NCBI GenBank assembly: GCA_028280515.1
Contig: JANQLP010000213.1
Span: 1 to 44,899 of the forward strand
Direction of reading: 5' to 3'
Length of the DNA: 44,899 nucleotides
From: Hyphomicrobiales bacterium
GTDB taxonomy: Bacteria > Pseudomonadota > Alphaproteobacteria > Rhizobiales > Methyloligellaceae
Made by a program: the position numbers and the translations under genes. Positions 1 to 44,899 of this stretch are shown piece after piece. Each line of letters starts with the position of its first letter. Positions within the stretch are counted from its first letter, which is position 1. Under the pieces are notes generated by a model that was given only the letters and a program-made list of their open reading frames with translations, was not told the origin of the DNA and did not search any database.

Positions 1-99
1 TAATCGGATAAATTTGCTCTATATCTTTAAGTGTTAGAGCATCTTTATGCGTTCAGGTTTCGCGACGAAACGCGTCAATCTGAACGCATGATGCTCTAG
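1..99 (+). repeat. Mosaic hairpin repeat, copy 1 (cut by window start)
   Basis: This is the right-hand part of a two-module intergenic repeat that also occurs at 35069-35209 (complete) and, inverted, at 44819-44899. Bases 1-20 are the end of the left module, 21-35 the AT-rich linker, and 36-97 a hairpin module starting AGAGCATC and ending GATGCTCT around a loop holding CGCGACGAAACGCG. It ends in CTAG at 96-99, a few bases beyond the ahcY stop codon. One base in the 5' arm is G where copy 2 has A, turning an A-T pair into a G.T wobble. It resembles REP/RIME-type elements of rhizobia in general form; I cannot assign it to a named family. No coding potential is visible. Confidence 0.9.
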
Positions 100-107
100 G
101 ACCGACG

Positions 108-1493
108 CTAGTAGCGATAGTGGTCCGGTTTGTAGGGCCCGTCGGGCTTCACCCCGATATACTCCGCCTGATCCTGGCTGAGGTCGGTCAGTGCGGCGCC
201 GAGCTTTTCGAGATGCAGCCGTGCGACTTTCTCATCCAGATGCTTGGGCAGAACGTAAACCCGGTTCTCGTACTCGCTCCCTTTCGTCCAGAGTTCGATC
301 TGGGCTAGCACCTGGTTGGTGAACGAGGCGCTCATGACGAAACTGGGATGACCCGTGGCGTTGCCCAGGTTGAGCAGACGCCCTTCCGAGAGCAGGATCA
401 TGCGCTTGCTATCGGGAAACTCGACCATGTCGACCTGCGGCTTCACGTTCGTCCATTTGAAGTTCTTCAATTGGGCAACCTGAATCTCGTTGTCGAAATG
501 TCCGATGTTGCCCACGATCGCCATGTCCTTCATGGCCCGCATGTGGTCCAGGGTGATGACGTCCTTGTTGCCGGTCGCCGTGATGAAGATGTCGGCGTCG
601 GATGCCACGTCCTCGAGGGTCACAACCTCAAAGCCGTCCATCGATGCCTGCAGCGCGCAGATCGGATCGACTTCCGTCACCTTCACGCGGGCGCCGGCCC
701 CGCGCAGTGATTGGGCCGACCCTTTTCCCACATCGCCGTAACCGCAAACGACAGCGACCTTTCCGGCCATCATCACATCGGTGGCGCGCCGAATGCCATC
801 GACGAGCGACTCCTTGCAGCCATACTTGTTGTCGAACTTCGACTTGGTGACGCTGTCATTGACGTTGATCGCCGGGAACGGCAGCAGACCCTTCTCGACA
901 AGCTGATAAAGCCGATTGACGCCGGTTGTCGTCTCCTCGGTCACGCCCTTGATCTTGTCGCGCTGCGCCGCAAACCAGCCCGGGTCGCTTGCCAGGCGCT
1001 TTTTGATCTGCGCGAAGAAGAACTCTTCCTCTTCAGATTTCGGGTCTTCGATCAACTCCGTCTCGCCGGCTTCGACGCGCGCGCCCAGCAGAATGTACAT
1101 GGTGGCGTCACCGCCATCGTCGAGGATCATGTTGGCGCCATCCTCGAACAGGAAGATCCGGTCGGCATAATCCCAGTACTCTTCGAGGGTTTCACCCTTG
1201 ACCGCGAACACCGGCACGCCGGTCTGGGCAATCGCCGCCGCCGCATGGTCCTGTGTGGAAAAGATGTTGCAGGATGCCCAGCGCACTTCTGCGCCGAGCG
1301 CGATCAGCGTCTCGATCAAGACCGCCGTCTGGATCGTCATGTGAAGCGACCCGGCGATCCGCGCGCCCTTCAACGGTTTTGAGCTTCCGAACTCCTCACG
1401 AATGGCCATAAGGCCGGGCATCTCAGTTTCTGCGATCTCGATCTCCGTGCGACCGTAATCCGCCAGCGTTATGTCCTTGACCGTGTAATCCAT
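108..1493 (-). CDS. ahcY: S-adenosylhomocysteine hydrolase (adenosylhomocysteinase)
   Basis: A cytosolic NAD-dependent enzyme that splits S-adenosylhomocysteine into adenosine and homocysteine, removing the inhibitory product of methyltransferases and feeding the methionine cycle. The 461-residue protein has the family's full layout: an N-terminal substrate domain ([12 protein letters not shown]), a cofactor domain with the Rossmann motif [13 protein letters not shown], and the hallmark C-terminus KPDHYRY. An in-frame ATG 96 bases further upstream exists, but the added residues are basic and unlike the family, so I start at MDYTVKD. Upstream lies a palindrome like a SahR operator (1595-1614). 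In rhizobia ahcY is usually close to the HPr/chvGI block; here a TadG-like gene lies between them. Confidence 0.97.
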
Positions 1494-1541
1494 GCCTCGC
1501 GTCCTCTGCACTCCTCTGTCCGACCCGAAAACCGCGCTTTC

Positions 1542-1558
1542 GCGCCGCTTTCCGGCGC
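1542..1558 (-). other. Small GC hairpin in the ahcY leader
   Basis: GCGCCG and CGGCGC face each other across a five-base loop, 49 bases or more upstream of the ahcY start. It may influence the leader RNA. I see no match to the conserved core of an SAH riboswitch, so no ligand-binding role is claimed. Confidence 0.3.
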
Positions 1559-1594
1559 TTCTCTTAGCGCACAGCCGGAACCGACGCAAGAGAC

Positions 1595-1614
1595 ATATAA
1601 AGAAATCATTATAT
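1595..1614 (-). promoter_or_regulatory. Candidate SahR-type operator upstream of ahcY
   Basis: Read on the minus strand, the 20 bases ATATAATGATTTCTTTATAT are a palindrome matching their own reverse complement at 16 of 20 positions, in an AT-rich island about 100 bases upstream of the ahcY start. ArsR-family SahR regulators of methionine-cycle genes are known to bind AT-rich palindromes of the general form ATATnAAGAnnTCTTnATAT; this comparison is from memory. No sahR gene lies in the window. Position and symmetry fit an operator overlapping the ahcY promoter, but binding is inferred. Confidence 0.55.
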
Positions 1615-1672
1615 CTTTAATTCACCCAAGCCGACTGATGTCGATCACCCTGTATGCGTGGACGATTGGGGT

Positions 1673-1692
1673 AACGGAATCGCAACGGAATC
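1673..1692 (+). repeat. Tandem 9-mer AACGGAATC with 11-base period
   Basis: AACGGAATC occurs twice, separated by GC, so both copies lie on the same face of the helix, about 100 bases upstream of the TadG-like gene. This could be a two-site operator or chance. Apart from this and the palindrome at 1595-1614, I see nothing else in the roughly 295 bases between ahcY and the TadG-like gene. Confidence 0.35.
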
Positions 1693-1788
1693 CTGCTTTA
1701 CTGACGACACGCGCTGGTCCGTGGTCCCAGGCAGGTAGCGTACTGCAGCTGATGTAACGCGTTCAATTCAGTCAAGAGTATCAAGACC

Positions 1789-3357
1789 ATGGCCCTCGTT
1801 TCCCCTTTCTGGTGTTCCCCGAAGCGTGTTCTTGCGCGGACCCGGGACGTGCTCAGGCAATTCCGGTCGGACCGTTCCGGCGCGGTTGCGTTGCTGTTTG
1901 GCCTGACATTGATTCCGGTCATCGCTTTCGCCGGCGGTGCCATCGACTATGCCAATGCGTACCGCATGCGTGCGAAACTCCAGAACGCCCTGGACTCGGC
2001 GACGCTGGCAGTCGGCCGTGAGGTGGATGCGGGCACCAATAGCGGTGCGGCCCGTCAGATCGGGAAGGACGTCCTCGCCGCCAATCTGGGCGCGGACTTT
2101 CCGGCCGGATACGCCGTGAATTTCAGCATCGACGGCACCATGGTCACAGGCACGGCGTCCCTGAATGTCCCGACCTATCTCCTCGGCGTCATCGGGCACA
2201 ACAGTTTCGATGTCGGCACGACGTCGATCGTCAATGTGTCGAACGGCACAATCGAAGTTGCGCTGGTTCTCGACAATTCGGGCTCCATGGGCGGCTCGAA
2301 GATCGCCGATCTCCGCGATGCAGCCGAAGAGCTGACCGAGATCCTGTTTGCAGCACAGCGCGACACCAGCGGCGTGAGCATCGGCCTGGTACCCTTTGCC
2401 GGTGCGGTGAACGTCGGAACCGGAAACGCCAACGCAACCTGGATGGACACGGCCGGCCAATCGTCGATCCACTTCGAGAATTTCGACCGCAACAACAAGA
2501 CGCGGTTCCAGCTCTTCGACGAACTCCGGAATGTGGGGTGGGCCGGCTGCGTCGAGGTACGGCCCTCACCGCACGATGTGACGGACTCGGCACCCACCGG
2601 CGGCGACTCCCTTTTCGTGCCCTACTTCGCACCGGACGAACCGGACGAGAGGGATTCCGGCAAGAACAGCTACGTCAACAGCTATCTGGACGACGACGGA
2701 GGAGACTGCGCAACGCCGCCCGATGACGAAACCCAGGTGCAGGCGCAGGAGAAAACCTGCAAATACACCAACGCCTCTGCCAGCCTTTCGGATGGCAAAG
2801 GCCCCAACTATCGCTGTACGTCACGCCCGATCATGCCGCTCAGCGAAAATGAAGGGCAGGTCGTGGCTGCGATCCGAGCGATGCGGGCCAACGGCATGAC
2901 GAACATCCATGACGCCCTGATGTGGGGCTGGCGGGTTCTGTCATCGGGCGAGCCGTTCACACAAGGCCGCAGCGAAGACGACGCGACCAACCGGAAGTTC
3001 ATGGTTGTGATGACCGACGGCAAAAACACCCATACCGGCCGGAACCATCAGAACATGTCGAGATTTTCCGCATACGGATTCGCGAAGAACGGCCGCCTGA
3101 GGAGCCCTACAACCAGCGATTGGCGTCTCGAAAGGGCGATGAACACCAAGACCGAGACCAGTTGCACCAACGCGAAGGCCGCCGACATCACGATCTACAC
3201 CATTGCCGTGGAGGTCAGCGACGATGACACCATCGACATGCTCAGGCGGTGCGCGTCCGGAGAAGGTCGCGCTTTCTCGATCGACGACAGCAGCAAATTG
3301 AACGATATCTTCAAGGCGATCGCCGACGAGATCAACAAGCTGCGGATTACCAGCTAG
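1789..3357 (+). CDS. TadG-like protein with von Willebrand factor A domain
   Basis: A 522-residue membrane-anchored protein predicted to face the periplasm. Residues about 30-55 (RSGAVALLFGLTLIPVIAFAGGA) are the TadE/TadG-type hydrophobic anchor with the usual following segment, IDYANAYRMRAKLQNALDSA. A VWA domain starts near residue 157 with the metal-binding DNSGS at 162-166 and continues to FMVVMTDGKNTH and a C-terminal Rossmann-like strand. Between these lies an insert rich in Asp, Cys and Ser (about 250-330). Tad proteins build Flp pili, but no other tad gene is here, so it is an orphan paralogue of unknown partner. It is convergent with the HPr gene. Domain calls are firm; the pilus role is only inferred. 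Confidence 0.85.
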   Translation: MALVSPFWCSPKRVLARTRDVLRQFRSDRSGAVALLFGLTLIPVIAFAGGAIDYANAYRMRAKLQNALDSATLAVGREVDAGTNSGAARQIGKDVLAANLGADFPAGYAVNFSIDGTMVTGTASLNVPTYLLGVIGHNSFDVGTTSIVNVSNGTIEVALVLDNSGSMGGSKIADLRDAAEELTEILFAAQRDTSGVSIGLVPFAGAVNVGTGNANATWMDTAGQSSIHFENFDRNNKTRFQLFDELRNVGWAGCVEVRPSPHDVTDSAPTGGDSLFVPYFAPDEPDERDSGKNSYVNSYLDDDGGDCATPPDDETQVQAQEKTCKYTNASASLSDGKGPNYRCTSRPIMPLSENEGQVVAAIRAMRANGMTNIHDALMWGWRVLSSGEPFTQGRSEDDATNRKFMVVMTDGKNTHTGRNHQNMSRFSAYGFAKNGRLRSPTTSDWRLERAMNTKTETSCTNAKAADITIYTIAVEVSDDDTIDMLRRCASGEGRAFSIDDSSKLNDIFKAIADEINKLRITS

Positions 3358-3384
3358 ACACAGGCGTTGCCCGGCAAGAGTGGC

Positions 3385-3699
3385 CTAGCTCTCTTCATTG
3401 AAGCCTGCCTCGACGAGCGAAACCAGCTCGCTCAGGGCTTCTTCCGCCTCCGGTCCGCGGGTTTCGATCAGGATTGTGCTGCCCTTGCAGGCGGCGAGCA
3501 TCATGAGCCCCATGATCGAGCTGCCGAGCACTGTCTGCCCGTCATGGGTCACCTTGATATCCGCGTCAAAGCATTCGGCGCACTTGACGAACTGCGCCGA
3601 GGCGCGCGCGTGCAACCCCTTCTGGTTGGGGATCACGACCTCGCCCGACAGGACCGGCGCCGCGCCACTCTCCCCCGCCATGCTGCCGTTATCTTTCAT
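3385..3699 (-). CDS. ptsH: HPr family phosphocarrier protein
   Basis: A small cytosolic phosphocarrier of the phosphotransferase network. The phosphorylated histidine is visible in GLHARAS (His30 counted from the first Met), and the regulatory serine that HPr kinase modifies is in GSSIMGL (Ser61). At 104 residues it is a little longer than typical HPr (about 85-90), because of a disordered Gly/Ala-rich N-terminus; an internal Met7 could be the true start. It overlaps the preceding EIIA gene by 11 bases, so the two are translationally coupled. No sugar permease is nearby, which suits the regulatory, non-transport PTS of alphaproteobacteria. Confidence 0.95.
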   Translation of the reverse strand: MKDNGSMAGESGAAPVLSGEVVIPNQKGLHARASAQFVKCAECFDADIKVTHDGQTVLGSSIMGLMMLAACKGSTILIETRGPEAEEALSELVSLVEAGFNEES

Positions 3700-4090
3700 T
3701 CAGGATCTGGCTTGCGACCGAAATGTACTTCTTGCCGGCCTCCTGCGCCTGCGCGATCGCGTCTTCCAGGTCGACATCGCCACGGATGCTGGCAAGTTTG
3801 ATGAGCATCGGCAGATTGACGCCCGCGATGACCTCGACCTTTGCCTGTTCCATCACCGAGATTGCGAGGTTTGACGGTGTTCCGCCGAACATGTCGGTGA
3901 GCAAAAGCGTTCCTTTGCCGCTGTTGACCTCATCAACCGCCTTCACGATCTCCTCGCGCCGCGCCTCGATATCGTCGTTCGGGCTGATCGACACGGCGAT
4001 CAACTGCTCCTGAGGGCCGTGAACATACTCCAGCGCGTCGCGAAACTCCTGCGCCAAGCGACCATGTGTGACGATCACCAACCCGATCAT
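3689..4090 (-). CDS. PTS EIIA component, mannose/fructose subfamily
   Basis: Accepts phosphate from HPr on the N-terminal histidine in MIGLVIVTHG (His9). The conserved GTLLLTDMFGGTPSNLA segment, typical of EIIA(Man) folds, follows at about residues 58-75. The protein is 133 residues from the ATG at 4090; a longer frame upstream adds residues unlike the family. In alphaproteobacteria this EIIA has no cognate EIIB/EIIC and acts as a regulatory endpoint; that role is known from the family, not shown here. It lies between hprK and ptsH in the same direction. About 136 bases without a gene separate it from hprK. Confidence 0.93.
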   Translation of the reverse strand: MIGLVIVTHGRLAQEFRDALEYVHGPQEQLIAVSISPNDDIEARREEIVKAVDEVNSGKGTLLLTDMFGGTPSNLAISVMEQAKVEVIAGVNLPMLIKLASIRGDVDLEDAIAQAQEAGKKYISVASQILNER

Positions 4091-4226
4091 GTACTGCAAC
4101 CTCCACGCGAAACCGGAGCACAGCGGCGACGGCCGCATTCTCCATCCGATGAACCTTCAACTTTGTCGCCGCGCGATGCCGAGCGCAAGAGCCAACGCGG
4201 AAGAACTTCCCGGCGGCGACCATTCT

Positions 4227-4697
4227 TCACACGCCGCCGGTCAATGCCAGCTTCAGCTTGACGGGACACGACGCTTCCCTCGGATCGAGGCGCAACACCG
4301 GAACCGGCATGCCCAGGACCTCTTCCTGCGGCGGAGGTTCCGGCGGCATCCGCGGCACCTCGTCGGCGTCGACAAGATCGACGATCAACGACAATTGCGC
4401 ACGGTTTCGATGATCCATCGCGACGATGCCGATGCCGCGCACTTCGAGCCGTCCTGCGATCGTCTCCGGCGCCGTTACGATGAGGGTGTCCCCGTCTTTC
4501 GAGATTAGCACCTGGTCATCACTTACGAGGCGTGCCGCGCCCTCCGGGTCAGGATCATGGCCGAATGCGGAAATGAAACGCAGCGCGAGATCCGACTTGC
4601 CCGATCCCGGCGCACCCCGAAGCAAAGCCGCGCGGCCCGCGATGGCAACGCATGTGCCGTGAATGCACAGTTCGTCGTGCGGCGCATTCGCCGACAC
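4227..4697 (-). CDS. hprK: HPr kinase/phosphorylase, short alphaproteobacterial form
   Basis: Phosphorylates, and probably dephosphorylates, HPr on its regulatory serine, tying PTS activity to cell energy state. The 156-residue protein carries the Walker A loop GAPGSGKS (residues 28-35), the acidic VSDDQV segment, and the HprK signature around LEVRGIGIV. It is only the C-terminal kinase domain; the N-terminal domain of Gram-positive HprK is absent, as is usual for this class. I choose the GTG at 4697 because GAGGA sits just before it and the longer frame would run into chvG. The start lies 4 bases after the chvG stop codon, so the genes are coupled. Confidence 0.9.
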   Translation of the reverse strand: MSANAPHDELCIHGTCVAIAGRAALLRGAPGSGKSDLALRFISAFGHDPDPEGAARLVSDDQVLISKDGDTLIVTAPETIAGRLEVRGIGIVAMDHRNRAQLSLIVDLVDADEVPRMPPEPPPQEEVLGMPVPVLRLDPREASCPVKLKLALTGGV

Positions 4698-4701
4698 CAG
4701 A

Positions 4702-6528
4702 TCAGGTCCTCGCGGTCGAGGCGGCGGGCAGGCGGATAACGAAGCGCGCGCCCGCGCTCTTCTTGGGTGATCGTGTATTGGGTGATCGTGTGCGTCGCCG
4801 GCTGGTCGGCGCAAGTGGACGGTTCTCGGCCCAGATCTTCCCGCCATGCGCGATCACGATCTGCTGCGAGATGTTGAGGCCGAGGCCCGAGTTCTTGCCG
4901 AAGGCGTCCTCGCCGGGCCGGTCGGTGTAGAACCGGTCGAAAATCCTCGCCAGATTGTCGTTCGGAATGCCCGGTCCCTCGTCCTCCACCGAGATCTCGA
5001 CCTCGCCGCCCACACGCTTGTAGGACACGGTGATCTTGCCGCGCTTCGGCGAAAACGAAGCCGCATTGTCCAGCAGGTTCGTGATGACCTGGCCAAGCCG
5101 AATGTCGTGGCCGAGGACGACGTATCTGTTTGCATCGCGTTGGCCGCGCTCAGGCGTCTCGACGACGATTTTCGGAGCTCCGCCGCGGCGAGATTGTACG
5201 AATGCCGGCACGACGGTATTCAGCATTTTCGCAACATCAACCGGCTCGGCATCTTCACGCGTCAGCTCCGCGTCGAGACGCGAGGCGTCGGATATGTCGG
5301 TGATGAGGCGGTCGAGGCGGCGCACGTCGTCGTCGATGACCTCCATCAGACGCTCGCGCGATTCCTTCGTCTTGACGCGCGGCAGGGTCTCCGCGGCGCT
5401 CCGCAGGGATGTCAGCGGATTCTTGAGCTCGTGCGCAACATCGGCGGCGAAGCTTTCGATCGCGTCCATCCGGCGATAGAGGGCGGCCGTCATGTCGCGC
5501 AGTGCACCGGAAAGGTGCCCGATTTCATCGGACCGGTAGGTGTAATCGGGAATTTCCGCCCGCGCCTTGATGCGGCGGCGGACGCGTTCCGCCGAGTCGG
5601 ACAGATCACGGATCGGGCCGGCGATGGTGTGCGCGAGCAGAACCGACAGCAGCATCGTCACCGCCGCCGCATAAAGCCCCATGCGCACGATTTCCCAACG
5701 CTCGCTTGCAACAATGTTGTCGATGTCGCCGCCGCGGGTCGACAGCAGCAGGACTCCAAGAACAGCGCGGACCGGCTGGATGGGGACGGCAACGGATACG
5801 ATCAGCTCGCCGCGGTCGTTGGCACGGACGATCGGCACCGATACGCCGGTCAGGGCCGACGCCACCTCGGTGATGTCCTTGCCGTTGATGCTTGCATCCT
5901 CGATGGACGGCGGGAGGTTCTGTGGCCAGAGCCATTGCGACAGGCGCCGCCAGTATTTGGTGAAGACGTCCGGCTTCTGCTCGTTCAGCGACGGCAGGTC
6001 GTAGCGCAGGATCTGCCCGCGTGAATACAGCGTTTCGGAATCGAGGATGAGTGCGCCGCTGCGGTCGTAGATGCGCGCCCGCGTCCGCGTCGGCCTGACA
6101 AGGTCGCGCAGCTCCGGCGCGGCCCGTTCGGGATTGATGGAGAACTCCAGGGAACCGAGGCCCTGGTCGAGCTGGGTGACGCCTGCCGGCTGCGGGTTGG
6201 CCTGACTGTCCGGCTCGATGTCAAGCGCCACGCGCTCGGTGTCGATCGCGGCCGATGCGCCGATGGCGCTGGCGATGATCTCGCCCTGCGTCAACAGGCT
6301 CTGGACCTTGGCCTCGATCAGTCCCGCGCGAAACTGGTTGAGGAACAGAATGCCCGAAACCAGGATGCCGAACCCGAACAGGTTCAGGATGACGATGCGC
6401 TGGGTCAGGCTGGCGAAGGGGAAGCCGGACTCGACCTTCTGCGCCAGTCGCCGGAGCCAGTCGAGCGGATGACGCAGGATACGCTTGGTGCCTGAAAAGG
6501 TTACAGACCGATTTGTCTCAACGGCCAT
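4702..6528 (-). CDS. chvG: Sensor histidine kinase ChvG (ExoS type)
   Basis: The membrane sensor of the ChvG-ChvI two-component system, which in rhizobia responds to acidity and envelope stress. The 608 residues run: a basic N-terminus, a first membrane span (about 44-64), a periplasmic stimulus-sensing domain, a second span (about 283-305), HAMP, a HisKA box FAADVAHELKNPLTSL with the phosphorylated His366, and an ATPase domain with DEGPGIP and SGLGLNIS. It follows chvI by 15 bases. A 15-base tandem duplication at 4763-4792 adds an in-frame TRSPN/TRSPK repeat in the loop before the last strand, a small length variation unlikely to break the fold. Confidence 0.95.
   Translation of the reverse strand: MAVETNRSVTFSGTKRILRHPLDWLRRLAQKVESGFPFASLTQRIVILNLFGFGILVSGILFLNQFRAGLIEAKVQSLLTQGEIIASAIGASAAIDTERVALDIEPDSQANPQPAGVTQLDQGLGSLEFSINPERAAPELRDLVRPTRTRARIYDRSGALILDSETLYSRGQILRYDLPSLNEQKPDVFTKYWRRLSQWLWPQNLPPSIEDASINGKDITEVASALTGVSVPIVRANDRGELIVSVAVPIQPVRAVLGVLLLSTRGGDIDNIVASERWEIVRMGLYAAAVTMLLSVLLAHTIAGPIRDLSDSAERVRRRIKARAEIPDYTYRSDEIGHLSGALRDMTAALYRRMDAIESFAADVAHELKNPLTSLRSAAETLPRVKTKESRERLMEVIDDDVRRLDRLITDISDASRLDAELTREDAEPVDVAKMLNTVVPAFVQSRRGGAPKIVVETPERGQRDANRYVVLGHDIRLGQVITNLLDNAASFSPKRGKITVSYKRVGGEVEISVEDEGPGIPNDNLARIFDRFYTDRPGEDAFGKNSGLGLNISQQIVIAHGGKIWAENRPLAPTSRRRTRSPNTRSPKKSAGARFVIRLPAASTART
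4763..4792 (-). repeat. In-frame 15-base tandem duplication inside chvG
   Basis: TTGGGTGATCGTGT occurs twice, 15 bases apart, near the 3' end of chvG, encoding TRSPN followed by TRSPK. A 15-base unit preserves the frame. It looks like a replication-slippage product. Confidence 0.85.
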
Positions 6529-6543
6529 CGCCGGGTGCGCTCA

Positions 6544-7242
6544 TCAGCATTCTTTGAACCGATAGCCCACACCATAGAGCGTTTCGATCACGTCGAACTT
6601 GTCGTCGGCGTGCTTGAATTTCTTGCGAAGCCGTTTGATGTGGCTGTCGATCGTGCGATCATCAACATAGACCTGATCGTCGTATGCTGCATCCATCAAC
6701 GCATCACGGCTTTTGACCACCCCGGGCCTTTGCGCCAGGGCCTGCAGGATCAGAAACTCGGTAACCGTCAACGTCACCTGTTTGCCGTCCCACTCGCACG
6801 TGTGGCGTTCCGAATCCAGTTTCAGCTTGCCGCGCTCGAGAACCTTCGCCGAGTTTTCAGCAACGGCCGAGGCTTCGCGCGGTTGCGCGCGCCGGAGAAC
6901 CGCCTTGACCCGCTCGACGAGCAACCGCTGCGAAAACGGTTTGCGGATGTAATCGTCGGCACCCATCTTGAGGCCGAACAGCTCATCGATTTCCTCGTCC
7001 TTGGAGGTGAGGAAGATCACCGGCATCTCCGTCTTCTGACGCAGGCGGCGCAGCAACTCCATGCCGTCCATACGCGGCATCTTGATATCGAGAATCGCAA
7101 GATCCGGCGGATTGCCAGTCAGTCCGTCCAGGGCAGACGACCCGTCATTGTATGTCTGGGTGGCATAGCCTTCCGACTCCAGCGCCATGCGCAATGAAGT
7201 CAGGATATTCCGGTCGTCGTCGACTAATGCAATTGTCGGCAT
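6544..7242 (-). CDS. chvI: Response regulator ChvI, OmpR family
   Basis: The DNA-binding partner of ChvG. The receiver domain (about 1-120) has the acidic pocket VDDD (8-10), the phosphorylated Asp52 in [13 protein letters not shown], and the conserved Lys in YIRKPF. The C-terminal OmpR-type winged helix ends in the recognition region ([15 protein letters not shown] and the wing GYRF). It has 232 residues, as usual for ChvI. It is first in a leftward run chvI-chvG-hprK-EIIA-HPr and is divergent from the HugZ-like gene, with about 118 bases between the two proposed start codons that must hold both promoters. ChvI is known in rhizobia to influence envelope, motility and central-carbon genes. 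Confidence 0.95.
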
Positions 7243-7360
7243 TTACAAATCCCTCGCGGTAGACTCCAGCCCCCCGCGGCGGTCTATGGTCGTAAATTGG
7301 GCAAAATGTGGCACGATATGTACTGCCTTCTGCCGCAAAATGATACCGGCAAACGACATT

Positions 7361-8110
7361 ATGGCAAACTTGATTAAGATGACAGTCCCCCAGGAAAAAG
7401 AGCACATCTCACCCGACGCATGGTCCCGGGCCATCATGCGCCGGGCCCTCAAGGCATCACTGGCGACCCTGAACAGGGATACGGGCATGCCCTACGCGTC
7501 GCTCATCACGATTGCGTGCCTGCCGGACAATACGCCGATAACGCTGATCTCCACCCTTGCCGAGCATACGAAAAACATCGAGCACGACCCGCGCGCGTCC
7601 ATACTGTTCGATGAGACGGACGGCCATGGCGACCCGCTTGCGGGCGCGCGCGTCAGCGTATTCGGCACGCTTGAGAAGACCGATGCGCCGACGGCACGAA
7701 ACAGGTTCTTGAGCCGGCACCCCTCCGCCGACACCTATGTCGACTTCGCCGACTTCGATTTCTACGCGCTCCGAATGGAAGGCGCGCATTTTGTCGGCGG
7801 TTTTGGCCGCATCACCGACATTCTTCCCGACGGTCTGCGCACCGACATTTCCGGCGCCGAAAAGCTGATCGATGCCGAGCCGGGCATCGTCGAGCACATG
7901 AACGACGATCATGCAGACGCGGTCGAGCTCTATGCCACAAGACTGCTGGGCGCAGCGCCCGGCGCGTGGCGGTTCGTGTCCTGCGATCCGGAAGGCTGCG
8001 ATCTGGTTTGCGGCGAAACGAGCCTGCGGCTGGACTTCCCTCACCGCGTCACAACGCCGCAACATGTGCGCAAGGCGTTGGCCGAACTCGCCCGGACGGC
8101 GCGCGGTTAA
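7361..8110 (+). CDS. HugZ-like haem-binding/PNPOx-fold protein
   Basis: The predicted protein has an N-terminal pyridoxamine-phosphate-oxidase-like split barrel (about residues 15-150) and a C-terminal DUF2470-type domain carrying EHMNDDHADAVELYA, the segment that supplies the haem-contacting histidine in HugZ. HugZ proteins bind haem and some degrade it; which applies here cannot be told. The frame stays open to 7187, but that part overlaps chvI and is unlike the family. Among ATGs at 7340, 7361 and 7379, none has a strong ribosome site; I take 7361 (MANLIK), so the N-terminus is uncertain. It lies between divergent chvI and pckA. Confidence 0.85.
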   Translation: MANLIKMTVPQEKEHISPDAWSRAIMRRALKASLATLNRDTGMPYASLITIACLPDNTPITLISTLAEHTKNIEHDPRASILFDETDGHGDPLAGARVSVFGTLEKTDAPTARNRFLSRHPSADTYVDFADFDFYALRMEGAHFVGGFGRITDILPDGLRTDISGAEKLIDAEPGIVEHMNDDHADAVELYATRLLGAAPGAWRFVSCDPEGCDLVCGETSLRLDFPHRVTTPQHVRKALAELARTARG

Positions 8111-8312
8111 CCACCGCGACGAACGGCATAAAATATTTGTGACAAAATCAGTTGATTCAATCGGCCAAATAGTGACGATTGCTCCCTCATCCGTCCAAGT
8201 CGCTTGCCGGATTGCAAAGGGCTCACTAAGAAGCGCTCCTCTTGGGCAGTCGGCAGGCGAAATCGCAAGCTGGCGGATGCGGAACACAGAGCTTGTGTAG
8301 GGAGTGGACACA
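8111..8312 (+). promoter_or_regulatory. Leader and promoter region of pckA
   Basis: About 200 bases between the HugZ-like gene and pckA hold no gene. There is an AT-rich patch (8130-8165) that could include the promoter. The region ends with GGAG at 8301-8304, eight bases before the proposed pckA ATG. No clear operator repeat is seen. Confidence 0.4.
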
Positions 8313-9920
8313 ATGGCGGGTACCGGAGGCGATGCTGCCGGTAAAGACTCGTTCCCGATCGAAAATCCGGGAACACATCACACAAATTTCTCTGCCGAAA
8401 AACTTATAGAACACGCGGTCGCGCGGCAGGAGGGCACGCTGACCGACGGCGGCGCGCTCGCGGTCGAAACCGGCGCCCATACCGGACGTGCTGCGCGCGA
8501 CAAATACATCGTGCGCGATGCGACGACCGAGGACGCGGTTTGGTGGGACAACAACCAGGCCATGAGCCCGGACCACTTCGAGGTTCTGTTGCAGGATTTC
8601 CTGGCCCATGCCGAGGGTCGCGACTTGTACATGCAGGAACTGTTTGCAGGTGCCGACGCGGATCACCGTCTGCGGGCGCGGATCTATCTCGAATATGCGT
8701 GGCACGCCCTCTTCATCGGTTACCTGTTGCGGCGGCCGGATGCGTCCGAGCTCGAAGGCTTCTCGCCGGAATTCACCGTCGTGAACCTGCCCAGCTTCCG
8801 GGCCGACCCGCAGCGGCACGGCACGCGCTCCGACACCGTCATCGCCTGCGATTTCACCCGCAAGCTCGTGCTCATCGGCGGCACCTCCTATGCAGGCGAA
8901 ACCAAGAAGTCCGTGTTCGGCTACCTCAATTTCCTGCTTCCCGAAAAAGGCGTCATGCCAATGCACTGTTCGGCCAACGAGAGCCCCGATGGCGGCAGTT
9001 CCGCCGTGTTCTTCGGCCTCTCCGGCACGGGCAAGACCACGCTGTCGGCGGACCCGAGGCGGACCCTGCTCGGCGATGACGAGCACGGCTGGTCGGACAA
9101 GGGCATCTACAATTTCGAGGGTGGCTGCTACGCCAAGACCATCAACCTCTCGCGCGAAGCCGAGCCGGAAATCCACGCCGCCTCGTTGCGCGCCGGCGCG
9201 CTGCTTGAGAACGTGATCGTTGGCGCGGACGGCGCGCCCGATTTCGACGACGGAGCACTCACCGAGAACACACGATCCGCCTATCCGCTGGAGTTCATCC
9301 CGAACGCCAGCAGTTCCGGCACGTCGGAGCACCCGCGCAATATCGTCATGCTGACCGCGGACGCCTACGGCGTACTGCCGCCCATCGCCAAACTGACGCC
9401 GAGCCAGGCCATGTACCATTTCCTGTCCGGCTACACGGCGAAGGTCGCCGGCACCGAGAAAGGCCTCGACGGCGTGCAGGCGACGTTCTCCACCTGCTTT
9501 GGCGCGCCATTCATGCCGCGGCACCCCAGCGTCTACGGCAATCTGCTGCGCGAGCTCATCGCCCGGCACGATGTCGACTGCTGGCTCGTCAACACCGGAT
9601 GGACCAGCGGCGAGTATGGCGTCGGCCACCGCATGCCCATCAAGGCGACACGCGCGCTTCTGAACGCGGCACTCGACGGCAGCCTCGCGAACACGGAAAT
9701 GCGCCGCGATCCGATCTTCGGATTTCAGGTGCCGATTGCGGTTACCGGGGTCGACAGCGCCATCCTCAATCCCCGAGACACGTGGGCCGACAAGGCCGCC
9801 TATGACAAGCAGGCCATGGCTTTGGTGGACATGTTCATCGAGAACTTCGCGAAGTTCGAGTCCCACGTCGACGCCGATGTGCGCAAGGCGGCGCCTGCGA
9901 TGCGTGACGCAGCCGAATAG
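8313..9920 (+). CDS. pckA: Phosphoenolpyruvate carboxykinase (ATP)
   Basis: Converts oxaloacetate and ATP into phosphoenolpyruvate, CO2 and ADP, the first committed step of gluconeogenesis from organic acids. The 535-residue protein is standard length for the ATP-dependent class. The substrate loop SFRADP, the P-loop GLSGTGKT (235-242), the metal-binding segment LLGDDEHGW and the adenine-site region are all present. A GTG nine bases upstream is also in frame, but GGAG at 8301-8304 has proper spacing only for the ATG. pckA next to chvIG is a recognised rhizobial arrangement, and with Ccr/Ecm/Mcd in the same window it fits growth on acetate or other acids. Confidence 0.97.
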
Positions 9921-10032
9921 GCTTCCGGCACCGGACGCGGCGAGACGGGCTCACGCGGAGGATCGCGTCAGCCATGTAAAGGTGCGGCTGCGATTGCCCG
10001 ACTCCGACCGCGGCTGATATGACTTTGCGGTC

Positions 10033-11790
10033 ATGAGAAAACCGAAAAAAGGGAAAGGACGTACCGCGAAGCTGAAGAAGCGTCCGCGGCAGCCGCAGAC
10101 CGTGCGCCCCAAGGAGCCATCGGCCACGGCGCCTTCTGCGGCAGATCTCTACTCCGGCGGGTTCGATTTCACGGCGCCGGTCGGACCGGCAATCGAGACG
10201 GACCTCGTCAACAAGGCCCGCGCGCACCTGCAAATGCAAAAGCCCGACCAGGCGCTTGCCTTCGCGCGGCAGGCGCTGTCGGCCAATCCTCAAGACCCCG
10301 TTGCGCTCAATGTCGCCGGCGTCGCGGCGTTTCAGACCGGACAGCACGAGGCCGGCCTCGACCTGCTTCGCACCGCCGTCGCCTTTGCGCCCGAGAATGC
10401 GGAAGCCCGGACAAATCTCGGCAATGTCCTGGCCGCTCTTGAACAACCGGCGGACGCCGAGGCGGCCTACAAGAGCGCAATGGCCGCCGACCCCGATTAC
10501 GCGGAGGCCGCATTCAATCTCGGTGTCCTGATGGAAGCACAGGACAGACCACAGGATGCGCTCGATGCCTATGAGTGCGCCCTTGAGATTTCGCCAGACC
10601 ATGTTGGAGCGGCCCAGGGCCGGGGCAACGCGCTCAAGGCGTTGAAGCGGCTGGACGATGCGCAGTCCACATATGAAGCGCTCCTGGCACAAAACCCTGC
10701 CCTGCCCGAAGCCAGGACGAACCTCGCTGCCGTCCTGCAGGAGCTTGGCGATTTCGAAGCGGCGGCGCGGGAAGCCAAACGCGCCTTCCAGGCCGACCCG
10801 GACCTGCTCGAGGCGGAATATAACTACGCGATCGCCTGTCAGGAGCTTGGCCGCTACGAGGAGGCCATCGCCGCCTACGCGCATGTGCTGGATGAGGTGC
10901 CGGAGCATGCGCCCAGTGCGCTCAACATCGGCTACGGCCTGCAGCAACTCGGAAAGCTCGACGAGGCCGCGGAGGCCTTCACGCGGGCGATCGGGATCGA
11001 TCCCCATTTTGCCAAGGCCCATGTCAACCTTGCCGACCTGCGGCTGCAGCAAGGCGACCCCAAGTCAGCGCTCGACGTGTGCGACGCGTTCCTCAAGGAC
11101 CATCCGGCCCAGACCGATCTGCTCGCTTTCAGGGCCATCGCGCTCGGCGACCTCGGCGAGAACGAACAGGCGCGGGAACTCATGGATTTTGGACGCTTTG
11201 TCCGACCGGTGCGGGTCACGCCGCCCGAAGGGTATGACGGGCTGGAGGCCTTCAATGACGCCCTGTGCGCGCATGTGCTGGCGCACCCGACTCTGACCTT
11301 CTCGCCGCAAAGCCACGCAACCCGGGAAGGCAAGCATTCCGGCGAGCTGCTTGCCGAGCCGAAAGGCCCGATTGCGGGTCTGGAAGCGGAAATACTGAAA
11401 GCGGCCGCCGCGTATCGCGAAAGCTTCGACGACCACGGTCATCCCTTCGTCGCCCGCAGACCGGACAACTGGACGCTTTCCGTGTGGGGCGTGGTCATGC
11501 AGGCCGCCGGGCACCAGGTCCCGCACATCCACCCGGCCGCCTGGCTGAGCGGGGTTTACTATCCCAAACTGCCCGATATTGTCGGCAGCGACGACAGCGG
11601 CAAGGCCGGATGGATCGAATTCGGGCGTCCGCCCGCGCATTTTCACAACGCCGTGGAACCGGAGACGCATTCGGTTCAGCCCGAGCCCGGTCTGATGGTT
11701 CTGTTTCCCTCCTATTTCTACCACCACACCGTACCGTTCGAAGCCGAAGGCACCCGGATTTCCATCGCCTTCGACCTCATGCCGGCGTAA
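10033..11790 (+). CDS. TPR-repeat protein fused to a putative 2-oxoglutarate/Fe(II) oxygenase
   Basis: A 585-residue cytosolic protein in three parts. Residues 1-40 are strongly basic (KKGKGRTAKLKKRP). About nine tetratricopeptide repeats follow (60-380), with recurrent A-x-x-NLG-x-x-L-x-x-x-G-x-x-x-EA spacing. The last 180 residues match the 2OG-Fe(II) oxygenase group usually found behind TPRs: HIHP at 498-501 followed by WLSGVYY, and FYHHTVPF (564-565) then GTRISIAFD, whose Arg would hold 2-oxoglutarate. Proteins of this plan are thought to hydroxylate a protein or peptide held by the TPRs, but the target is unknown. It stands alone, with gaps of about 110 bases on both sides. Confidence 0.85.
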   Translation: MRKPKKGKGRTAKLKKRPRQPQTVRPKEPSATAPSAADLYSGGFDFTAPVGPAIETDLVNKARAHLQMQKPDQALAFARQALSANPQDPVALNVAGVAAFQTGQHEAGLDLLRTAVAFAPENAEARTNLGNVLAALEQPADAEAAYKSAMAADPDYAEAAFNLGVLMEAQDRPQDALDAYECALEISPDHVGAAQGRGNALKALKRLDDAQSTYEALLAQNPALPEARTNLAAVLQELGDFEAAAREAKRAFQADPDLLEAEYNYAIACQELGRYEEAIAAYAHVLDEVPEHAPSALNIGYGLQQLGKLDEAAEAFTRAIGIDPHFAKAHVNLADLRLQQGDPKSALDVCDAFLKDHPAQTDLLAFRAIALGDLGENEQARELMDFGRFVRPVRVTPPEGYDGLEAFNDALCAHVLAHPTLTFSPQSHATREGKHSGELLAEPKGPIAGLEAEILKAAAAYRESFDDHGHPFVARRPDNWTLSVWGVVMQAAGHQVPHIHPAAWLSGVYYPKLPDIVGSDDSGKAGWIEFGRPPAHFHNAVEPETHSVQPEPGLMVLFPSYFYHHTVPFEAEGTRISIAFDLMPA

Positions 11791-11898
11791 AAAACGCTTA
11801 CGAATTTTGGTGCCGCAAAATCGACACGGACGCTATATTCTCTGCGCCATCCGCCCGCACCGACATACGGGCAATCCAGTGTCTGCCAAGGAAAAAAC

Positions 11899-12462
11899 AT
11901 GATCCGATTTGCGAGTAATCTTGCTGCCCTGTCCGCATCGTTTCTGCTGTTTGCGCAGCCGGCCGTTTCAGGCACGTTTGACTGCAGCGTCGTCTATGAC
12001 GAGTACGACAGCTTCATGAACAAGAACTACCTGATCAAACCGGATGCCTATGTGCGGACGCTTCAGGGCAAGATCTCGCAGGCGGAGACGGGAAATCAGG
12101 CCAACGCGCTGCTGTTGAGCCCGCATCGCTTGGGCATGGGCGCGGCCGTCGTGCAGACCAACAAGAACGCCTACGGCAAGTTCCTGTTCTCCTGGAGCGG
12201 ACGCGGCGATTTGCGCGGCACGCCGCTGCTCATCCTGCGCGATGTGACGACGTTCAAAAACGTACAGGACGGAAACGGACGGCGCGCCTACCGGGAGATT
12301 CGGGTCAGCGCGTCGCAGATGGTCGATCTCGATACGGGACGGGCGACACAGGGCGAGGGCGCGGACATTCGCTACAACGCGTCCGATCCGAAACAGATCG
12401 TGCTCGAGGCGATCAACGGGGCGAAAATCTCATTTCCCATGGAAACGGCCTGCCGGCAGTAG
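11899..12462 (+). CDS. Secreted protein of unknown function
   Basis: I do not recognise this 187-residue protein. It has a clear Sec signal peptide (MIRFASNLAALSASFLLFAQPAVSG, cleavage near residue 25), so it should be periplasmic. The mature part has two cysteines, at FDCSV near the N-terminus and ETACRQ at the extreme C-terminus, that could form a disulphide closing the chain. It looks beta-rich and lacks repeats. Its ATG is preceded by AAGGAAAAAAC, a reasonable ribosome site. Codon usage looks like the neighbours. It lies 37 bases ahead of the M24 gene and may be co-transcribed with it. Confidence 0.75.
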   Translation: MIRFASNLAALSASFLLFAQPAVSGTFDCSVVYDEYDSFMNKNYLIKPDAYVRTLQGKISQAETGNQANALLLSPHRLGMGAAVVQTNKNAYGKFLFSWSGRGDLRGTPLLILRDVTTFKNVQDGNGRRAYREIRVSASQMVDLDTGRATQGEGADIRYNASDPKQIVLEAINGAKISFPMETACRQ

Positions 12463-12499
12463 CAATTTGCCGTGCCGCGGCCGGCCGCGCTGACACAAC

Positions 12500-13672
12500 A
12501 TGCAGGATCGGGGGGCGGGCATTCACATTCATTTCCCTGAAGCCGAGTTCGCCGAACGCCGTGCGAAGGTTGGCGCAGAACTGACAGAGCGCGGCCTCGA
12601 CGCGCTGCTCATGTTCCGTCAGGAGAGCATGTACTACCTGACCGGGTACGACACGTTCGGCTACGTCTTCTTCCAGTGCCTCATCATGACGGCCGACGGA
12701 CGCACCACCCTGCTCACCCGTGCGCCGGACCTTCGCCAGGCGAAGTTCACCTCGGTGATCGACGATGTCCGCGTGTGGAAAGACAGGGCCGAGGCGGAGC
12801 CCACGGCGGACCTGAAGGCGCTTCTCGGTGAACTCGGCCTGAAGGGAACGAGGCTCGGCGTCGAATACGACGCCTATGGACTGACTGCAGCGAACGGCAA
12901 GGCGCTCGATGCCGCGCTCGACGGATTTGCGGAGCTTGAGGACGCATCGGACATCGTGTCCCGGATGCGGCTCATCAAAAGCGCCGCCGAGATCGACCAT
13001 GTACGTCACGCGGCAGAACTCGCCGACGCCGCCTGGGACGCCGCGCTGCAGACTGCCGGGCCCGGCGCATTCGAAGGCGACATTCTCGCCGCCATGCATG
13101 GCGCGGTCTTCCGCGGCGGCGGTGACGACCCGGCGAACGAGTTCATTCTCGGATCAGGTCAGGGCGCGCTGATGTGCCGGTACTTTTCCGGGCGCCGGCA
13201 CCTCGACGCGCAGGACAATCTCACGCTCGAGTTCGCCGGCACCTACCGCCACTACCACTCCTGCCTGTTTCGAACCATTCGCGTCGGCACGTCTTCGGCG
13301 CATCAGAACACGCTCTACGCCGCGGCGCGGGACGCGTTGCAGGCCTGCGAGGCGGCGCTTGTACCGGGGCGCACGGTCGGCGACGTGTTCGAGGCGCATG
13401 CACGGACCCTCGATGCGGCGGGTCTCCAGCAGTACCGGCTCAACGCCTGCGGCTATAGCCTCGGCACGACGTTCGCGCCCAACTGGATGGACTGGCCGAT
13501 GGTGTATGAAGCCAACCCCGTGGTGCTCGCGCCCGGCATGGTGTTCTTTCTGCACATGATCATCTTCGACGACCACACAGGGACGCCGGCCTGTATCGGG
13601 CGGACCAGCCTGGTCACGGCAACCGGCGCGGAGCCGTTGTCGAAGGCCGGTCTCGAACTGCCGGTGCTCTGA
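12500..13672 (+). CDS. M24 family (creatinase-fold) hydrolase lacking the usual metal ligands
   Basis: A 390-residue cytosolic protein with the creatinase N-terminal domain (about 15-150) and the pita-bread M24 domain (about 170-385). Where metallo-M24 enzymes have two Asp, one His and two Glu ligands, the equivalent places read LEFAG (D to E), HSCLFRT (D to C), GYSLG (H to Y), FFLHM (E to H) and IGRTSLVT (E to G). It therefore probably works without metal, as creatinase does, and is unlikely to be an Xaa-Pro peptidase. Ectoine hydrolase (DoeA) and related C-N hydrolases are alternatives, but no doe genes are nearby. The substrate is unknown. Confidence 0.8.
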   Translation: MQDRGAGIHIHFPEAEFAERRAKVGAELTERGLDALLMFRQESMYYLTGYDTFGYVFFQCLIMTADGRTTLLTRAPDLRQAKFTSVIDDVRVWKDRAEAEPTADLKALLGELGLKGTRLGVEYDAYGLTAANGKALDAALDGFAELEDASDIVSRMRLIKSAAEIDHVRHAAELADAAWDAALQTAGPGAFEGDILAAMHGAVFRGGGDDPANEFILGSGQGALMCRYFSGRRHLDAQDNLTLEFAGTYRHYHSCLFRTIRVGTSSAHQNTLYAAARDALQACEAALVPGRTVGDVFEAHARTLDAAGLQQYRLNACGYSLGTTFAPNWMDWPMVYEANPVVLAPGMVFFLHMIIFDDHTGTPACIGRTSLVTATGAEPLSKAGLELPVL

Positions 13673-13673
13673 T

Positions 13674-14783
13674 TTATTTCGGTTCGAGGCGAATGATCTG
13701 GCCGTCGGGCGAATCCGTCAGGACGTACAGATAGCCGTCGGGGCCGGTGCGCACGTCGCGAATGCGTTCGCCGAGTTCATCCAGCAGCGTCTCCTGGCCC
13801 GCTTCCCTGTCACCATCCAGTTTCACTCGGCGCAGATTGCGGTCCCTGAGGGCGCCGACAAAGATATCCCCTTTCCAATCGGGAAACTTGTCGCCGTCAT
13901 AGAACGTCATGCCGGAAGGCGCGATCGACGGGGTCCAGTGCAACACAGGCTGCTCCATGCCTGCCCTCTTCCGCTCGTTGGTGATGACCGATCCGTCGTA
14001 GTTGATGCCGTAAGTGATCGCGGGCCAGCCGTAATTGGCGCCGGATTTGAGAATGTTGACCTCATCGCCGCCTCTCGGTCCATGCTCCTGCGCCCAGACG
14101 ACACCCGTCTTCGGATTGAGGGCCATGCCCTGAACGTTGCGGTTGCCATAGGTATAGATTTCAGGGAGCGCATCCTTGCTGTCGACAAACGGGTTGTCCT
14201 TCGGAATCGACCCGTCGTCGTTCACCCGCGCGATTGTACCCTGGTGGTTCCGGTTGTCCTGGGACCGCTGCATCTGCCCGCGGTCGCCCATGGAGATGTA
14301 AAGCGTTCCGTCCGGCGCGAACACCAGCCGCGAGCCGAAATGGAGCCCGCCGGAAAGTTTGGGTTTTTGGCTGAAGATCGTTTCCACGTCCTTGAGTGCA
14401 TTGCCTTCAAGCCGTCCGCGCGCCACGGCGGTGCCTTGTCCGCCCGCGCCCGGCTCGGCAAAGCTCAGATAGACCAGATTGTTGTTGGCGAAATCCGGGT
14501 GCAGCACGACGTCGAGCAGGCCGCCCTGCCCGACCGCGGCGATTTCCGGCAGGCCGGACACCGGCTCAGACACGGTGCCGTCCGGCGACACGATCCGCAG
14601 CCGCCCGGGCCGCTCGGTCACCAGCATGCGCCCGTCCGGCAGAAAGGCCATGCCCCACGGATGGACAAGGCCCTTGGCGACGGAAACCGTCCGGTACGGC
14701 TTGTCCTGGGCGGAGACAAGCCCGCCAACTGAAACAAACAACAGTGCAACCGCAGTGAACAGAAAAACGCGAAATCCGATCAT
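13674..14783 (-). CDS. PQQ-dependent sugar dehydrogenase family protein (YliI/Asd-like)
   Basis: A periplasmic six-bladed beta-propeller. The 369-residue precursor starts with a signal peptide (MIGFRVFLFTAVALLFVSVGGLVSA, cleavage near 25). Family hallmarks are LVHPWGMAFLPDGRMLVTERPGRL, GGLLDVVLHPDF, the central HFGSRLVFAPDGTLYISMGDRG with the catalytic-type histidine, GNRNVQGMALNP, and EHGPRGGDEVN. Members oxidise aldose sugars to lactones with PQQ as cofactor; no PQQ synthesis genes are visible, so PQQ would be made elsewhere or scavenged. It is convergent with the M24 gene, leaving one base between the stop codons. Confidence 0.9.
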   Translation of the reverse strand: MIGFRVFLFTAVALLFVSVGGLVSAQDKPYRTVSVAKGLVHPWGMAFLPDGRMLVTERPGRLRIVSPDGTVSEPVSGLPEIAAVGQGGLLDVVLHPDFANNNLVYLSFAEPGAGGQGTAVARGRLEGNALKDVETIFSQKPKLSGGLHFGSRLVFAPDGTLYISMGDRGQMQRSQDNRNHQGTIARVNDDGSIPKDNPFVDSKDALPEIYTYGNRNVQGMALNPKTGVVWAQEHGPRGGDEVNILKSGANYGWPAITYGINYDGSVITNERKRAGMEQPVLHWTPSIAPSGMTFYDGDKFPDWKGDIFVGALRDRNLRRVKLDGDREAGQETLLDELGERIRDVRTGPDGYLYVLTDSPDGQIIRLEPK

Positions 14784-14912
14784 TTACCCAAACCTCCTGT
14801 CGTCCCTTTAACGTACGGCAATCTTCAACTCCGGCGCGTCACAATTACGACAACGCCGCCCCGCCTTTCGAATCTGTTGCCGTGCGCGCGCGGCCCCGCT
14901 ACGTAAGGCCCC

Positions 14913-16451
14913 ATGGGACGAACCAAAGCAGTTGTCGCGGCCGGCCACAAGATCACGGCCGAAGCGGCGAGCGAAGTCCTGCGCGAGGGCGGCAACGCGT
15001 TCGACGCGGTCATTGCCGCCATGATAACGGCAACGGTGCCCGAGTTCGTGTTCTCCTCCATCGGCGGGGGCGGGTTCCTGATGGCCAGGCCGGCCGGCAG
15101 CGAACACGCGGTTTGCTATGACTTTTTCGCCCAAACACCGCGGATCAAACGGTCGGAAAACGAACTCGACTTTTACGCCATCCACGCCGACTTCGGACCG
15201 GCGCGCCAGGAGTTCCATATCGGCGCGGGATCGACCGCCACCCCCGGTTTCATTCAAGGGCTTTATGCCATTCACGATGATCTGGGCACCGTGCCGATCA
15301 CGCGGCTGTTCGAGCCGGCGGTCCTCGCCGCACGCGAGGGCGTCACGGTCACCGACCTGCATGCCTACCTTTACACGATCGTCGCTCCCATCCTGACCGC
15401 CAGCCCTTCGGCGGCCGCCTATTACGCGCCGGAGGGAAAGCTTCTGGGAGCGGGATCGCTCTACCGAAACACCGCGCTTGCCGACACGCTCGATTGCGTG
15501 GCGCGCGAAGGCGCGCGGCTGTTCACGGAAGGCGAAGTGGCGCAGGCAATGGTCGCGCAGTCGCTCGAACATGGCGGCCATCTGACGGCGGAAGATCTGC
15601 GGCAATACGAGGTCGAACGCCGCGCACCGCTGAGGTGGCGATACCGCAGCCACGACGCACTGCTCAACCCGGCGCCGGCGGCCAGCGGCACGCTGATCGC
15701 CTTCGGCCTGTCCCTTCTGGAGCACACACTTCGTGAAGGCGCTGCCCCGGACCCGGTGCTGCTGGCGCGCGTCATGGAGGAGACCAATTCCGTCCGCGCG
15801 GCCCTTGGCACCGATCTGAACAGGATCGTTCACCAAACCACCCTGGCGGAGCATCTGGCCGCGCTCCAGGGTCACGCGCCCGCCTCGCGCGGCACGACCC
15901 ATGTGTCCGTCATCGATGGTGCGGGAAATGCCGCAGCCGCGACGATCACCAATGGCGAGGGCAACGGGTACATGGTGGAGGGGTGCGGTTTCATGCTCAA
16001 CAACATGCTCGGCGAAGAGGACCTGAACCCGGGCGGATTTCACAAGTGGCAGCCCGATACGCGGCTTTCCACCATGATGGCGCCGACGATCGTCGCGGGC
16101 CCCGACGGATCGTTGACCGCGCTCGGCTCCGGCGGCTCGAACCGCATTCGCACCGCCGTTCTGCAGGTCATCGTCAACCTGGTCGACCGCGGCATGGATC
16201 TGGAAACGGCGGTCAACGCGGCACGGCTGCATGTGGAGCGCGACGGCATGGTGAGCTACGAGGAAGCCCCCTGGCCCCTCATCTATACCGACGACGACCG
16301 TCAGGCCCTGCTCGAGGCATTTCCGGACGCGCACGGCTGGCCGGACGCCAACCTGTTCTTTGGCGGCGTGCACACGGCCCGGCGCGACGCGCACGGCGGG
16401 GTCGAGGGCGCCGGCGACCCGAGACGGGAAGGCATTGCGGTTGTCGTGTAG
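14913..16451 (+). CDS. Gamma-glutamyltransferase family protein, probably cytoplasmic
   Basis: A 512-residue N-terminal nucleophile hydrolase. The conserved start GHKITAEAASEVLREGGNAFDAVIAA, the GGGGF loop, and the self-cleavage site SRG-T-THVSVID are present, making Thr328 the likely nucleophile after processing. The later GSGGSNRIRTAVLQV segment is also family-typical. Unlike periplasmic Ggt it has no signal peptide and is shorter (about 580 residues is usual). Such cytoplasmic members may act on other gamma-glutamyl compounds or acylated substrates; the substrate is not known. The ATG is chosen because the motif begins within 12 residues. It is divergent from the PQQ dehydrogenase and convergent with the HNH gene. 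Confidence 0.88.
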   Translation: MGRTKAVVAAGHKITAEAASEVLREGGNAFDAVIAAMITATVPEFVFSSIGGGGFLMARPAGSEHAVCYDFFAQTPRIKRSENELDFYAIHADFGPARQEFHIGAGSTATPGFIQGLYAIHDDLGTVPITRLFEPAVLAAREGVTVTDLHAYLYTIVAPILTASPSAAAYYAPEGKLLGAGSLYRNTALADTLDCVAREGARLFTEGEVAQAMVAQSLEHGGHLTAEDLRQYEVERRAPLRWRYRSHDALLNPAPAASGTLIAFGLSLLEHTLREGAAPDPVLLARVMEETNSVRAALGTDLNRIVHQTTLAEHLAALQGHAPASRGTTHVSVIDGAGNAAAATITNGEGNGYMVEGCGFMLNNMLGEEDLNPGGFHKWQPDTRLSTMMAPTIVAGPDGSLTALGSGGSNRIRTAVLQVIVNLVDRGMDLETAVNAARLHVERDGMVSYEEAPWPLIYTDDDRQALLEAFPDAHGWPDANLFFGGVHTARRDAHGGVEGAGDPRREGIAVVV

Positions 16452-16478
16452 GCGATATCGCTTCGGCAGCGGAGCGGT

Positions 16479-17042
16479 CTACGGCTCCAGCTCCGCATCC
16501 CAGTAGAGATAGTCCATCCAGCTTTCGTGCAGATAGTTCGGCGGGAACAGCCGTCCATTGCGGTGCAGCTCGTGCACCGTCGGGCGATACGGTTTCTGCG
16601 CCGGCCACATCTTGGCCTCGCGGGGCATCTTGCCGCCCTTGCGCAGATTGCACGGCGCGCAGGCGGCGACCACATTGTCCCAGCGGGTCAGCCCGCCTTG
16701 CGAGCGCGGAATGAGATGATCGAAGGTCAGATCGTGTTTCGCCCCGCAATACTGGCAGGCGAACCGATCACGCAGAAAGACGTTAAAGCGCGTGAATGCC
16801 GGATAGAGCGCCGGTTTGATGTACGTCTTGAGCGACACGACGCTCGGCAGTTTCATCTCGAATGACGGGCTGTGGATGGCGCGTTCATACTCGGAAACGA
16901 TGTTCACCCTGTCGAGGAACACCGCCTTCACTGCGTCCTGCCAGCCCCACAGCGACAACGGATAGTAGCTCAACGGCCTGTAGTCGGCATTGAGAACAAG
17001 CGCGGGAAAGTTCTCCGGCGACGCTGCTGAGGCATTCAACAT
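16479..17042 (-). CDS. HNH endonuclease family protein
   Basis: A 187-residue protein of the widespread HNH group beginning with a conserved N-terminal segment (ALVLNADYRPLSYYPLSLW). The nuclease fold shows the zinc knuckle FACQYCG and CAPCN, and the active-site DHLIPRSQGG with the later Asn in RWDNVVAACAPCN. A longer frame upstream is possible but adds nothing family-like. Members are nearly universal in Rhizobiales, are single genes, and have no settled function; a housekeeping DNA role is more likely than a restriction system because no methylase or specificity partner is present. It is divergent from phoR across 164 bases. Confidence 0.9.
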   Translation of the reverse strand: MLNASAASPENFPALVLNADYRPLSYYPLSLWGWQDAVKAVFLDRVNIVSEYERAIHSPSFEMKLPSVVSLKTYIKPALYPAFTRFNVFLRDRFACQYCGAKHDLTFDHLIPRSQGGLTRWDNVVAACAPCNLRKGGKMPREAKMWPAQKPYRPTVHELHRNGRLFPPNYLHESWMDYLYWDAELEP

Positions 17043-17206
17043 GACACGGTCTCGCTCAACTCCAGAACCCGGCCGCCTGCCAGGGGAAACCGACTCATTC
17101 GGCTGCCGGGCCATTTGCGAGCGCAATACTAGGCATGTGTGTCGTATCTGTGAAGGCCACAAGAAATTGAGTCCATTTGCCGATTCAGCCCTCTTTGCCC
17201 TAATAG

Positions 17207-18313
17207 ATGCGCAGCGGACCAACAACGGGCGCGAAGCTGCGCAGCGGTCTCATGAACGACGACGATCTGACAACCATTCTGAACGCCCTCACCGAGCCGG
17301 TGTTTCTGGTCAATACGGACCGGCGGATCACGATGGCCAATGTTGCCGCGGAAGAGCTGTTCGGCGGCGAACTCACGGGTCGGAACCTGGTTCACGCCAT
17401 CAGGCATCCCGACGCGCTGGATAGCGTCGAGGAAGTGCTGCACGGCAAGACGCGGTCCGAGGCGGTCATCTCCATGTCCGGCCCGGTGCGCACCACATAC
17501 AAAGTGTCGGTCGTTCGGCTGGACAATGGCGAGGACGCCGAAGGCGGCGCCGTGCTCGGTCTGCACGACATCTCTCATGTGCTGGAAGCAGAGCAGATGC
17601 GAAGCGACTTCGTCGCCAATGTCAGCCATGAATTGCGCTCTCCCCTCTCCGCGCTGAGTGGCGGGATCGAAACACTGCAGGGCGCTGCCCGAAACGACCC
17701 TGAGGCGCAGGTCCGGTTTCTGGGTATCATGGAACACGAGGCGGCCCGGATGAACCGGCTGATCGACGACCTGCTGTCTCTTACCAGCGTTGAGGTGAAC
17801 GAGCGCGTTCGCCCCTCCGGCAAGGTCAATCTGCGGGCCATCGTCGAGCGGGCGATCGCGGCGCTTGAGACGCAGTCCAAGGCCTCGAAAAAACCGATCC
17901 GGCTTGAAATGCCGAACGGCGAGTGCGCGGTTCTGGGCGATGAAGACGAGCTGACGCAGGTTTTCCACAACCTGATCGACAATGCCCTCAAATACAGCCG
18001 GGACAACAGCGAAGTCATCGTCACCATCGGCGAGCGCGACCAGGTGACGGGACTGGCCGGGCCGGCGACGACCGTTGCCGTGACCGACCAGGGCGACGGA
18101 ATCCCGGTGGAACACATTCCCAGAATAACGGAGAGATTCTACCGGGTTGATACCAGCCGGTCGCGGGAGAAAGGCGGCACCGGTCTTGGGCTGGCGATTG
18201 TGAAGCACATCCTCAACCGCCACCGCGGACGCCTGCTGGTCGATAGCGAGAAGGATGTGGGAAGCACGTTTACCGTATGCCTTCCCCAGGACGCACCGGC
18301 ACAAAGCCCCTGA
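17207..18313 (+). CDS. phoR: PhoR-type phosphate sensor histidine kinase, without membrane segment
   Basis: The kinase that signals phosphate limitation to PhoB. The 368 residues contain a PAS domain (about 20-125, FLVNTDRRITMANVAAEELFG), a HisKA box FVANVSHELRSPLSAL with His141, and an ATPase domain with DNALKYS, DQGDGIP and TGLGLAIVKH. Most PhoR proteins have N-terminal membrane helices; none is seen here, and two stop codons (TAA TAG) directly precede the ATG, so no longer version in this frame exists. Met16 (17252) is an alternative start. Assignment to PhoR rests on position at the head of pstSCAB-phoU-phoB. Its stop codon abuts the Pho box of pstS. Confidence 0.9.
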   Translation: MRSGPTTGAKLRSGLMNDDDLTTILNALTEPVFLVNTDRRITMANVAAEELFGGELTGRNLVHAIRHPDALDSVEEVLHGKTRSEAVISMSGPVRTTYKVSVVRLDNGEDAEGGAVLGLHDISHVLEAEQMRSDFVANVSHELRSPLSALSGGIETLQGAARNDPEAQVRFLGIMEHEAARMNRLIDDLLSLTSVEVNERVRPSGKVNLRAIVERAIAALETQSKASKKPIRLEMPNGECAVLGDEDELTQVFHNLIDNALKYSRDNSEVIVTIGERDQVTGLAGPATTVAVTDQGDGIPVEHIPRITERFYRVDTSRSREKGGTGLGLAIVKHILNRHRGRLLVDSEKDVGSTFTVCLPQDAPAQSP

Positions 18314-18346
18314 CTGTCATAAAAGTGTAACGCAACTGTCATAAAT
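18314..18346 (+). promoter_or_regulatory. Pho box with three 11-base direct repeats
   Basis: CTGTCAT-AAAA, GTGTAAC-GCAA and CTGTCAT-AAAT follow each other with an exact 11-base period, the classic layout of PhoB half-sites. Two sites are perfect and the middle one is degenerate. They begin right after the phoR stop and lie 80 bases or more upstream of pstS, so a strong PhoB-activated promoter probably drives pstS onward, apart from the read-through from phoR. Confidence 0.92.
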
Positions 18347-18428
18347 CCTCAGCACCCGGTTTCTATGGGTAGCGCGCTGGCGGCCACTCGAGACGCGCCC
18401 CAGCACCAATCACAGGAGTGCGTTCAAC

Positions 18429-19499
18429 ATGACTGGCAGAATCAAACTTTCTTCTATTCTCGCTGTCAGTGCCTTTGCGCTGACCGCGTATTCGGCCCCT
18501 GCTCTTGCAGGCCGTGACCACATCAAGATCGTCGGCTCCTCGACGGTCTATCCTTACTCCCAGGCTGTCGCGGAGGAATTCGCGAAAACCACCGGCAAAA
18601 AAGCTCCGGTTCTGGAATCGACCGGCACCGGCGGCGGCATGAAGATCTTCTGCAAGGGGATCGGCGAGGAGCATCCGGACATCACCGGTGCCTCGCGCGC
18701 CATGAAACAGTCCGAGTGGGACGACTGCATCAAGAACGGCGTGAAGGACGTCACCGAGGTTCTGATCGGTTTCGACGGCCTTTCGGTCGCTCTTTCGCGT
18801 AAGGGCGCGGATTTCAACCTGACCAAGCCGCAGCTCTTCAAGGCGCTGGCGTCGAAGGTTCCGGTTGACGGCAAGCTGGTCGACAATCCGTACAAGAAAT
18901 GGAGCGACATCGACAAGTCGCTGCCCGCGACGGACATCATCGTCTACGGTCCACCTCCGACTTCCGGCACCCGTGACGCGTTCGTCGAGCTTGCCATGCA
19001 CAAGGGCTGCAAACAGCTGCCCTTCTTCCAGGCCAAGAAAAAAGAGCTCGACAAGAAAGCGTTCAAGAAGCTGATCAAGGCTGACTGCACGCCGATGCGC
19101 CAGGATGGCCCGTTCATCGAAGCCGGTGAGAACGACAACCTGATCGTCCAGCGGCTTGAGGCCGATCCGAAATCTCTCGGCATCTTCGGCTACTCGTTCC
19201 TGTTCGAGAACTCCGACAAGCTGAAGCCGGCCAAGGTCAACGGTGTCGAGCCGTCGTTCGAGACCATCGCGGACGGCAAATACACGATCTCGCGCCCGCT
19301 GTTCTTCTACATCAAGAACGCGCACCGCAAGGTCATCCCCGGCATGGAAGAGTTCATCGCGGCATATGTCACCGATGACGCCATGGGTCCGGACGGCTAC
19401 CTGAAAGAGCGCGGCCTTGTCGCGCTGGCCGACGACAAGCGCAAGAAGGTGCAGGACGCTGCCACCGGCAGCAAGGGCATGACCCGCTACACCAACTAA
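18429..19499 (+). CDS. pstS: Phosphate ABC transporter, periplasmic binding protein
   Basis: Captures inorganic phosphate in the periplasm and delivers it to PstCA. The 356-residue precursor has a signal peptide ending in PALA (cleavage near 27). The mature protein begins HIKIVGSSTVYPYSQ, where the SSTV segment and later TGTGGG, GASRAM and TSGTRDAF motifs are phosphate-contacting loops of the PstS/SphX type. Its length and Lys-rich surface suit a soluble binding protein. It is the first gene after the Pho box, and a strong hairpin (19515-19549) follows it, which would allow more pstS than pstC product. Confidence 0.96.
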   Translation: MTGRIKLSSILAVSAFALTAYSAPALAGRDHIKIVGSSTVYPYSQAVAEEFAKTTGKKAPVLESTGTGGGMKIFCKGIGEEHPDITGASRAMKQSEWDDCIKNGVKDVTEVLIGFDGLSVALSRKGADFNLTKPQLFKALASKVPVDGKLVDNPYKKWSDIDKSLPATDIIVYGPPPTSGTRDAFVELAMHKGCKQLPFFQAKKKELDKKAFKKLIKADCTPMRQDGPFIEAGENDNLIVQRLEADPKSLGIFGYSFLFENSDKLKPAKVNGVEPSFETIADGKYTISRPLFFYIKNAHRKVIPGMEEFIAAYVTDDAMGPDGYLKERGLVALADDKRKKVQDAATGSKGMTRYTN

Positions 19500-19514
19500 C
19501 GCGCACGCATAATC

Positions 19515-19549
19515 CCGGGCCGGCCACCAAACCGGATCGGCCGGCCCGG
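19515..19549 (+). terminator. Strong GC hairpin between pstS and pstC
   Basis: CCGGGCCGGCC (19515-19525) pairs perfectly with GGCCGGCCCGG (19539-19549) across a 13-base loop. There is no run of T after it, so a full intrinsic terminator is doubtful. It more likely partly attenuates or stabilises the 3' end of pstS RNA. Confidence 0.7.
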
Positions 19550-19621
19550 CACCACTACGGCAGAGTTTAGTCCGCGCATTCCTTTTCGGCTTTGTGAGAT
19601 GCGCGTGGCGGGGGCGACAGT

Positions 19622-21001
19622 ATGTTGACCATCGTTTTCACAACGCTGCTGGCGATCATGGCAGCCGGCTACATCATCGGACGGCGGCGTGCCTATGCAG
19701 TCGTTAACGGCGCTCCCGAATCTCTTCATTCCCGACCCGTTTATCACGGCGCATTCGTCGCCGCGTGGGTCGGCTTACCGGCCTTTTTACTGGTGCTCAT
19801 CTGGCTTGCCCTGCAGGGTGCGGTCATCGAGGCGCTGCTGGTCGACAGTCTGCCGGAGGACAAGATCAGAGGTCTTGCGCCCGCGCAAATTGACCTGCTC
19901 GTCAGCGAGATCGAGTCCGTCGCAGCAGGCAACATTTTCGGCCAGCCCGACGCATCCATTTTCGAGGCCGCAGACCGATACAACACTTGGCGGGAAATCG
20001 CCCAATGGGCCATGTTTGTATGCGCGATTGCGGCAGCCATGGTCGGCCTGGCGCTGACCAGACGGCGCATTGCCGAGAAATTCAGGGCACGGCACGGCGT
20101 CGAGCGCGTGATGAACATCATCATGATCGCATGCTCGATGATCGCGATCCTGACGACGCTCGGTATCGTCATTTCCCTTCTGGTCGAAGCCCTGCGCTTT
20201 TTTGACCGCGTCCCGGTCACCGAGTTCTTCTTCGGGCTGAACTGGGAACCGCAGATCCCCATCCGTGAGGACCAGGTCACCGCGGGCGGCGCATTCGGTG
20301 CGATCCCGGTCTTTGCCGGTACGCTTCTGATCGCGAGTATCGCGATGCTCGTGGCCGTGCCGACGGGCCTGTTTTCGGCCATTTATCTGACCGAGTACGC
20401 CAACCCGCGCGTGCGGACGATCATCAAACCCATTCTCGAAGTCCTCGCCGGCATTCCGACGGTTGTGTACGGCTTTTTCGCCGTCCTCACGGTGGCCCCG
20501 GCCATGCGCACCTTCGGCGAAATGATCGGCATGGATATCGCGCCAAACAGCGCGCTTGCCGCCGGTGCCGTGATGGGCATCATGATCATCCCGTTCGTTT
20601 CTTCCTTTTCCGACGATGCCATCAACGCCGTACCGCACTCGATGCGGGAAGGCTCCTATGGCCTCGGTGCCACAAAGGGCGAAACCATCAAGAACGTTCT
20701 GCTGCCCGCCGCGTTGCCGGGCATCATGGGCGGGATTCTTCTCGCCGTCAGCCGCGCCATCGGCGAGACCATGATTGTGGTCATGGCCGCCGGCCTGATC
20801 GCAAGGCTGACGGCCAATCCGTTCGAGGCCGTGACCACCGTCACGGTCCAGATCGTCACCCTGCTGATCGGCGACACCGAATTCGACAACCCGAAAACGC
20901 TCGCCGCTTTCGCACTCGGCCTGGTGCTGTTCGTCGTGACCCTTGGACTCAACGTGTTCGCGCTCAGGATCGTCCAGAAATATCGAGAGAAATATGAGTG
21001 A
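19622..21001 (+). CDS. pstC: Phosphate ABC transporter permease PstC
   Basis: One of the two inner-membrane channel subunits. The 459-residue protein is longer than the E. coli form (about 320): it has an N-terminal membrane span, a roughly 60-residue non-membrane region (about 75-135, EDKIRGLAPAQIDLLVSEIE), a second span, and then the canonical six-helix permease domain. The EAA loop that contacts PstB is seen as SMREGSYGLGATKGETIKNVLLPAALPGI. Long PstC forms are common in alphaproteobacteria. Its stop overlaps the pstA start by 8 bases. Confidence 0.95.
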   Translation: MLTIVFTTLLAIMAAGYIIGRRRAYAVVNGAPESLHSRPVYHGAFVAAWVGLPAFLLVLIWLALQGAVIEALLVDSLPEDKIRGLAPAQIDLLVSEIESVAAGNIFGQPDASIFEAADRYNTWREIAQWAMFVCAIAAAMVGLALTRRRIAEKFRARHGVERVMNIIMIACSMIAILTTLGIVISLLVEALRFFDRVPVTEFFFGLNWEPQIPIREDQVTAGGAFGAIPVFAGTLLIASIAMLVAVPTGLFSAIYLTEYANPRVRTIIKPILEVLAGIPTVVYGFFAVLTVAPAMRTFGEMIGMDIAPNSALAAGAVMGIMIIPFVSSFSDDAINAVPHSMREGSYGLGATKGETIKNVLLPAALPGIMGGILLAVSRAIGETMIVVMAAGLIARLTANPFEAVTTVTVQIVTLLIGDTEFDNPKTLAAFALGLVLFVVTLGLNVFALRIVQKYREKYE

Positions 21002-22637
21002 CATCGCTTCGACAAACAACGCGCCGAGTTATTGGGACTCAGACAAACATAGGCGCACGCTGGCGCGCCGCCATGCGGCCGACAAGCGGTTGCAGTTCTA
21101 CGGGCTGGCCGCGATCGGGATGGCGATCCTGTTGCTCGGCATTCTGGTCACATCGCTCGTCAGCACGGGCTACGTCGCCTTTGTCCAGAGCAAGGTCACC
21201 CTCGAGGTTCCGCTCGAAAGCAGCAAGATCGACGCGAACAATCCCGGTGCAGCGAACTATCGGGTGATCGTCCGCAATGCGTTCCGCAAACTGTTTCCCG
21301 ACGTTCAGGGCGCCCGGAACATCCGGAACGTCGACAGGATTCTGAGTTCCGAAGCACGGTTCATCGTGCGCGACTACGTGGTCGCCAATCCGGACATGAT
21401 CGGCAAGACGGCAACCCTGGAGCTGCCCCTCTCTGACCCGTTCGACCAACTCAACAAGGGCGTTATTCCTTCCCAGGTCGAGGCCCTGACGCGCCGCGAG
21501 ATCGGCTTGTTCAGAAGCCTTGTGAACCGGAATGTTGTGAGCGTCGAAGACGGACGCACGGTAGTTCAGATCGACGCCTTCGTCGATCCGCAGAAAGTGC
21601 TGCCGGACAACCTTGCCTTCGGCGACTATTCGCCGATTGTGAAGGAAGGGATGCGGACCTACTTCCTGCAACGCGGCGCCGACACATCGGACTCCCTGCT
21701 GGCGCCGGATGCCGGCGATGCGCTGAAGGCGTATGTGGAAGCGAACCCGGACTCGATCGGAAAGACGGTTCAGGTCAAGGTCCCCCTGGCTCCCGCTTAC
21801 GATGCGATCTTCAAGGGTGAAGTGCCCATGAAGACCAATCCCCGATTTGCCTCGGATGAACAGATCAAGGCCTTCAATTCCCTTGAGATTCGCGGTCTGA
21901 TCAGCACGCCCTTCAACACGGAGCTGTTTGTGAACTCCGACAGCCGCTTCCCCGAGCAGGCAGGCCTTGCCGGCGCGATCGTCGGCTCGTTCTACACGTT
22001 GCTGGTCTGCTTCCTGATCTCATTCCCGATGGGCATTGCGGCCGCCATCTATCTGGAAGAGTTTGCCCCGACCAACAAGTTGACCAATCTCATCGAGGTG
22101 AACATCAACAATCTGGCGGCCGTGCCGTCGGTGGTGTTCGGTCTGCTCGGCCTCGCCGTGTTTCTCGGTTTCTTCGGTTTACCGCGCTCCGCGCCGCTCG
22201 TGGGCGGCATGGTGCTGTCGCTGATGACTCTGCCGACGATTATCATCGCCACGCGCGCCTCCCTCAAGGCCGTGCCGCCATCCATCCGCGAGGCCGCCCT
22301 GGGCGTTGGTGCCTCGAAGCACCAGGTGGTCATGCATCACGTGCTGCCGTTCGCCATGCCGGGCATCCTGACCGGCACGATCATCGGCCTCGCGCAGGCC
22401 CTTGGCGAGACAGCGCCGCTTCTGCTCATTGGCATGAACGCCTTCATCACCTCCGCGCCCGGCGGCATTTTGGAGCCCGCGACTGCCCTGCCGACCCAGA
22501 TCTACAGCTGGGCCGACAGTCCCGAGCGCGGTTTCGTTTCGCGTACGTCGGCAGCAATTCTAGTGTTGCTCGGCTTCCTGGTGGCGATGAACGCAATCGC
22601 GATCTTCCTCCGCCAACGATTTGAACTGAAGTGGTAA
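20994..22637 (+). CDS. pstA: Phosphate ABC transporter permease PstA
   Basis: Second channel subunit of the phosphate importer, 547 residues from the ATG at 20994, which overlaps the pstC stop in ATGAGTGA. After a first membrane span (about 35-60) comes a large soluble domain (about 65-310), presumably periplasmic, then the permease helices with the EAA loop SIREAALGVGASKHQVVMHHVLPFAMPGI. The soluble insert makes it about 250 residues longer than E. coli PstA; such DUF3333-type extensions are known in alphaproteobacterial PstA. The insert holds a repeated motif: TATLELPLSDPFDQLNKG and TVQVKVPLAPAYDAIFKG are related, suggesting an internal duplication. Confidence 0.95.
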   Translation: MSDIASTNNAPSYWDSDKHRRTLARRHAADKRLQFYGLAAIGMAILLLGILVTSLVSTGYVAFVQSKVTLEVPLESSKIDANNPGAANYRVIVRNAFRKLFPDVQGARNIRNVDRILSSEARFIVRDYVVANPDMIGKTATLELPLSDPFDQLNKGVIPSQVEALTRREIGLFRSLVNRNVVSVEDGRTVVQIDAFVDPQKVLPDNLAFGDYSPIVKEGMRTYFLQRGADTSDSLLAPDAGDALKAYVEANPDSIGKTVQVKVPLAPAYDAIFKGEVPMKTNPRFASDEQIKAFNSLEIRGLISTPFNTELFVNSDSRFPEQAGLAGAIVGSFYTLLVCFLISFPMGIAAAIYLEEFAPTNKLTNLIEVNINNLAAVPSVVFGLLGLAVFLGFFGLPRSAPLVGGMVLSLMTLPTIIIATRASLKAVPPSIREAALGVGASKHQVVMHHVLPFAMPGILTGTIIGLAQALGETAPLLLIGMNAFITSAPGGILEPATALPTQIYSWADSPERGFVSRTSAAILVLLGFLVAMNAIAIFLRQRFELKW

Positions 22638-22665
22638 TGACGTGTAAATGATGGAGGCAGCTTCC

Positions 22666-23550
22666 ATGGAAGCGAAAGTACAAGTCGAACCAGACAAAGT
22701 CCGGGCTACGCCACGCAGAACGAGTAAGCCTGCGGCGAAGAAGCCGACGAAAGTTGCAAGAGAGATGAACGACACAGCGCCTGCGGTGATAGACGAACAC
22801 AAGATGGTGGCGAGCGGCGTCAGCGTCTTCTATGGCGACAACCAGGCGCTGTTCAACGTCGACCTCGACATTCCCGACCGGTCCATAACCGCATTGATTG
22901 GTCCGTCCGGTTGCGGAAAATCCACATTTCTGCGCGCACTCAACCGCATGAACGACGTCATCGACGGCTGCCGGGTCACCGGCACGATCAGCCTTGACGG
23001 CGAAGACATCTACGCGCCGGGTGTCGACCCGGTTCAGTTGCGCGCACGCGTCGGCATGGTCTTTCAGAAGCCGAACCCGTTTCCCAAATCGATTTACGAA
23101 AACGTCTCCTACGGCCCGAGAATTCACGGCATGGCGACGTCGAAGTCCGACCTCGAGGCGATCGTCGTCTCGAGCCTGAAACGGGCCGGGCTGTACGAGG
23201 AGGTCAAGGACCGGCTCGACGAACCGGGAACCGGCCTTTCCGGTGGCCAGCAACAACGGTTGTGCATCGCCCGTGCCATCGCGGTCAGCCCGGAGGTCAT
23301 CCTGATGGACGAGCCTTGCTCCGCACTTGACCCGATCGCCACGGCGCGCATCGAGGAACTGATGGACGAGCTCAAGGAGAACTTCACGATCATCATTGTG
23401 ACCCACTCCATGCAGCAAGCCGCGCGCGTGTCGCAGCAGACCGCATTCTTCCATCTCGGCAACCTTGTCGAGTTCGGTGCCACCGAGGAGATTTTCACCG
23501 CCCCGAAAGACGAGCGGACGGAGAGCTATATCACTGGCCGCATCGGCTAG
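22666..23550 (+). CDS. pstB: Phosphate ABC transporter ATP-binding protein
   Basis: The cytosolic ATPase that powers phosphate uptake. Walker [10 protein letters not shown], the Q-loop VFQKPNPFP, signature LSGGQQQR and Walker [14 protein letters not shown] are complete. From the ATG at 22666, chosen because GGAGG at 22653-22657 has eight-base spacing, the protein is 294 residues, with about 45 extra N-terminal residues that are Lys/Pro/Arg-rich ([15 protein letters not shown]). A later ATG at 22765 would give the usual length but has weaker spacing. The extension is low-complexity and may be disordered; its role is unknown. Confidence 0.95.
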
Positions 23551-23562
23551 GAGACGACCCCC

Positions 23563-24285
23563 ATGGAACAGGAACACATCGTCAAATCGTTCGACGAGGA
23601 TCTCAACAACATCGAGAACCTCATTATCGAGATGGGCGGTCTTGTCGAGAAGCAGATCAGCGACGCGGCAACGGCCCTGACGCGGCGCGATGTCGAGTTG
23701 GCGGACGCCGTCATAGCCGCCGACAAACGGATCGATTCGCTCGAGGCCGAGATAGACGTTGCCGTCGTGCATATCCTTGCGAAAAGACAGCCCATGGCGC
23801 AGGACCTTCGCGCCGTTGTGGTCGCCCCCAAGATCGGTTCCAACCTGGAGCGGATCGGCGACTATTCGAAGAACATTGCGAAGCGCACCAGCGTGCTCGC
23901 CAAGGCCCAGCGCATCGGATCCGCCACGTCGACGATCCAGCGGATGTGCGAGATGGTCCAGCACATGGTGAAGGATGTATTGGACGCCTACGTGTCCCGT
24001 AACCAGGAACAGGCCAGCGACGTGCGGCTGCGCGACGAGGACGTCGACCAGATGCACAACACCCTGTTCCGTGAATTGCTGACTTACATGATGGAAGACC
24101 CGCGCGCGATCACGCCGTGCATGCACCTCCTTTTCATCGCCAAGAACGTGGAAAGGATGGGCGACCATACGACCAGTATTGCCGAGCAGGTTCACTACAT
24201 GGTCAGCGGTGAGATCTTTGATGAGGAGCGCCCGAAGAGCGATGCCACCAGCACCACCTTCATTGAACCCGACGCAGCAGAGTAG
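23563..24285 (+). CDS. phoU: Phosphate signalling modulator PhoU
   Basis: A cytosolic helical protein linking Pst transporter state to PhoR, keeping the Pho regulon off when phosphate is plentiful. The 240 residues show the two-fold three-helix repeat of PhoU: DEDLNNIENLIIEMGGLVEKQ begins the first bundle and VQHMVKDVLDAYVSRNQEQA the second. Metal-contacting acidic clusters ERIGDYSKNIAKR and ERMGDHTTSIAEQ are both present. It starts 12 bases after pstB. Confidence 0.96.
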   Translation: MEQEHIVKSFDEDLNNIENLIIEMGGLVEKQISDAATALTRRDVELADAVIAADKRIDSLEAEIDVAVVHILAKRQPMAQDLRAVVVAPKIGSNLERIGDYSKNIAKRTSVLAKAQRIGSATSTIQRMCEMVQHMVKDVLDAYVSRNQEQASDVRLRDEDVDQMHNTLFRELLTYMMEDPRAITPCMHLLFIAKNVERMGDHTTSIAEQVHYMVSGEIFDEERPKSDATSTTFIEPDAAE

Positions 24286-24310
24286 CCAGGTCGAGGCCGG
24301 CGGACGGCTT

Positions 24311-25012
24311 ATGACCGGAGCCTCCGACCCCCTTGTTCTGATCGTCGAGGATGAACCGGCCCAGCTTGAGGTCCTGACCTACAATCTCGGGTCCCAGGGT
24401 TTTCGCCATGCCCATGCGGTCGATGGCGAAGAAGCCCTGCTGATGATCGACGAATTGCAGCCGGACCTGATCATCCTCGACTGGATGCTGCCGAGCCTTT
24501 CCGGCATCGAGGTTTGCCGCAGGCTCAAGAGCCGCAACGATACCAAGCACATCCCGATCATCATCCTGACCGCACGCGGTGAGGAAACCGATCGCGTGCG
24601 TGGCCTGGAGACCGGCGCGGACGACTATGTCGTCAAACCGTATTCGGTCAAGGAGTTGATTGCGCGTGTACGTGCCATGCTGCGCCGGACGCGCCCTGCG
24701 GGCGTCGGCGAGACGCTTGAGTTCGGCGATATCCGGCTTGATCCGGAACAGCACAAGGTGATGCGCGGCGGGCGCACCATTCGCCTTGGCCCGACCGAGT
24801 ACCGATTGCTGACCACGTTCATGGAGAAGCCGGGCCGGGTCTGGAGCCGCGAGCAGCTGATCGACCGGGTCTGGGGCCACGACAGCTATGTCGATCTGAG
24901 AACGGTCGACGTGCATGTCGGACGGTTGCGCAAGGCGCTGAACCGGAACAACGCGGCCGATCCGATCCGCACGGTGCGTGGCGAAGGCTATTCTCTCGAT
25001 CTCGAGTATTAG
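24311..25012 (+). CDS. phoB: Phosphate regulon response regulator PhoB
   Basis: Activates phosphate-starvation genes by binding Pho boxes such as 18314-18346. The 233-residue protein has an OmpR-type receiver with VEDEP (13-15) and phosphorylated Asp57 in LIILDWMLP, the conserved Lys in YVVKPYS, and a winged-helix domain with LRTVDVHVGRLRKAL and the wing VRGEGYSLD. The ATG at 24311 follows phoU by 25 bases; longer frames overlap phoU. As the last gene of the operon it is positively autoregulated if the Pho box drives the whole run. Confidence 0.96.
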   Translation: MTGASDPLVLIVEDEPAQLEVLTYNLGSQGFRHAHAVDGEEALLMIDELQPDLIILDWMLPSLSGIEVCRRLKSRNDTKHIPIIILTARGEETDRVRGLETGADDYVVKPYSVKELIARVRAMLRRTRPAGVGETLEFGDIRLDPEQHKVMRGGRTIRLGPTEYRLLTTFMEKPGRVWSREQLIDRVWGHDSYVDLRTVDVHVGRLRKALNRNNAADPIRTVRGEGYSLDLEY

Positions 25013-25043
25013 GCTGTCGTGCCGGCGGTGCTGAGCCGGACCG

Positions 25044-25694
25044 TCACGCAGGCTGGGCGTTTTTCTGTGACCGTTTGATGCCGTAATACGCCCACAGCAT
25101 CCGCGCTGCGACGCTGCGCCAGGGCCGCCAGCGTTCCGCCAGCGCCAGCATCTCCGCCTCGTCCGGTATGTCCTGAAGCCCGCACGACTCCTGCGCCGCG
25201 TAGCGCAGGGCGAGGTCGCCGGGCGCCCATCCATCCGCACGGCCGAGGCAGAACATGATGTAGATGTCCGCTGTCCATGGTCCGATGCCCTTGAGCGCCG
25301 TCAGCATCTCCTTGATGTCCGCATCGTCCGCCTGTTCGAGCACGCCCAGTTCGAGCCGGCCCGACGACACCGCGTCGGCGATGCCGGTCAGCGTGCGGAT
25401 CTTGCCGGTGGACAGCCCGCAGCGGCGCAATGTCGGATTGCGCTTGCGCAGGAACGTCCCGGCATCGAACGGCTTCACGGCCCGCTCCAGACGCCCCCAG
25501 ATCGCGGACGCACTCGCCACCGACAATTGCTGGCCGACGATGATGCGGGCGAGACCGGGAAATCCGTTCTCCCGCCGGCGAAGCGGCGGCTCCCCGGTCA
25601 CCGCGTACACGCCCGCCATGTGCCGGCACGCATCCGCAAGCGCGGCCGTCGCCTCGGCAATATCGGCCTCGGTCTCGATGAGACGGTGTGTCAT
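25044..25694 (-). CDS. DNA-3-methyladenine glycosylase II-like (AlkA/HhH-GPD family)
   Basis: Base-excision repair enzyme that removes alkylated purines. The 216-residue protein is a single HhH-GPD domain: FPGLARIIVGQQLS forms the first helices, LKGIGPWTADIYIMF (134-148) is the helix-hairpin-helix, and WAPGDLALR carries the catalytic aspartate (Asp160). It lacks the N-terminal domain of E. coli AlkA, as do many alphaproteobacterial forms. It starts back-to-back with gluQ across 72 bases and is convergent with phoB, ending 31 bases from the phoB stop. Confidence 0.9.
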   Translation of the reverse strand: MTHRLIETEADIAEATAALADACRHMAGVYAVTGEPPLRRRENGFPGLARIIVGQQLSVASASAIWGRLERAVKPFDAGTFLRKRNPTLRRCGLSTGKIRTLTGIADAVSSGRLELGVLEQADDADIKEMLTALKGIGPWTADIYIMFCLGRADGWAPGDLALRYAAQESCGLQDIPDEAEMLALAERWRPWRSVAARMLWAYYGIKRSQKNAQPA

Positions 25695-25766
25695 GTCTTC
25701 CTGGCGCAAAGGACTCTGTTCAACCGGATAGTGACCTCCGGCACGCCGCCGCACTATAACGCGAAG

Positions 25767-26639
25767 ATGAGCGATCGCATCTTCCGATTTGCGCCAAGCC
25801 CCAACGGCCAGCTGCATCTGGGCCATGCATTCTCGGCGCTGGTCACATATGACATGGCGCGCGAGGCGGGCGGGCGGTTTCTGCTGCGGATTGAGGACAT
25901 CGATACGGCGCGCTGCCTTCCCGAGTATGAGGTTCAGATGCTCGATGACCTGGCCTGGCTCGGACTTGAGTGGGAGACGCCCGTGCGACGCCAGTCGGAA
26001 CATTTCGAGACCTACCGGGCTTCTCTCGCGAAGCTCGGCGAAATGGGCCTGCTCTATCCGTGCTTTGCGTCACGCAGAGAGATCGCCGCGCACGCCCTGC
26101 CCGGCCTGACCGATCCGGATGGTGCGCCGCTCTATCCGGGGCTGGACAAGGGGCTCTCCCGCAAAGGCATAGCGCGCCGCAAGCAGTCGGGTGACCCTTT
26201 CGCACTGCGCCTCGACATGAACAAGGCGCTGGCGATGGCGAGGGACATGTCCGTCGACGCTCTGACTTTTCAGGAAACGTCCCGCGGCATGGACCGGATC
26301 GAGACAATACCTGTGGAACCGAGACGGTGGGGCGACGCTATAATTGCGCGCAAGGACGTACCGACGAGCTATCACTTGTCGGTCGTGGTCGACGATGCCC
26401 TGCAGGGCGTCACTCATGTGACGCGCGGCCGCGATCTGTACGCGGCCACCGACATTCATCGCCTTCTTCAGGTGCTGCTCGGCCTGCCCCAACCGCTCTA
26501 CCACCATCACCCGCTCCTGCGAGACAGCGATGGCCGCAAGCTCTCCAAGAGCCATCGAGACAGGAGCTTGAAAAGCCTGCGCGATTCGGGCGCGACGCCC
26601 CGGGATATCAGAAAGCTCGTGTCTGCCGACGTCGACTGA
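25767..26639 (+). CDS. gluQ: Glutamyl-Q tRNA(Asp) synthetase
   Basis: Attaches glutamate to queuosine at the wobble position of tRNA(Asp) without needing the tRNA for activation. The 290-residue protein is a truncated glutamyl-tRNA synthetase: the class I signature FAPSPNGQLHLGHA and the second signature KLSKSHRD are present, while the anticodon-binding domain is absent. Start chosen at the ATG giving MSDRIFRFAPSP, as in the family; the longer frame overlaps the glycosylase in antisense. The Cys in LYPCFASRREI corresponds to the start of the zinc site, but the remaining zinc cysteines are not evident. Confidence 0.93.
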   Translation: MSDRIFRFAPSPNGQLHLGHAFSALVTYDMAREAGGRFLLRIEDIDTARCLPEYEVQMLDDLAWLGLEWETPVRRQSEHFETYRASLAKLGEMGLLYPCFASRREIAAHALPGLTDPDGAPLYPGLDKGLSRKGIARRKQSGDPFALRLDMNKALAMARDMSVDALTFQETSRGMDRIETIPVEPRRWGDAIIARKDVPTSYHLSVVVDDALQGVTHVTRGRDLYAATDIHRLLQVLLGLPQPLYHHHPLLRDSDGRKLSKSHRDRSLKSLRDSGATPRDIRKLVSADVD

Positions 26640-26683
26640 CGTCACCATGCGAGCACTTAATCAAACCTTAATGGCGCTGGCCG

Positions 26684-28000
26684 ATGATGGCGCACGAGTT
26701 GAAAGCAGCACGCGTGATGTCCGATCAAAGCGCCTCACCGACAACACCGCCCGCACCGCCTGATGGGAACCGCATAACCTTGCTTGAGCGCGAACTTGCG
26801 CACGAGCGGGACGCGCGCGCGATTGCCGAAGCGGCAAGCAAATCGAAGTCGGAGCTTCTCGCGACCGTCAGCCATGAGGTGCGCACGCCCCTGGGCGCAA
26901 TCATCTCGATGGCCGACCTGCTCCTTCGCACGCCCCTCGATCCGCAACAGCACCAATATGCCGAAACCCTGCAGCAGTCAGGCCGCGCGCTTTTGGCCGT
27001 GCTCAATGAGGTGCTGGATTATTCGAAGCTCGAAGCCGGGCGGTTCGATCTCGAAGTCGTTCCGTTCGATGCCCTCGGCCTGATGGACAGCGTCGAGGCC
27101 GAACTGACCGCGCGCGCGGAGGAAAAGGGACTCGCCGCGCAGGTGGACCTGGCGGACGGCTTTCCGCGGCGGCTGTGCGGCGATCCCGTTCGCATCCGGC
27201 AGATCCTGAACAACCTGATCGACAACGCACTGAAGTTCACCGAACACGGCTCGGTCCATGTCAGAGCCGGCTATGGGCGCGACGGGGAATGGACAGTGCT
27301 CCGCTTCGAAGTTTGCGACACGGGCATCGGCCTGACCCAGGAGCAGATCTCCCGTCTGTTCGAACCCTATACACAGGCCGACAGTTCGGTGGCCGTCACC
27401 TACGGCGGGACGGGACTGGGTCTCTCGATCGCACGCCGCCTTGCAAAACTCATGGGCGGCGATCTGGGGTGCGAAAGCGCGCCTGATACGGGAAGCATGT
27501 TCTGGTTCACGGTGCGTGTACGTAACGCCGGCGTGTGCGGCGGCGAACCGCCGGCAACGCATAGTGAATTGTCGTCCGGTGCTCCGCCTCCTCTGGGGCC
27601 CCTGAAAGGGCACATCCTCATTGTCGAGGACAATGACGTCAACCAGATGCTGATCGCCGCCTATCTCGACCAGTTTGGGCTGTCCTACGACACAGCCGTG
27701 AACGGCCAGGAAGCCGTGCGCATGGTGCAGGAGAAGCACTACGACGTGGTACTCATGGACATCATGATGCCGGTCATGGACGGGCTCGCAGCAACCAAGC
27801 AAATCCGCGCGCTCGACGGACCGCTCGCCAGTCTGCCGATCATCGCCCTCACAGCGAACGCAATGAAGGGCGACCGCGAAACCTATCTCGCGTCCGGGAT
27901 GGACGGGTACATCTCCAAACCGTTGAGCGCGGCTGATCTCTTCACGGCGCTGTCGGAGTACATTCCGATCAACCCGCAGGCGAACGCGGCCGGAGGATAG
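26684..28000 (+). CDS. Soluble hybrid sensor histidine kinase with receiver domain
   Basis: A 438-residue kinase with no membrane span. A short coiled coil (about 30-55, LLERELAHERDARAIAEAA) leads to the HisKA box TVSHEVRTPLGAI (His64), an ATPase domain with DNALKFT, DTGIGL and TGLGLSIARR, and a C-terminal receiver with VEDNDVNQ and phosphorylated Asp359 in VVLMDIMMPVMDG. The start could also be Met12 (26717). There is no sensor domain, so the input is unknown, and no phosphotransfer or regulator partner is beside it. It lies 44 bases after gluQ and converges on the EamA gene. Confidence 0.9.
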   Translation: MMAHELKAARVMSDQSASPTTPPAPPDGNRITLLERELAHERDARAIAEAASKSKSELLATVSHEVRTPLGAIISMADLLLRTPLDPQQHQYAETLQQSGRALLAVLNEVLDYSKLEAGRFDLEVVPFDALGLMDSVEAELTARAEEKGLAAQVDLADGFPRRLCGDPVRIRQILNNLIDNALKFTEHGSVHVRAGYGRDGEWTVLRFEVCDTGIGLTQEQISRLFEPYTQADSSVAVTYGGTGLGLSIARRLAKLMGGDLGCESAPDTGSMFWFTVRVRNAGVCGGEPPATHSELSSGAPPPLGPLKGHILIVEDNDVNQMLIAAYLDQFGLSYDTAVNGQEAVRMVQEKHYDVVLMDIMMPVMDGLAATKQIRALDGPLASLPIIALTANAMKGDRETYLASGMDGYISKPLSAADLFTALSEYIPINPQANAAGG

Positions 28001-28016
28001 CCGTCCCGATTGCCGC

Positions 28017-28925
28017 TCACTTACGTTCCGAGAGCCAGATCCCGCCGAGCACCAGCGCGAGCGCGAGCGCGTGATAGGTCTCGAACGCCTCGCCGAGATA
28101 GGCGACGCTCAGTATCGACGCGAACACCGGCACAAGGTTCACGAAAATTCCGGCGCGGCCGGGCCCGATAAGCTCAACGCCGCGGATATAGAAAATCTGC
28201 GCCAGAAAGGACGGCAACAGCGCGATCAGGCCCACGAGCACCCAGCCCGTTACAGTCGGCGTCTGGAACTCGCCGAACGCGAACTCCATTGCGGCGAGCG
28301 GTATGGCGGCAACAAACGCCGACGCCGCCATGACGGTAAAGAGAGCGAGCGCACCGGCATCGGGCCGGCGTGACAGGCCGGTCGTGTAGGCGGCATAGAA
28401 AACGCACGCCAGCAGCATCAGCAGGTCACCCTGATTGATCGCGAATGCGGCAAGCCGTGCGAAGTCGCCTTCCGAGACGACGGTCACCACTCCGATCAGC
28501 GTTACGAGCACGCCGACGGCCTGATAGGCGGTCACCGGCGTTCCGAAGACCACCAGAACGCCGATCAGCACGAACACCGGGATGGAGCCCTGAAGAATGC
28601 CGATGTTCACCGCGGTGGTGAGATGCGCGGCGGAATAGAACAATGCGTTGAAGGCGGTGAACCCGAGGACCCCGATCATGCACAGAAAAGCTAGGCGGGC
28701 ACGCAAGACCGGCCAGTCCCGCTTCAGTTGCGGTCCGGCGACGAAGAGCAGGAACACCATGCAGAACAGCCAGCGCAGCAAGACGAGCAGCATCGGCGAA
28801 ACCTCGCCAACGGCGAGTTTTCCGAAAATCGCATTGCACCCCCACATGAGGGCGGTCGACGCGAGCAGAATGTATGCGAGCACATTGGCTCTCGACTCGC
28901 TCAGAGGCTGGTCCCGGGAGGTCAA
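28017..28925 (-). CDS. EamA (drug/metabolite transporter) family permease
   Basis: A 302-residue inner-membrane protein with about ten hydrophobic helices in two EamA repeats: one from STALMWGCNAIFGKLAVGE and a second from QGDLLMLLACVFYAAYTTGLSRR. Length and repeat structure are typical. DMT proteins usually export amino acids, metabolites or drugs, but the substrate cannot be told. It starts two bases from the end of the L-2-hydroxyglutarate oxidase gene in the same direction, so they are probably co-transcribed. Confidence 0.9.
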   Translation of the reverse strand: MTSRDQPLSESRANVLAYILLASTALMWGCNAIFGKLAVGEVSPMLLVLLRWLFCMVFLLFVAGPQLKRDWPVLRARLAFLCMIGVLGFTAFNALFYSAAHLTTAVNIGILQGSIPVFVLIGVLVVFGTPVTAYQAVGVLVTLIGVVTVVSEGDFARLAAFAINQGDLLMLLACVFYAAYTTGLSRRPDAGALALFTVMAASAFVAAIPLAAMEFAFGEFQTPTVTGWVLVGLIALLPSFLAQIFYIRGVELIGPGRAGIFVNLVPVFASILSVAYLGEAFETYHALALALVLGGIWLSERK

Positions 28926-28927
28926 GG

Positions 28928-30121
28928 CTAGTTCGCCTTCCTCAGTGCTCTCGAGACGATTTCATCGGCAATCGGCAAGGCCGACGTGGCCGCCGGCGAG
29001 GGGGCGTTGCACACATGCAGGCTGCGTGCCGTTTCCAGGAACAGGAAATCGTCGACGAGATTCCCGTCGGCCGAAACGGTCTGCGCGCGAATGCCGGGTT
29101 CCTTCGGCTCCAGATCGTTCAGTGTGAGCGCGGGGCAGTATTTCCGGCAGCGCTCGAGATAGACGCTCTTTGAAATCGAACCGCGCAGTTCGTACAGGCC
29201 AGCGGCCGCAAAGCGCGCCATCAGCTTGTAGAAGCCGGGAAAGCGCATCATGTCCGCCATGTCCTGGGGAACCGGATAGTTGCCGGAATAGGTCTCGCGC
29301 CCGAACGACAGCACCGCGTTCGGTCCCACACTCAGCGAACCGTCGATATGCCGGGTCAGGTGAACGCCGAGAAAAGGCAGGCTTGGATCGGGGACGGGAT
29401 AGATCAGCCGTTTCACGAGATTCGCACGCTGGCGATTGACCTCGTAATACTCGCCGCGGAACGGCAGCACCCGGAAATCGATGTCGATCCCGGACATCAT
29501 GGCGAGCCGGTCTCCCTGCAGGCCGGCGCAGACGACGAGCGTGCGTGCCGTGAAGGTATCCGACGTTGTCTCGACCGTGATTTCCGAGTCGCGCTCGACG
29601 ATCCCCGTGACCGTCTGGCCTGTCCGGATTTCCCCGCCGGCGGAACGAACGTCCTCGGCAAACTTCTCGCAGATCTGGCTGTAGTCGACGATGCCGGTTG
29701 CGTGTACGAGCAGCGCGGCCATACCCGCCACATTGGGTTCGATCTCTTTCATGCGGTCAGCGGAGATCCGTTCATAGTCGAGCCCGTTGGCGATGACGCG
29801 CTCCTCCAGGCCCTTGAGCCGTTCCACCTCGTCCGCATCGGTCGCGACGATCAGCTTGCCGCATCGCTCGTAAGGGATGCCGCGATCCTCGCAGAACCGG
29901 ATCGTACGTTCGGCCCCCTCCTTGCACAGCCGCGCTTTCAGGCTTCCAGGCTGATAATAGACACCGGCATGGATGACACCGGAATTGTGTCCGGTCTGGT
30001 GCCGCGCAAGGCCGGGCTCCTTTTCCAGAACCACGAGGCTGGCGCCCGGGCGCTCCTGAAGCAGGCGGTATGCACTGGCAAGCCCCAGTATTCCGCCGCC
30101 AACAATCGTATAGTCGTACAT
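28928..30121 (-). CDS. lhgO: L-2-hydroxyglutarate oxidase/dehydrogenase
   Basis: A FAD enzyme oxidising L-2-hydroxyglutarate to 2-oxoglutarate, passing electrons to quinone or oxygen. The 397 residues begin with the dinucleotide motif TIVGGGILGLASAYRL, followed by KEPGLARHQTGHNSGVIHAGVYY, the hallmark of LhgO, and end in the substrate-domain region NAPSPAATSALPIADEIV. The ATG at 30121 puts the FAD motif at the N-terminus; an upstream in-frame ATG adds 20 unrelated residues. L-2-hydroxyglutarate arises from glutarate/lysine breakdown or side reactions; no glutarate hydroxylase gene is nearby. Confidence 0.93.
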   Translation of the reverse strand: MYDYTIVGGGILGLASAYRLLQERPGASLVVLEKEPGLARHQTGHNSGVIHAGVYYQPGSLKARLCKEGAERTIRFCEDRGIPYERCGKLIVATDADEVERLKGLEERVIANGLDYERISADRMKEIEPNVAGMAALLVHATGIVDYSQICEKFAEDVRSAGGEIRTGQTVTGIVERDSEITVETTSDTFTARTLVVCAGLQGDRLAMMSGIDIDFRVLPFRGEYYEVNRQRANLVKRLIYPVPDPSLPFLGVHLTRHIDGSLSVGPNAVLSFGRETYSGNYPVPQDMADMMRFPGFYKLMARFAAAGLYELRGSISKSVYLERCRKYCPALTLNDLEPKEPGIRAQTVSADGNLVDDFLFLETARSLHVCNAPSPAATSALPIADEIVSRALRKAN

Positions 30122-30240
30122 GATGAAACCGTTGTGAGGGACAGCGTTGAATGGCACAGAATGCCGAGCCACTGCAAGCAACGTCTGTTACAGGCCGATG
30201 GTCCTGAGCAAAACCGTTCGGCGCTGTCTCGACCGGGAAT

Positions 30241-31197
30241 CTAGACCGGCGGGATCTGCTTGCTGAGCAGGATCAGCAGGATCGTAACGGAGACGATGGA
30301 CAGGACCGTGCCGAGAGCGACGGCAGCGGATATGGACCCCTTCGCCGCGTCGTAGCGGCTTGCGAACAGGAACGCGTTGGCGCCTGGCGGACAGGCGGCG
30401 AAGAGCACGGCCACGCCGGCCCATACGGGCGGCAGCGTGAAGACGTGAAACGCCATAACCCACACGAGCGCCGGGAAAACGGCCAGAGAAAGCATGCAGA
30501 TCACGGCAACGGTGAGAATCTGGCCCTGCAGCCGGAACGCGGTAAGGCCGAGTCCCAACGCCACCAGCGATGCGGGAATGGCCGCTTGGCCGAGCAGCGA
30601 GATCATCTTGTCCGGTATCGGATGAAGGCCGAGGCCGGTCGCACGCCACGCAAGACCCGCGACGAGGCTGAGGATCAGCGGGTTCTTGATCAGGCTCAGG
30701 ACAAGCTCCCTGGCCTGGCGCGCCCATGTGACTTCCTCGCGCTCCGTGACAAGTTCGACATGAAAGGTCGCCGCCGACCAGAAAAGCGGCGAACTGATCG
30801 AGATGATGATCGCAATCGGGGTCGCGGCTTCCGGACCGAAGCGGTCGAGCGCCAGCGGAATGCCCAGCATGACGACGTTGCCGAAGGTCGACCCCATGGC
30901 GATCGCCGCACCGTCCCGTGCCGAACGGCGCAAAAGGAAGCGCGCGGCCAGCGTCGCCACAAACCACAGAAGCGCAGCGGCGAGATAAAAACTCCCCCAC
31001 ATGGCGAGCGGCGATGCGCCTTCAGGCATGTCCGCCGTCACCATCATGCGGAAAAGAAGCGCCGGGACGGCAACGATGAACACAAATTCCGCCAGGCCGT
31101 TTCCGGCTTCCTCGCTCATGATCGCCTGACGAGACAGCAGAAAGCCGAGCACAATCAGGCCGAACACCGGCGCAACGATGAGGATAACGTCGTACAT
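30241..31197 (-). CDS. AEC family transporter (auxin efflux carrier type)
   Basis: A 318-residue inner-membrane protein with about ten hydrophobic helices in the AEC fold. The N-terminal MYDVILIVAPVFGLIVLGFL, the crossing-helix region STFGNVVMLGIPLAL, and the second-repeat segment AACPPGANAFLFASRYDA are characteristic. Relatives move malonate, malate or other carboxylates, or are uncharacterised; specificity is not visible here. It lies between lhgO and the fumarylacetoacetase-family gene, all in the same direction with gaps of about 120 and 75 bases. Confidence 0.9.
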   Translation of the reverse strand: MYDVILIVAPVFGLIVLGFLLSRQAIMSEEAGNGLAEFVFIVAVPALLFRMMVTADMPEGASPLAMWGSFYLAAALLWFVATLAARFLLRRSARDGAAIAMGSTFGNVVMLGIPLALDRFGPEAATPIAIIISISSPLFWSAATFHVELVTEREEVTWARQARELVLSLIKNPLILSLVAGLAWRATGLGLHPIPDKMISLLGQAAIPASLVALGLGLTAFRLQGQILTVAVICMLSLAVFPALVWVMAFHVFTLPPVWAGVAVLFAACPPGANAFLFASRYDAAKGSISAAVALGTVLSIVSVTILLILLSKQIPPV

Positions 31198-31271
31198 GGG
31201 CTTGGGTTAGATCACCGGGCACGGATGGGCAAGTGTGCCGATGTCCGGGCGCATGGCGCAGGTCCGGTCGG

Positions 31272-32144
31272 CTAGGCTGCCACCGTGTTCCTCAGTGTGC
31301 CAATCCCCGACCAGGTGATCTCCAGTTCATCGCCGGGCACGAGAAACCGTTGCGGCTGGCGCGAACCGCCCGAGCCTTCCGGAGAACCGGTCGATACGAT
31401 ATCGCCGGGTTTGAGGTGCATGACCGTCGAGGCGTAATTCACGAGCGTCGGAATGTCGAAGATCATCGACGCGACCGTGGTGTTCTGAACCACCTCGCCG
31501 TTGAGACGCGTGTGGAGTTCAATGGCAAAGGGATCGTCGATCTCGTCAGCCGTCACCATCCATGGGCCGCACGCTCCAGATGCGACGAAGTTCTTGCCGG
31601 CCGTGACGGAGTGTTTTTGCCAGCCACGCACGGAGCCATCGTCCATGACGGTGTAGCCGGCGATGTGGTCGAAGGCCTTGTCCTTGGGAATGTGACGGCC
31701 CTCCTTGCCGATAACGAGAACGAGTTCGCCCTCATAGTCGAAGCTGTCGCGTGGACCTTCCGGCGGATATTCGAGTTTTTCCAGATGCCCGACCAGACTG
31801 CCCTCGGCCTTCAGGAACATGGAGACGTCCTCCGGCGGCGGCATCTCGCCGTGAACCGGATGGCGTTTGGGATAGTTGACGCCGATGCAGATCACTTTCT
31901 CCGCATCGTGGAGGGGCGGCAGAAAGCGGACATCAGACAGACTGAGGGTCGCGTGGCGCCCATCCGCCCAGTCCGCAAGGTCCGCCAGCGCATTACCTTC
32001 GAGAACCGCACGAATGCTCGGATAGTGCGCGGCAAAATCATCGGCGACGGGAATCGCGGTCGCGTTCTCGGCAGGCCCGTCGCCCCCGGTTGCGACGACG
32101 GCGTATCCCGAGCCCACACCCTGCCGGTAACTCACCAGTTTCAT
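31272..32144 (-). CDS. Fumarylacetoacetate hydrolase family protein
   Basis: A 290-residue enzyme of the FAH superfamily. A short N-terminal domain precedes the catalytic fold starting at KVICIGVNYPKRHPVHG; the metal site shows FDYEGELVLVIG, and the C-terminal signature LKPGDIVSTGSPEGSG is intact. Family members hydrolyse or decarboxylate dicarbonyl compounds such as acylpyruvates or oxaloacetate. Which is used here is unknown. The start at 32144 gives MKLVSYRQG, typical of the group. It is divergent from the class V aminotransferase gene across 94 bases. Confidence 0.9.
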   Translation of the reverse strand: MKLVSYRQGVGSGYAVVATGGDGPAENATAIPVADDFAAHYPSIRAVLEGNALADLADWADGRHATLSLSDVRFLPPLHDAEKVICIGVNYPKRHPVHGEMPPPEDVSMFLKAEGSLVGHLEKLEYPPEGPRDSFDYEGELVLVIGKEGRHIPKDKAFDHIAGYTVMDDGSVRGWQKHSVTAGKNFVASGACGPWMVTADEIDDPFAIELHTRLNGEVVQNTTVASMIFDIPTLVNYASTVMHLKPGDIVSTGSPEGSGGSRQPQRFLVPGDELEITWSGIGTLRNTVAA

Positions 32145-32238
32145 CTCTGACCCCCGATTTGCTTGACGCGCGGCTGCGCCCGTGGTGTTGGGTCGCAACA
32201 AAGACGTTTCACCCGGCAATTGCAACAGGACGCGTTCC

Positions 32239-33357
32239 ATGCCCCCCGACACGATCTACCTGAACGCCGCGAGCCATGGATTGCCGGACGAGAGCGTGCG
32301 ACGCCGTATCCTCGCCTATCTGCAACGCGAAGCGGAGGTCGGGCCTGTGCGCTCAGCACGGGAGGTGGAGCAGGAGATCGCGTCCGTCCGGACGAAGGCG
32401 GCTGACCTCATCGGTGCGCCAGCGGGCGACGTCGCGTTTGCCCAGACGACCATGACCGGGTGGTCGGCGGCTGTCGCCGCACTGCCGCTCAAGGGCCGCC
32501 GTATTCTCGTGACGCCTGACGAATGGGGCGAGTGCGCACAGACGCTTGTGCGCATTGGCACGCCCCTCGGCATGCGGCTTGAAGTGATGGCGGCCACGCC
32601 CGATGGCGAGATCGACGTCGCCGCGGTCAGGGCATCGCTCGAAGATGACGTTGCGGCCATCAGCATGCCCATGGTGTCCAGCCTGCGCGGCAGGCGATTG
32701 CCGGTCGAGGAGATCGGCGCCCTTCCCCGGCCCGCCAACTGCTTTTTCATCGTCGATGGCGCCCAGGCGCTCGGGCAACTCCCTGTCGATGTCAGCGAGA
32801 TCGGTTGCGACGTCTTCGCCGCGACCGCACGCAAATGGCTGCGCAGCGCACGCGGAACGGCGCTTCTTTACGTTCGGCCGTCGGCGCTGGAACGGATGGA
32901 TCCCGTTCCGGTTCTCGACGCGTCGGCACATCCGGTTGGAAGCGAAACGCCGGATGTCCGCCGATTTGAATCGTTCGATTTCGTCGTGCCCTTACGTCTG
33001 GCCCTTGGCGCGGCGATCGATGTCGTTAACGCGCACGGCATCTCGTCGGTCCACGAGACCATACACGCACACGCCCGCCATGTGCGGAGCCGCGTGGGAA
33101 AGGCGGGTCTTGAACTTGCCAGCCCGCCGGAACCGCAATCCGGCATCACCAGTTTCCTCCTGCCTGGCGAGGCGATGGAGCGTGTATCGCGGCGCCTCGC
33201 CGAAAGGGACATTCTGGTGAAACTTCCATCCCCGTCCGATGAGCCGCTTCGGACCGCCCCGGCGCATGGCGCGGTTCTGATGCGCGTCTCCCCGCATGTC
33301 TACAATGCCCCGGCCGAGATTGACGCGCTGTTCGACGAAATCGAAACCGTCCTTTAG
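32239..33357 (+). CDS. Aminotransferase class V-fold PLP enzyme
   Basis: A 372-residue cytosolic enzyme with the selenocysteine lyase/isopenicillin-epimerase type layout. The N-terminal IYLNAASHGLP resembles the substrate loop of the group, FIVDGAQALGQLPVD holds the cofactor-binding Asp and Gln, and the PLP lysine is expected at Lys199 in FAATARKWLRSARGTALLYV. Reaction and substrate are not evident; candidates include C-S lyase or epimerase activities. The longer frame to 32182 overlaps the neighbouring promoter and lacks similarity, so I start at 32239. Its product may act with the divergent FAH-family enzyme, but this is only inference. Confidence 0.87.
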   Translation: MPPDTIYLNAASHGLPDESVRRRILAYLQREAEVGPVRSAREVEQEIASVRTKAADLIGAPAGDVAFAQTTMTGWSAAVAALPLKGRRILVTPDEWGECAQTLVRIGTPLGMRLEVMAATPDGEIDVAAVRASLEDDVAAISMPMVSSLRGRRLPVEEIGALPRPANCFFIVDGAQALGQLPVDVSEIGCDVFAATARKWLRSARGTALLYVRPSALERMDPVPVLDASAHPVGSETPDVRRFESFDFVVPLRLALGAAIDVVNAHGISSVHETIHAHARHVRSRVGKAGLELASPPEPQSGITSFLLPGEAMERVSRRLAERDILVKLPSPSDEPLRTAPAHGAVLMRVSPHVYNAPAEIDALFDEIETVL

Positions 33358-33438
33358 CTCATCGCAAAACTTGTTCAGCGCAGCGTGTTGCGACATGATG
33401 CGGCCAGCAAAATCCGGAACCTGCCTTTCGATCCCGTC

Positions 33439-34269
33439 ATGAAGTTCGATTTTTCCACGATTTTCTGGATCTTCATCATCCTGATGGTGCTGCAGCCGCT
33501 CATCATGACGCGGATCCTCGCCATGCGCCGCGCCGATGCGATACGCCGGTTGGAGAAGTCGCGCGGCACCCGCGTCATCACCATGATCCACAGGCAGGAA
33601 AAGCGCAGCCTGTTCGGCTTTGCCGTAGCGCGTCACATCGACATGGAAGACGCGCAGACGATCATCGCGGCAATCAAGGACACGCCCAAGGACGTCCCCA
33701 TCGATCTGGTCGTCCACACCCCGGGCGGGCTCGTGCTGGCCGCGATGCAGATTGCCCGCGCGGTCGAAGCGCATCCGGCGAAGGTCACCGTTCTGGTGCC
33801 GGTGTTCGCCATGTCCGGCGGCACGCTTATCGCACTGGCCGCCGACGAGATTGTGCTCGGCGAGTTTTCGGTGCTCGGCCCCATCGACCCGCAACTGGTG
33901 GGGCTGCCGGCCGCGAGCATTGTGGCCGCCCGCAACGCCAAGCCGGTGGACAAGGTGTTCGACCTGACGCTGGTCCTGGCCGATGTGAGCGAAAAGGCGT
34001 TGGCGCAGGTCAAGCACGGCGCAGTCGAGCTCATGGCGCCGCGCGTGGACAAGAAGGACGCGGAGAAACTGGCGGAGAAGCTCGCAGGCGGCCACTGGAC
34101 CCACGACTACGCCCTGACCGCGGAAGAAGCGAAATCCATCGGGCTGCCGGTCGTGGTCGGCATGCCGCAGGAAGCGCTCGAGTTGATGAAACTCTACCCG
34201 TCCCCGGTTCAGCGCTCCGGCGTCGAGTATCTGCCCGTGGACATTCCGGGCCGCCGCGGCAGCAACTGA
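33439..34269 (+). CDS. Clp-fold membrane serine protease (SDH family)
   Basis: A 276-residue protein with an N-terminal membrane helix (MKFDFSTIFWIFIILMVLQPL) and a ClpP/SppA-like domain. The oxyanion loop VVHTPGG (His93-Gly97) and nucleophile elbow VFAMSGGTLIALAADEI (Ser126) are clear, followed by VLGPIDPQLVG. The family, named after a serine dehydrogenase proteinase, is related to signal-peptide peptidase and NfeD-linked membrane proteases. It probably cuts membrane proteins or peptides at the inner face; the target is unknown. Start at 33439 because it places the membrane helix at the N-terminus. Confidence 0.9.
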   Translation: MKFDFSTIFWIFIILMVLQPLIMTRILAMRRADAIRRLEKSRGTRVITMIHRQEKRSLFGFAVARHIDMEDAQTIIAAIKDTPKDVPIDLVVHTPGGLVLAAMQIARAVEAHPAKVTVLVPVFAMSGGTLIALAADEIVLGEFSVLGPIDPQLVGLPAASIVAARNAKPVDKVFDLTLVLADVSEKALAQVKHGAVELMAPRVDKKDAEKLAEKLAGGHWTHDYALTAEEAKSIGLPVVVGMPQEALELMKLYPSPVQRSGVEYLPVDIPGRRGSN

Positions 34270-34361
34270 TGCCGGGACCGTTTTACTCAACTCTGTTTCA
34301 CACGAATCGACAGCCCCTGACCCAAGAGATATAAGAGTGCGTCCCGCCATCAGGCGGGGCA

Positions 34362-34513
34362 CGTTCTCGGGGCGGGGTGAAAGTCCCCACCGGCGGTGAA
34401 GGCACCAGGTGCCCAAGCCCGCGAGCGCCCTTCGAGGTTCATACTCGAAGGGGTCAGCAGATTCGGTGAGAATCCGAAGCCGACGGTTACAGTCCGGATG
34501 GAAGAGAGCGAAG
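34362..34513 (+). ncRNA. FMN riboswitch (RFN element)
   Basis: The leader of ribH2 contains the conserved RFN core: TTCTCGGGGCGGGGTGAAAG, CCCCACCGGCGGT, AGCCCGCGAGC, a variable stem closed by CCTTCGAG and CTCGAAGG, GGTCAGCAGATTCGGTG, AATCCGAAGCCGACGGT and ACAGTCCGGATGGAAGAGAG. It binds FMN and would lower ribH2 expression when flavin is plentiful. About 80 bases separate its end from the start codon, enough for an expression platform. The 90 bases before it (34270-34361) hold the likely promoter and no gene. Confidence 0.96.
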
Positions 34514-34592
34514 TTGGCACGGCCTGCGCACCTGCGCGGAACGTGTCGTTTCGTACGCCCTGATTCTTGTCTCTGGCTTAAGGAGAACCGAC

Positions 34593-35072
34593 ATGAATCA
34601 GAGCTCCCAAAATACAATTGAAAGCACGCGGGTCGCGTTCGTGCAGGCCCGCTGGCATGCAGATATCGTCGATGAAGCATGCAAGGCCTTCATCGCCGAG
34701 CTTGGCAAGCGAACGAACCGGGCAAGCCACGTCGACGTTTTCGATGTGCCCGGCGCCTTCGAAATCCCGCTGCAGGCCCGCATGCTGGCCCGTGCGGCAC
34801 GATACGACGCGGTCGTTGCCTGCGCGTTCGTCGTCGACGGCGGCATATACCGCCATGAATTCGTCGCCGAGACGGTCGTCAACGCGCTGATGCAGGTGCA
34901 GATGGAAACCCATATTCCCGTGTTGTCTATGGTGCTCACGCCGCATCACTTCCACGAAAGCGCGGAGCACAAACGCTTCTTTCGGACGCATTTCAAGGTC
35001 AAGGGCCGCGAAGCGGCTGAAGCCTGCCTGTCCGTCTTGGCGATGCGGGACGAGTTCAGGTCCGTGGCCTAG
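34593..35072 (+). CDS. ribH2: 6,7-dimethyl-8-ribityllumazine synthase, type II (RibH2)
   Basis: Condenses 5-amino-6-ribitylaminouracil with 3,4-dihydroxybutanone phosphate to make lumazine, the penultimate step of riboflavin synthesis. The 159-residue sequence, with VQARWHADIVDEACK, FDVPGAFEIPLQA, DGGIYRHEFVAETV and VLTPHHFHES, closely resembles Brucella RibH2, a decameric lumazine synthase often present beside a second RibH1 elsewhere in the genome. TAAGGAG is spaced correctly before the ATG. Its stop codon TAG is the first three bases of the mosaic repeat, so the repeat end sets the C-terminus. Confidence 0.96.
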   Translation: MNQSSQNTIESTRVAFVQARWHADIVDEACKAFIAELGKRTNRASHVDVFDVPGAFEIPLQARMLARAARYDAVVACAFVVDGGIYRHEFVAETVVNALMQVQMETHIPVLSMVLTPHHFHESAEHKRFFRTHFKVKGREAAEACLSVLAMRDEFRSVA

Positions 35073-35209
35073 AGCAAAATCCGATTAGGTTGACTCACCC
35101 TGTTTCAACCTGATCGGATAAATTTGCTCTATATCTTCAAGTGTTAGAGCATCTTTATGCGTTCAGATTTCGCGACGAAACGCGTCAATCTGAACGCATG
35201 ATGCTCTAG
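35069..35209 (+). repeat. Mosaic hairpin repeat, copy 2 (complete, two modules)
   Basis: A 141-base element bounded by CTAG at both ends. The left module pairs 35071-35093 with 35105-35130 (AGAGCAAAATCCGAT with ATCGGATAAATTTGCTCT). A 15-base AT-rich linker (35131-35145) follows. The right module pairs 35146-35169 with 35187-35207 (AGAGCATC with GATGCTCT) around a loop with CGCGACGAAACGCG. Both modules therefore start AGAGCA and end with its complement. The element fills the space between convergent ribH2 and the CBS gene and supplies the TAG stop of each. It probably forms two hairpins in RNA from either strand and may act as a two-way terminator. No transposase is encoded. Confidence 0.92.
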
Positions 35210-35607
35210 CGGTCTGGCGGGCGTGCCTCCGGTACCTTCTTTGCGGCGTTCGCGAGGACGCTGAGGAGGTCGAACGCGCTGACGATGCCGATGGCCCTGC
35301 CATTGTCGGTGACAACGAGGTGGTGGACGCGGTTCTTGCGCATGCGGACCGCCGCTTCGCTCACCGGGGCCGTGGCGCGGACGATGCAGACCGTGTCATT
35401 CATCACCTCGCGCACTTCGCGCGTTCCGTCGATGCGGCGCGCGACATCGCCGCTGGTAACGATGCCGAGGAGCTTCGAGTTCAAATCCGCCACCGGCAGC
35501 GCGTGAATCCGCTTCGACGCCATGAGCTCGCGCACGTGATCCACCGTGTGGCCCGGCGCAGCGAATACGACCTTGCTGGTCATGACGTGAGCGACCGTGA
35601 CACTCAT
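35206..35607 (-). CDS. CBS-pair domain protein
   Basis: A 133-residue cytosolic protein made of two CBS domains: VAHVMTSKVVFAAPGHTVDHVRELMASKRIHALPV (about 5-55) and VREVMNDTVCIVRATAPVSEAAVRMRKNRVHHLVV (about 65-120). Such stand-alone CBS pairs bind adenine nucleotides or related ligands and sense energy state; no partner domain is attached. Its TAG stop lies in the terminal CTAG of the mosaic repeat, so the last residues (ARPPDR) may have been set by insertion of the element. Confidence 0.92.
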   Translation of the reverse strand: MSVTVAHVMTSKVVFAAPGHTVDHVRELMASKRIHALPVADLNSKLLGIVTSGDVARRIDGTREVREVMNDTVCIVRATAPVSEAAVRMRKNRVHHLVVTDNGRAIGIVSAFDLLSVLANAAKKVPEARPPDR

Positions 35608-35707
35608 GGCGAATCAACCTCCCGTTGTGGTCGATCCTTGCACATTTTCAATCAAAGGCTGCAATCGTGGCGGAAGATATTTTGTCGCGTGCCCGCGCCT
35701 GGCGGAG

Positions 35708-37687
35708 CTATACCGGCGGATTGGCACTGGCACCGGCCAGTTCGACGATATCGCCCATGATGGCGTTGAGCTGAAAATCCTTCGGCGTATAGATGCGGCT
35801 CACGCCAACCTGCCGAAGGATGTTCTCGTCCGCTTCGGGAATGATGCCGCCGACGATCACCGGCACGTCGTCCATGCCGCGCTCGCGCAGCAGCGCCATG
35901 ACGTCGCGCACGAGCGGCACGTGCGAGCCCGACAGAATGGACAGGCCGACGACGTGGGCCTTCTGCGCCTCGGCCGCGTCGACGATCTCTTCCGGCGTCA
36001 GACGGATGCCCTCATAGACCACGTCCATACCGATGTCGCGGGCGCGCACCGCAATCTGTTCCGCGCCGTTTGAGTGGCCATCAAGGCCAGGCTTGCCGAC
36101 GACGAAAGTCAGCGTACGCCCGAGCGTGCCCGATGCCGCCGCCACGCGGGCGCGCAGATCATTGAGGCTTGGCTCATCTGCGCACGGCCGTTCTGTCACC
36201 CCCGTCGGTGCGCGGTACTCGCCGAAGACATCCCTGAGCGTCTCGCCCCATTCGCCGGTGGTGACACCCGCCTTGGCGCACGCGATCGAGGCTTCCATGA
36301 CGTTGCGGTCCTCGCGGGCCGCCGCCTCCAGTGCATCGAGCGCGGCGCGGGCGGCCCTGTCGTCGCGCGCAAGACGCCATTCCTTCAGGCGCGCGATCTG
36401 CTCCATCTCGACCGTTTCCGGCACGGTAACGATGCCGCCGGCTTCACCTGCCAGCGGCGAGGGCTCGCTCTCGGTCCATTTGTTGACGCCGACGACCACC
36501 TGTTCGCCCGACTCGATCGTTTTCACCCGCTCGGTATTGGCCTTCACCAGCTCGGATTTCATGTAGTCGATCGCCGCAACCGCGCCGCCCATTTCCTCGA
36601 TGCGGGCGATTTCGGCACGCGCTTCCTTTTTGAGCGCCTTGACCTTTGCCTCGATCTCGGTCGAACCGTCGAAGATGTCGCCATATTCGAGCAGGTCCGT
36701 TTCGTAGGCCACGATCTGCTGCATCCGGATCGACCATTGCTGGTCCCACGGGCGCGGCAGACCAAGCGCCTCGTTCCACGCCGGCAGCTGCACGGCGCGG
36801 GCGCGGGCATTCTTCGAGAGCACCACGGCGAGCATTTCCAGCAGGATGCGGTAGACGTTGTTTTCCGGCTGCTGCTCGGTCAGCCCCAGCGAATTCACCT
36901 GAACGCCGTAGCGGAAACGCCGAAGCTTGGGCTCCTCGACGCCGTAGCGCGTCCGGCAGATCTCGTCCCAAAGTTCGCAGAAAGCGCGCATCTTGCACAT
37001 TTCGGTGACGAAGCGCAGGCCGGCATTCACGAAAAACGAAATGCGCCCCACGACCCTGGGAAACTCGGCATCCGGCACCTCGCCGGAGGCCCGAACGGTG
37101 TCAAGCACGGCCATCGCCGTCGCAAGCGCATAGGAGAGCTCCTGCACCGGCGTCGCGCCGGCTTCCTGCAGGTGATAGGAGCACACATTGGTCGGGTTCC
37201 ATTTGGGAACCTGTGTGTAGGTGTAGCAGATCACGTCCTTGATCAGCCTGAGCGACGGCTCGGGCGGGAACACGTAGGTGCCGCGCGAGAGATATTCCTT
37301 GATCAAATCGTTCTGGACGGTTCCCGTCAGCTTGGTCACATCCGCGCCCTGTTCTTCGGCGACCGCGATGTAGAGCGCCAGCAGCCACGGGGCGGTGGCA
37401 TTGATCGTCATGGAGGTGTTCATCTGTTCGAGCGGAATGCCATCGAACAGAGTGCGCATGTCACCCACATGCGAGATCGGCACGCCGACCTTGCCCACCT
37501 CGCCGCGTGCCAGGATGTGATCGGAATCGTATCCGGTCTGTGTCGGGAGGTCGAAGGCTACGGAAAGGCCCGTCTGCCCGGCAGAGAGGTTCTTGCGGTA
37601 GAGCGCGTTCGACGCCTCAGCCGTGGAATGGCCGGAATAGGTGCGGATCAACCACGGACGATCCCGTTGATTTTCGCCCTGAGCCAT
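35708..37687 (-). CDS. ecm: Ethylmalonyl-CoA mutase (MeaA type)
   Basis: A cobalamin-dependent mutase converting (2R)-ethylmalonyl-CoA to methylsuccinyl-CoA in the ethylmalonyl-CoA pathway. The 659-residue single chain has the catalytic barrel (about 1-480), with WLIRTYSGHSTAEASN, SVAFDLPTQTGYDSD and MTINATAPWLLALY, and a C-terminal B12 domain with the cobalt-ligating His538 in LDGHSNGAEQIA. It is a MeaA-type mutase rather than the two-subunit methylmalonyl-CoA form. I start at the ATG at 37687 because GGGAGG precedes it; the in-frame ATG at 37735 has a weaker ribosome site. It lies apart from ccr and mcd and is divergent from them, with palindromes upstream. Confidence 0.93.
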   Translation of the reverse strand: MAQGENQRDRPWLIRTYSGHSTAEASNALYRKNLSAGQTGLSVAFDLPTQTGYDSDHILARGEVGKVGVPISHVGDMRTLFDGIPLEQMNTSMTINATAPWLLALYIAVAEEQGADVTKLTGTVQNDLIKEYLSRGTYVFPPEPSLRLIKDVICYTYTQVPKWNPTNVCSYHLQEAGATPVQELSYALATAMAVLDTVRASGEVPDAEFPRVVGRISFFVNAGLRFVTEMCKMRAFCELWDEICRTRYGVEEPKLRRFRYGVQVNSLGLTEQQPENNVYRILLEMLAVVLSKNARARAVQLPAWNEALGLPRPWDQQWSIRMQQIVAYETDLLEYGDIFDGSTEIEAKVKALKKEARAEIARIEEMGGAVAAIDYMKSELVKANTERVKTIESGEQVVVGVNKWTESEPSPLAGEAGGIVTVPETVEMEQIARLKEWRLARDDRAARAALDALEAAAREDRNVMEASIACAKAGVTTGEWGETLRDVFGEYRAPTGVTERPCADEPSLNDLRARVAAASGTLGRTLTFVVGKPGLDGHSNGAEQIAVRARDIGMDVVYEGIRLTPEEIVDAAEAQKAHVVGLSILSGSHVPLVRDVMALLRERGMDDVPVIVGGIIPEADENILRQVGVSRIYTPKDFQLNAIMGDIVELAGASANPPV

Positions 37688-37751
37688 CTCAAACCCTCCC
37701 GCTCGAGAACTGCCCCTCTCCTCAGTACTTTCCATAAAACCGGGAAATTAG

Positions 37752-37796
37752 CTGCAGTGCAACATAAACCGGCAGGAATTGTTGCTGTGCAGCAAC
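37752..37796 (-). promoter_or_regulatory. Candidate operator palindromes upstream of ecm
   Basis: Two dyads sit 65-110 bases upstream of the ecm start. CTGCAGTGCAA (37752-37762) reads TTGCACTGCAG on the ecm strand, sharing TGCACTGCA with the two copies upstream of ccr. GTTGCTG-TG-CAGCAAC (37781-37796) is a perfect 7+2+7 palindrome. Both have TTGC...GCA arms. Regulators of the RamB/PccR (ScfR) family that control acyl-CoA pathways in alphaproteobacteria bind TTGC/GCAA-type sites, as far as I recall; no such gene is in the window. Confidence 0.5.
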
Positions 37797-38079
37797 GCGG
37801 TGAAGCAAGAGTCTGCGGAGAATTTTGGCGCGATTGCCTGCACGCTTGTCAGCCGATGGTCTCCACTCCTGAACACCTCACCCCTAACCGATATTGGCGA
37901 TGTGGCGCCTCGTGCCCGTCCCTAAGGTTGGTCCCAGCACCAATCGAAGGCGACGGCGAAGGCGGCGATGGTGGTGGCGACGGTGCAGACTGAAAATGAG
38001 TGGACAGGCAACTCTGCCTGAATTTGTGCGCGTCCCTCCTGCAAAACCAACGCAGGAGAGACGCAGCGCGTAACAGAGG
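37797..38079. other. Intergenic stretch without a recognised gene
   Basis: About 280 bases between the ecm operator region and the YeaQ-like gene. I see a minor dyad TTGGT-CCCAGC-ACCAA (37928-37943) and a run of GGCGA-type repeats after it, but no gene, tRNA or terminator that I can support. Confidence 0.5.
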
Positions 38080-38331
38080 TCAGCGTTTGACCAGTCCGAC
38101 GATAAACAACAGGATCACCGCGCCGATAACAGCGGATATGATCGCGCCGATGATGCCGCCGCCGAGCGACACGCCGAGTGCGCCGAGCACAAACGTGCCG
38201 ATGAACGCGCCGACAATGCCGACGATGATGTTCCCGACCAGACCGAAGCCCGCGCCTTTCATGATCTGACCGGCAAGCCAACCGGCAATCAGACCGACGA
38301 TCAGCAGGACAATAAGTGATTCAATGCCCAT
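38080..38331 (-). CDS. GlsB/YeaQ/YmgE family stress-response membrane protein
   Basis: An 83-residue hydrophobic, Gly- and Ile-rich protein with three predicted membrane helices: ESLIVLLIVGLIAGWLAGQI, GNIIVGIVGAFIGTFVLGALG and GGIIGAIISAVIGAVILLFI. The GWLAGQIMKGAGFGLVGNI pattern is the family signature (often labelled transglycosylase-associated). Such genes are often induced by osmotic or general stress; the biochemical role is not known. GGGGAG nine bases before the ATG at 38331 supports that start over the in-frame ATG at 38349. Confidence 0.92.
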   Translation of the reverse strand: MGIESLIVLLIVGLIAGWLAGQIMKGAGFGLVGNIIVGIVGAFIGTFVLGALGVSLGGGIIGAIISAVIGAVILLFIVGLVKR

Positions 38332-38514
38332 GAAGTCTCTCCCCAGCAACGTGAACCGCCGATCGGTTGTCTACGCGCGCACTTCCCCGCCCGGCCTCGG
38401 CAGCTCCGACCGGAACTCAGCAGACTATGGGGCATACGTCCTTCCTGTGACAACCGTTGCTAAGGCTTTGTCCATAGGGATTTTTCGCCGAATTCCGGCT
38501 GCTCCCTGCAGGCC

Positions 38515-38952
38515 TCAGCCCTGATCTCCCTCTTTCGGGGCATACATGGCGAAGACTTCCGCGCCGGTCATATTCTCGGTTTCGTTGGCAAAGGCGTACC
38601 AGTCCGGCTTCTCGTCGATGAAAATCTGGCTCTTGAAGGTCAGACCGGACTGATCGTCGAGGGTTCCGGTGTGCGCCATCAGCTTGCCCGACTCCACCAG
38701 ACGGTAAAACAGGTTGGTCCCGCAGGTGCCGCAGAAGCCGCGCTCTGCCCACTCCGACGAGCGGTAGTAAACGATAGCGTCCTCTCCATCGATCTCGACG
38801 TCATAATCGCCGCCCAGCCCAAAAGCCGGCCCGCCGCACCAGCGCTGGCACATGCTGCAATGACACACGCCCGCATCGTGTACCTCACCGACCAGCCGTA
38901 TCTTCACTTTCCCGCACAAACACTGTCCGGTCCTCGATTTCTCTGCGTTCAT
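38515..38952 (-). CDS. GFA (CENP-V/GFA domain) zinc protein
   Basis: A 145-residue protein of the group named after glutathione-dependent formaldehyde-activating enzyme. Zinc cysteines are visible in GQCLCGKVK, CHCSMCQRWC and CGTCG, the last followed by TNLFYRL. Most members are not formaldehyde enzymes and have no known reaction. The long frame upstream of the ATG at 38952 overlaps ccr in antisense and is not family-like. It is divergent from ccr, so its promoter shares the 162-base region with the TGCACTGCA palindromes, but the two need not be co-regulated. Confidence 0.9.
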   Translation of the reverse strand: MNAEKSRTGQCLCGKVKIRLVGEVHDAGVCHCSMCQRWCGGPAFGLGGDYDVEIDGEDAIVYYRSSEWAERGFCGTCGTNLFYRLVESGKLMAHTGTLDDQSGLTFKSQIFIDEKPDWYAFANETENMTGAEVFAMYAPKEGDQG

Positions 38953-38990
38953 GCCTGATCTCCGTCGGGGCATGTCGAGATGCCCAATCT

Positions 38991-39056
38991 TTTTGCACTG
39001 CAAAAGTTTATTGCAATGCGACATATTTTGCACAAGAATTGTTCTGCACTGCAATA
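38991..39056 (+). promoter_or_regulatory. Candidate operators upstream of ccr
   Basis: TTTTGCA-C-TGCAAAA (38991-39005) is a perfect 7+1+7 palindrome. A degraded copy, TTCTGCA-C-TGCAATA, lies at 39042-39056, 51 bases on (about five helical turns), and ATTGCAAT (39010-39017) lies between. The shared TGCACTGCA also occurs upstream of ecm. Spacing and symmetry fit cooperative binding of a dimeric regulator controlling ccr-mcd. The RamB/PccR type is a plausible candidate by analogy with Rhodobacter; this is inference. Confidence 0.65.
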
Positions 39057-39114
39057 AATTGATTGCGATGGGTGCTCCCGCTTGGCCGGACGCCCAGCAG
39101 GGGGAGAGTGAGCC

Positions 39115-40410
39115 ATGAGCGAACCAGCGCTGGCCGAAGTGCCGGAACCGGAAGGTGAGTACAAGGACCTGTACGACATCGGCGAGATTCCGCCGCTCGG
39201 ACATGTCCCGAAGAACATGCATGCGTGGGCGATCCGCCGCGACCGTCACGGTCCGCCGGAAGACGCCATGCAGCTTGAAGTCGTGCCCACATGGGAACTG
39301 GACAGCCATGACGTGCTGGTCCTCGTCATGGCCGCCGGCGTCAACTACAACGGCGTCTGGGCAGCCCTCGGTCAGCCGATCTCCACCTTCGACGTGCACA
39401 AGGGCGATTTCCACATCGCCGGATCGGACGCGTCGGGAATCGTCTGGGCCGTCGGTTCCAAGGTTAAGAACTGGAAGGTCGGCGACGAAGTCGTGATCCA
39501 TTGCAACCAGGACGATGGCGACGACGAGGAATGCAACGGCGGCGATCCGATGCTCTCGCTGACCCAGCGCATCTGGGGTTACGAGACCCCCGACGGATCA
39601 TTCGCCCAATTCACGCGCGTTCAGGCACAACAGCTCATGCCGCGCCCGCAGCACCTGACGTGGGAGGAGAGCGCATGCTACACGCTCACACTCGCAACGG
39701 CCTGGCGCATGCTGTTCGGCCACCGCCCGCACATTCTGCGGCCCGGACACAATGTGCTCGTCTGGGGCGCGTCCGGCGGTCTCGGCTCGATGGCGATCCA
39801 GATCTGCGCCACCGCCGGTGCCAACGCCATCGGCGTGATCTCCGACGACGACAAGCGCGATTTCGTGCTTTCGCTCGGCGCCAAGGGCATCATCAACCGC
39901 AAGGAATTCGATTGCTGGGGCGAGCTTCCCCAGGTCGGATCCGACGAATATGCCGCCTGGTTCGCCGGCGCGCGCAAATTCGGCAAGGCGATCTGGGATA
40001 TCACCGGCAAGGGCAACAATGTCGACTTCGTCTTCGAACACCCGGGCGAAGCGACGTTCCCGGTCTCGACATTCGTCGTGCGGCGCGGCGGAATGGTCGT
40101 GTTCTGCGCGGGGACGACCGGATACAAGATCACCATGGACGCGCGGTACGTGTGGATGCACCAGAAGCGTATTCAGGGCTCCCATTTCGCGCACCTGAAG
40201 CAGGCCAGCCAGGCCAACCGGCTGGTGATCGAGCGGCGCATCGACCCCTGCATGTCGGAGGTCTTTCCCTGGGCGCAGATTCCCAAGGCGCACACGCGCA
40301 TGTGGAACAACGAGCACGCACCGGGCAATATGGCGGTGCTCGTGAACGCGCCGTGCACCGGATTGCGCACCCTCGACGATGTGATCGCCGAAGGGCCCAC
40401 CGCCGCGTGA
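39115..40410 (+). CDS. ccr: Crotonyl-CoA carboxylase/reductase
   Basis: Reductively carboxylates crotonyl-CoA with CO2 and NADPH to (2S)-ethylmalonyl-CoA, the defining step of the ethylmalonyl-CoA pathway. The 431-residue protein is a medium-chain dehydrogenase/reductase: ELDSHDVLVLVMAAGVNYNGVWAALG holds the Asn of the CO2 pocket, DGSFAQF and LTLATAWRMLFGH are typical, and VWGASGGLGSMAIQ is the NADPH-binding motif. FEHPGEATFPVSTFV and MHQKRIQGSHFA are Ccr signatures not found in ordinary quinone reductases. GGGGAG precedes the ATG. Ten bases separate it from mcd. Confidence 0.97.
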   Translation: MSEPALAEVPEPEGEYKDLYDIGEIPPLGHVPKNMHAWAIRRDRHGPPEDAMQLEVVPTWELDSHDVLVLVMAAGVNYNGVWAALGQPISTFDVHKGDFHIAGSDASGIVWAVGSKVKNWKVGDEVVIHCNQDDGDDEECNGGDPMLSLTQRIWGYETPDGSFAQFTRVQAQQLMPRPQHLTWEESACYTLTLATAWRMLFGHRPHILRPGHNVLVWGASGGLGSMAIQICATAGANAIGVISDDDKRDFVLSLGAKGIINRKEFDCWGELPQVGSDEYAAWFAGARKFGKAIWDITGKGNNVDFVFEHPGEATFPVSTFVVRRGGMVVFCAGTTGYKITMDARYVWMHQKRIQGSHFAHLKQASQANRLVIERRIDPCMSEVFPWAQIPKAHTRMWNNEHAPGNMAVLVNAPCTGLRTLDDVIAEGPTAA

Positions 40411-40420
40411 GGCATCTGAA

Positions 40421-42112
40421 ATGTCCATTGCAATCGACGAGAGCGCGCCGGCCACGGCAAAGTCCTTGCCGGACCTGAAGGCCGTCAGCGACGCAGCCGT
40501 TGTCGCCGCACGCGGCCTGCTAGAGGCGGCACGCGGTTCGGTCGGCGATCTGGTCATCGCCGGCGACAAGCTGTCCGGAGAACTTCTTGAGCGCGAGCAG
40601 CATGCCGCCCATGGCCTGGCGTGGACCGCCGCCTATGTCGAAGCGCTCGCCCAGATGGCGGCCTACGCCGCGCGAATGAGTGACGAGGGACGCTTCGGCG
40701 AGCTCGAGGCCTTCCTGACCCAGATTGCGCTTGCCGAGTATCTTGCCCAGCTTTCCGGCGGCATTCCCATGAGCCAGGGCGAGGTGACGCGCCCGGAGAG
40801 CCTTGGCGTCTCCACCGACGCGCTGAACGCATTCCGCCAGAACGAGGCTGTCCGCACCTTGCTTGCGCACGGCAATACGCCCCAGGTGCGCGCCGCCGTC
40901 GCGGCCTTGCTGTCGCGCGCGGAAGGGTCACCGACCTATGGCGACACCGGACTTGAGGAAACCTATGAGGCGATGCGTGAGGAAATGCGGCGCTTCTCCG
41001 AAAGCGAGGTCGCACCTCATGCCCACGAATGGCACCTCGCCAACGAGTACGTACCGCTTGAGGTCATCGAGAAGATGTCCGCGCTCGGTGTATTCGGGCT
41101 GACGATTCCGGAAGAGCATGGCGGTCTCGGCCTCGGCAAGGAGAGTATGTGCGTCGTGTCCGAAGAGCTTTCGCGCGGTTACATCGGCGTCGGGTCGCTC
41201 GGCACACGCTCCGAGATCGCCGCCGAACTCATTCTGGCCGCCGGCACACCCGGGCAGAAGGAAAAGTGGCTGCCGGGCCTTGCCAGCGGAGAGATCATCC
41301 CGACCGCCGTCTTCACGGAGCCCAATGTCGGGTCCGATCTCGCGTCGATCAGGACACGGGCCGAGCGCGACGGCGATATCTACCGGATCACCGGTCAGAA
41401 GACGTGGATCACCCACGCCGCGCGCGCCGACCTCATGACGGTCATGGCGCGCACCAACCCGGATGAGAAAGGCTATCGGGGCCTGTCGATGTTCGTCATC
41501 GAGAAGCCGCGCGGCGGCGACGCGAACCCCTTCCCGGCCGAGAACATTTCAGGCGGGGAGATCGAGGTTCTCGGTTATCGCGGCATGAAGGAATATGACG
41601 TCTCGTTTGACGGCTTCGAGGTGCCGGCCGATGCCTTGCTCGGCGCACAGGAGGGCCAAGGCTTCAAGCAGCTCATGGAGACGTTCGAAGCCGCCCGCAT
41701 ACAGACCGCGGCACGTGCCATCGGCGTGGCGCAGAGCGCACTGGACCTCGGACTGCGGTACGCGCAGGAACGCCAGCAATTCGGAAAACCGCTCATCGCC
41801 TTTCCGCGGGTCGCGGACAAGCTGGTGATGATGGCGGTGGAGATCATGATCGCGCGGCAGCTCACCTATTATGCCGCGCGCGAAAAGGACCTGGGGCACC
41901 GCTGCGACCTCGAGGCGGGCATGGCCAAGCTTCTCGCCGCGCGGGTGGCGTGGGCCGCAGCCGACAACGCCCTGCAAATCCACGGCGGGAACGGTTTCGC
42001 GCTCGAATATCCGGTCAGCCGCGTCCTGTGCGACGCGCGCATTCTGTCCATCTTCGAGGGCGCGGCGGAAATCCAGGCCCACGTAATCGCCCGGCGGGTT
42101 CTCGAAAGCTGA
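40421..42112 (+). CDS. mcd: (2S)-methylsuccinyl-CoA dehydrogenase
   Basis: A flavin enzyme oxidising methylsuccinyl-CoA to mesaconyl-CoA, after Ecm in the ethylmalonyl-CoA pathway. At 563 residues it has the long N-terminal extension (about 1-165) seen in Mcd but not in ordinary acyl-CoA dehydrogenases (about 380). The acyl-CoA dehydrogenase fold follows: TIPEEHGGLGLG, TEPNVGSDLASIRT, KTWITHAARAD, and the C-terminal SIFEGAAEIQ. The catalytic base should lie in the family's usual place. It follows ccr by ten bases and is therefore co-transcribed with it. Confidence 0.94.
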   Translation: MSIAIDESAPATAKSLPDLKAVSDAAVVAARGLLEAARGSVGDLVIAGDKLSGELLEREQHAAHGLAWTAAYVEALAQMAAYAARMSDEGRFGELEAFLTQIALAEYLAQLSGGIPMSQGEVTRPESLGVSTDALNAFRQNEAVRTLLAHGNTPQVRAAVAALLSRAEGSPTYGDTGLEETYEAMREEMRRFSESEVAPHAHEWHLANEYVPLEVIEKMSALGVFGLTIPEEHGGLGLGKESMCVVSEELSRGYIGVGSLGTRSEIAAELILAAGTPGQKEKWLPGLASGEIIPTAVFTEPNVGSDLASIRTRAERDGDIYRITGQKTWITHAARADLMTVMARTNPDEKGYRGLSMFVIEKPRGGDANPFPAENISGGEIEVLGYRGMKEYDVSFDGFEVPADALLGAQEGQGFKQLMETFEAARIQTAARAIGVAQSALDLGLRYAQERQQFGKPLIAFPRVADKLVMMAVEIMIARQLTYYAAREKDLGHRCDLEAGMAKLLAARVAWAAADNALQIHGGNGFALEYPVSRVLCDARILSIFEGAAEIQAHVIARRVLES

Positions 42113-42118
42113 AGGCGC

Positions 42119-42970
42119 TTACGCCGCCGGCCGCTCCCCCGCGGAAGTCGTGCGGTGCATGCGGCGCGGCTCCGCCGGATCGTAGTCGTACACCGCGTAG
42201 TGCATGGTGCAGCGATTGTCCCAGATCAGGATATCGCCCGGCTGCCATTGATGGCGGTAGACGTTGTCATCCTCGGTTGCCCGTTTCTCGATCAGTTCCA
42301 GCAGCGGCTCGCTTTCCTCTTCCGTCATACCGGTGAACTTCGTCGTAAAGAACCGGTTCGTGAACAGGGCACGGCGTCCGGTTTCCGGATGACGGCGCAC
42401 GACCGGGTGGATTTCCGCCGGGGGCACATCGATGTTCCTGGTGCCGTCGGTGTTGTCGGCCTCGTTCCGGCGGCGGATGGCATCGCCCGAATGCTCGGCC
42501 GTCAGCCCGTCGACCTTGGCCTTTATATCGTCGGGCAGCTCCTCGAAGGCCCGGTACATGTTGCAGATCAGCGTATCGCCCTTGCCTTCTGGAACGGTGA
42601 TGGCATGGAGCACCGTAAGCGCAGGCGGCGTTGGCGCGCAGGAGATGTCGGAATGCCAGAAGTCGTTGCGCGCCCCGCGCTTTTTCGGATTGTTCTCAAG
42701 CACCAGAAGGTTGTCGAACTCCGGATGGCCCTTGCGTGCCCCGAGCGGGTGCGGCTCGACCGCCCCGAAGCGCTCGGTGAACTTGACCTGCTCCCCAGGC
42801 GGCAGGTCCTGACCCGGAATATGCAGCACAAGATTATCGAACAGCGCCCTTTGCAGGGTCTCGAACGTGGCGTCATCGAGCGGTTCCGCCAGATTGACGC
42901 CGGTGACCCTGGCGCCGATGTGGGGCGTCAGTTTGGAGACTTCGATACGGTCGGATGAATTCGATGGCAT
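42119..42970 (-). CDS. TauD/TfdA family Fe(II)/2-oxoglutarate dioxygenase
   Basis: A 283-residue cytosolic oxygenase that hydroxylates a small molecule using oxygen and 2-oxoglutarate. The iron triad is His106 and Asp108 in FWHSDISCAPTPP and His272 in RRMHRTTSAGERPAA; the Arg for 2-oxoglutarate follows in GERP. Other markers are ENLVLHIPGQDLPP-like HIPGQDL near residue 50 and LIWDNRCTMHYAV, with a His conserved in the group. TauD relatives act on taurine, sulphonates, herbicides or carnitine precursors; the substrate here is unknown. It is convergent with mcd, with six bases between stop codons. Confidence 0.9.
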   Translation of the reverse strand: MPSNSSDRIEVSKLTPHIGARVTGVNLAEPLDDATFETLQRALFDNLVLHIPGQDLPPGEQVKFTERFGAVEPHPLGARKGHPEFDNLLVLENNPKKRGARNDFWHSDISCAPTPPALTVLHAITVPEGKGDTLICNMYRAFEELPDDIKAKVDGLTAEHSGDAIRRRNEADNTDGTRNIDVPPAEIHPVVRRHPETGRRALFTNRFFTTKFTGMTEEESEPLLELIEKRATEDDNVYRHQWQPGDILIWDNRCTMHYAVYDYDPAEPRRMHRTTSAGERPAA

Positions 42971-43061
42971 TTTGCATGCACCTCCCTTTTTTGCAGGAGA
43001 TTAGACCAAAGTCGCAGTCATAAACAAGACAGCCCGACCGCACGGCGCACAAATCGCAGCA

Positions 43062-43460
43062 CTACTTTCCCTCGGTCTTCCGGGCCACGCGTCTGGCGAA
43101 CTTCTCCACATTGACGACGATACGCTCATGGGTGCCGGCGCCGATTTCCTCCACCTCGTCCTCGGCGCGCACCTTGAAATGCAGAACCCGGCCCTCGATG
43201 CGCGCCAGCTCCGCCGTCGCCCGAACGCGCATGCCGACGGGCGTCGCTGCAGTGTGGGACACATCGAGGCGGGTCCCGAGGCTCTGGTGCCCCTCCGGCA
43301 GATGCGCCTCGATTGCGTCCAGCGCCGCGGCCTCGATAAGATTGATCATGACCGGCGTCGCCAGCACGCCGACCCGCCCGCTGCCGACGCTCGCGGCCGT
43401 ATGCGGTTCGGCGACGATCAACTCGGCACGACCGCTCAGGCCGGGCTTCAACTCTGTCAT
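43062..43460 (-). CDS. Hot-dog thioesterase, fluoroacetyl-CoA thioesterase (FlK) type
   Basis: A 132-residue hot-dog fold enzyme that hydrolyses an acyl-CoA. The FlK catalytic triad Thr42-Glu50-His76 has counterparts at Thr35 (LATPVMINLIEAAA), Glu43 (same segment) and His69 (LDVSHTAATP): both spacings, 8 and 26, are identical. The sequence GVLATPVMINLIE is typical of the group. Most such proteins do not act on fluoroacetyl-CoA; nearness to ccr/mcd suggests an acyl-CoA overflow or salvage role. AAGG precedes the ATG at 43460; longer frames lack similarity. Confidence 0.88.
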   Translation of the reverse strand: MTELKPGLSGRAELIVAEPHTAASVGSGRVGVLATPVMINLIEAAALDAIEAHLPEGHQSLGTRLDVSHTAATPVGMRVRATAELARIEGRVLHFKVRAEDEVEEIGAGTHERIVVNVEKFARRVARKTEGK

Positions 43461-43641
43461 CTCTGGACCTTTCGTTCCGCCGATCCGGCATATTGAACGC
43501 GTGACATGGTTGTTGGCACACCATATACCACTGTGACGCGGCAGTCCTGCCGGTTCAAGGCGCCACACCCGGGCCACCGCGCCAGCCTGTTCTCACGGCG
43601 CGCGCCAGCCGCAATTCGCACACACATCGGAGGTTTTTTCC
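43461..43641. promoter_or_regulatory. Divergent promoter region, thioesterase and serine hydrolase
   Basis: About 180 bases between two divergent genes with no recognised gene. It must hold promoters in both directions; ACATGGTTGTTGGCACACCATAT-like AT-rich sequence near 43500-43530 is the most promoter-like part. A GGAGG lies at 43629-43633, a few bases before the serine hydrolase start. Confidence 0.4.
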
Positions 43642-44754
43642 ATGAGCCAGTACGTGCCCCCAAAGGGGGAAAACTGGGAGACGGTGTCACCGGGAGATGC
43701 GGGCCTCGACGCTGAAGCGTTGAAAGACGTCTCCACATACGCCCGGGAAAACGAGTCCGCCATGGACCGCGATATCGCCCGGGCGCTCAAGGCCGGACAC
43801 TTCGATGAGCCGCCGCCGGACGGCGATGTGATCGGGCCCACTGAACCGCGCGGCGACCCGTCGGGTCTGGTCGTGAAGGACGGTCGGATCGCCGCGGAGT
43901 GGGGACCCACGACCGCGCCCGATATCACCTTTTCGGTCACCAAGAGCTACCTCAGTCTGTGCGCCGGACTTGCCGTCGACGACGGGCTCATCCCGGACGT
44001 GAACGCGCCGGTACGCGAGCTGGTGCAGGACGGCACGTTCGACAGCGCGCAGAACCGCGACATCACCTGGGCGCATCTGCTCACCCAGTCGAGCGAATGG
44101 GAAGGCACGCTGTGGGGGAAGGCGGACCGCATCGACCGCAACCGGCAGCTGGACGGGCTCGGCGACGGGACGGTCAAGAAGGGCACGCACCGCGACCTGC
44201 AACCGCCGGGCGCTTTCTGGGAGTACAACGATATCCGCGTGAACGTGCTGGCCTATGCGCTGCTGATGGTGTTCCGCAAGCCCTTGCCCGACGTTCTGCG
44301 CACCCGGATCATGGAGCCGATCGGCGCTTCGGACGACTGGCATTGGGAGGGATACGAGACCTCCTGGGTCGAGATCGACGGCCACCGCATGCAGTCAGTC
44401 TCCGGCGGCGCCCACTGGGGCGGCGGCCTGTTCATCTCAAGTCGCGATCAGGCCCGGACCGGACTGCTCATGTCCCGGCGCGGTCGTTGGGGCGATGAAC
44501 AGCTCATTTCCGAACGCTGGATTGACGCCAGCACGGCGCCCAGCGGGGTTTTTCCGCTCTACGGGTATCTCTGGTGGCTGAACGCCGACCGCGCCTACTG
44601 CGCCGCGGCGCCGGAGACGAGCTATTTCGCACTTGGCCACGGGCGCAACGTCATCTGGATCGACCCGACGCTCGATCTGGTGGTGGTGTCGCGCTGGATC
44701 GAGCGTACCGCGTTCGACGGCCTCGCCGAGCGCGTGATGAAGGCCATCGCATAG
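43642..44754 (+). CDS. Serine hydrolase, beta-lactamase/class C fold
   Basis: A 370-residue protein of the beta-lactamase-related group that includes esterases and D-amino-peptidases. The nucleophile motif S-x-x-K is seen as FSVTKSYLSL (Ser98, Lys101), and the second motif Y-x-N as WEYNDIRVN (near residue 195). The third motif is in the C-terminal GHGRNVIWIDP region. No signal peptide is present, so it is probably cytosolic and more likely an esterase-like enzyme than a penicillinase. The strong GGAGG before the ATG fixes the start. It is divergent from the thioesterase. Confidence 0.9.
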   Translation: MSQYVPPKGENWETVSPGDAGLDAEALKDVSTYARENESAMDRDIARALKAGHFDEPPPDGDVIGPTEPRGDPSGLVVKDGRIAAEWGPTTAPDITFSVTKSYLSLCAGLAVDDGLIPDVNAPVRELVQDGTFDSAQNRDITWAHLLTQSSEWEGTLWGKADRIDRNRQLDGLGDGTVKKGTHRDLQPPGAFWEYNDIRVNVLAYALLMVFRKPLPDVLRTRIMEPIGASDDWHWEGYETSWVEIDGHRMQSVSGGAHWGGGLFISSRDQARTGLLMSRRGRWGDEQLISERWIDASTAPSGVFPLYGYLWWLNADRAYCAAAPETSYFALGHGRNVIWIDPTLDLVVVSRWIERTAFDGLAERVMKAIA

Positions 44755-44818
44755 CAGGACCAATTCGGCGACGCGCATGGCGAACCGCCGGACCGCGCGG
44801 AAGGGTCTACGTGTGCCC

Positions 44819-44899
44819 CTAGAGCATCATGCGTTCAGATTGACGCGTTTCGTCGCGAAATCCGAACGCATAAAGATGCTCTAACACTTTAAGGTATAG
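44819..44899 (-). repeat. Mosaic hairpin repeat, copy 3 (inverted, cut by window end)
   Basis: The same element as at 35069-35209, in inverted orientation and running out of the window. It begins CTAGAGCATCATGCG at 44819, with the right module at 44821-44883 and part of the linker after. Compared with copy 2 there is one base change in the 5' arm, again A to G in the repeat's own orientation, giving a G.T pair instead of A-T. It lies about 65 bases after the serine hydrolase stop. Confidence 0.9.

Follow-up and report, generated by a model that had tools for sequence, protein, structure and literature searches.

A recently multiplied two-hairpin repeat standing on YTAR words, often at stop codons, in a Hyphomicrobiales genome

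The window analysed here is the whole of contig C209 (44,899 nucleotides) of the genome of a Hyphomicrobiales bacterium (G000 below), whose assembly comprises 5.41 Mb in 253 contigs. Between two convergent genes, encoding lumazine synthase and a CBS-domain protein, lies a complete copy of a composite repeat, and parts of two further copies occupy the ends of the window. An FMN riboswitch at 34359-34513 shortly precedes the lumazine synthase gene whose end lies in the repeat. The features are as follows.

1-99, plus strand: partial element truncated at the contig start, covering model positions about 45-141; synteny places C145 next to it
34593-35072, plus strand: lumazine synthase gene (PF00885), ending in the element, stop codon at 35070-35072
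35069-35209, plus strand: complete two-hairpin element including both outer CTAG words (sequence, RNA fold, alignment of 41 complete copies)
35070-35131, plus strand: left hairpin, AAA bulge on the 3' arm (DNA fold z = -9.9)
35070-35071, plus strand: left TA of the putatively duplicated target, making up the TAG stop codon of the lumazine synthase gene together with G35072
35092-35096, plus strand: GACTC, matching GANTC and close to the left hairpin's apex (kept in 37/41 complete copies, lost in 4/41)
35132-35144, plus strand: linker TATCTTCAAGTGT, 13 bases (4 bases longer in 2/41 complete copies)
35145-35208, plus strand: right hairpin, TTT bulge on the 5' arm (DNA fold z = -7.8 for 35147-35210)
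35206-35607, minus strand: CBS-domain protein gene (PF00571), convergent and ending in the element, stop codon at 35208-35206
35207-35208, plus strand: right TA of the putatively duplicated target, making up the minus-strand stop codon of the CBS-domain gene together with C35206
44819-44899, minus strand: partial element truncated at the contig end, covering model positions about 61-141; synteny places C36 next to it

The element at 35069-35209 is real. Over 141 bp it runs CTAGAGCA...TGCTCTA, the linker, then TAGAGCATC...GATGCTCTAG, such that both hairpins begin with TAGAGCA and end with TGCTCTA while CTAG stands at both outer ends of the whole. Folded as RNA it reaches -77.4 kcal/mol, where shuffles average -31.0 (z = -12.9; 0/200 shuffles as stable), and each single hairpin, folded as DNA on either strand, lies beyond 200/200 shuffles. 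The two hairpins and terminal CTAG words described in the initial annotation of this DNA are thereby borne out, but its linker of 15 bases is shortened to 13. A search of the whole window against Rfam at gathering cut-offs returned the FMN riboswitch only and no match to the element, and with a loose limit across five loci the 141-bp element again had no match. Under that loose limit a Rhizobium-type locus (L219) drew two matches to Brucella sRNA families, far below cut-off.

The three copies seen in the window are a small part of the family. A 23-base left-arm pattern was found at 59 places in the genome and a 20-base right-arm pattern at 71, against 0 for the reversed control; 49 left and right matches could be paired, 46 of them at identical spacing. 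Once rows below 85% identity and duplicates had been dropped from the fetched loci, the copy table held 81 rows (41 complete, 21 left-end-only and 19 right-end-only), corresponding to 80 places, as one deletion derivative has two rows. These places comprise the 41 complete copies, 5 deletion derivatives (C89:3775, C103:15571, C145:3625, C38:4383 and C97:19996, the last being an exact lone right hairpin) and 34 copies cut by contig ends, of which 18 are left parts and 16 right parts. The copy number therefore lies between 64, if left and right parts pair up, and 80, if none do, giving a density of about one copy per 68-85 kb over the 5.41 Mb; the spacing of 20-35 kb proposed initially was an artefact of the window ends. 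Mean identity among the 41 complete copies is 96.0%, and the element has multiplied recently.

Contig ends also account for the two partial copies in the window. In the same-genus genome G003, the sequence at the window start adjoins that at the end of C145, and the sequence at the window end adjoins that at the end of C36. Because both of these contigs terminate in the left part of the element, full elements probably bridge both breaks, as deduced from the separate contigs. The repeat thus broke the assembly at both window ends, and the partial copies there are therefore cuts and not lost modules. They had been read as copies of the right module, yet the one at 1-99 retains the 3' part of the left hairpin. 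The related suggestion that the two modules move or are lost separately is weak: 34 of the 80 places are contig cuts and only 5 are deletion derivatives, one of them the lone right hairpin at C97:19996. Elsewhere, two copies (C251, locus L029, and C139, locus L030) have 44 bases of left flank in common at 98% identity, and their right flanks differ.

The target word of the element is YTAR, mostly CTAG. The outer base was a pyrimidine at all 59 left ends (C 58, T 1) and a purine at 54 of 57 right ends (G 49, A 5, with T 2 and C 1 as the remainder). In 36 complete copies both outer four-mers are visible; CTAG stands on both sides in 26 of these, and the sides differ in 10. Aberrant left four-mers were CCAG in two copies and CTAA in one. 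The differences between sides fall mostly in the outermost base (7/10, the other 3 being inner), and this therefore fits a duplication of two bases rather than four. Taken with a few empty sites, this one-sided variation suggests that TA is apparently duplicated upon insertion.

Empty sites in sister strains had been proposed as a check, and the corresponding sites were compared in relatives. At the junction of the window start with C145, G003 holds a single in-frame CTAG that is the stop codon of the upstream gene, and at C2:11987 it reads CTAC where the copy in G000 has CTAG on the left and CTAT on the right. At 35069 it reads TTAG (CTAA in G001) and at the junction of C36 with the window end CTGA, both at the stop codon. 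These four sites speak for a TA duplication. At C147, where only the right flank is comparable, G003 has CA in place of the expected TA, which counts against it. At the site formed by the end of C1 and the right flank from C38, whose two halves sit in different copies in G000, G003 reads CTAA. The sequences at C180/C1, C115 and C145:3625 were too diverged at the junction for a decision. The flanks of the two copies concerned at the C1/C38 site (C1 end and C38:58637) neighbour each other in G003 on C14 (L172:17592-17617); this arrangement may reflect recombination between copies or a wrong assembly join.

The initial annotation placed the element always between genes, and this can now be put more sharply. 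At 35069-35209 both junctions read TAG outward, because the left TA is followed by G and the right TA stands after C, and each junction serves as the stop codon of the gene beside it; in G003 the CBS-domain gene seems to stop some 20 bases sooner. Using a heuristic frame call from open length and GC3, we tested 104 element ends: 46 abut a coding frame, and in 45 of these the TAG of the element is its stop, with 1 out of frame. In 25 complete copies both flanks extend for at least 300 bases, and 19 of these copies carry a stop codon at a junction (left 9, right 8, both sides 2; neither in 6). By the same heuristic call, coding frames are interrupted by 0/25 complete copies and by 1 of all 104 ends. 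On the assumption of a TA duplication, the word present before insertion would be TAG or TAA at 20 of the 21 stop ends, whereas L017 would have stood on TAT, which is no stop.

CTAG is itself a rare word in the genus: 0.71 Mb of G003 contains 302 against 2543 expected from composition. The window holds 16 where composition predicts 154, and 4 of the 16 are element ends. With the element-free G003 standing in for the ancestor, 58 of 285 usable CTAG sites carry such a stop, compared with 19 of 25 copies (p = 2e-8), and therefore the bias towards stop codons exceeds the effect of CTAG rarity alone. The bias probably arises from tolerance at stop codons rather than from active targeting.

We searched 60 relatives (7 of the same genus, 22 of the same family and 31 of the same order) at E 1e-5, and none had a match to the element. 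Nor was the 141-bp element found in plasmid, phage and viral collections, one of these trials using one exact 20-base pattern. When 0.60 Mb of sequence from the same genus was scanned for hairpins whose feet read TAGAG...CTCTA, a single unconvincing case emerged, in G006. The looser pattern TAGAGCA-N(32-62)-TGCTCTA matched in 38 of 199 genomes of the order, where low counts mean little because the reversed control matches up to 9 times per genome. Clearly above control were G000 (106), G215 (30) and two genomes of the group f24 (18, and 17 in G052); the other f24 genomes gave 9, 7, 1 and 0, and G073 gave 5.

These relatives resemble the element in layout and differ in sequence. G215, from another family of the order, carries this composite too, its parts in identical order and orientation, with 64-base hairpins, the same feet, 3-base bulges and a linker of 12 bases, but its inner stems and linker sequence are different. 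A script that compared one module pair each, with one sequence per genome, counted 19 shared pairs in one hairpin (15 unchanged, 4 altered on both sides) and 18 in the other (15 unchanged, 3 altered on both sides), which makes 7 pairs altered on both sides. The G215 element was not found in the plasmid collection. The composite of f24, which is of Rhizobium type (G158, G132, G097), has the part order, TAGAG feet and mirrored bulges of our element, but is about 115 bp long with unlike stems and loops; it matched 372 plasmid records, 355 of them Rhizobium, with 291 over at least 80% of its length. A second hairpin is present in 7 of the 8 f24 loci shown, the eighth being cut by its contig end, and six were folded. 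The layout recurs less regularly in a third family of the order: a second hairpin, of less regular form, is present in both of the G192 loci shown. The two G099 loci and the G058 locus show one hairpin only.

Placed in the common orientation, sequences of G000, G215 and f24 alike show a first hairpin with a bulge of 3-4 nt on its 3' arm, the linker, and a second hairpin with a 3-nt bulge on its 5' arm. Among the composites folded, CTAG stands at both outer ends in 3/3 from G215, 5/6 from f24 and 1/2 from G192, and a GANTC word lies near the apex of one hairpin in 3/3, 4/6 and 0/2, respectively. Of 22 outer ends tested in these genomes, 2 were called as stops and 0 as frame-interrupting, several flanks being too short to call; the stop-codon bias is established for G000 alone. 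The early description holds in that the repeat is small, non-autonomous and intergenic, is allied to rhizobial types and has relatives elsewhere, and its refuting condition of only three copies without relatives is not borne out. The Rhizobium-type composite may be the published RIME element.

G000 also contains, at C3:4586-4668 (L168:1987-2069), one hairpin built on the same feet (TAGAGCAGAT...ATCTGCTCTA) and with a 3-base bulge, followed by TCTTATTGATTAGAGGCGG, which is close to the Rhizobium-type linker and second-hairpin start and is cut by the contig end. This hairpin occurs at one place only, 19 bases from that end, and is perhaps a second family of the two-hairpin kind in the same genome.

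Taken together, these data lead us to favour, with rather better than even confidence, the reading that the element is a MITE in the broad sense, a transposable element without a transposase of its own, and that it is of the two-hairpin kind which alphaproteobacteria have in the CIR repeats, with Bru-RS and perhaps RIME as relatives. It would be moved by a YTAR-targeting, TA-duplicating transposase that is most likely of the IS5 family and IS711-like. Confidence is held at that level because no partner transposase was found among the families searched and the duplication is deduced from the junctions. The element would be copied in trans by an enzyme recognising YTAR and duplicating TA; the element proper would be GAGCA...TGCTC, and a target Y-TA-R would become Y-TA[GAGCA...TGCTC]TA-R. 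Insertion into a TAG or TAA stop, or into a CTAG common to two convergent genes, would leave each gene its stop codon, the stop being rebuilt on both sides because both junctions read TAG outward. The rarity of CTAG in the genus, combined with preserved stops, would then concentrate copies on gene ends. The hairpin feet and the bulge may form the recognition site of the transposase.

Three transposase families (Y1_Tnp, DDE_3 and DDE_Tnp_1) were searched in the genome, and no autonomous partner of the element was found among them. DDE_Tnp_1 has one match, at the end of C4, in an insertion sequence that we take to belong to the IS427 group of the IS5 family. One end of this insertion sequence stands on CTAG at C4, and that same end adjoins the CTAG of element copies in C156 and C32 (in C32, 14 bases are visible, with one difference). 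With one end of the insertion sequence in the assembly, it and the element have no terminal repeats in common beyond chance, the score being reached by 68% and 69% of shuffles. The IS5-type enzyme is favoured by analogy and not from sequence: IS711 is reported to duplicate TA at YTAR and to favour the Bru-RS repeats of Brucella, and in G000 likewise an insertion-sequence end adjoins two element copies.

The same kind of element could instead be moved by an IS630/mariner-type transposase with a TA target, as proposed for RUP, whose likely mover is named as IS630-Spn1 in one of two reviews that treat CIR (PMC2229807 and PMC10969869). The putative TA duplication would suit such an enzyme, but YTAR is the word reported for IS711, and the sole DDE_3 match in the genome is a fragment (28.9 bits, just over cut-off, profile positions 1-60 of 146); we consider this unlikely. 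Equally, very stable hairpins at gene ends could be a structure that serves the host (a terminator, protection of mRNA 3' ends or a GANTC methylation site) and is kept for its function rather than being a mobile parasite, and the apical GANTC in this element and in the G215 and most f24 composites would agree with it. The element is missing from all 7 same-genus genomes, however, and the G192 composites have no apical GANTC. Within G000 itself the candidate of GANTC as a specially kept core went unsupported, the word being lost in four complete copies and no better kept than the rest, in copies too young for a sharp test. A host-serving origin is thus improbable, and later host use of single copies may occur. 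Very unlikely is a REPIN or BIME, an inverted REP pair moved by a RAYT (an IS200-like tyrosine transposase) via single-stranded hairpins: two imperfect hairpins in inverted orientation with one bulge each recall it, and one Y1_Tnp protein is encoded in the genome with element copy C103:15571 about 2.1 kb away, but that gene (L113:1192-1970, C103) is flanked by a different palindrome, GGGGACAGTTTACTTAATTC, TAGAGCA is absent from the 3.3 kb around it, Y1_Tnp occurs in 0/9 other genomes, including G215, four of f24, G192 and G099, which all have related hairpins, and REPs are reported to be tagged GTAG or CGTC at one end where this element has CTAG at both. An element copy on C188 (L095, about 1440-1680) stands between two inverted copies of GGGGACAGTTTACTTAATTC (27 bases), a nested insertion. 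To our knowledge, a TA duplication is not expected of a RAYT, and the apparent duplication here adds to the case that a RAYT is unlikely as the mover.

Returning to a transposase-moved repeat, a wider reading is possible but doubtful: that this element, those of G215 and Rhizobium and the Caulobacter CIR repeats form an order-wide superfamily with a fixed skeleton and free stems, whose ends rebuild stops at TAG or TAA and whose skeleton is read by one conserved class of transposase. That skeleton would consist of TAGAG feet, mirrored 3-4-nt bulges, a linker and CTAG ends, with gene ends as a safe haven. 

The family is unusually informative because it is young: its 64-80 copies are nearly identical and have no counterpart in the genomes searched from the same genus, and they give access to empty sites, to the target word and to the reason for placement at gene ends. 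The mobility of CIR-type repeats thereby becomes testable. Moreover, such repeats break draft assemblies, and both ends of the window are breaks of this sort.

Among known systems, REP and REPIN sequences with their RAYT are likewise an inverted pair of imperfect hairpins, but our element has longer hairpins, CTAG at both ends and no matching RAYT. Bru-RS1/2 of Brucella is described as a palindromic intergenic repeat of about 103 bp associated with an insertion sequence that targets YTAR and duplicates TA; the element resembles it, by description, in being palindromic, intergenic and linked to YTAR and TA. The other of the two reviews mentions a MITE of Coxiella found mostly within 3' untranslated regions. 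A literature search, with subscription papers mostly outside its scope, gave no paper in which we recognised a description of this element or of comparable repeats at stop codons. The closest description is that of the CIR, the CcrM-associated intergenic repeats of Caulobacter (Chen and Shapiro 2003, via the reviews PMC2229807 and PMC10969869), which are described with two arms forming long stem-loops, a linker, GANTC at one terminal loop, TA ends and an intergenic location. The review that also treats RUP leaves target duplication open and calls for more on how such repeats move. Our element also has two stem-loops and a linker, TA at both termini, GANTC near one apex and an intergenic location; a CIR is about 110 bp long against 141 bp, and the GANTC in our copies, which are young, seems no better kept than other bases. 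To the question of whether a well-described family already covers this repeat, the CIR description gives a partial yes, the match being one of description and not of sequence. On that comparison, the element appears to be a new family within a class of repeats, the CIR-like kind, of which related bacteria already provide examples.
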